Below are positions 1-39,987 of a stretch of DNA of 39,987 nucleotides, piece by piece. The position numbers and the translations under genes are program-made. The notes below the pieces were generated by a model. The model was not told the DNA's origin and ran no database searches. It saw nothing but the letters and a program-made list of their open reading frames with translations. Origin of the DNA: a bacterium (GTDB lineage Bacteria > Patescibacteriota > Microgenomatia > Daviesbacterales > UBA10151). Location: assembly GCA_030647265.1 (NCBI GenBank), contig JAUSJM010000008.1, positions 1-39,987 on the forward strand, read 5' to 3'. The stretch's first letter is position 1, and the number at the start of each line of letters is the position of its first letter.

Positions 1-849
1 TCCTCCTCCGTCTCCCCCTTCTGGACCCAAATCTATGACCCAATCAGTATTTTTAATAACATCCAGATTATGTTCAATAATAATCACCGTATTTCCAAAG
101 TTGACCAGTTTCCTAAGAATTGTTAATAACCTTTCAATATCAGCAAAATGTAGCCCTGTGGTGGGCTCATCCAGGATATAAACTGTTTGCCCAGTGGGTC
201 TTTTGGAAAGTTCTGCTGCCAATTTTATTCTTTGGGCTTCTCCTCCAGATAAAGTGGTTGCTGGTTGTCCCAACCTGATATAGCCCAGACCTACCTCATT
301 TAGCACTGCCAGCTTATTCTTAATCTGGGGAATATTGGCAAAAAACTGCAAGGATTCTTCCACTGTCATCTCTAAAACTTCAGCAATATTTTTTTCCTTA
401 AAGTGAATCTCTAAAGCCTCCCGGTTATACCTTTTCCCCTGACAGGCCTCACAGGTCACATAAACATCCGGTAAAAATTGCATCTCAATTTTAATCTGTC
501 CCTCTCCTTCACAAACTTCACACCTCCCCCCTTTAACGTTAAAGCTGAACCTGCCCGGACCATAACCTCTTACTTTAGCCTCGGGTGAATTTGCAAAAAG
601 CTCTCTCATGAAGGTAAAGGCTCCGGTGTAAGTGGCAGGGTTGGAACGGGGCGTTCTACCGATGGGAGATTGATCCACCAATGCTACCTTGTCCACATAA
701 TCAATGCCTTCTATCCCCTGATGCTTGCCTGCTCTCTCTCTGGTTCTGTAAAATTTGGCTGCTAGGGCCTTATAAAGAATGTCATGAATGAGAGTTGATT
801 TACCAGAGCCGGATACTCCGGTGACAGCGATAAATTGCCCCAAAGGAAA
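1..849 (-). CDS. uvrA: UvrA excinuclease ABC subunit A, C-terminal part (continues past the left edge; same frame as 850..2847, separated only by a TAG codon)
   Basis: Reverse complement reads [86 protein letters not shown]...CEVCEGEG...[43 protein letters not shown], i.e. the second ABC half of UvrA. Confidence 0.9.
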
Positions 850-2847
850 CTACACATCAATGTTTTTGAGATTATGCTCTGAAGCCTTTAAAACCTTTAA
901 AGTACCCACATTAACATAAGGTCTTTCCAGCTTTCCATCCACCTCCACCTTTTTCTTTCCTGCCAAATATCTCCCTGTTAAGGAGTTAGGGTCTTTCTTA
1001 ATCTCAGAAGGTTCTCCTTGGGCCACTACTCTGCCCCCATGTTCTCCCGCTCCCGGTCCGAAGTCAATTAAAAAATCAGCATTCTCCATGGTTTCCTGGT
1101 CATGTTCTACCACCACTACGGTATTTCCCAAATCCCGAAGTCTCTTAAGTGTTTCAATTAACCTCATATTATCCCGCTGATGCAGCCCGATAGAAGGCTC
1201 ATCTAAAACATAAAGTACTCCGGAAAGACCCGAACCGATTTGGGAAGCCAGCCGGATTCTTTGTGCTTCTCCTCCTGCCAAAGTAGCTGAAGCCCGATCC
1301 AAAGTCAGATAATCCAGCCCCACATCAACCAAAAACTGCAGCCTGGATTTAATCTCCTTAATAATGGAGTCAGCAATAGTCAGCTCCCTTTTCGAAAGAA
1401 GAGGCGCTTGCAGTTTACTAACCCATGTCAAAGCTTCTCTCACCGACCGAGAGGTCACTTCACTGATACTAAGCTTGTCCACAGTGATTGATAAAACTTC
1501 TATTTTTAACCTTGCTCCCCGGCACTGGGAGCAAATTTCTGTCACCATATATTTTTCAATCTCTCTTTTGACATACTCTGATGCCGTTTCCTGATACCTT
1601 CTTTCTAAATTGGTTACCAACCCCTCAAACTCGGTGCAGAAGTGAGTCCATCTGTCTTCCCGGTTTTTCCCCTCTACTTTAAACTGATCCTTACCTGCTC
1701 CATAAAGTAATACCTTCTTTGCTTCCTCAGAGATCTCTCCAATCCTGGTGTTGATACTAAAATCATATTCCTTACCAACCGCCTCAATTAGCCTCTTAAA
1801 CCAGGTGTCACTCTCTCCCAGGTTAGACCAAGGAAGCACTCCTCCTTCCGCGATAGAGAGGATAGGATTTAAAATACTTTCCGCATCGATCTTCAGCAAC
1901 GCTCCCAAACCTGTGCAGTTGGGACAAGCTCCGTGAGGAGAGTTAAAGGAAAAGCTCCGCGGTTCAATCTCCGGCAAGGCAATATTGTCAACAGGACAGG
2001 CAAACTTTTCTGAATACAAGATGTCTTCCATCTTTTTAGGATTAGGAGGAAACTCCAGCGAGGCATCTAAGACATCCGAGATGATAACCAAGCCTTCACC
2101 TAATTTAAGCGCTGTTTCAATACTTTGGTGTAATCTTGAGGACATCTGTTGCTCGTGAATACTTTTGTTGTCCAAAACTAGCCTGTCTATCACAACATCT
2201 ATGGAATGTTTGTTAGTTTTAATAAGTACTAAGTCGTCGCTTAAATCTCTCACCTGTCCATCTATCCGAACTTTAGAAAAACCCTTCTTTCGTAGATCTT
2301 CAAATAACCCACTATACTCTCCCTTTCTGTCTTTAACCACCGGAGCTAATATCATCACTCTCCTCCCCTTTCTGATATCTGATGTCTGACCCGCTTCGCC
2401 AGCGAAGCGAGGCGAGCGACTGACGACTCTTTCTACTATTTGTTCCACGCTCATCCGGGAGATTTCTTGACCACAGATTGGGCAATGAGGATGCCCTACT
2501 CTGGCAAAAAGCAGCCTTAAGTAATCATAGATCTCGGTGGTGGTCCCTACTGTGGAACGGGGGTTGTGTGAGGCGGACTTTTGATCAATGGAGATGGCAG
2601 GAGAAAGCCCTTCAATATAATCTACATCGGGTTTATCCATCACACCCAAAAACTGCCGGGCGTAGGCAGAGAGGGATTCTACATACCTTCTTTGCCCTTC
2701 AGCATATAGAGTATCAAAAGCCAAAGAAGATTTCCCGGAACCGGAGATTCCTGTTAAAACTACCAGCTTATTCTTAGGGATATCCAGATCAACGTTTTTA
2801 AGATTATGTTCCCTAGCTCCCCTGATGATAATTTTGTCAGTACTCAT
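850..2847 (-). CDS. uvrA: UvrA excinuclease ABC subunit A, N-terminal 665 aa, ending at an in-frame TAG
   Basis: [68 protein letters not shown]; zinc-finger CxxC motifs; [38 protein letters not shown] signature. Confidence 0.96.
2394..2420. repeat. palindromic repeat inside uvrA
   Basis: GCTTCGC-ca-GCGAAGC followed by GAGGCGAGC; encodes [10 protein letters not shown] within UvrA. Confidence 0.85.
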
Positions 2848-2910
2848 ACGAATATTTCCCGAAAGAGGAAACGATCCATTTTAACCCATTTGACAAGATT
2901 TTAAAAGGGG

Positions 2911-3213
2911 TTAGGAGGACAACAGTAATTTTTTACGTCTAGACTTTCCAGCTTCAGCAATAACAGCTTCAACCTCAGAAAGATGCTGTCCGAAAGCATT
3001 CTTTAAAGCATCCTCAACTGCTTCCGTTTCCTCTTTTAAGTATTTATCACCTCTCCCTGCACAGACAATTTTCCTATTTCGCAAATATGCCCTAATGATT
3101 GGTTCCCAAAAAGAAGGTTTCCCAGACCTTACTTCTTCTATCGTTCTCCTAGTCCATTCTTCCTGTTCATCCGATGTAAGGTCAAAACAATACTCTCTAA
3201 AAAATTCACTCAT
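2911..3213 (-). CDS. hypothetical protein (100 aa) between uvrB and uvrA
   Basis: Open frame on the same strand, positioned between uvrB and uvrA; no recognised family. Confidence 0.6.
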   Translation of the reverse strand: MSEFFREYCFDLTSDEQEEWTRRTIEEVRSGKPSFWEPIIRAYLRNRKIVCAGRGDKYLKEETEAVEDALKNAFGQHLSEVEAVIAEAGKSRRKKLLLSS

Positions 3214-3224
3214 GATAGCCTTGA

Positions 3225-5189
3225 TTATACACTTAACTCTTTAATCTGATCCCTTAGTTTGGCTGCTGTTTCAAAGTCTAAGACATCTGCTGCCTGTTTC
3301 ATCTCTTCTTCCAAATATTTGATAATCCTTTGTCTTTCAGAAACAGGGATATCTTCTACCCTTAAGACCTCTTCACCTTTTTCTTCCTCAATCTTTTCTA
3401 TTAACCTCTCCCTTAAAGCCTTTTCTATTGATCTGGGAGTTATATGATGTTTCTTGTTATACTCTTCCTGATGCTTTTTTCTCCTTTGGACTTCCTCCAT
3501 AGCAGCTTTCATGGAACCTGTAACATGATCAGCATACATCACCACTTTCCCCTCTACATGTCTGGCAGCCCTTCCCATGGTTTGAATTAAAGAGGTCCTG
3601 GACCTTAAAAATCCTTCCTTGTCAGCATCCAAAATGGCTACCAGGGAAACTTCAGGCAAATCCAGTCCTTCCCGAAGTAAATTAATACCCACAATGACAT
3701 CAAACTCCCCTAATCTTAGAGATTGTAAAATATCACTCCTTTTTAGAGTCTCCACATCAGAATGTAGGTAGCTCACCTTGATACCCCTCTCCTTTAAATA
3801 CTCTGATAGATCTTCCGCTGTTCTTTTAGTCATCGTAGTCACCAGTGTCCTTTGACCCTTTTTCACCCTAGCTTCTATCTCCAAGATTAAATCTTCTATC
3901 TGTCCCTCCAGAGGTTTCACCACTATCTCCGGATCCAAAATCCCGGTGGGCCTGATTAATTGTTCAGCTACCCCGTCTTTCCCAGCTAAAGAAATTTCAT
4001 ACTCATCAGGTGTGGCTGAAGTGTAAATGGCAGTATTAATAGATCTCATAAACTCCTCAAATTTTAAAGGTCTGTTATCTAAAGCTGAAGGAAGCCTGAA
4101 ACCAAACTCGATTAAGGTTTCTTTTCTGGACCTGTCTCCATGGTACATGCCTCTAATCTGGGGCAATGTGATATGAGACTCATCAATAATAATTAAAAAA
4201 TTGTCTGGAAAATATTTAAGTAACGAATAAGGTGTCTCTCCGGGTTGTCTCCCATCAAAATACCGGGAGTAGTTTTCAATGCCGTTGCAATAGCCAAATT
4301 CTTTGATCATCTCCAAATCATAGTGTGTTCTTTGTTCTATCCTTTGGGCTTCTAGTAATTTCCCCTGGGAATGAAGTTCTTTGAGTCTGCTTTCCAAATC
4401 TGCCTCGATCTGCTTCAATGCCGGTTCCACCCTTTGGCCAGGGGTAATGTAGTGCTTGGCAGGATAGATTACTTTTGTTTCCTCGGTAGGAGTCAGATCT
4501 CCGGTCAAGGGGTTCAAGATAGATACCCTTTCTACCTTATCTCCCAAAAGTTCTACCCTGATGGCATTATCTAAATATGAGGGAAAAATATCAATCGTAT
4601 CTCCTCTCACTCTGAAAGTAGAGCGGTGAAAATCAATGTCATTTCTTTGATAGTACATCTTATTCAAGATCTTTAACATCTGCTCCAGGTTTACTTTCAT
4701 CCCTGCTTTGACTTCCAAAATAGCCTGACCATACTCCACAGGGGAACCAAGGTTGTAGATAGCAGAAACAGAGGCTACCACCACCACATCTTTTCTGGTC
4801 ATGAGTGATGCTGTAGCAGAAAGTCTAAGCTTTTCAATCTCCTCATTAATTTGGGTCTCTTTCTCAATATAGGTATCAGATTGGGGGATATAGGCTTCCG
4901 GTTGATAATAATCATAATAGGAAACAAAATACTCTACAGCATTTTTGGGGAAAATAGACCTAAACTCCTGGGCTAGCTGTCCAGCTAGGGTTTTATTATG
5001 GGAGATTATCAAGGTGGGTCTTTGGGTAGCCTGGATCACATTAGCCATGGTAAAGGTTTTACCGGAACCTGTTACTCCCAGTAAAACCTGGTGCTCTTTT
5101 CCACTATTGATCCCCTCCACTAATTTTTGGATAGCCTGAGGTTGGTCCCCCGTAGGTTTAAAGTCAGAAACAATTTGAAACTTAGGCAT
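3225..5189 (-). CDS. uvrB: UvrB excinuclease ABC subunit B
   Basis: [95 protein letters not shown]-terminal UVR motif. Confidence 0.98.
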
Positions 5190-5236
5190 GCCTTAAAGTA
5201 TACCACTTACCAAATAAAAACCGAAGATAGTAATCT

Positions 5237-5265
5237 TTGAGTTTTTAGTTTCATATAGGTATACT
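5237..5265 (+). promoter_or_regulatory. putative promoter of the TraG/VirD4-like gene
   Basis: TTGAGT (5237-5242) - 17 nt - TATACT (5260-5265), ATG at 5274. Confidence 0.55.
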
Positions 5266-5273
5266 TAACATAA

Positions 5274-7631
5274 ATGGAAGTTGGGACTTCAGCTGCTAGC
5301 GGAGCAACTAATCTACTCTCTCAGTTATTGAGCATTTTTATGACCATTGTTTTAGCTATCATGGTAACTCTCCTAGGTACACTTATCCTTAAAAAACTTC
5401 TTTCCAAACTTTCCTACAACAAATCCCTAAAGAATGGGCTCAATAATCCTAACAAAGTTTGCCTCTTTATTAAAATTCCCCCTTCCAGCGATAAAGCTGA
5501 AAGCTCCATGGAGGAATTTTTAAGAACCCTGCACCGGGTTTTACCAAATAACACTAACTTTTCCTTAGAACTTGTTTCCAGTGAGCAGTTCCTGAGGTTT
5601 TATATATGCCTGCCCAAAGACTTAAAAAGTCTTTTGGAATCTCAACTTTATGCCCAATATCCCGATGCTGAAATAGAAGAAGTTCCTGACTATCTCTCCT
5701 CAATTCCAGAGAATACAGCTTTAGCCCAGATAGATTTTAAGCGAAGCAGTGTCCATCCCTTTAATACCTACAAAAGCCTAGAGGAAAACCTCTTAAGAAA
5801 CCTTTCAGCCCTGCTTTCTAAATCTGAACCAGGAGAAAGGGCAGTCCTTCAACTGGCTCTAAAAAGAGTAGGCTCTAAATGGTGGGAGAGAGGTTTTAAA
5901 TCCTGGTATTTTAAATCCTTTGGAAAAAAGTACAATGAAGAAGATACTCCCACTCCTGCCCACAGCAAGCTTTCCCAGGATCTTTATTTAGGAAAGCTTC
6001 GTTTGGCTTACACCGCTCGAGATAAGGCTACAGCTGAAGGAAAGTTAAACACCTTGATCACTCTATTTAAGGGGATTAAAGGTTCTCACAACGAGTTAAA
6101 GAAAAAGACGTTTCTCTTTGGAAGGAATTTGAACTCGGAGTTGCAGGCGAGAGTTTTTGAATCACCCGATCTTTGGAGTCCAGCTGAACTTTCTACAATC
6201 TATCATTTTCCCTATAAAAATAACCTGGTCTCCAATGTAGTCAGCACCACCTCCAAAAGATCTCCTGGTCCTGATGTTTTGCCTGCTTTTGGAGTAGTTA
6301 ACTCTCAAGAGGTCTCCTTCTTTGGGCAAACCAATTACCGGAATGAGAGAAAAGTTTTCGGCATCAAAAGAATAGACAGAAGAAGGCACATGTATGTCAT
6401 CGGAAAAACCGGGTCAGGTAAATCAAGATTACTGGAACTGCTCTTGATCTCTGATATTAAGGAAGGTTATGGCTGCTGTCTGCTTGATCCCCACGGTGAT
6501 TTGGCTGATGAACTGTTGATGTTCGTTCCTAGGGAAAGACTGGAAGATGTAGTTTATGTTAATCCTGCTGATACAGCCTTTCCGGTAGGTTTTAACCCCT
6601 TGGAACCGGTTTCTGACCCGGAGATTAGGCAGCATCTTTCCACCTTCTTTATAGCTATCTTTAAAAAACTCTTTGCCTTCAACTGGAATCCCCGGATGGA
6701 ACATTTAATCCGTTATATGACCTTAGCACTTTTAGAAACTCCAGATTCTAATATCTTGGGTATTCCCAGGCTTCTGTCTGATACAGCTTTCAGGCAAAGG
6801 GTTATCATGCAGATCCAGGACCCGGTAGTAAAAAGCTTTTGGACAAATGAGTTTTCTGCCTGGAATGAAAGGTTTGCTAACGATGCTGTTATTCCTATTT
6901 TGAACAAAGTTGGTCAGTTTGTAGCTAACCCTATTGTCAGAAATATGGTGGGACAAAGAAAAAACTCTTTGGATTTTGGAAAGTTTATGGATGAAGGAAA
7001 AATTGTTATCTTAAATATCTCCAAGGGAAAACTCGGTGAGGACAATATTGCTTTACTGGGTTCCATGTTTATTACCAAAATCCAGCAGGCTGCTTTAGCC
7101 AGGGCTAAAATTCCCGAGGAACAAAGGCGGGATTTTTACTTTTATGTTGATGAGTTTCAAAACTTTGCCACTGATGCTTTCTCCAGTATCTTATCTGAGG
7201 CCAGAAAATACCGTTTAAATCTGACAGTGGCTCACCAATACATGGCCCAACTTCCGGAAGATGTCAAAGCTACCACCTTTGGAAATGTGGGAACTATTGT
7301 TTCCTTTGCTGTCGGTGGCGATGATGCCAACTATTTAGCCAAAGAATTTGCCCCCACCTTTTCTGCTGAAGATTTAATTAATTTAAACATGAGGGAGATG
7401 TATGTCAAAATGTCCATTGATGGAAAGTTGGCTCCACCTTTTTCTGCCCAAACCATTGATGTTCCCAAACCTACCTTTGATTACTCCACAGAAATAGTTA
7501 ATGCTTCCAAGATGAAATACGGTAAAAACAGGGTTCAGGTAGAAAATGAGATTGCCCGCTGGAGCCAGTCTGTAAATCCTATTGATAACTCATCTGGGGA
7601 CAAAGACAACTTCCCCGAACCAATAATTTAA
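5274..7631 (+). CDS. membrane-anchored VirD4/TraG/HerA-like ATPase (type IV secretion coupling-protein-like)
   Basis: N-terminal TM segment; Walker A VIGKTGSGKSRLLELL; GCCLLDPHGDLADELL; DFYFYVDEFQNFATDAFSSILSEARKYRLNLTVAHQYMAQLPEDV. Confidence 0.85.
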   Translation: MEVGTSAASGATNLLSQLLSIFMTIVLAIMVTLLGTLILKKLLSKLSYNKSLKNGLNNPNKVCLFIKIPPSSDKAESSMEEFLRTLHRVLPNNTNFSLELVSSEQFLRFYICLPKDLKSLLESQLYAQYPDAEIEEVPDYLSSIPENTALAQIDFKRSSVHPFNTYKSLEENLLRNLSALLSKSEPGERAVLQLALKRVGSKWWERGFKSWYFKSFGKKYNEEDTPTPAHSKLSQDLYLGKLRLAYTARDKATAEGKLNTLITLFKGIKGSHNELKKKTFLFGRNLNSELQARVFESPDLWSPAELSTIYHFPYKNNLVSNVVSTTSKRSPGPDVLPAFGVVNSQEVSFFGQTNYRNERKVFGIKRIDRRRHMYVIGKTGSGKSRLLELLLISDIKEGYGCCLLDPHGDLADELLMFVPRERLEDVVYVNPADTAFPVGFNPLEPVSDPEIRQHLSTFFIAIFKKLFAFNWNPRMEHLIRYMTLALLETPDSNILGIPRLLSDTAFRQRVIMQIQDPVVKSFWTNEFSAWNERFANDAVIPILNKVGQFVANPIVRNMVGQRKNSLDFGKFMDEGKIVILNISKGKLGEDNIALLGSMFITKIQQAALARAKIPEEQRRDFYFYVDEFQNFATDAFSSILSEARKYRLNLTVAHQYMAQLPEDVKATTFGNVGTIVSFAVGGDDANYLAKEFAPTFSAEDLINLNMREMYVKMSIDGKLAPPFSAQTIDVPKPTFDYSTEIVNASKMKYGKNRVQVENEIARWSQSVNPIDNSSGDKDNFPEPII

Positions 7632-7664
7632 TAATTTTATCTTTGCAAGACGTGGTCTGGGAGG

Positions 7665-7997
7665 CTAAATATCATTATCAGAAATAACTACAAACTTTCC
7701 TTGAAATTTCATGTTTGATGTAAGTACTTTTAATAGAACTCTCTTTTTATTCTCAACAGATTCGTCTTTTAATCTTAACAAGATAACACCACTGTGGATT
7801 AACCTCTCCTTAAACACCAATTCCCCAAAATCTTTATCAAGGGTAATTAAAATCCTCTTTTCTTCATTAGCGATTTCTAATACTCCATAATCGGTTATAC
7901 CAGGAGCAAATTCTGAAACAGAGATAATATCAAAGCCAGATTTTCGTAGGAATTTTGGAACCTGAATACCGAGGTTTTCGTCAGCGACGAATTTCAT
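7665..7997 (-). CDS. DUF5615-type PIN-like toxin
   Basis: MKFVADENLGIQVPKFLRKSGFDIISVSE...DYGVLEIANEEKRILITLDKDFGELVF; overlaps the upstream DUF433-like gene. Confidence 0.85.
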   Translation of the reverse strand: MKFVADENLGIQVPKFLRKSGFDIISVSEFAPGITDYGVLEIANEEKRILITLDKDFGELVFKERLIHSGVILLRLKDESVENKKRVLLKVLTSNMKFQGKFVVISDNDI

Positions 7998-8220
7998 GAA
8001 GATATCTTATCGCTTGAGGTTGAGGTTTGGCAACAGTTTTAGCAGCATACCTCACTGCCTCTTTAATATCTTCTTCAGTTAGCTGAGGAAAATCTTTTAG
8101 AACATCTTCTATCGTTAATTTTTGGGCTAAAAGAGTCAGCACTTGCTCTACGGTAATTCTCGTACCTTCAATAGTAGGCTTTCCCAACATAATTTTAGGA
8201 TTAGTCACAACTTTTTTCAT
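7981..8220 (-). CDS. DUF433-domain antitoxin-like protein
   Basis: NPKIMLGKPTIEGTRITVEQVLTLLAQKLTIEDVLKDFPQLTEEDIKEAVRYAA is the DUF433 pattern. Confidence 0.9.
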   Translation of the reverse strand: MKKVVTNPKIMLGKPTIEGTRITVEQVLTLLAQKLTIEDVLKDFPQLTEEDIKEAVRYAAKTVAKPQPQAIRYLHEIRR

Positions 8221-8235
8221 ATGTTTATTATATCA

Positions 8236-9159
8236 TTAAAAGACTAGATCAGACCAGCTGAGATTTTTCTCTTTGAGGTCCTGTAAAATCTGGGTACTTA
8301 CTTTTTCATACTCTTCTTTAGTTAGTTGCCTGTTTAGTAAACAATATTTTTGGTGGCTTAAGCCGGCACAGCCTAAACAATACTGACAATTTTGGCAGTT
8401 AAAAAGATAGTTTGAGTCTTGGCATTTCCCGGTATAAACAAGATAACTGCAATTAAAAGCTTCATCAGAGTCAACTACCTCATAAGAAAGTTCTGATTGA
8501 TATGAATAAGTAAAGTCTAAACAATTACTATTTTGTGCACTATCATATGTATAAGCACAATTTGTTTCCTGATAAGTATCAAAGCAAAGATAACAATCCT
8601 TGCTATGTGAAGTGTAATTACTATAGTCAGAGTTCTCATTTTTGGAGGATTTTGTGGGAATTTTAGGAAACATCTTTATCAGTTCCTCTAAACTTTGTAG
8701 GTTCTTTTCTGGAGAAAGAGTTTTAAATTTTTGTACATCTCTATTGTATTCATCTTCCGTAAGTTGTCGATTAAAAATACAATAAGACTTATTGGATAAA
8801 TTCACACAACCAAACAGATGATGATTGCTATCACAGTTATAACAAAAGTCTGAATCCTGTAAGTTACCAGAATACTCTATATAACTACAGTTAAAACACC
8901 TTACAGCATCAACACACTCATAACACAGTTCACACTCTGAACTATAATCACAATCAATAGAATTGGCAGACATAAAGTTATCATAAAGATAGACACTGTC
9001 ATTACAGTTAGCGTTGTCAAAACAAAACTGCAAGTTCTTACACCAAAAAATAAAATCACCATACTGGCAGTTTTCAGAATAAAGAATATGAGAAGCAAGT
9101 TTAGGTTGAGATAAAACTATTCTCTTTAACTCTCTAAGAAAAATTTCAGCAGTTAACAT
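8236..9159 (-). CDS. Cys/Tyr-rich protein with internally duplicated region
   Basis: Two halves share C.NCSY..Y.G..QDS....NC......GC..LS...YC..NRQLT..EY; start codon overlaps the stop of the upstream zinc-ribbon gene (TAATG). Confidence 0.8.
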   Translation of the reverse strand: MLTAEIFLRELKRIVLSQPKLASHILYSENCQYGDFIFWCKNLQFCFDNANCNDSVYLYDNFMSANSIDCDYSSECELCYECVDAVRCFNCSYIEYSGNLQDSDFCYNCDSNHHLFGCVNLSNKSYCIFNRQLTEDEYNRDVQKFKTLSPEKNLQSLEELIKMFPKIPTKSSKNENSDYSNYTSHSKDCYLCFDTYQETNCAYTYDSAQNSNCLDFTYSYQSELSYEVVDSDEAFNCSYLVYTGKCQDSNYLFNCQNCQYCLGCAGLSHQKYCLLNRQLTKEEYEKVSTQILQDLKEKNLSWSDLVF

Positions 9160-9470
9160 TAAACCTCCGGAAGGGGATCCTTGATGATCGGATCATTTTC
9201 TAAAAAATATTGGTCATAGTCCTTTTTACAAAGTATGGTGTTAGTAACTTTAGAAGGGTCATAAGCCACTACAATCTCTGTACCACATTTTTGACACTTA
9301 GTTTTATAAAGTGTTCTTTCAGATCCTCTCAAAGCCAATCTTCTTTTCTGCCTGCAGGTGGGACAATTTTTAGGCAGAGGCAGACCTTTATCGTTTAAAA
9401 ACTTTTGTTCCTGATCAATAACTAAAAACTGCTTGCCACATTGAGCACAAGTTTGAGTTATCGCTGCCAT
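9159..9470 (-). CDS. zinc-ribbon protein, translationally coupled to 8236..9159
   Basis: MAAITQTCAQCGKQFLVIDQEQKFLNDKGLPLPKNCPTCRQKRRLALRGSERTLYKTKCQKCGTEIVVAYDP. The 9611 start of the ORF track would overlap lexA; 9470 (or 9521) is more plausible. Confidence 0.75.
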   Translation of the reverse strand: MAAITQTCAQCGKQFLVIDQEQKFLNDKGLPLPKNCPTCRQKRRLALRGSERTLYKTKCQKCGTEIVVAYDPSKVTNTILCKKDYDQYFLENDPIIKDPLPEV

Positions 9471-9543
9471 GCACCTAGCATAACTTATAACTTCTACCCT
9501 TGCAAGACTGTTTATTGACATATTTTGATATAAAAAATAGGTG

Positions 9544-9572
9544 TTGACACCTTCGGGTTTTCTTGGTAAATT
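9544..9572 (+). promoter_or_regulatory. putative lexA promoter with a dyad overlapping the -35
   Basis: TTGACA (9544-9549) - 17 nt - TAAATT (9567-9572); GGTGT-TG-ACACC dyad at 9540-9551. Confidence 0.55.
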
Positions 9573-9578
9573 ATATGC

Positions 9579-10196
9579 ATGCCAATAACCTTGTATCGTC
9601 GCCAAAAGCAAATTTTAGACTTTATTAAGCAATACATTGAAAAGTATGGTTATTCCCCAACCTTAGGAGAGATTGCAGAAAGCATCGGGGTTTCCTCACT
9701 GGCTACTGTCCATGAACATCTCCAAGCCTTAGTCCAAAAAGGAGTTATTAAAAAGTTTGAGGGGGCTGTCCGAGGCATCGAGCTTTTAGACCACAAAGTT
9801 TCTGAGGCCTTAAAGGGTATCGAGCTGCCAGTCTTGGGTTTTATTGCTGCTGGCCAACCCATCATGGCTTACACTGATCCTGATGCTACCATTAACGTTC
9901 CCACCCATATGATCTCCGGTAAGAAACGTTCCTATGTGCTACAGGTCAAAGGTGATTCCATGATCGAAGACGGGATCCTGGATGGAGACTTTGTCATTAT
10001 CGAAGAACAAGTAACAGCCAATGACGGAGATATTGTAGTAGCCCTTTTGGACAACGGGCTGGCTACCTTAAAGAGGTTCTTCCGAGAGCCCAACAGAATC
10101 AGACTGGAGCCTGCTAATGCTGCTATGGATCCAATTTATGCCACCGATATCAAGATCCAAGGCAAATGCGTTGGTGTAATTAGAAGATTCTCCTGA
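9579..10196 (+). CDS. lexA: LexA SOS repressor
   Basis: N-terminal winged HTH (RQKQILDFIKQYIEKYGYSPTLGEIAESIGVSSLATVHEHLQAL), cleavage region GFIAAGQPI, Ser motif KGDSMIEDGILDGD, Lys region LATLKRFF. Confidence 0.96.
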   Translation: MPITLYRRQKQILDFIKQYIEKYGYSPTLGEIAESIGVSSLATVHEHLQALVQKGVIKKFEGAVRGIELLDHKVSEALKGIELPVLGFIAAGQPIMAYTDPDATINVPTHMISGKKRSYVLQVKGDSMIEDGILDGDFVIIEEQVTANDGDIVVALLDNGLATLKRFFREPNRIRLEPANAAMDPIYATDIKIQGKCVGVIRRFS

Positions 10197-10320
10197 AGAC
10201 TAAGAAATTCCCGCTCTTAGCAAAAGTACCCTTATTTGGATAATTATTGCCTGGATTTGGGTCTTTTTCTGGATGCAAATAAGTGAAATAATGAAATAGT
10301 CACAAAAATTCCTGGCGTAT

Positions 10321-11511
10321 ATGAATTTACAACTTGCTTGCCAACAATTGTTTGTAGAAAATAGGCGACATAGGGCAGAATTTCAGTATACTGTTCCTTC
10401 ACCCACGTCCTACCCTTATCAATGGTTTTGGGATTCATGTTTTCATGCTATTATTTTGTCCCACTTTAATCTAAGTAGTGCCAAAAAAGAAGTTTTGTCC
10501 TTAGTAGCTAAACAATTTGATAACGGCATGATTCCCCACATGATTTATTGGAATCACCTGAACAAAACAAGTTTTCCACCAATTAAGTGGGGTAAAAATG
10601 GTACCAGCACTCTAACTCAGCCACCAATGATTGCTTATGCTGTCTGGGAAATCTTCCAGGAAGACAAGGATTTACACTTTATTAAATCAATCTATCCTAG
10701 CCTTTATCATTTTTACAGGTATCTGCTGACGGAACGCGATCCTCATGAAAAACATTTAATTGGTGTTATGAATCCTGATGAGTCGGGAGAGGATAATTCT
10801 CCCCGTTTTGATCAGCCCCTTGGACTGCCGCCAGTTCAAACCCTTGAAAGAAATACAAAAAGGAGATTCAAACTAATTGAGCAAAATATCAAATGTAAAT
10901 TTGATGCTCCATTTTGCATGAGGAATTTCTTTTGGGTTAAAGATGTGCCTTTCAATTGTATTATGATTACAAATTTAAGAATTCTCTCTGAACTGGCAAA
11001 GAAAGTTGGGCATCCACATGACGCTATTTACTTTGCTGAAAAAGCAGATAATATCTCGGAGGCAATGAGAAACCTGATGTTCGAGGATGGCATATTTTGG
11101 TCAACCTATGGGAAAGATTATAAAAAAATCAAGGTTAAAACTTGGGCAATATTTGCCCCATTATTTGCAAAAATTTTGAATCCCAAAGAAGCAAGAGCGT
11201 TAATTGAAGATCATTTGTTGAACAAGAAAGAGTTTTGGACGCAATATCCAGTTTCAACAACCTCTTTAGATGAACCTTCTTTTAATCCTGAAGGTTTTTG
11301 GAGAGGACCAACCTGGATAGGAACTAATTGGTTTATTTATAAGGGTTTACAAAATTATGGCTTCAACGACATAGCAAAAGAGATCAAAGAAGCTTCAATT
11401 GCTTTAATTCAAAAATCCGGTTTTCGTGAACATTTCAATCCTCTGACAGGAGAGGGACTGGGGGCACAGAATTTTACCTGGGGTGGTTTAGTCCTAGATA
11501 TGACTACCTGA
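10321..11511 (+). CDS. GH63-like glycoside hydrolase (MGH1/mannosylglycerate-hydrolase-like, (alpha/alpha)6 fold)
   Basis: YPYQWFWDSCFHAIILSHFN, NGMIPHMIYW, TQPPMIAYAVWEIF, FNPEGFWRGPTWIGTNWFIYKGL, FTWGGLVLDM. Confidence 0.8.
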   Translation: MNLQLACQQLFVENRRHRAEFQYTVPSPTSYPYQWFWDSCFHAIILSHFNLSSAKKEVLSLVAKQFDNGMIPHMIYWNHLNKTSFPPIKWGKNGTSTLTQPPMIAYAVWEIFQEDKDLHFIKSIYPSLYHFYRYLLTERDPHEKHLIGVMNPDESGEDNSPRFDQPLGLPPVQTLERNTKRRFKLIEQNIKCKFDAPFCMRNFFWVKDVPFNCIMITNLRILSELAKKVGHPHDAIYFAEKADNISEAMRNLMFEDGIFWSTYGKDYKKIKVKTWAIFAPLFAKILNPKEARALIEDHLLNKKEFWTQYPVSTTSLDEPSFNPEGFWRGPTWIGTNWFIYKGLQNYGFNDIAKEIKEASIALIQKSGFREHFNPLTGEGLGAQNFTWGGLVLDMTT

Positions 11512-12572
11512 TTGTTAATGCGGCTTATATAAATTGCCTCGTATTTATCAATCATACTTTTAGCATTAAAAAGTTTTTCTACCCATTTTCTGCATTGTTG
11601 TCTATTTATAGTATTTATTTTAGAAATAGCATCTACCATTTCCGAAGTTGTATTGACAATATATCCAGTTTCACCATCCTTAATGACTTCAGGGACAGAA
11701 CCCCTAGCAAAAGCTATAACGGGTGTACCGCAGGCCATAGCTTCAACCATTACTATACCAAAGGGCTCGTTCCATTGGATAGGAAAAAGAAGGCATAAAG
11801 CATTTCTTAACAGTTTCACTTTTTGCTTATGCTCTACTTCGCCGATATAAACAATTTGTTTTTCATCAATTAACGGTTTAACTTTTTTTTCATAATATTC
11901 CTTATCAACAGCATCCACTTTTGCTGCGATAATAAGTTTTTTTCCTGAAAGTTTGGCAACTTGAATTGCCTCCACGATACCTTTTTCCGGAGTAATTCTG
12001 CCTAAAAAAAATAAATAATCTTTGGGGTTATTATTAAATTCAAAGGTTTCAATAGGAATTCCGTTATAAACAATTGAGGTGTGAGGCAGAAAACTTAGAG
12101 GCTTTCTGTGGCTGCGGCTAACAAAAGTATAAGGGATTTTCCATAAGTTTTTGTGAGATTTGTAATACTCGATGTGTTTTTCAATATAAGTTTGATTATG
12201 AAAGCTCACTAAAAAGGGGGTAGTAAAATATTCCAGTAGGTTAAAATCACTTTTATCAATTATATATCGAAATATAATCGGCTCATAATGAAAATGGATA
12301 ATGTCAAAGTTGTTTTGCAAAGACAGAACTTGCAAGGCTTGGTTAATTTCCCATTTTCTATTTTGCGAGCGGTCTTTATCAGTTGGAAATGGGGATGATT
12401 CAATGATTTTAACCCCAAGAGAATCTAGTTTTGATCCTTTGGCTGCAAATACTGTTACTTCATGGCCTCTTTTACCAAGTTCTGTTGCCAGCTCTGCTAC
12501 ATCCCTTTCAATTCCACCATACTTTTTGGGCGGGAGAGTCATCATTATTGGTACTACTTGAGCAATTCTCAT
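11409..12572 (-). CDS. GT4-family glycosyltransferase
   Basis: MRIAQVVPIMMTLPPKKYGGIERDVAELATELGKRGHEVTVFAAKGS; PIQWNEPFGIVMVEAMACGTPVIAFARGSVPEVIKDGETGYIV. ATGA overlap with the upstream GT4 stop supports a start at 12572 rather than 12587. Confidence 0.92.
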   Translation of the reverse strand: MRIAQVVPIMMTLPPKKYGGIERDVAELATELGKRGHEVTVFAAKGSKLDSLGVKIIESSPFPTDKDRSQNRKWEINQALQVLSLQNNFDIIHFHYEPIIFRYIIDKSDFNLLEYFTTPFLVSFHNQTYIEKHIEYYKSHKNLWKIPYTFVSRSHRKPLSFLPHTSIVYNGIPIETFEFNNNPKDYLFFLGRITPEKGIVEAIQVAKLSGKKLIIAAKVDAVDKEYYEKKVKPLIDEKQIVYIGEVEHKQKVKLLRNALCLLFPIQWNEPFGIVMVEAMACGTPVIAFARGSVPEVIKDGETGYIVNTTSEMVDAISKINTINRQQCRKWVEKLFNAKSMIDKYEAIYISRINNQVVISRTKPPQVKFCAPSPSPVRGLKCSRKPDF

Positions 12573-13630
12573 AAACTTTTTCCCCAAGCCACTTTTTCAA
12601 AGAGATTTATATAATTTTGAACCATTACTTTGGTATCGAATCGTTTTTCAGCTACTTCTCGACACTTTTTTCTGGATATTTGATTAACTTGCTTAATTCG
12701 TTTCAAAAACTCTTCAAAATCATCTACCACAAAACCAGTTTCACTATCGGCAATAACTTCCGGTATTGCCCCATTACTAAACGCAATAACTGGTGTCCCA
12801 CAAGCCAATGATTCTGGCATTACAAGCCCGAAAGCTTCATTCCACCTTATTGGAAACAGTAAGGCTTTAGCATGAGTATAAAGGGCTACTTTCTGATCGT
12901 GGTTTACTTCACCTACAAACTTGATTTTATCGCCATCGATGAAAGGAAGAACCTCTTTTTCTAAAAAATCCTTGTCAGATTCTCTGACTTCTCCAGCAAT
13001 AATTAATCTTTGGCCTAGTTCATGACAAGCCTTTACCGCCAAATCAATTCCCTTATTTTTGCTTAAAGTGCCAATAAAGAGAAAATAATTTTTATTATTT
13101 GTATAGTTAGGACGGAATTTGTCTATTTCTATACCATGATAAATAGTAGCGATATAATTTAAGGACGGGGCAAGTTTACGCTGGGCATCACTAATGGAAA
13201 CAAATAAACAGTCTTTTAATTCTTTAGCGAGATAAGGAAAGTCTGGCTCAACACTACTGTGGAGTGTGGTAACTATCGGAACACTTAGTAGTTTAGAAAA
13301 TATTAAGGGATGAAAGCCCATGTGATTATGGATTATGTCAAATTCGTTAAGACGTTTAAAAAGTTCATTGAATGATAAAAACTCATAAGGAGAGATCGCT
13401 GTCCAGGAAAAGCCTCCCATCAGGTCATACATCGGTTTTTCAATAACCTCGATTAGTTTCCCTGAAGTTTTGGACCCACCACAGGCAAATAAAGTGACAT
13501 CCACTCCTTCTGACACCAATCCTTCAGTTAAGTTTGAAACTACAAGTTCTGATCCACCATATTTAGTAGGTGGGATAGTTTTCCAAAGAGGGGCAAGTTC
13601 GGCAACTCTTAAAGCTCTTTTAACTACCAT
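12569..13630 (-). CDS. GT4-family glycosyltransferase, paralogue of the neighbouring gene
   Basis: LRVAELAPLWKTIPPTKYGGSELVVSNL; FPIRWNEAFGLVMPESLACGTPVIAFSNGAIPEVIADSETGFVV. Confidence 0.92.
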   Translation of the reverse strand: MVVKRALRVAELAPLWKTIPPTKYGGSELVVSNLTEGLVSEGVDVTLFACGGSKTSGKLIEVIEKPMYDLMGGFSWTAISPYEFLSFNELFKRLNEFDIIHNHMGFHPLIFSKLLSVPIVTTLHSSVEPDFPYLAKELKDCLFVSISDAQRKLAPSLNYIATIYHGIEIDKFRPNYTNNKNYFLFIGTLSKNKGIDLAVKACHELGQRLIIAGEVRESDKDFLEKEVLPFIDGDKIKFVGEVNHDQKVALYTHAKALLFPIRWNEAFGLVMPESLACGTPVIAFSNGAIPEVIADSETGFVVDDFEEFLKRIKQVNQISRKKCREVAEKRFDTKVMVQNYINLFEKVAWGKSL

Positions 13631-15149
13631 AAAAAGATTTTTCCATCTTATTTATTAAATGACTTGAAAAGGATTTAGTTTGTTTAATTTCCAGGCAAAC
13701 AAAAAAGATAAGAAAATAAGTTGTGCTGACTAGTAATAGAGCGCTTGCATGAAACAGTTCGTTGTCTATAACAAGTGTGATTGCTAAAACAAAACTAGTT
13801 AAACCTAAAATTAACTCCCATGCAGTATTTTTTATCAGGTCGGGTATTTTAGGCAGGATAAATTTGTTAGTTCTTTCAAAAGTAGTATCTTTTTTTGTGA
13901 ATATCTTTAAAAAGGTTGTTGAATATTCCCAGCTCATTCCCAGGTGCACTAGGAATCCTCTTAGAACTCTTTTCCATGAATAGATATGTCTAAAACCCAA
14001 TACAAATGATAATAGCTGAAAAGTTAAAAAAATGTATAAGGTTAAAATAGCTATATTAATAGAGAGAGCAACAGTTGGTTGGTCAAGAGGAATAATCACT
14101 TTAATGAAAGCTCCTAATATAATCACTAATGTTGGTATGAATATAAAGTTAATCCAGGCTGTAAGTTGAGCCATTAAACCCACTTTTTGGAGTATAGTCA
14201 ATTTGTTATCTAATAAAATTTGCAAAAATTGCTTTCTTAAAATCTGAGCATTTCCCAAGGACCACCTAGCTTTCTGTTTTTTGTAGGCCTCAATGTCAAA
14301 TGGCATCAATCCTCGCCCGATGATTTCTGGCACATATATAGTTTCATAACCGGCTCGTAACAACCTAACCCCAATGTCCGCATCTTCTGTTACGGATTCT
14401 TCACTGAATAAGTTAACTTCTTTAAGAGCATTCAGTCTATATATAGTTAATGTTCCCGTAGAAGTAGCACAATGAAAATGGTTAGCCATATTCATATAAG
14501 TGCGGAAAAAATACTCATATTCCATACTGATTCCAAGATTATCTTCATTGACGTTTTTATATGCCTGAGGGAATTGGACGAGAGCAATCTTGTTATTAGT
14601 AAAATACTTTAGTGCTTTTTTCAAAAAATCAGGCTTTACCTGATAATCTGCATCTATAACTGCGACGAATTTCGTCTTAGGATTTACCTTTGACTGAATA
14701 TAGTTTAAAGCTCCAGCCTTAAAACCTGGTAATCGGTCTATATGGAAAAACTTAAATGTCTTCCTTAACTTTTGGCAATACTCCTGAATTGGTCGCCAAA
14801 TTTTCTCTTCCTTAGTATTGTTATCAATTATAATCACTTCGTAATCCTTATAATCCAGTTCCGAAAGGGCTCGTAAGGTGTTTTTTAAAAGAGTCGGTGG
14901 TTCATTATATGCAGGTACATGGATAGATACAAAACCTTCTGGCACCCGTCTTCTTATGGAAGACCTGAATAAGGGCACAAAGCAACTTAAAAGCTGCAAT
15001 AGACCCCCAAGTACTACTAAGGTCAGACTTACAAAAGTTATAAAAAATAAAACTAACGGAGCAAAAGATATAACCAGAAGCAGTATTATGAACAGGACAG
15101 GGATAATAACGATTAATTTTACGCGTGTATAGCTAAATAATACTGTCAT
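13620..15149 (-). CDS. membrane GT2-family glycosyltransferase (cellulose-synthase-like)
   Basis: FVSIHVPAYNEPPTLLKNTLRALSELDYKDYEVIIIDNNT, VIDADYQVKPDFLKKAL, SVTEDADIGVRLLRAGYETIYV, QKARWSLGNAQILRKQ, plus multiple TM segments. The TTG start of the ORF track overlaps a TATAAT box; ATG at 15149 is preferred. Confidence 0.9.
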   Translation of the reverse strand: MTVLFSYTRVKLIVIIPVLFIILLLVISFAPLVLFFITFVSLTLVVLGGLLQLLSCFVPLFRSSIRRRVPEGFVSIHVPAYNEPPTLLKNTLRALSELDYKDYEVIIIDNNTKEEKIWRPIQEYCQKLRKTFKFFHIDRLPGFKAGALNYIQSKVNPKTKFVAVIDADYQVKPDFLKKALKYFTNNKIALVQFPQAYKNVNEDNLGISMEYEYFFRTYMNMANHFHCATSTGTLTIYRLNALKEVNLFSEESVTEDADIGVRLLRAGYETIYVPEIIGRGLMPFDIEAYKKQKARWSLGNAQILRKQFLQILLDNKLTILQKVGLMAQLTAWINFIFIPTLVIILGAFIKVIIPLDQPTVALSINIAILTLYIFLTFQLLSFVLGFRHIYSWKRVLRGFLVHLGMSWEYSTTFLKIFTKKDTTFERTNKFILPKIPDLIKNTAWELILGLTSFVLAITLVIDNELFHASALLLVSTTYFLIFFVCLEIKQTKSFSSHLINKMEKSFYGS

Positions 15150-15355
15150 TAAAGTATTATTATACAACTATTCTGATTCTGATGATTAGCGAAAAGAAAT
15201 AATAGATAAGTAAATACCCTGGAAACTTCCGAAACTCCTTACTAAATTCTCACCTCTATTTAACGTAAATCTTGTTAATTTATTTTAAAGTACTAATAAT
15301 TAGTGAATATCAGGGTAGCACAAGGAGAGAGCAGTCTCCTTACCGGAAAACAAAT

Positions 15356-15508
15356 ATGCCCTACTACCTAACACAGACGGAAAGCATAAAGACTAAATCT
15401 GAACTTATAGAGTCCGCTCTTGCCTATTTCAGAGAGCTGGTAAAGCACAAATATTCCGTGTTAAAAGCCCGCAAAAAAGTAATTGAGAGGATGGGAGTCG
15501 TTCTCTGA
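15356..15508 (+). CDS. small hypothetical protein (50 aa)
   Basis: MPYYLTQTESIKTKSELIESALAYFRELVKHKYSVLKARKKVIERMGVVL; internal ATG of the 78-aa ORF 15272..15508. Confidence 0.35.
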   Translation: MPYYLTQTESIKTKSELIESALAYFRELVKHKYSVLKARKKVIERMGVVL

Positions 15509-16117
15509 TTATTTCCTGACCTTGTGGTAAATATACAATACTCCAGCAGCTATTGTTACGACAACAATAAGAGCATCAACCTCATGAAAATAGGGTCCCA
15601 AGGTATCCCAATTTTCTCCCAGCTTAAAACCAATCCAAGCTAAAAAGTAAGACCAGATAAGGGACCCAAAAAAAGTGAGGATTACAAAACGAATAACGGG
15701 AAGCTTAGCAAAACCGGCAGGAAGAGAGATCACAGTCCTCACTCCCGGGACTATCCTGCTTCCCAAAACCACTATATCCTTATATTTATTTAACAGCCCC
15801 TCTGCCTGATCGAGTTCTTTTTCGGAAAGCAGTACCCACTTTCCCCATCTGATAACAAAGCGTCTGACCAATTTCTCACTACCCCAATAACCTAAAGCGT
15901 AGGCTGCCAGAGATCCCAAAACATTGCCTATAGCTCCGGAAAGGGCCACCATATTAAGGTCGAACCTCTGGGTGGAAGCAAGGTATCCGGAAAAAGGCAT
16001 AATAATCTCTGAAGGTAGAGGAATCAGGGCTGATTCAATAGCCATGGTTAAAATAATGCCGGAGTAACCTAGATCAGAAATAACATTTATAATCCACTGG
16101 CCAACTATTTCTATCAT
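15509..16117 (-). CDS. DedA-family membrane protein
   Basis: ESALIPLPSEIIMPFSGYLA, GNVLGSLAAYALGYWGSEKLVRRF, LGSRIVPGVRTVISLPAGFAKLPVIRFVILTFFGSLIWS. Confidence 0.93.
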   Translation of the reverse strand: MIEIVGQWIINVISDLGYSGIILTMAIESALIPLPSEIIMPFSGYLASTQRFDLNMVALSGAIGNVLGSLAAYALGYWGSEKLVRRFVIRWGKWVLLSEKELDQAEGLLNKYKDIVVLGSRIVPGVRTVISLPAGFAKLPVIRFVILTFFGSLIWSYFLAWIGFKLGENWDTLGPYFHEVDALIVVVTIAAGVLYIYHKVRK

Positions 16118-16132
16118 GTTATACTTATCCCG

Positions 16133-16807
16133 ATGCTTACTATTGTAGCAACACCCATCGGTAATTTAAAAGATATCACCTTCCGGGCCCTGGAAATTCT
16201 CCAGGAGACTGAGGGAATCATCTGTGAAGATTCCCGAAGAACCTCTATTTTACTTAACCACTATCAGATTAAAAAACCCTTTTTGGTGTTAAACGACTAC
16301 AACGAATCCCGGATGATCCCCAAAATTGTTAATCTGTTAAAAGTAGGTCAAAATTTATGCTTGGTTTCCGATGCCGGTACTCCCCTGATTTCCGATCCGG
16401 GATATAAGTTAGTCAGAACCTGCCTGGAAGAAAACATCCAGGTTGATTCATTACCCGGGCCATCATCCCCTCTTACTGCTTTGACCCTCTCCGGTCTTCC
16501 CCCGGATAAATTTTTCTTTCTGGGCTATTTGCCGGAAAAACCGGGGCACAGACTCGAGCTTCTAAAAAAGTTGCCCCGAATCAATGAAACTCTCAATACT
16601 ACCTTCATTGTTTTTGCTGCTCCCCATAAATTAGTAAAAATCCTGGAAGATTTATCTCAGGTTTTAGGAGATATAGAAGTAGTTTTAGCCTCAGAGCTAA
16701 CCAAAATCCACCAGTCAGTAAAAAAACAATCCATTAGCAAGTGGTTGGAAGAATTTAAGAAGAGGCCCCCCAAAGGGGAGTTTATTCTCCTCTTTAATTT
16801 GAGTTAA
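16133..16807 (+). CDS. rsmI: 16S rRNA (cytidine-2'-O)-methyltransferase RsmI
   Basis: MLTIVATPIGNLKDITFRALEILQETEGIICEDSRRTSILLNHY; VSDAGTPLISDPGYKLVRTCLEENIQVDSLPGPSSPLTALTLSGLPPDKFFFLGYLP. Confidence 0.95.
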   Translation: MLTIVATPIGNLKDITFRALEILQETEGIICEDSRRTSILLNHYQIKKPFLVLNDYNESRMIPKIVNLLKVGQNLCLVSDAGTPLISDPGYKLVRTCLEENIQVDSLPGPSSPLTALTLSGLPPDKFFFLGYLPEKPGHRLELLKKLPRINETLNTTFIVFAAPHKLVKILEDLSQVLGDIEVVLASELTKIHQSVKKQSISKWLEEFKKRPPKGEFILLFNLS

Positions 16808-18320
16808 GAAACCTTTTTTCGACCATTCTTCTTTCCGCCCAGTGGAGATGATCCGGTACAGATTGAGCTTCTACTAAAGTGTTGACCACTACTCCATAAA
16901 CCCCTTCACTGATTAAGCAGTCCAAAACATCAGGGTGTAAAGACAGTCCTCCCAAAACCAAAACCGGAATATTTGCCCGGTGCAAAATCCTAAAGATGGG
17001 TTGGATAAATTTTACCAGGGACCAAACTTCTCTTTTATAAAACTCTCCTGCTTCAAAACCGTGGCCCCCCAGGAGTCTTTGCAGCTCATCCAGGTTTAAA
17101 AGCACCCCGTTTAATCCAGCTGTTAAATAACTCTCCAGATTCACAACATTCTCCGGAATAGCCAACTCCAACCATAATTTTAAAGTTCCCTTCCTGGTAA
17201 TTCCTTTTACCGCCAACTCCCTTTTTAACTGTAAAAATTCCTCACAGGATCTGACATAAGGTAAAGCTACCTCTAAATTTAGAAGGTTCTTTTTGTTCCT
17301 GGCAAAAAGAAAGGACCCTGAGGCCTCTTCCAGCAACTTTTTATCATGTAGTAATCTCAAAGTACCTCTGATATCACCCTCAGCAACATCCGGTAGCTTA
17401 TAAATGACCGGTTTCTCCGGAAAAGTCAGCGCCCCTTCTGTAAGCTTAAAAACCGTCTCATCAAATCCCTTTACTCTTTCACCTTCAATGAGGATTCCGT
17501 CCACACTGGTATCAATAGCAAAGCCGCTGGAAAGGTTTAAAAATAATTTCACTGTTGATTTTACCAACCTTTGCTGCTCCGCCTTGGGGATAACAACATC
17601 CCTGTCTTTTGAAGCCGGCAGTGTTTGAGTGTAAGGTGAAATCCCGATCAGTTGTAATCTCTCACCCTCAATTAAAAACTCATAAATTTGCGGTAAAAAC
17701 AGCTTCTTGTTGGCTTCTAAAACCAGTTCATCTATCTTTTTTAGCTGGGAAGGAGTTAAATCTTGAGAAGACTTTATCACCACCTCCTCAAATTCCGGTT
17801 CAAAATATGCTGAGACGGTAAAAATCCTCTCCCCCCTCTTTAAGATCTTGGTAACCCTTTTCAGTAACCTTTTAGACCCCGGGCTTTTTTCCATCAAAAA
17901 AACTGCCTGGGGAGATAAATTTAATGTTATTCCCTCCCCAAAACCATGCCTCCAGAGCTTTGTTTTTATCTCCTCAAGCCAGAGCTGCAGGAGCTTCAGC
18001 CACAAAGTTTTTGGGCTTTCTAATATCTCTCCTTTGAAATAAAAGCTTTCTCTTCCCGAGGTCTCCTTCTCTAACTCTGGGGGCATCTTGATCTTTATAA
18101 TTTCTGCTTTAACAAGCTCTAACCGTTGCTCGAAAACCTCCTTTTGGGCATCAGAGAAGTGCTTTAAAATCGTTTGCAATAAAATCTCCGGAGGACAAAT
18201 AACAAAGCCTGAAGCGACTGGAAAACCGGATCTTGCCAGTTTACCAAGGTTAATAAAGTTTGCTCCGAAAAAAGGCTGATCGGTTTCATTTAGATGTTTA
18301 ATCGGCAGAATCTCCATCAT
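16794..18320 (-). CDS. degenerate PEP-synthase/PPDK-like protein (N-terminal fragment plus C-terminal TIM-barrel-like region)
   Basis: FFGANFINLGKLARSGFPVASGFVICPPE at the N-terminus resembles the PEP synthase start; C-terminal LWLELAIPENVVNLESYLTAGLNGVLLNLDELQRLL...LVLGGLSLHPDVLDCLISEGVYGVVVN resembles the PEP-binding domain. Confidence 0.65.
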   Translation of the reverse strand: MMEILPIKHLNETDQPFFGANFINLGKLARSGFPVASGFVICPPEILLQTILKHFSDAQKEVFEQRLELVKAEIIKIKMPPELEKETSGRESFYFKGEILESPKTLWLKLLQLWLEEIKTKLWRHGFGEGITLNLSPQAVFLMEKSPGSKRLLKRVTKILKRGERIFTVSAYFEPEFEEVVIKSSQDLTPSQLKKIDELVLEANKKLFLPQIYEFLIEGERLQLIGISPYTQTLPASKDRDVVIPKAEQQRLVKSTVKLFLNLSSGFAIDTSVDGILIEGERVKGFDETVFKLTEGALTFPEKPVIYKLPDVAEGDIRGTLRLLHDKKLLEEASGSFLFARNKKNLLNLEVALPYVRSCEEFLQLKRELAVKGITRKGTLKLWLELAIPENVVNLESYLTAGLNGVLLNLDELQRLLGGHGFEAGEFYKREVWSLVKFIQPIFRILHRANIPVLVLGGLSLHPDVLDCLISEGVYGVVVNTLVEAQSVPDHLHWAERRMVEKRFLNSN

Positions 18321-18823
18321 TATTTCAAAAGGTACACACTGTCTCCCGTCCTAATTCCGAAACTGTCGGCAAAACCGGCGTTTGTTTCCAAAACCATATC
18401 GGCGGGAGCAACAGGTTCGTAAATAAGAAGGGTTTGATCACTTTGATTAGGGCTGGGAGGAGGAACATTTTTCAAAATATCCACTACCCGCCCTTTGTCA
18501 ATAAAGATCATATCCACAGGAATTTTCATCCCCTTCATCCAAAACCGCTGTTTTTGGCTCTCTGAAAAAACAAAAAGCATACCTGAATCTGTAGCCAAAG
18601 AGTTCCTGCCTCCCAATCCTCTGCCCCTTTCCTCCGGGGTATCTGCTACCTCGACCTTTACCACCGCCTGGCCTACCTTGATTTGAGTGGAAGGAAAAGA
18701 CTTAGAAGTATTAAAAGCAGGGAAAAGACCTCCCAGGAGACTGATATTAAAAGAAAGGATCATTGCCCCAAAAGCCACCACCAGCAAGAGAACAATCTGA
18801 ATAGCAAACTTCTTTATATCCAT
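18320..18823 (-). CDS. DUF192-family protein with N-terminal TM
   Basis: VEVADTPEERGRGLGGRNSLATDSGMLFVFSESQKQRFWMKGMKIPVDMIFIDKGRVVDIL. Confidence 0.92.
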   Translation of the reverse strand: MDIKKFAIQIVLLLVVAFGAMILSFNISLLGGLFPAFNTSKSFPSTQIKVGQAVVKVEVADTPEERGRGLGGRNSLATDSGMLFVFSESQKQRFWMKGMKIPVDMIFIDKGRVVDILKNVPPPSPNQSDQTLLIYEPVAPADMVLETNAGFADSFGIRTGDSVYLLK

Positions 18824-18847
18824 ATATTAATATTACACCTTTTTTTC

Positions 18848-19447
18848 TTAACCGGAACATTTGCCCCACAGTCCTCTATTTTCTGCTCTCGCTTCCCTCT
18901 CTGCCTCTAAAAATTGCTGGGAAAACCTGACATCGGGAGGATAGGTCACCACTTTGGCAAAACCCTGGCGTACCAAATAATCATTTACAAAAAGCAGCTC
19001 TCCGTTTTCCCGTTTTAAGTAAACGTACCGTAGTATTCTACCGTACTTGTCGGTTTCCGAAATATCTTTTTCCAAAATAACGGTTTTGCCTTCTACCAGC
19101 TTTTTATTTTCCTCCGAGGCCTCTTTGCCAAAACAAGCCACCGGACGCCTCGGGTCTACTGTTTCCGGGGTATCTATACCGATATAACGCACCTTCTTTC
19201 TTCCCTCTACTTCCACAGTATCCCCATCTACTACCCTCACCACTTTAACTTCTTCACCATCTAACAAAGCAGCAGAAGTAGCCTCAAAAGGAGTGGGGCC
19301 GAGAGCCGGACTGGAGACCGGAACAGTTTCTAAAGCTTTTGACCCGTACCAAACCGTTCCCAGGCCCAAAGCAATTAGCAGTAAAGAGATAACCAGCAAC
19401 TTGCCATCATTAGAGCTTCTTGGTTTTTCTGCTAATTCTTCACTCAT
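18848..19447 (-). CDS. membrane-anchored thermonuclease/SNase-family nuclease
   Basis: VKVVRVVDGDTVEVEGRKKVRYIGIDTPETVDPRRPVACFGKEASEENKKLVEGKTVILEKDISETDKYGRILRYVYL. Confidence 0.94.
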   Translation of the reverse strand: MSEELAEKPRSSNDGKLLVISLLLIALGLGTVWYGSKALETVPVSSPALGPTPFEATSAALLDGEEVKVVRVVDGDTVEVEGRKKVRYIGIDTPETVDPRRPVACFGKEASEENKKLVEGKTVILEKDISETDKYGRILRYVYLKRENGELLFVNDYLVRQGFAKVVTYPPDVRFSQQFLEAEREARAENRGLWGKCSG

Positions 19448-19450
19448 CTT

Positions 19451-20401
19451 TTAATTACTAAAGTTCTGGGTAATCATTAAACCGTAACCGGAAACGGCAA
19501 TGCCGATACCTATCTTATGATAGTCCTCAGACAAAATATTTGCCCGGTGCCCCGGACTGTTCATTAATCCCTGATGGGCAAGCTCCAGGGAAGGGGCAAA
19601 AGCTAGATTCTCTCCGATCACCAGATAGTTTATGCCTGCTACTTTGGCTCTGTCAGCCACATCCTCCCCCTCCGGAGAATTATGGGCAAAATATCCCCTG
19701 GTAAACATATCGGCGCTATGAGGGCGGGCAATAGCCCGAAGTCTGGCATCAAAAGTCAGAGCCGGCAAGCCCCGGCTGGTCCTCTCTTTATTAACCATGG
19801 TTATCATGGAATTTTCAGCTCCCACATCAAAGGAATAACTAGAAGTCTGAAATCCTAAATTAACCCTCTCACTGCTACCGGGACGAATGGTTAAAAAGGT
19901 CAGGGTATCATTAACAAAGCCCCCAAAAACCCCCTTTAAGGGGGCTTCCAGCTGATAGGTTTTACTTAAAATCAGGGAACCAAGATAAGAGCTCTGAACA
20001 TCATTTTTTATAGCTGGTTGAACAGGAAAAGCAGTAATTAATATCAGTAAGATGGCAACAAAAACTGTCCCTTTAAAGAAGGAGGGGATAATGCTTAAGT
20101 AAGTATCTCCGGGTAATCTGATTATCCTTCGGTGACTACGAATTAAAACCTGCAGCAGTAAGAAAAGCACTGTTTCTATTAAAAACCAGCTCCCTACAAA
20201 ACCTAAAACGTTAGCCAAAGAATGAGGAAGGAGAAAAAGTGATTCTAAAAGTTTAGAAAGCAGATTATAATATTTAAGGGAAAAGACAAAGGCTAAAAGC
20301 AGACTTAAAAGGTCAAAAAATTCCCACAACAGGGGTTTACCTAAGCCCTCTAAAGCAAAAAATAACAGCACCACAGCAATCACTAAATCTGCCCAGTTCA
20401 T
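19451..20401 (-). CDS. CvpA-like membrane domain fused to CAP/SCP extracellular domain
   Basis: N-terminal four-TM CvpA-like region; C-terminal MVNKERTSRGLPALTFDARLRAIARPHSADMFTRGYFAHNSPEGEDVADRAKVAGINYLVIGENLA...HRANILSEDYHKIGIGI. Confidence 0.88.
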   Translation of the reverse strand: MNWADLVIAVVLLFFALEGLGKPLLWEFFDLLSLLLAFVFSLKYYNLLSKLLESLFLLPHSLANVLGFVGSWFLIETVLFLLLQVLIRSHRRIIRLPGDTYLSIIPSFFKGTVFVAILLILITAFPVQPAIKNDVQSSYLGSLILSKTYQLEAPLKGVFGGFVNDTLTFLTIRPGSSERVNLGFQTSSYSFDVGAENSMITMVNKERTSRGLPALTFDARLRAIARPHSADMFTRGYFAHNSPEGEDVADRAKVAGINYLVIGENLAFAPSLELAHQGLMNSPGHRANILSEDYHKIGIGIAVSGYGLMITQNFSN

Positions 20402-20495
20402 CTTATAGCCATATTTTACACCATTTTCAAGCTTTATCTCTTACTTACCCAATTTTTATCCACTCCTCAGATACAGTGCTACAATAGTAAGGTTA

Positions 20496-21272
20496 ATGTC
20501 CCAAAAACCGATCATTACTGTTAAAAACCTGGTAAAAAAATACAAAAAAGCAGACTTCAATGCCGTGGACAACATCTCTTTTGATGTTTTCCCGGGAGAA
20601 TTTTTTGCTTTCCTGGGGCCTAACGGAGCAGGGAAAACTACTACTATCTCCATCTTAACCACTACCCTCTCCAAAACCTCGGGTGATATTAAAGTGGCAG
20701 ACTTGGATACTGAAAGACAGGCCAGTTTGGTGCGCCGAAAGATCGGCATCATCTTCCAAAACCCCAGTCTGGATCAAAATCTCACCGCGGAAGAAAATAT
20801 TCGCCTTCACGCCATTTTATACGGACTTTACCCCTTCCGTCCCGGCTTCTCTTTTATGCCAGAGGCTTACAAAAAACAGGTTTCCGAACTAGCCCATGTT
20901 TTGGGAATAGAAGAACAGATTTTTAAGCCAGTTAAAACTCTTTCCGGAGGAATGAAACGCAAAATGGAGATCATCCGCTCTTTGATGCATAAGCCTAAGA
21001 TTTTATTCTTAGACGAACCAACTTCCGGTCTTGACCCAATCAGCCGTAGGGATCTTTGGCAGTATCTAAATGAAATCAGAAAAAAAGAAAGCACCACAAT
21101 TTTTTTGACTACTCATTATTTAGAAGAAGCAGAAGGTGCAGACCGCGTTTGTATTATTAACAAAGGTAAAATTGTTGCTTTAGGCACTCCACAAGAGATT
21201 AAAAAAAGCTGGGTCGGACCAAACCATACTCTAGAGGAGGCTTACTTTGAAGTTATAGAAAACAGTGAATAA
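20496..21272 (+). CDS. ABC transporter ATP-binding protein
   Basis: GPNGAGKTTTISIL, LSGGMKRKMEIIRSLMHKPKILFLDEPTSGLDPISR. Confidence 0.96.
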   Translation: MSQKPIITVKNLVKKYKKADFNAVDNISFDVFPGEFFAFLGPNGAGKTTTISILTTTLSKTSGDIKVADLDTERQASLVRRKIGIIFQNPSLDQNLTAEENIRLHAILYGLYPFRPGFSFMPEAYKKQVSELAHVLGIEEQIFKPVKTLSGGMKRKMEIIRSLMHKPKILFLDEPTSGLDPISRRDLWQYLNEIRKKESTTIFLTTHYLEEAEGADRVCIINKGKIVALGTPQEIKKSWVGPNHTLEEAYFEVIENSE

Positions 21273-22044
21273 CCTAAACACTATACTAGCTATTGCCTAC
21301 CGTGATTTTACTAAGTTTCGCCAGGACCGGGGAAGAATCCTGGCAACCTTTATCTTTCCCATCGTCTTTGTAGGAATTTTGGGAAGCAGTCTGCAGTCTA
21401 ATTTAAGCCAGGCTGCCGGTTTAAACTTTTTAATTTTTACTTTTACCGGAGTGATCGGCCAAACCCTTTTTCAATCCACTGCTTCCGGTCTTATTTCTCT
21501 TATTCAGGATCGGGAAACAGATTTTGCCCAGGAGATGTTTGTTTCACCAGTCTCCCGCTACTCCATCATTATCGGTAAAATCTTAGGAGAATCCTCCGTA
21601 GCCATGGTACAGGGTACGGGCGTGCTTCTTTTTGGCTTCATCATGGGTATCCATCTTAGTTTCTCTGAGCTGTTAGCCATTTTCCCAGCAGCCTTGGTTA
21701 TTTGTTTACTGGGAGGGTCATTTGGCCTCCTGGTACTCTCCAATCTAAGCGAGCAACGCTCGGCCAACCAGATCTTCCCTTTTATCATCTTCCCCCAGTT
21801 TTTCCTGGCAGGAGTTTTTAGCCCCATCAAAAATTTACCCATTTACTTATCAATCCTTTCCAAGATCTCCCCCATGACTTATGCTGTTGATCTTATCAGG
21901 GGAGTGTACTATCTGGGTAAGCCTGAATACAGCCGGGTTGTCTTATCTAGCCCTCTGACTAATTTATTGATCATCGCTTTAATGTTTACCGCTTTCCTCT
22001 TTATCGGCACCTATCTCTTTGTCAGGAATGAAAGAAACAGATAA
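21265..22044 (+). CDS. ABC-2 type transporter permease
   Basis: Overlaps the ATPase gene by 8 nt; multiple TM segments; DRETDFAQEMFVSPVSRYSIIIGKILGE, FPQFFLAGVFSPIKNLP. Confidence 0.93.
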   Translation: MNNLNTILAIAYRDFTKFRQDRGRILATFIFPIVFVGILGSSLQSNLSQAAGLNFLIFTFTGVIGQTLFQSTASGLISLIQDRETDFAQEMFVSPVSRYSIIIGKILGESSVAMVQGTGVLLFGFIMGIHLSFSELLAIFPAALVICLLGGSFGLLVLSNLSEQRSANQIFPFIIFPQFFLAGVFSPIKNLPIYLSILSKISPMTYAVDLIRGVYYLGKPEYSRVVLSSPLTNLLIIALMFTAFLFIGTYLFVRNERNR

Positions 22045-22057
22045 ATCTCGGAATTAA

Positions 22058-22338
22058 TCACATCTTTGCCAGCATAGTAGAAGAGATCCGGAGGCCTTTG
22101 GCATTCTTTATCACAGACATGTGCGTACCATCTACTCTTATATTCTCGTACGCACAGGTAATATCCATGATGCCGAAGACTTAACAGCCAAAACTTTTTA
22201 TCAAGCGCTGGCCATATGGACCGAACAGAAGGAGCAATAAAAGCCCTTCTTCATAGAACTGTAACAACCTTAAGGGATGAGTTATCCAACACAAACGCCT
22301 TTAAATCCTTGATTTCAAGAGAAGTTACTGAATCTTAA
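22058..22338 (+). pseudogene. decayed ECF sigma-70-family sigma factor gene (region 2 joined out of frame to the end of region 4)
   Basis: Frame A 22058-22240: SRRDPEAFGILYHRHVRTIYSYILVRTGNIHDAEDLTAKTFYQALAI...stop. Frame B 22216-22338: MDRTEGAIKALLHRTVTTLRDELSNTNAFKSLISREVTES*. Absent from the ORF track. Confidence 0.8.
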
Positions 22339-22347
22339 CCTTAATTG

Positions 22348-22356
22348 TGCTATAAT
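22348..22356 (+). promoter_or_regulatory. extended -10 promoter (TGCTATAAT) for the RRM gene
   Basis: TGC-TATAAT at 22348-22356; same 9-mer at 38072-38080. Confidence 0.55.
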
Positions 22357-22483
22357 ATGTTTGTACTCTGATAGTGATTTTGGGATTGAAAGTTTTTTCT
22401 TCGATTACCCTTCTTTCGAAGACCTCGAGAAATACGTTTCACCACATTAGAAGAGATTAAAAGAGAGGTGGTGATTTTGTAAT

Positions 22484-22834
22484 ATGACCAAGTTATTTGT
22501 CGGCAGTTTGCCGTACTCTCTAACCAGCCAAGAGTTACAAGAGCTCTTTGCTCCTTTTGGTAAAGTAGAGTCAGCAGCTGTCATTACTGATAAATTTTCC
22601 GGACAAAGCAAAGGCTTTGGATTTGTGGAAATGCAAAATGACGAAGAGGCTCAGAAAGCCATTCAGGAACTGAATAGTTCTAATGTTGGTGGAAGAAACA
22701 TCTTTGTTTCCGTTGCTAAACCCAGAGAAGACAGGCCTGCGGGAGGAGGTTTCCGCCGGGATGACAATCGTGGTGGATTTAACAAGGATCGAAACCGGGG
22801 AAATTTTAACCGCAATAGTTCCTACCGCCGCTAA
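22484..22834 (+). CDS. RRM-domain RNA-binding protein with Gly/Arg-rich tail
   Basis: KLFVGSLPYSLTSQELQELFAPFGKVESAAVITDKFSGQSKGFGFVEM (RNP2/RNP1); RGGFNKDRNRGNFNRN tail; SD GAGGTGGTG upstream. Confidence 0.96.
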   Translation: MTKLFVGSLPYSLTSQELQELFAPFGKVESAAVITDKFSGQSKGFGFVEMQNDEEAQKAIQELNSSNVGGRNIFVSVAKPREDRPAGGGFRRDDNRGGFNKDRNRGNFNRNSSYRR

Positions 22835-22908
22835 ACTCAAGCTTGTTGTTTTTTCTTTTAGTGGTTAATCTCTTTGGAAGAGAAGAATTTATGGTGGAAT
22901 AATTTACT

Positions 22909-22938
22909 CTTGAGTATTTTTACGGTAAAATACTCAAG
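22909..22938 (+). repeat. perfect 12-bp inverted repeat immediately upstream of tRNA-Lys
   Basis: CTTGAGTATTTT-tacggt-AAAATACTCAAG. Confidence 0.85.
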
Positions 22939-22940
22939 TT

Positions 22941-23012
<72 letters not shown>

Positions 23013-23014
23013 CA

Positions 23015-23055
23015 ATGAAATTGAGCTTGGCTTGTCCAAGCGCAAATTTCATTTT
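23015..23055 (+). terminator. putative intrinsic terminator after tRNA-Lys
   Basis: ATGAAATT-ga-GCTTGG-cttgt-CCAAGC-gca-AATTTCAT followed by TTT. Confidence 0.65.
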
Positions 23056-23071
23056 GCGGTCGGCAAGGGAA

Positions 23072-23165
23072 AGAACTACACGCCCCTCACAGAGGTAAGG
23101 GGGTTCGATAACGAGCGTAGCGAATTACAAGATCTCTGAGCGAAGCAAGAAGTAGACTTAATCCC
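23072..23165 (+). repeat. 94-bp tRNA-linked repeat core, copy 1 (followed by a tRNA-Lys 3'-end duplicate at 23160-23176)
   Basis: agaactacacgcccctcacagaggtaagggggttcgataacgagCgtagcgaattacaagatctctgagcgaagcaagaagtagacttaatccc; one mismatch to copy 2. Confidence 0.97.
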
Positions 23166-23178
23166 ACCCGACTCACAC

Positions 23179-23252
23179 GGCGCGTTCGTCTAGTGGCCTA
23201 GGACACTGGGTTTTCATCCCAGGAATCAGGGGTTCGACTCCCCTACGCGCTA
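23179..23252 (+). tRNA. tRNA-Glu (anticodon TTC)
   Basis: ggcgcgttcgtctagtggcctaggacactgggttTTCatcccaggaatcaggggttcgactcccctacgcgcta; cloverleaf stems pair. Confidence 0.95.
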
Positions 23253-23265
23253 CAAACAAAAATAT

Positions 23266-23289
23266 TCCCACCTTGTGTGGGATTTTTTT
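23266..23289 (+). terminator. intrinsic terminator after tRNA-Glu
   Basis: TCCCAC-cttgt-GTGGGA followed by TTTTTTT. Confidence 0.8.
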
Positions 23290-23309
23290 GTTTCTGCCTG
23301 TGTTGTGAG

Positions 23310-23403
23310 AGAACTACACGCCCCTCACAGAGGTAAGGGGGTTCGATAACGAGTGTAGCGAATTACAAGATCTCTGAGCGAAGCAAGAAGTAGACTTAAT
23401 CCC
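23310..23403 (+). repeat. 94-bp tRNA-linked repeat core, copy 2 (followed by a tRNA-Glu 3'-end duplicate at 23400-23414)
   Basis: Same 94-mer as copy 1 except C/T at 23354; ends in tcccctacgcgctac, identical to 23239-23253. Confidence 0.97.
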
Positions 23404-23419
23404 CTACGCGCTACCAAAG

Positions 23420-23779
23420 CTACCCTGTGATATTTTTTATTAACTCAATTTGGGGGTTCTCTGGATGATCAGCAAAATCTATGCCTACAAAATCTATCCT
23501 GTAAGGCCCGTCTCCCCAACCTATTTTTAACAGATAAAACCGGGCTGTTTTAAGAAGGTATTTCACCTTCCAGGGGGTCATGGATTCCACTGGTAAACCA
23601 AAATCATGAGAATACCTAGTTTTTACTTCCACAAAAACCAGGTATTCTTTATCTTGGGCAACAATATCTATCTCCCCTCCCCTGATCCTATAATTCCTCT
23701 CCAGAATTTTGTATCTCTGTTTCTTTAGATACTCACAAGCTAAATCCTCACCTTTATTACCAGTAGAAGTAGTGGACAT
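23420..23779 (-). CDS. YraN/UPF0102-family endonuclease-like protein
   Basis: NKGEDLACEYLKKQRYKILERNYRIRGGEIDIVAQDKEYLVFVEVKTR. Confidence 0.95.
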   Translation of the reverse strand: MSTTSTGNKGEDLACEYLKKQRYKILERNYRIRGGEIDIVAQDKEYLVFVEVKTRYSHDFGLPVESMTPWKVKYLLKTARFYLLKIGWGDGPYRIDFVGIDFADHPENPQIELIKNITG

Positions 23780-23865
23780 CTCTCTATTATGTCACTGAAC
23801 TTATCCAGAATCTAATCCAGTAGAAGATCTTTCTTCTCAAATCCCCAGAGAGGTTCATAAATTAT

Positions 23866-24258
23866 TTAAATCTTACTGGGTTTTAATTTGTACCAGCATT
23901 GATTACCTTCAAAAATTTCCCCTTCTTTAGTGGGAGCAGGTTTTTTCCTCTTATTTAGATGTTTGGTGGCTATCTCTAAAATATCTCCCTCAATCTTTTC
24001 TGCTATCCCTTCCAGTTGCAATCCTACATTATCTTCCCCCTGGTTATTACTAACTGTAATGCTTGCTGCTACCTTGGGATTTTTTAAAATCGCTTGGGAG
24101 CGACGGGTATTAGGAAGTGCTAGCCAATAAATGGTAAAATCGTCATCATAAACAAAAACTAAATCAGAAACCCAGGGACCACTTTCATCAACAGTAGCCA
24201 AACTCATAATATAAGCCTGATCTAAAATTTCTTTAACTAATTTTTTTAACTCCTCCAT
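23866..24258 (-). CDS. pyridoxamine 5'-phosphate oxidase-family protein
   Basis: MEELKKLVKEILDQAYIMSLATVDESGPWVSDLVFVYDDDFTIYWLALPNTRRSQAILKNPKVAASI. ATG at 24258 lies 6 nt after TATAAT, so the 24276 start is unlikely. Confidence 0.8.
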   Translation of the reverse strand: MEELKKLVKEILDQAYIMSLATVDESGPWVSDLVFVYDDDFTIYWLALPNTRRSQAILKNPKVAASITVSNNQGEDNVGLQLEGIAEKIEGDILEIATKHLNKRKKPAPTKEGEIFEGNQCWYKLKPSKI

Positions 24259-24300
24259 TTTTAGATTATAATACATCTTAAGGAAACCAAATAGCAGAAA

Positions 24301-24822
24301 GTGTCACATCTAAAAAAGATTGTTAAAATGAACGATAATAATTTTTTAAATTTTTTTAAAATGCTATTAAAAGAAGCCGATTATCCTGCTTCTGAAATTG
24401 AAATGACCTCTGGAAACTATGATGATAACAGAAAACTTATTGAGTATGCAGTTCCAACTATAACTACTGACTTTTGTGAAATTGGGGTTTATGGTGAAAA
24501 GACTTGTTACTTTACAGTTATTCTCCCATCAGCATCTTTTTCAAAAAAATTATTTTTACTAGTAAAAAACCAAGAAGGAATTCAAATTTATGGTTTTAAA
24601 AAATTCCTGATAAATTATTTTCCAGTAAAGAACTTCTCTTTTGGGAAGTTAGAAGAACAGATCAATTCTGAGAAATATTTTCAAATTCAACTTACCTTTA
24701 ATCTTCAACTAGTACCCTTAGAAAATATTTTTAGAAGATACCAGGAACTAAAGGCTATCTTCGAAATTAACAACATACAAGTAATAAATCAAATGACTGA
24801 AATCTTAAGAGAAAGTTCTTAA
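24301..24822 (+). CDS. hypothetical protein (GTG start, 173 aa; ATG at codon 10 possible)
   Basis: Long open frame in AT-rich sequence; no recognised family. Confidence 0.55.
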   Translation: MSHLKKIVKMNDNNFLNFFKMLLKEADYPASEIEMTSGNYDDNRKLIEYAVPTITTDFCEIGVYGEKTCYFTVILPSASFSKKLFLLVKNQEGIQIYGFKKFLINYFPVKNFSFGKLEEQINSEKYFQIQLTFNLQLVPLENIFRRYQELKAIFEINNIQVINQMTEILRESS

Positions 24823-24827
24823 TCTAG

Positions 24828-25274
24828 TTATATAAGGAATTGATTGATAACATCAGCTATCTTATTTTGATAATCTGGGTCTACAATATCATGTTTAGGC
24901 CCATTTATCACTTGGTAATCCTTATCCCCTTTTAGGAGTCTATAAATCCTATTATTCGATATCCTTACCTCTTTTCCTTCGTTAGACCCAACTAACATAA
25001 TTGTTTTACAAGTTATCTTCTTAGCCAACTCATCAGATTTGATTGTCTCAAAGTCTCTTCTTCTATTTTCTCCCATAGCCTTTATCCACCATTGTTTAAT
25101 ATTGGGTAAATCTTCAGAAAACCAGGGTGATAAGGAACATAATATTTGAGCATTGGGATTTAACTCTGCTGAAGCAATAAAAAATACCAAACTGAGAAAA
25201 TCTATTTTTTGATATTTTTCCTCGCTACCATCATCCCCATGTCAAGGTATAATAAAAGCAATTTTACTGTTCAT
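24828..25274 (-). pseudogene. alpha/beta-hydrolase remnant (in-frame TGA, internal deletion)
   Basis: From ATG at 25274: MNSKIAFIIP-TGA-HGDDGSEEKYQKIDFLSLVFFIASAELNPNAQILCSLSPWFSEDLPNIKQWW...GPKHDIVDPDYQNKIADVINQFLI; the expected nucleophile-elbow GxSxG segment is missing. Confidence 0.65.
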
Positions 25275-25282
25275 ATCACAAA

Positions 25283-25933
25283 TTAAAGCAAAAACTTTTC
25301 CAGATTAAAAGATCTTCTGTGAATTTTACATAAACCATACTTTTTAATAGCTGCTTGATGTTCTTTTGTTCCATAACCTTTATGTTTTGCCAAACCATAC
25401 TTGGGATATTTTTGATGAAGCTTGGTCATCAAATTATCCCTATAAACTTTAGCAATAATGGAAGCGGCAGAGATGGAAGCACAAATTTTATCTCCATTTT
25501 TGACAGGTTGCTGCTTTTTCCTGTTTAAGTGCTTAATGTAAGCAGAGCTTGCAATTTTCACTACGTTCAAATTGTAAAAAGCATCAAATACAACAAAGTC
25601 TGGCTTAGGTTTTATATTTCTAACTGCCTTTCGAAAGGCTTTTTGGGTAGCTTTCCCTATTCCTACCTTATTTATATCCCTCACACTTATTTCAGCTACA
25701 GCCCAGTCTAAAGCTACTTTTTTAATCTCTTCAGATAACCTTTCCCTCTGTTTAGGCCTTAGAAGTTTGGAATCAGCCACACCTTCAGGAAGAATCACAT
25801 CTTTTGGGAAAATCACAGCTCCTACTACCACCGGCCCGGCAAAACACCCTCTTCCCACCTCATCCAAACCACAAATATAGTGGTAACCTTTCTTCCAAAG
25901 TTTGTTTTCAATATCTAATGTAGGAAAAATCAC
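25283..25933 (-). CDS. rnhB: ribonuclease HII
   Basis: YICGLDEVGRGCFAGPVVVGAVIFP, VADSKLLRPKQRERL, GDKICASISAASIIAKVYRDNLM, HKGYGTKEH. Confidence 0.96.
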   Translation of the reverse strand: MIFPTLDIENKLWKKGYHYICGLDEVGRGCFAGPVVVGAVIFPKDVILPEGVADSKLLRPKQRERLSEEIKKVALDWAVAEISVRDINKVGIGKATQKAFRKAVRNIKPKPDFVVFDAFYNLNVVKIASSAYIKHLNRKKQQPVKNGDKICASISAASIIAKVYRDNLMTKLHQKYPKYGLAKHKGYGTKEHQAAIKKYGLCKIHRRSFNLEKFLL

Positions 25934-26248
25934 TTACACTCTCACTGCCTGACGGCCGACGAGGTTACGAAGATAATAAAGTTTGCTTCTTCTGGGATTG
26001 GAAGCTTTCTTTTTGACCTCCACTTTTACCAAAGATCTGGCATCCAAAGGCCACTTTCTTTCCACCCCGACTCCGCCTGCACCAACTCTCCTTACTGTCA
26101 TCATCTGGTTTTCTCCCCTTCCGGAAAGAGAGATTAAAATGCCTTCAAAAACCTGAGTTCTGGTTTTATTTCCCTCCACTACAGTAGAATGGACACGCAA
26201 AGTATCCCCAATATGAAACTCGGTAGTGGCAACTTTTGCTGAAATCAT
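25934..26248 (-). CDS. rplS: 50S ribosomal protein L19
   Basis: FHIGDTLRVHSTVVEGNKTRTQVFEGILISLSGRGENQMMTVRRVGAGGVGVERKWPL...RRSKLYYLRNLVGRQAVRV. Confidence 0.95.
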   Translation of the reverse strand: MISAKVATTEFHIGDTLRVHSTVVEGNKTRTQVFEGILISLSGRGENQMMTVRRVGAGGVGVERKWPLDARSLVKVEVKKKASNPRRSKLYYLRNLVGRQAVRV

Positions 26249-26312
26249 GCTCTAGATTGTAACTTTTTTACCATCTTAAGTCAATTCTGGCTTTCCAGAA
26301 TTGACCCTGAGT

Positions 26313-29300
26313 CTATAGAAGGGTCAACCTAAAGGAGCCCTGCCCTAAAAGTGCCTCAATTTGTTCTATAAGTACCGGATCAACTTTGATGCCGAAAGGA
26401 AGATCCATCCTCTTTAAATCATTCCCCCTATTGGGCAAAAGCAAGGCTACTTTCAAACTCCCCGGAAATCCTCTTAAGATTCTGTTCACCTTTTGTAAAA
26501 TATCTACCCCACAATCCCTGGGCACAGTAATCTCCACCTCCTTCTCCTTCTTAGCAGTGACTGTTTTAGAAGTCTCCATCACCTTCACCTCTCCCGGATC
26601 AAAAGTCTCACTGTCATATAAACTAACCCTGTCTACCACCAAGCTTAGTTGGTCTTCCCTTTTATCAATCTTTCCCCACACCACAACCACCCTATCATTT
26701 TCCAAAAACTCTTTGGAAGCCTGAAAAGTGGTGGGAAAAACTACCGCTTCTATCTCTGTTGTCCCATCGGAAAGCTTCACAAAAGCCATCTCTGCCTGGC
26801 TTTTTTTAGTAATCACCCTTTTTACCTCAGTAACTACTCCTCCTAAAATCACCTTCTGACCGACAAGATCCTCATTTAATTCTGTCAACTTATAAGGACA
26901 ACGGCTTTCCGCCTCCCTTAAGATTTCTTGGAAGGGAGGTTCATGAAGATAAAAACCCAGTAGCTCTTTTTCAAAGTTAAGCAGTTGATCCAGCTCCCAC
27001 TCCGGTACATCCGGTAGCTGAACAACTATCTCATTTGAGACCTCCTCCTCTCCAAATAATCCTACCTGTCCCTCATTTCCCTTCTTAGTCTTAGCATGGG
27101 CTTTTTCTAAAACCTGGTCCAAAACTATCATTTGGGCAGCCCTCGAACCCAAAGCATCCAAAGCCCCAGCTTTAATTAAGCTTTCCAAAGTTTTTCTGTT
27201 AACCAACCTATTGTCTGCCCTGCCACAAAGATCAGCTAAAGACTTAAACTCTTCCTTCTTTCTGGCTTCTAAAATTGACTCGATAGCTAAGATACCAACA
27301 TTTTTAATAGCTGATAAACCAAATCTAATACCCTGTTGATGTTCTGCCCGGTCCACTTCTCTTACCTGTCTGTTCAGCTCTTCCTCAGAAAGCTTTTGAA
27401 TATCCTCAATTTCAAACCCCACTTTGGATTTATTTACATCAGGTGGTAAAACCACAATCCCCATCCTCTTACACTCCTCCATAGCATGGGCAATTTTCTC
27501 GGTGTCTCCATACTCCGCAGTCATCACCGCTGCCATAAACTCCACCGAAAAGTTAGCCTTCATATAAGCTGTTTGGTATGAAACCATGGCATAAGAAGCA
27601 CTGTGGGCTTTATTAAAACCATAGGCAGCGAATTTTTCTATGAGATCAAATAGTTCTTCAGCTTTTTTCCTTCCCATACCGTTCGCCACCGCTCCTTCAA
27701 TAAAATGATCCTTCTGTTTGGCCATCTCCGCGGGAATCTTTTTACCCATGGCTTTCCGGAATTTATCTGCTTCCTCCCAGGTGTACCCGGCAATTTTGAT
27801 AGCAGTCATAATGACATCCTCCTGATAAACTAAAAGGCCCAAAGAGCGACCCATATATTCCGCCATCCGAGAGTCAAGATAAGTAATTTTCTTGGGATCA
27901 CGCTTACGGGCAATATATTCAGGAATAATACTCAATGGCCCGGGGCGGTAAAGAGCAATCATCACCATAATGTCAAAAATATTAGTTGGCTGCAGATCCA
28001 CCAAATATCTTGTCATCCCAGAACCCTCCAGCTGAAATAGTCCCATTGTTTCCCCCTTCGCTAGAAGATCATAAGTTTTTTTATCGTTTAAAGGAAGATT
28101 TGTTAAATTTACCTCCATATTCCTATTCTCTTTGACCCTTTTTACCGCCTCCCCCAAAATCGAGAGGTTCCGAATTCCCAGCATATCCATTTTGACCAGG
28201 CCTACTCCGTCCTCTCCCACCCAATACATGTCATACTGGGTGACAATTTTATCTCCATTGGCCTCTCGTTGCAGTGGAGTAAAGTCGGTTAAGCTGGTAG
28301 GGGCAATGACCAAACCTGCAGCATGGACAGAAGCATGACGAACCGTTCCTTCGATTTTCTTTGCTAAATCAATTAAAGTTTTCACATGAGGATCCTCTTT
28401 ATATAGTTGGTTTAAATCCGGTACTTCTTTTAAGGCATCATCAAGACTCTGATGGAAACCTTGCTTAGGAGGAGGAACAAGTTTAGCAATCCTATCTACC
28501 TCTCCGTAAGACATCCCTAAAACCCGGCCTATATCTCGAATAGCAGCCCGGCCCATCATAGTTCCGAAGGTTATGATGTGAGCTACCTTATCATGACCAT
28601 ACTTGTCCATAACGTAGCGGATAACTTCATCCCGTCTGTCATCAGCAAAATCAACGTCAATATCAGGCAGTGAAGGTCTCCAGGGATTTAAAAATCTTTC
28701 AAATGGCAACAGATAATCTGCCGGGTTAATATTAGTAACTTCCAACACATAAAGCACCAGTGATCCAGCTGCCGAACCCCGAGTGTTGGTGATAATACCT
28801 TGCTGATGAGACCAATCGATAAAATCATCCACAATTAAAAAGTAAGTGGCATAGTTTTTCTTCTCAATAATTGAAAGCTCGTAATCTAATCTTTCTCTTA
28901 ATTTTCCGTCATCATCAGGAAACTTTTCTGCAAATCTTTCATCACAAATTTTTCGAAGGTAAGCCATGGGGTCCTCGTTTCCGGGAACATCAAAAATAGG
29001 AAAGTGGGGTTTGCCTAAAGTAATCTCTAAGTCTATCTTCTCAGCTATTTTTACGGTGTTGGCTATAGCTTCAGGAAGATCTGAAAACATCCCAGACATC
29101 TCTTCCGAAGATTTGATATAAAGATTAGGAGTATCAATCATCCGAAGCCTATTAATATCCTTGATAAACTTACCGGTCTGGACACAGAGCACAGCATCCT
29201 GGGCATCAGCATCATCTAAATTTACGTAGTGATAATCATTGGTGGCCACAATGGGCAAACCTACCTTGGAAGAAAGTTGTCTCACTGCTTTCCACCAAAT

Positions 29301-29948
29301 CTTTTGGAAAGCAGCCATCCTTTGCAGGTCCTGCAGAACTCTTGGTTCTAAGTTTGGTTGTTTGAGCAGCTTTTCATATTCATGGTCTTGCAGCTCTAAA
29401 TAAAAGTTACCCTCCCCAAAAATCTCCAAGTACTTTTTAATAATCCCTTCTCCCTCTTTAAAATCATCCTCTTTTAAACTTTCCGCAAATTCACCACCTG
29501 GACAGCCTGATAAAGCAATAATCCCCTCATGAAATTCTTTTAGCAGTTCCTTGTCTACCCGGGGCTTGTAATAATAACCATCAAGGTGGGCGATGGAAGT
29601 AAGTTTCATGAGGTTCCTATAGCCTTGATAGTTTTTAGCCAACAGGGTTAAATGGTAAGGCTCAGTATCAACCTTACCCTCTTTATCTTTATGGGACCTT
29701 TTGGCTACATACACTTCACAACCTACAATAGGTTTTACTTCTTGATCCAAACAAGTTTTATAAAATTCAATAGCTCCATACATTACCCCATGGTCAGTTA
29801 TGGCAACAGCATTCATTTCCATCTCTTTAACTGCCTTTACTAATTTTTTTACTTTGGAAATTCCATCAAGAAGAGAATATTCGGTATGACCGTGAAGGTG
29901 AACAAAATTTGGCATGAGATTAGGGGCAGGTGCTTTAACGATATTCAT
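26313..29948 (-). CDS. dnaE: DNA polymerase III subunit alpha
   Basis: FVHLHGHTEYSLLDGISKVKKLV (PHP), RGSAAGSLVLYVLEVTNINP, PDIDVDFADDRRDEVIRYV, GPLSIIPEYIARKRDP; OB-fold near the C-terminus. Confidence 0.98.
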   Translation of the reverse strand: MNIVKAPAPNLMPNFVHLHGHTEYSLLDGISKVKKLVKAVKEMEMNAVAITDHGVMYGAIEFYKTCLDQEVKPIVGCEVYVAKRSHKDKEGKVDTEPYHLTLLAKNYQGYRNLMKLTSIAHLDGYYYKPRVDKELLKEFHEGIIALSGCPGGEFAESLKEDDFKEGEGIIKKYLEIFGEGNFYLELQDHEYEKLLKQPNLEPRVLQDLQRMAAFQKIWWKAVRQLSSKVGLPIVATNDYHYVNLDDADAQDAVLCVQTGKFIKDINRLRMIDTPNLYIKSSEEMSGMFSDLPEAIANTVKIAEKIDLEITLGKPHFPIFDVPGNEDPMAYLRKICDERFAEKFPDDDGKLRERLDYELSIIEKKNYATYFLIVDDFIDWSHQQGIITNTRGSAAGSLVLYVLEVTNINPADYLLPFERFLNPWRPSLPDIDVDFADDRRDEVIRYVMDKYGHDKVAHIITFGTMMGRAAIRDIGRVLGMSYGEVDRIAKLVPPPKQGFHQSLDDALKEVPDLNQLYKEDPHVKTLIDLAKKIEGTVRHASVHAAGLVIAPTSLTDFTPLQREANGDKIVTQYDMYWVGEDGVGLVKMDMLGIRNLSILGEAVKRVKENRNMEVNLTNLPLNDKKTYDLLAKGETMGLFQLEGSGMTRYLVDLQPTNIFDIMVMIALYRPGPLSIIPEYIARKRDPKKITYLDSRMAEYMGRSLGLLVYQEDVIMTAIKIAGYTWEEADKFRKAMGKKIPAEMAKQKDHFIEGAVANGMGRKKAEELFDLIEKFAAYGFNKAHSASYAMVSYQTAYMKANFSVEFMAAVMTAEYGDTEKIAHAMEECKRMGIVVLPPDVNKSKVGFEIEDIQKLSEEELNRQVREVDRAEHQQGIRFGLSAIKNVGILAIESILEARKKEEFKSLADLCGRADNRLVNRKTLESLIKAGALDALGSRAAQMIVLDQVLEKAHAKTKKGNEGQVGLFGEEEVSNEIVVQLPDVPEWELDQLLNFEKELLGFYLHEPPFQEILREAESRCPYKLTELNEDLVGQKVILGGVVTEVKRVITKKSQAEMAFVKLSDGTTEIEAVVFPTTFQASKEFLENDRVVVVWGKIDKREDQLSLVVDRVSLYDSETFDPGEVKVMETSKTVTAKKEKEVEITVPRDCGVDILQKVNRILRGFPGSLKVALLLPNRGNDLKRMDLPFGIKVDPVLIEQIEALLGQGSFRLTLL

Positions 29949-29996
29949 TTAACTATGGAAACAACCACAATTTCAAGTAGGAGTTTGGTAAGAACC

Positions 29997-31319
29997 TCAG
30001 TTTTGGAGCTTACTTTCTAGGATTCGTCTGACTTTTTCTACATTTACTTTTCCTTGAGTTTTCCTCATCACCCCACCGATTAAAGCCTGAAGAGCATTCA
30101 GTTTTCCTTTTTGGTAATCCTCCACAGAGTTAGGATTTTCAAATATTACCTCTGCTACAATCTTTTCTATCTTTACCTCATCCTCAAGTATTCCCACCCT
30201 CTTCCCAGCAAGATCTTCTACCGCACGTAAGACTTGGTCTTTTGAGGCTAATTTAATTTTTTGGTTCACAATATAGTTGGCAATTTCTTGTGGCTTTAGT
30301 TGTTTCTCTCTACCTAGCTTTATAGCTTCCTCAAAATAACCAGCCAGCTCTTTTGAATCTACCAAAACTTGAGCATTTTGTCTAGAAATTCCATAATCTG
30401 CCACAAACCTTTTTGCCTTCCTATTAGGTAATTCCACTATCTCCTCCTTAATTCTTAACTCATCACTCTTCACCCTTAACTCAGAAATATCCGGCTCCGG
30501 GAAATAACGATAATCATGAGCCTCCTCTTTGGACCTCTGTAAGTAGGTATCCCTTTTGGCTTCATTCCAGCCTCTAGTTTCCTGAGTTAACTTTTCTCCT
30601 TTCTCTAAAGCCTCAATCTGCCTTTTAATCTCATACTCAATAGCAGCTGTCATAAACCTAAAGGAATTGATATTTTTTAACTCTACTCGGTAGTTTGGCA
30701 GTTCCTTTTGTCCTGCAGGTCTTACCGAGACATTGGCTTCCAGCCTCATGTCCCCTCTTTCCATATCAGCACTGGAAACTCCCAGATACCTGAATATCTG
30801 CTGAAGTTTTTTAGCATAGTCCTTTACCTGGGATGGATCAGTAAAATCTGGTTCAGTGACAATCTCCACCAAAGGCACTGTGGATCTGTTGTAATCAATG
30901 AGTGTCACACCTCCAATGTGTGATAATTTTCCAGTGTCTTCTTCCTGATGAACTCTGTTAATCTTAATTTTGCTAACCTTTCCATCTTTGTCTTCCACTT
31001 CCAGCCAACCTTCCACACAAAGGGGCCATCTATACTGAGAGATTTGATAGCCTTTAGGTAAATCCGGATAAAAGTAAATTTTTCTTTCAAACCTGGAAAG
31101 ATCTACCACTTTACAATTCAGAGCCAAACCGATCTGCAAACACTTTTTTATAGCTTCCTTATTAGTGAAAGGCAAAGCCCCGGGTAAACCTAAACAAACA
31201 GGACAAGTGTGGGTGTTAGGTTGCTTTCCAAAGTAGTCAGCAGAGCACCTGCAAAACATCTTGGATTTAGTGTTTAGTTCTACATGGACCTCTAATCCAA
31301 TAACTGGTTCGTATTTCAC
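29997..31319 (-). CDS. gatB: Asp-tRNA(Asn)/Glu-tRNA(Gln) amidotransferase subunit B
   Basis: YEPVIGLEVHVELNTKSKMFCRCS, HTCPVCLGLPGALP, MERGDMRLEANVSVRP, KNINSFRFMTAAIEYE; start motif and C-terminal YqeY-like tail. Confidence 0.97.
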   Translation of the reverse strand: MKYEPVIGLEVHVELNTKSKMFCRCSADYFGKQPNTHTCPVCLGLPGALPFTNKEAIKKCLQIGLALNCKVVDLSRFERKIYFYPDLPKGYQISQYRWPLCVEGWLEVEDKDGKVSKIKINRVHQEEDTGKLSHIGGVTLIDYNRSTVPLVEIVTEPDFTDPSQVKDYAKKLQQIFRYLGVSSADMERGDMRLEANVSVRPAGQKELPNYRVELKNINSFRFMTAAIEYEIKRQIEALEKGEKLTQETRGWNEAKRDTYLQRSKEEAHDYRYFPEPDISELRVKSDELRIKEEIVELPNRKAKRFVADYGISRQNAQVLVDSKELAGYFEEAIKLGREKQLKPQEIANYIVNQKIKLASKDQVLRAVEDLAGKRVGILEDEVKIEKIVAEVIFENPNSVEDYQKGKLNALQALIGGVMRKTQGKVNVEKVRRILESKLQN

Positions 31320-31398
31320 GTTTTTTGAATCCTTTCAAAAAAGGCCAGGTTCTGCAAGCGAGTAGTAAAATATCTCATACTGCGAGCGAAGCAGGTCA

Positions 31399-32757
31399 TT
31401 ATATTTTTGGTTTCTCCTTATGCCAGCTAGTCGCCTTCTCATAAACCTCGCCAACATTCAAAATAGTTTCCTCATCCATATATTTTCCTAAAATTTGCAG
31501 TCCTACAGGTAAGTTGTTTACGAATCCACAGGGAACGGATAATCCAGGAATTCCTGCTAGGCTGGCAGGAATGGTATAAGCATCAGAAAGATACATCGTT
31601 AAAGGATCCTGTGTTTTCTCTCCCAAATTCCAAGCCACAGTAGGGGAAACTGGACCGACTATGACATCACATTTCTCAAAAGCTTTAGCAAAATCTTCTT
31701 TAATTAGGGTCCTTACTCTGGCAGCTTTGGCATAATAATCATCATAATATCCTGAAGAGAGAGCAAAAGTTCCCAGCATAATTCTCCTTTTTGCCTCATC
31801 TCCAAATTTATCTCTTGTTCCACCAAATCTAATCCCGTCATATTTGGCTAAATTCGAAGAAACCTCTGAAGCCATGATGATATAGTAAGCAGCAATACCA
31901 TATTCTGTGTGGGGCAAAGTCACCTCCACAATTTCTGCTCCCAGCTCTTCCAGTTTCTTAATCGCTTCTCTCACAACTTTTTCCACTCCCTGGTCTAACC
32001 CTTTCCCAAAATACTCTTTAGGTATTCCCACTTTTAATCCCTTTAGGTTTTCACCATACCCTTTACCCTTTACCCTAAACCCTTCTTCAACACAATTACC
32101 GTCATATCCATCAGGCCCGGAAATCCATTCTAAAACCTGTCTGGCATCAGCTACTGTTTTAGTAATTGGCCCGATCTGATCAAATGATGAGGCCATGGCA
32201 ATAGCTCCATACCTGGAAACCCTCCCATAGCTTGGCTTGAGTCCTACCACTCCACATAAAGAAGCTGGCTGCCTGATTGACCCACCTGTATCTGTTCCCA
32301 AAGCAAAGACACACATGTCTGAGGCCACTGCTGCAGATGAACCGGAAGAAGACCCCCCAGGCACTTTAGATAAGTCCCAAGAGTTTTTAGCAACCCCATA
32401 GGCTGAATTTTCTCCGGAAGAGCCCATGGCAAACTCGTCACAATTAGTTTTTCCTACCACCCCAATCCCCTTTACTTTCAACCTCTCTATCACTGTAGCA
32501 TCGTAGGGAGGAATAAAACCTTCTAAAATCTTAGAACCAGCTGTAGTGGGAATATTTTTGGTAATAATGATATCTTTGATAGCAGCTGGAATTCCTGAAG
32601 ATTTCTCTGCAGTCCAGAGGTAAGCATTCAACTTTGGATTTAGCTGTTTAATCCTTTCTCTATAAGTATTGTTCAGCTCTTCCCCCGAGAACTGTTTATT
32701 TTTTAACCCTTTAATAGTCTCTATTAAAGTCAGTTTTGTTAAATCGCTATCACTCAT
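31399..32757 (-). CDS. gatA: Asp-tRNA(Asn)/Glu-tRNA(Gln) amidotransferase subunit A
   Basis: AAIKDIIITKNIPTTAGSKILEGF, KTNCDEFAMGSSGENSAYG, VPGGSSSGSSAAVASDMCVFALGTDTGGSIRQPASLCGVVGLKPSYGRVSRYG. Confidence 0.98.
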   Translation of the reverse strand: MSDSDLTKLTLIETIKGLKNKQFSGEELNNTYRERIKQLNPKLNAYLWTAEKSSGIPAAIKDIIITKNIPTTAGSKILEGFIPPYDATVIERLKVKGIGVVGKTNCDEFAMGSSGENSAYGVAKNSWDLSKVPGGSSSGSSAAVASDMCVFALGTDTGGSIRQPASLCGVVGLKPSYGRVSRYGAIAMASSFDQIGPITKTVADARQVLEWISGPDGYDGNCVEEGFRVKGKGYGENLKGLKVGIPKEYFGKGLDQGVEKVVREAIKKLEELGAEIVEVTLPHTEYGIAAYYIIMASEVSSNLAKYDGIRFGGTRDKFGDEAKRRIMLGTFALSSGYYDDYYAKAARVRTLIKEDFAKAFEKCDVIVGPVSPTVAWNLGEKTQDPLTMYLSDAYTIPASLAGIPGLSVPCGFVNNLPVGLQILGKYMDEETILNVGEVYEKATSWHKEKPKI

Positions 32758-33044
32758 TCTTCAAAAACTCCTTTGGTGACAAAGAAACCATCTTTTACTT
32801 GAGAAGCATTTTGTAAAGCTTCTTCCTGAGGTAAACTTTCCCCAACTTTATCCTCTCTTAAAACATTGGAAAGCCCTGTCACATTAAATGTCGGTTCCAC
32901 TTCAGAGGTGTCAGCACTATTTAATTGGTCAATATAATCTAAAATTTTGGAGAGCTGGCCTGAGTACTTCTCAATCTCTTCATCGGAGAGTGGAAGATTA
33001 GCGAGCTTTGCTACCTTCTTCACCTGATCTGCTGTTAGTTTCAT
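32754..33044 (-). CDS. gatC: Asp-tRNA(Asn)/Glu-tRNA(Gln) amidotransferase subunit C
   Basis: LTADQVKKVAKLANLPLSDEEIEKYSGQLSKILDYIDQLN...LREDKV; 4-nt overlap with gatA. Confidence 0.95.
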   Translation of the reverse strand: MKLTADQVKKVAKLANLPLSDEEIEKYSGQLSKILDYIDQLNSADTSEVEPTFNVTGLSNVLREDKVGESLPQEEALQNASQVKDGFFVTKGVFEE

Positions 33045-33105
33045 AGCAAGATTATACTTTATCGATAAGAAACTGTTAAGAAGGAGGTGCAGAGGTACCA
33101 GTAAT

Positions 33106-33486
33106 CTAAAAGTTCAGGCAGCTTTCTTTAAAAGAGTCTCTCTTTACTAACATTTCCAACATCATCACTATTTCAATACCTCTCTTAGTTCGTTCATAGA
33201 AAAGATGGCCTCCCCACCTATCAAGTCTCAATAGATCTACAGCCACCCTATCATCTCTTTTTGCCTCACCCCTGTAAGCAGTTGATAAAATTTTCGCCTG
33301 ATTCATAAAACTTAATCCTCTCAAATAAAATAAGTGAGCTGCGGTATTACCAACTACCCCTAGATTTGCCCACCGCCGGGCTAACTCTAGGTGTGACTTC
33401 CCAGTTTGGGAAGCCTCTTCACGAGCCTGCCTCCTGTCTGCTGCTGTAGCCAAATTTCTTGTATCAATACAAACTTCTGCCACCAT
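33106..33486 (-). CDS. hypothetical protein (126 aa)
   Basis: Open frame between gatC and obg; no recognised family. Confidence 0.6.
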   Translation of the reverse strand: MVAEVCIDTRNLATAADRRQAREEASQTGKSHLELARRWANLGVVGNTAAHLFYLRGLSFMNQAKILSTAYRGEAKRDDRVAVDLLRLDRWGGHLFYERTKRGIEIVMMLEMLVKRDSFKESCLNF

Positions 33487-33561
33487 TTTATTTTCTCAAC
33501 TTACAAGATAAAGAATATATTCTACCTAGGCACAGATGTCAACCTTTAACTACCGAACAGA

Positions 33562-34548
33562 CTAAGTAGCTAAAACATTTCTTAGTTTTTCTAAACTATC
33601 AAAGTCATGGATAGAAACAGGAAGAATTTTTCTTTTAAATTTCTTAAGGGCTTGGCTTTTTGCCTTCACCTCATCCCCAGAGACTAAATCAGTTTTAGTC
33701 AGCAGGATGATCTCTTTTTTCTTTAAAAGTTCTAGGCTAAATTTTTTCATCTCATCTCTGATGGTTTGATAATCCCTTAATACATCTTCAGATTCTGAGG
33801 AAATACAGTGAAGTAATAATCCTACCTTCTCAATGTGTTTTAAAAACTTAATTCCTAGGCCTTTCCCACTAGATGCTCCTTCTATCAAACCAGGAATGTC
33901 AGCGAGGATTCTTCCACGTCCTGAGCGACCAGAGGGAGTCGAAGGGCTACCTAATACCCCCAAATTAGCTTCTAGGGTAGTAAAAGGGTAACTGGCTACT
34001 TTGACATTAGCAGAGGTTAACTCATTCAACAAACTGCTTTTCCCAGCATTAGGCAGTCCTATTAATCCAAAATCAGCAATCAGTCTTAAAACCAGCTTGA
34101 GATGTTTTTCTTCTCCCGGTAAACCTTTTTGGGCTACCCTGGGAGTAGTATTCCGGGAATTAGCCAGTTCAGCATTCCCCTTGCCTCCCTTACCCCCCTT
34201 ACAAAATAAAATATACTGATTTAAATCATTTAAGTCTACTTCTTCACCATTAACCTTATCTATAATTAAAGTCCCCATTGGTAAAGTTATTGCTAAGTCT
34301 TTTCCATCCAGACCAGACTTTTTATTTCCTCCCCCCATAGCTCCATTTTCAGCTGCCAGAACTTTAGTCTTGGAAAACTGGTTTAAGGCTGTTAAATCCG
34401 AGGAAACTTTAATATAAAGATCTCCACCTCGTCCTCCATTCCCCCCATCAGGCCCACCTTTTTGATTTCTGGAAGGCACAAAAGAGACTTTACCAGCTCC
34501 CCCATGTCCCGCCCTAAAAATAACGCTCTCCACTTCATCAATTAGCAT
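33562..34548 (-). CDS. obgE: Obg/CgtA-family GTPase (no C-terminal OCT domain)
   Basis: MLIDEVESVIFRAGHGGAGKVSFVPSRNQKGGPDGGNGGRGGDLYIKV; GLPNAGKSSLLNELTSANVKVASYPFTTLEANLG; ADIPGLIEGASSGKGLGIKFLKHIEK. Confidence 0.96.
   Translation of the reverse strand: MLIDEVESVIFRAGHGGAGKVSFVPSRNQKGGPDGGNGGRGGDLYIKVSSDLTALNQFSKTKVLAAENGAMGGGNKKSGLDGKDLAITLPMGTLIIDKVNGEEVDLNDLNQYILFCKGGKGGKGNAELANSRNTTPRVAQKGLPGEEKHLKLVLRLIADFGLIGLPNAGKSSLLNELTSANVKVASYPFTTLEANLGVLGSPSTPSGRSGRGRILADIPGLIEGASSGKGLGIKFLKHIEKVGLLLHCISSESEDVLRDYQTIRDEMKKFSLELLKKKEIILLTKTDLVSGDEVKAKSQALKKFKRKILPVSIHDFDSLEKLRNVLAT
33918..33948. repeat. palindromic-type repeat inside obg
   Basis: CCTGAGCGAccagagggagTCGAAGG; encodes the SPSTPSGRSGRG insertion. 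Confidence 0.65.
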
Positions 34549-35505
34549 CTACACCTTGCCTTCCATTTGATGGAGAGCTTTAACCCTGTCTTCTATTCTA
34601 GGGTGAGTATTAAATAAACTGGCAAACCAACCAGCTCCGCCCGCGGAGCGAGGCGAGCCGATAGCAGACTGGCCTTTTAGTGGGTTTACGATGTAAAGGT
34701 GGGCTGTACCTCGATTAGCCACTTCCAAAGGCTCTTTATCTCCAGAGATCTTCAATAAAGCACTGGCCAGTCCTTGGGGATATCTGGTAAGGAGAACTCC
34801 TGAGGCATCAGCTAGAAACTCTCTTCTCCTGGATAAAGCCAGTTGAATTAACATGGCCACAATGGGGGCCAATATTGCTGATACTAAAGCCAATATTAAA
34901 AAGATAGTATTACCCTTGTTATCACTGTCATTATCCCTCCCTCCATAGAACATCGATCTTAAGAAAAAATCTGAAAGTAAGGCTATGGTTCCTACTAACA
35001 CTGAAACAACTGTCATCACTAAAGTATCCCTGTTACCAATATGGGACAGTTCATGAGCAATAACACCCTCTAACTCCTGTTTGTTAAGTTTTTGTAAAAT
35101 TCCAGTAGTCAAGGCAATAGCAGAGTGTTTAGGATCTCGACCTGTGGCAAAAGCATTAGGAGCACTGTCATCTATGGTATAAATTTTAGGTAAAGGCAAA
35201 CCTCCAGCTATAGTTAAGTTCTCTATAAGTCTATAAAGCTCTTTGTTACTTTTTTCATCAACAGGTTTAGCTCCAGAGATTGCTAAAACTATTTTGTCAG
35301 ACCAATAGTAGGAGATAAAATTCATTACTCCTGCCATAATAAGAGCAAAACCCGTTATACCTAGTCCACCCATCTCTCCATATCCAAACCCCCTGGCAAT
35401 TACATAAATTACTCCCACAGTAAAAAGGGAAAAGAAGAAAAAAATCACCCAGGTTTTAAAGATGTTTTGGGACACATGATCCCAAGCAGTATTAACCGTG
35501 GCCAT
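34549..35505 (-). CDS. htpX: HtpX-family M48 membrane metalloprotease
   Basis: NAFATGRDPKHSAIALTTGILQKLNKQELEGVIAHELSHIGNRDTLVMT; SRRREFLADASG; SLFNTHPRIEDRVKAL. Confidence 0.96.
   Translation of the reverse strand: MATVNTAWDHVSQNIFKTWVIFFFFSLFTVGVIYVIARGFGYGEMGGLGITGFALIMAGVMNFISYYWSDKIVLAISGAKPVDEKSNKELYRLIENLTIAGGLPLPKIYTIDDSAPNAFATGRDPKHSAIALTTGILQKLNKQELEGVIAHELSHIGNRDTLVMTVVSVLVGTIALLSDFFLRSMFYGGRDNDSDNKGNTIFLILALVSAILAPIVAMLIQLALSRRREFLADASGVLLTRYPQGLASALLKISGDKEPLEVANRGTAHLYIVNPLKGQSAIGSPRSAGGAGWFASLFNTHPRIEDRVKALHQMEGKV
34634..34660. repeat. palindromic repeat inside htpX, same family as the uvrA copy
   Basis: GCTCCGC-cc-GCGGAGC followed by GAGGCGAGC; encodes GSPRSAGGAG within HtpX. 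Confidence 0.85.
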
Positions 35506-36056
35506 TAGAAGTTTACTTTAACGTCAGCCTTTTCTTCTTCCGTTGCCTTGAAAAACTCCTCCTTAGTAAAACCGAACATATTGGCTATCAAAGCTGAGGG
35601 GAAAGTCTCTATAGTATTGTTTAAATCTAAAACATTGGTGTTATAAAACTGCCTGGAGGCAGCCACTTTGGTTTCTGTGTCAGATAGCTCTTCCTGAAGC
35701 TCTTTAAAATTTTCTGTAGCTCTAAGCTGAGGATAATTCTCAGCTACAGCAAAGAGGGTTTTTAAAGCTCCGCTTAACATATTGTCTGCATCGGCAGCTT
35801 CATGAGGATTTTTAGCATTCATTAGAGAAGTTCTAGCTTTAGTCACATTCTCCAGCACTTCCTTCTCGTGTTTGGCATAACCTTTAACTGTCTCCACCAG
35901 GTTGGGAATTAAAGAAGAGCGTCTTTTCAGTTGGACATCTATTTGGGACCAGGCCTCACGGACTCTGTTTCTTAAAGTTACCAGAGAGTTATAGGTAGAA
36001 AGAAGCCAAACCAGGAAAACAAAAATTATACCAGCAATAATATAAAAAGTAGTCAT
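35505..36056 (-). CDS. lemA: LemA-family protein
   Basis: [90 protein letters not shown]. Confidence 0.95.
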
Positions 36057-36065
36057 TTTTACTAC

Positions 36066-37838
36066 CTATATTTTACTCCATCTAGCAAACCTTGTCCACT
36101 CCCAACTGTTAATAACGTCTTCCTTAGTCAACCAAGCCCGTCTTGCTACCGCCACCCCGAAAAACATATTTTCCATGCCTGCTACTTCGTGAGCATCGGT
36201 GTTGATAACAAACTTTACCCCTAAACTTTTAGCCATTCTTACTAACTGGTCAGGAAGATCTAATCTGTCGGGAGAAGCGTTAATCTCTAAAGCAACTCCC
36301 TTGGAGGCAGCCAGCTTAAAAATTACCTCCCAGTCAATATCTGATTCCGGCCTTTTCTCAATCAGCCTGTTGGTAGGGTGTCCCAAAACTTTTACATAGG
36401 GATTCTCTAAAGCTTTCAGCAGCCTTTTAGTCATCCTAACTTTCGGCATATCATGAACCGAATGAACACTGGCAATAACAAAATCCAACTCTTTCAGACC
36501 TTCCTCAGGCACTGACAAAGTCCCATCAAGAAGAATATCCACTTCGAGTAAATTTAGTACCCGAATGGATTTATAAGAGTAATTTTGTTGTTCAATCAAC
36601 TTTTTATGCTTCTTAATAAGGTCAACTATCTGCCTGGGTGAATGCTTTTTCAGGCTTGGTGAATGGTCAGAGATCCCAATATACTTGTACCCTAAACTCT
36701 TGCCTTTTTGGACGATTTCCGAAAGATCATTTTCTCCCAGGTCATGTGATGGTTCAATATCAAAACTGTCATGGAGGTGTAAATCACCATTTATATCTTT
36801 TATCTCTACTAACTTGGGGAGCTGATGCTTCAAAGCAGCCTCGATCTCTCCATTATCTTCTCTTATCTCAGGAGGAGGAATATCCATTCCCAGTAATTGA
36901 TAGAATTCTTTTTCAGTTTTTGTTGGGATAACTTTTGAATTCTGACCTTCACTTTTGACTTTTGAGTTTCGAGTTTTGACTTTTCTTATTCCATATTCTG
37001 ATAAAGAAAATCCCTTATGTTCTGCCAAAGTTCTCAGATGGATATTATGAGCTTTGGAACCGGTAAAGTGTTGAAGGAGTGCTCCAAAGCTTTGGGGATC
37101 AGCAATCAAAAAGTCCAACCTCAGGCCGAAGTTTGTCAGCAGTGAGACTTTTCTCTCACCTTGGTCTAAAACCTGGGCAGCACCGGGCATTTCAGAGATA
37201 TAATTACTGATCTTTTGAGGGTTATTTGAGGCCACGGCAAAATCCAAATCCCCCACGGTGGCTACCATCCTCCTCAGACTTCCTAAAACTTCCGCCTGCT
37301 CAACTTCCGGGCTTTTCTTTAAGTAATCTAAAACCTTTTGAGCCTGGGTAAAAGCATAGGGTAGAAGCATCCTGTCACTTTTAGCTTTTGAATTATTCTT
37401 TAAGGAGATTAAAATCTTCAGGGCCAGCTTCTCTGAGAATCCCGCTTTCACCAAAGAACCTGACTCCAGCTTCTCCCTAAGATCCTCCCTATCCTTAACT
37501 CCCAGTTTAGACAGCTCCCAGGCTATTTTGGGGCCTATTCCCGAAAGTCCTAAAACCTCAAAGAAACCTTGGGGGATACTTTTTTTAATCTCTTCCCAAT
37601 GTTTCACTTTCCCAGTCGTAAAAAGCTCTTCTAAGTGAGATCGTAAACTCTTTCCAATCCCTGGGATCTGTTCTAAGCGTTCCTCCTCCCATAGATCATG
37701 AAGTTCAGATGTAGCATGCTCCACAGTTGCAGCAGCATTCTCATAAGCTCTTATCTGAAAGAGATTTCCTCTCTTGATAGTATAAGCAGCAGCTACCTCC
37801 CGAAGTTTCTTAGCTATCTGCCCATTGGTAAAAACCAT
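36066..37838 (-). CDS. polX: PolX-type DNA polymerase with C-terminal PHP domain
   Basis: MVFTNGQIAKKLREVAAAYTIKRGNLFQIRAYENAA; HhH motifs; VATVGDLDFAVAS; PHP GDLHLHDSFDIEPSHDLGENDLSEIVQ. ATG at 37838 sits 6 nt after TATATT. Confidence 0.93.
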   Translation of the reverse strand: MVFTNGQIAKKLREVAAAYTIKRGNLFQIRAYENAAATVEHATSELHDLWEEERLEQIPGIGKSLRSHLEELFTTGKVKHWEEIKKSIPQGFFEVLGLSGIGPKIAWELSKLGVKDREDLREKLESGSLVKAGFSEKLALKILISLKNNSKAKSDRMLLPYAFTQAQKVLDYLKKSPEVEQAEVLGSLRRMVATVGDLDFAVASNNPQKISNYISEMPGAAQVLDQGERKVSLLTNFGLRLDFLIADPQSFGALLQHFTGSKAHNIHLRTLAEHKGFSLSEYGIRKVKTRNSKVKSEGQNSKVIPTKTEKEFYQLLGMDIPPPEIREDNGEIEAALKHQLPKLVEIKDINGDLHLHDSFDIEPSHDLGENDLSEIVQKGKSLGYKYIGISDHSPSLKKHSPRQIVDLIKKHKKLIEQQNYSYKSIRVLNLLEVDILLDGTLSVPEEGLKELDFVIASVHSVHDMPKVRMTKRLLKALENPYVKVLGHPTNRLIEKRPESDIDWEVIFKLAASKGVALEINASPDRLDLPDQLVRMAKSLGVKFVINTDAHEVAGMENMFFGVAVARRAWLTKEDVINSWEWTRFARWSKI

Positions 37839-37860
37839 AGCTTTAATATACCACTTTTGA

Positions 37861-37889
37861 TTGACCCTACCTAGGAGCTTTGGTACAAT
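37861..37889 (+). promoter_or_regulatory. putative promoter of tRNA-Asp
   Basis: TTGACC (37861-37866) - 17 nt - TACAAT (37884-37889). Confidence 0.65.
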
Positions 37890-37908
37890 ATGCAAGTTCC
37901 AAACTCTT

Positions 37909-37982
37909 GGGATCGTAGCTCAGTTGGTTAGAGCGCTTCCCTGTCACGGAAGAGGTCGGGGGTTCGAGTCCCCTCGGTCCCG
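37909..37982 (+). tRNA. tRNA-Asp (anticodon GTC)
   Basis: gggatcgtagctcagttggttagagcgcttccctGTCacggaagaggtcgggggttcgagtcccctcggtcccg; cloverleaf stems pair. Confidence 0.96.
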
Positions 37983-38086
37983 CATAGGCACGAATAAACA
38001 ATATCTACTCAATTATCGAGATAGTTTGAGGCTAAAAGAGTTCCAGTCTTGTTAAGCCTTATACTTATATATGCTATAATATCCTT

Positions 38087-38275
38087 ATGACTAGTATCCA
38101 ATTAGTAAATAAAAATAGAGGTCTTATTCAAGCGTTTAGAAACTATCAAAAACGCTATTTAAAATTGGATAAAAAACCTGATATCAAAAAACTTCTTCCT
38201 GAAGATCTTTATCACACGATGCGTCTTGAAGGAGAAAATATTTCTCACAAGCAAGTTCAATCTCTTTTTAGCTAA
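38087..38275 (+). CDS. small protein with Fic-inhibitory-like motif (putative FicA-type antitoxin)
   Basis: ...DLYHTMRLEGENISHKQVQSLFS contains TxxxEG; directly upstream of a fic gene; TGCTATAAT 6 nt before the ATG. Confidence 0.55.
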   Translation: MTSIQLVNKNRGLIQAFRNYQKRYLKLDKKPDIKKLLPEDLYHTMRLEGENISHKQVQSLFS

Positions 38276-38294
38276 ATTGTGCTAGAATTGAGTT

Positions 38295-38927
38295 GTGACT
38301 AAATCTACTAAACCAAAATCCGCGACTAGCTTTAAAGAAACTGTCTTTGGAATATTATCACGTTCAGAGATTATTAAACTTGAGGCTGAAGGTATTAAAA
38401 AGGCTCAACAATATATTATTAAACTAAGTAGTCAGAAAGTCAAAATCACTCCCCAAATTATTTTAGATCTGCACAAAGAAGGCTTCAGTTTTATATTTCC
38501 AGATTGGGCAGGAAAATTTAGAAAGATTGATGTTACTGTTGGAGAATACGAACCACCACATTTTAGTAAAGCCCCTGAACTTATACAAAATCTTTGTGAT
38601 GATCTTGCAGAAAGACTAAAACACTTACCATCTACTCAAAGTGAGGAATTATTCTTGGCAGAACTGATATCTCTTTTAGCTTGGTTTCAACACCGTTTTG
38701 TCTGGATCCATCCATTTAATGATTATAATGGTAGACTTGCCCGTTTGTTAACTAACTTACTGCTTCTTAATCTAGGATTCCCCATCATAACCATTAAAGC
38801 TGAGACGGGAAAGGATAGGGACAAATATGTTGAAGCTATGAAGGTTGCAGATAATTATGATTTTACTAAGCTAGAAGATCTTCTTACCCAAGCTTTAAAA
38901 ACAAATTTAGAGAGAGTATCAAGTTAA
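38295..38927 (+). CDS. Fic/DOC-family protein (GTG start)
   Basis: DWAGKFRKIDVTVG...WFQHRFVWIHPFNDYNGRLARLLTNLLLLNLGFP, a variant of HPFx(D/E)GNGR. Confidence 0.88.
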   Translation: MTKSTKPKSATSFKETVFGILSRSEIIKLEAEGIKKAQQYIIKLSSQKVKITPQIILDLHKEGFSFIFPDWAGKFRKIDVTVGEYEPPHFSKAPELIQNLCDDLAERLKHLPSTQSEELFLAELISLLAWFQHRFVWIHPFNDYNGRLARLLTNLLLLNLGFPIITIKAETGKDRDKYVEAMKVADNYDFTKLEDLLTQALKTNLERVSS

Positions 38928-38936
38928 TTAATCTTG

Positions 38937-39146
38937 CTAATTACGTATAAGTCTCAATATAAAAGGCAAAATCCTTATTGTGGGAAGTTTATATTTATCA
39001 GCAACATAGTAATAATAAGTTTTATATCTTATTTTCAATAAAAGGAGCTTTCCCTCAAATTCAGAATCATTCTTTATATTACAGAGATAATTTCCAACAG
39101 CTCTTTCTACTGCAGGTTCTACTAAAGCCCAATCGTAATCATTCAC
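38937..39146 (-). CDS. hypothetical protein (69 aa)
   Basis: MNDYDWALVEPAVERAVGNYLCNIKNDSEFEGKLLLLKIRYKTYYYY; open frame only. Confidence 0.35.
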   Translation of the reverse strand: MNDYDWALVEPAVERAVGNYLCNIKNDSEFEGKLLLLKIRYKTYYYYVADKYKLPTIRILPFILRLIRN

Positions 39147-39158
39147 AGCCGTTCTTTG

Positions 39159-39488
39159 CTAATCCTTTTTTTCAAGCATTAAATTAAGTATTTCTTTTTC
39201 TATTTCCAAATAAATAAAAATTCTTTTTCTTTCAACGATGTATTTTGTTACATTCTTAGGTTTTGGAATTTTTTTAGGATATTTACCAGATATAAAATAA
39301 TTTCTCAATAAGTTTATATTCAAGTTCAGAATTTGGCTTAGTCTATTTATAGATTTAATATCTAGCTTTTGACGAGATTTATTTTCTGTCTTAAGTAATT
39401 CGGATATTATATATGCACTATGCGAATATAAAAATAAGGAAAGCCTCACCTTGTTATATGTAATCCTAGTTTTGGGCTTTGTTACCAT
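39159..39488 (-). CDS. hypothetical protein (109 aa)
   Basis: Open frame in AT-rich sequence; central SINRLSQILNLNINLLRNYF may be HTH-like. Confidence 0.4.
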   Translation of the reverse strand: MVTKPKTRITYNKVRLSLFLYSHSAYIISELLKTENKSRQKLDIKSINRLSQILNLNINLLRNYFISGKYPKKIPKPKNVTKYIVERKRIFIYLEIEKEILNLMLEKKD

Positions 39489-39736
39489 TGTGCCTGTTAA
39501 GGCAGTAGTCGAAATCGGTCTGAGTATAACAGAAAATCAAGTATTTATACCTAATTGTTGCAAAGTTTTGTACTGGTATATTAAACTCTGATATAGGTGT
39601 TCGATATTTTTACCTTTGAGCCCGTAAACAAAAACATTCCTTGAAAATGGGCTGCACATGCACCCCCTGAAGAAGATGAGAAACATCGGTTACACATCTA
39701 AAGTATAGTTTATTCCTTGGGAGGTGATTTAACTCG

Positions 39737-39987
39737 ATGAAAGTTACTCGCTGGCAACAATTAAAAGCTGCTCCTTTTAGGCAGGCATATTTCTTCCCTA
39801 AGGCTATTTCTGTTAACTGGTACAAAGTGAGAGAGGAAGGTAAAAGAAGGTTATCACCTAAAGCTCAACTTAAACTGGAATGGATTATTTTCTATCACAC
39901 TCAAGCTGGTAAAAATGCTAAAGCCACTGCCACTCATTTTGGGATTACTAGAAAAACTTTCCATAAATGGCTCAAAAGGTATAACCA
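39737..39987 (+). mobile_element. 5' part of a transposase/integrase gene truncated by the window edge
   Basis: MKVTRWQQLKAAPFRQAYFFPKAISVNWYKVREEGKRRLSPKAQLKLEWIIFYHTQAGKNAKATATHFGITRKTFHKWLKRYN; HTH typical of integrase-core transposases; SD GGGAGGTGAT upstream. Confidence 0.7.

Follow-up and report, generated by a model that had tools for sequence, protein, structure and literature searches.

Short palindromic repeats tend to be regarded as passive debris between genes, and copies of a tRNA 3' end repeated downstream of the tRNA gene, as found here, are known from the rtT repeats of Escherichia coli tyrT, a single locus; to our knowledge, no covarying hairpin shared among many tRNAs is known for rtT. 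Several other known systems invite comparison. In the insertion sequence IS608, each hairpin has at its 5' foot a tetranucleotide that base-pairs with the site of cleavage, the element inserts 3' to TTAC, and retargeting has been engineered through about 8 bp of additional transposon–target pairing (PMC5934647). REP sequences are mobilized by TnpA-REP (RAYT) transposases in systems of which the motif GTAG is a feature (PMC8266576), and Rickettsia palindromic elements (RPE) are small palindromic elements that occur in frame in unrelated genes (PMC10969869). Here we describe a family of short units from uncultured Patescibacteria that resembles each of these systems in part and belongs clearly to none of them.

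The window, a stretch of 39,987 nt that is contig C30 of a 785-kb genome, contains two near-identical cores of 94 bases, one behind tRNA-Lys (TTT; 22941–23013) and one behind tRNA-Glu (TTC; 23179–23253), both called by ARAGORN and Rfam and, like all features given below for the window, on the forward strand. The cores (23072–23165 and 23310–23403) lie in a direct repeat of 97 nt (23069–23165 and 23307–23403; 98% identity, spacing 238). The tRNA-proximal stretches of the two units align poorly and carry different terminator-like hairpins, a Lys-specific one at 23011–23056 (inverted repeat I3, arms 23011–23022 and 23045–23056) and a Glu-specific one with a T run at 23254–23293 (inverted repeat I1, arms 23254–23268 and 23279–23293). 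A sequence-only reading had singled out this combination of a conserved distal core and dissimilar tRNA-proximal flanks, and was right to do so; the internal pairing potential it noticed, CCTC-ACA-GAGG and CCCCT...AGGGG, is likewise present in both cores. The first of these pairings, hairpin H0 (23085–23095 in copy 1, read from the sequence), has a form that is conserved in units of the terminator type. The reading's suggestion that core motifs resemble palindromic repeats elsewhere in the window is poorly supported: apart from the cores, the window contains a single GAGCGAAGC, at 31384, and a single GCGAAGCGAG, at 2402.

What that reading missed is the feature that defines the unit. A second copy of the tRNA's own 3' end begins at the base directly after each core and runs from T-loop A58 to the acceptor end. 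In the Lys unit, the proximal, functional end (22997–23014) recurs at 23160–23177 with 94% identity (direct repeat D2), and the T-loop junction TCCG|A58 at 22996/22997 is an insertion-type site. In the Glu unit, the functional end (23237–23256) and the distal copy (23398–23417) form direct repeat D3, which, aligned from A58, pairs 23239–23256 with 23400–23417 at 94% identity. About 145 nt separate each tRNA from its second 3' end, without a gene between them. Each core further contains a left-end hairpin, H1, read from the sequence and imperfect in both copies (TAACGAGCGTAGCGAATTA at 23109–23127, directly after TTCGA, and TAACGAGTGTAGCGAATTA at 23347–23365), and a right-end hairpin, H2, of the form AAG-AT-C...G-TAGA-CTT plus a terminal A (23129–23160 and 23367–23398). 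Folded as single DNA sequences, the window copies do no better than shuffles (z of -0.72 and +0.22), and the structural evidence therefore rests on the family rather than on these two copies.

Further copies were sought with a covariance model, R1, built from the last 31 nt of the core with flanks, that is, from H2 (ACAAG-AT-C...G-TAGN-CTTA), which scores the two window copies at 53 and 53.9 bits. About 80 matches (82) were found in 13 of 45 genomes of the bacterial family, with 1 to 39 copies each (39 in G007, eight in G012, seven each in G008 and G023, six in G002, and five in G000). Among the 329 genomes of the class, the same search gave only two weak matches outside the family, which were unsupported on inspection. 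The window's own genome has a third unit after tRNA-Glu(CTC) (C28:918–1005), whose core has diverged and which is likewise accompanied by the end of its tRNA. The same genome has remnants or variants behind tRNA-fMet, Leu(TAG), and Phe, and further units lie at typA (C31, L143) and within a pilin gene (C1, L144). Among relatives, the best matches at the DNA level stand after Met, Thr, Arg, Ala, Leu, Val, Lys, and other tRNAs and are mostly followed by the 3' end of that same tRNA; tRNA-Lys of G007 is followed by a tandem of two units, and the terminator of the second resembles that of the Lys unit of G023. In G007, 19 of the 45 tRNAs are followed by a copy of their own 3' end at a distance of no more than 350 nt, compared with 0.02 in the shuffled control. 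Of the 39 H2 matches in this genome, 14 fall within 350 nt after a tRNA, where 0.39 would be expected. Units are mostly about 60–160 bp long and occur in very different genes; some have no detectable gene-end duplicate, and free-standing copies with no nearby gene end also occur.

An Rfam scan returned only tRNAs at the gathering score and nothing meaningful at E values up to 5. Matches to a pattern of the H2 consensus were numerous in viral and genome collections, but the covariance model placed almost all of them at chance level, and the high scores came only from contigs of this bacterial family. A triple pattern match (L440) lies in an apparent protein-coding repeat, and phage records gave only a 21-nt chance match. 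We found no description of such elements in these bacteria in the open-licence literature. The elements form a coherent family with exact ends and gene-end duplication that is, as far as we could find, undescribed.

The structure of H2 is strongly supported by covariation. Across 83 matches, in an alignment that was fitted to the model and with which 17 MAFFT-aligned sequences agree, there are 182 double changes compared with 63 in shuffles, a value reached in 0 of 500 shuffles. Pairing is kept in 89% of cells while hairpin length varies, and sliding controls score far lower, leaving slid pairings unsupported. The inner stem switches between A-T (50) and G-C (30) and between G-C (74) and C-G (8) without intermediates, and G-U accounts for only 7 of about 714 paired cells, a scarcity that could also reflect the model's selection of matches. 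The apical loops have 3 nt in 39 of 59 cases, the commonest being CGAAG, CAAAG, CGCAG, and CGTAG; GNA loops closed by C-G are very stable in DNA. At the foot of the hairpin, AAG pairs with the terminal CTT, with the covariants AAG/CTT, AGG/CCT, and AAC/GTT. The strict Watson–Crick pairing and the GNA triloops, together with the opposite orientation of units at tRNA and protein genes, lead us to favour folded DNA over RNA.

A second pairing defines the left end. In 47 of 80 units, compared with 3–4 expected, the strand just before H2, which we call a, matches a perfect inverted partner (a') that lies upstream and measures 6 bp or more. In most cases this partner begins right after Y-N-A (A in 55 of 59 and a pyrimidine at -3 in 55 of 59), and the left stem is complementary to the gene end that the unit carries. 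In the smallest units, a' and a form the short hairpin H1; in others, the loop between them holds either the start of a protein gene, ribosome-binding site included, or a tRNA 3' end, which may or may not have a terminator. On the right, the duplicated gene end starts at one fixed base after H2: in 36 units, A stands at position 0 in all 36 and C two bases before the start of the duplicate in 34, although most of these are tRNA T-loops (TTCR57|A58), which share those bases anyway. Protein sites such as GAGCA|ATGATGG obey the same rule. The layout can thus be written YNA | a' ... a - C - AAG-H2-CTT-A | b, with the exact cut ambiguous by one base because the A is shared. A gene interrupted by a unit whose left end is a gene end is nevertheless complete.

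Units are not tRNA-specific, a point that the sequence-only reading lacked. Reversed units precede gatB, typA, lepA, rpsU, and ftsZ (names from our own reading of the translated starts) and lie inside type IV pilin genes. At protein genes, the order is an initial copy of the gene start that leads into the element, then a ribosome-binding site, and then the complete gene. The two copies of these gene starts differ in 37 synonymous and 11 nonsynonymous codons of 74, a synonymous fraction of 0.77 (random, 0.15; maximum, 0.37); the mainly synonymous differences imply that both copies evolved apart as functional gene starts and were joined later. In six units (two each at typA, lepA, and gatB), the frame of the truncated copy stays open across the element and ends in the ATGA with which the complete gene begins, and the ftsZ unit overlaps its complete gene in a similar way. 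Four pilin genes have the element inside the prepilin leader, where the reading frame passes through it. Truncated gene copies at L143, L139, L141, L129, L151, L014, and L100 give short reading frames with I-SLL... or I-GLP..., which continue DLV or DPV from the reversed H2 and several of which stop exactly on the complete gene's ATGA.

We think it probable that the cores are copies of a very small nonautonomous mobile element that acts through folded single-stranded DNA. The patchy distribution (13 of 45 genomes) and the tandem units at tRNA-Lys of G007 count in favour of such an element, whose insertion and movement we infer from the anatomy of the units. A transposase or recombinase would excise the folded strand and insert it at Y-N-A sites, chiefly in tRNA T-loops (TTCRA) and at sites resembling them near the starts of genes. 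Where an inserted unit brings along a functional gene end, it would survive, tolerated because this end repairs the interrupted gene. With less confidence, we suggest that strand a may help to guide a unit to the same gene end elsewhere by DNA–DNA pairing. That the units would amount to DNA-guided homing to the ends of essential genes, in which an element of 60–160 bp with no protein gene of its own pairs a strand with its target and repairs the gene with a replacement end from another genome, is a doubtful extension.

In this reading the element would act like members of the IS200/IS605 group, to which IS608 belongs, and their nonautonomous derivatives, or like REP elements. The units share with the IS200/IS605 group two (sub)terminal hairpins and lack terminal inverted repeats, as that group does. 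Apparent insertion 3' of a short, fixed sequence may be a further likeness, and so may the right end, where a guide-like AAG at the 5' foot of the hairpin pairs with the terminal CTT; the covariants at that position are what guide–cleavage pairing would give. The units differ in that no tnpA lies inside or linked to them, the left stem starts at the very end with no guide 5' of it, and the left end is a host gene end of arbitrary sequence. The Y-N-A target is also less specific than a tetra- or pentanucleotide, and the gene end is duplicated, perhaps as carried cargo. With REP sequences, the units have in common that they are short palindromes with a conserved GTAG at the hairpin foot, and their genomes have Y1 transposase genes of RAYT size; however, GTAG is on the 3' side rather than at the 5' foot, and the units lie inside or at genes and duplicate gene ends. 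Y1 genes (PF01797) are found in 41 of the 45 genomes and are absent from H2-bearing G017; none is adjacent to units, and a Y1 transposase was rejected as a linked partner. The only Y1 gene of G007 (C3, about 190980–191850; RAYT-size) is flanked by a different palindrome (GCAAGGTGACGCCTTGCGTGGAG), and no H2 was found nearby, the sequence beyond being masked as N. Since no Y1 gene is linked to units, one H2-bearing genome has none, and a left guide is lacking, we do not claim membership in IS200/IS605 or TnpA-REP. In-frame palindromic insertions, seen in the four pilin genes and six gene-start units, recall RPE. Our units, with a core of about 50 nt, appear to differ from RPE in sequence and occur in a different phylum; they moreover duplicate the end of the target gene and enter tRNA T-loops.

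The same hairpin mobility might be catalyzed not by a Y1 transposase but by a hairpin-reading tyrosine recombinase (Xer or an integron-like integrase), with strand a plus the target stem acting as the R box of attC, and we regard this as unlikely. A joined unit (a-H2-a') would form one long hairpin with the junction inside the stem, as in attC, and the single tyrosine recombinase of G000 is Xer-type, of the kind found in all 45 genomes. However, the attC consensus GTTRRRY/RYYYAAC is absent from the units, whose H2 consensus (ACAAGATC...GTAGACTTA) contains no R boxes; no integron integrase was identified among the tyrosine recombinases found, G000 having only the Xer-type one; and every genome has Xer, whereas the units are patchy. 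Tyrosine recombinases as a class occur in all 45 genomes without any correlation with units and were dropped as a partner, and no transposase or recombinase was found linked to units. We give somewhat less credence, and would call it unlikely, to the idea that the units are scars, that is, solo attachment sites left by larger islands, since deleted, that encoded an integrase and had their att sites at tRNA ends and gene starts. Such islands are typically recognized by a duplicated tRNA 3' end, and the units share with integrative elements at tRNA 3' ends the restoration of the tRNA by a carried 3' end, the second 3' end left behind, and tandem accretion. In the window, the two 3' ends have no integrase gene between them, the exceptions to this gene-free spacing being two loci that speak for islands: a unit (L147) behind tRNA-Trp that includes a glycosyltransferase gene and has an identical tRNA 3' half on its far side, and an 11.7-kb stretch of G007 running from tRNA-Glu to an H2 with duplicate and containing large serine recombinase and type I restriction genes. 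Against scars, most units are about 60–160 bp, some 1% of the usual size, and lie in very different genes, including recoded starts of protein genes; complementarity to the carried gene end, as seen in the left stem, is not required of an attachment arm; and the hairpins differ in length without loss of pairing. A separate T-loop-like GGTTCGAAT in G007 stands before the terminator of the H2 unit, and this sequence near the far end suggests an island integrated at the same T-loop. We therefore treat the G007 stretch as an independent insertion at that site, and it was rejected as an autonomous parent of the units.

A functional RNA, either a tRNA trailer or a 5'-UTR regulator whose structure is conserved for its role as RNA, would account for the strong covariation, the position of units beside translation-related genes, and the reading frames that couple to gene starts; it seems quite improbable, because orientation is opposite at tRNA and protein genes, units after tRNAs often stand behind a terminator-like hairpin, G-U pairs are almost absent, and free-standing copies occur away from gene ends. 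A simple tandem duplication or gene conversion of the tRNA region, with no mobile element, would fit adjacent window units that are 98% identical; it is hardly credible as a full explanation, since the flanks do not match and the same unit, with a fixed boundary, recurs after many other tRNA species and before unrelated protein genes, yet it likely caused the identity of this one pair. The sequence-only interpretation is partly right: its claim that the region is no simple tandem duplication, and is recently mobile or gene converted, holds, and the further copies and strong structural covariation whose absence it had named as telling against it do exist. The near-identity (99%) of the window pair most likely reflects local copying from the Glu unit to the Lys unit, in which a 94-nt core would have been overwritten from 238 bp away. 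This direction, drawn from two copies, is argued by the core strand AGGGG, ahead of a T-loop-like GTTCG, which pairs through 5 bp with the Glu duplicate (CCCCT) but through only 3 bp with the Lys duplicate (CCCAC), and by the Lys-unit spacer, terminator hairpin included, which resembles the tRNA-Lys spacer of another genome, G007 (L028).

With exact boundaries, units of the family sit at the ends of ftsZ, lepA, typA, gatB, rpsU, and tRNA genes, and the genes stay intact through a duplicated end with recoded codons. If the units are indeed mobile, a selfish element would enter essential genes of tiny genomes harmlessly and gene ends would spread between species, raising the questions of which enzyme reads the hairpins and whether DNA–DNA pairing, so far engineered in IS608, sets the target. 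The family also accounts for many repeated tRNA 3' ends that would be annotated as pseudo-tRNAs in these genomes.

Several further loci combine units with other sequences. At L147 (G023:C20:19700–22200), the region from tRNA-Trp to a second, identical copy of its 3' half (38 nt) contains a GT2-like glycosyltransferase gene. A 52-nt H1-H2 unit occupies the T-loop of this second copy, and the locus may be a one-gene cassette. Just downstream of tRNA-Val(CAC) in G023 (L029, C24), a tRNA-like sequence has a hairpin (TACCCGTTCAAATTTTGCGAAGCAAAACTTGTTCGGGTA) inserted where the D-loop would be, and after it comes a T-loop H1-H2 unit. In the 11.7-kb stretch of G007 (L186, C3:562316–574150), the serine recombinase gene runs into tRNA-Glu, the type I restriction-modification genes lie within, and the stretch ends shortly before an H2 unit. 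About 16 of the 22 non-tRNA units of G007 have their top strand on the C-rich (lagging) strand; the number is small and confounded by gene orientation, so this suggestive bias was not kept as a signal of replication strand. G007 also has a second unit class downstream of Ser, Met, Gly, Lys, and Lys tRNAs (C3, 81222, 95356, 475937, 529393, and 557927), in which GGTTCA-ACTCCGA..loop..GAGGAGTGATY|ATCCC shows the same tRNA-end duplication as the H2 units with a different right-end hairpin.
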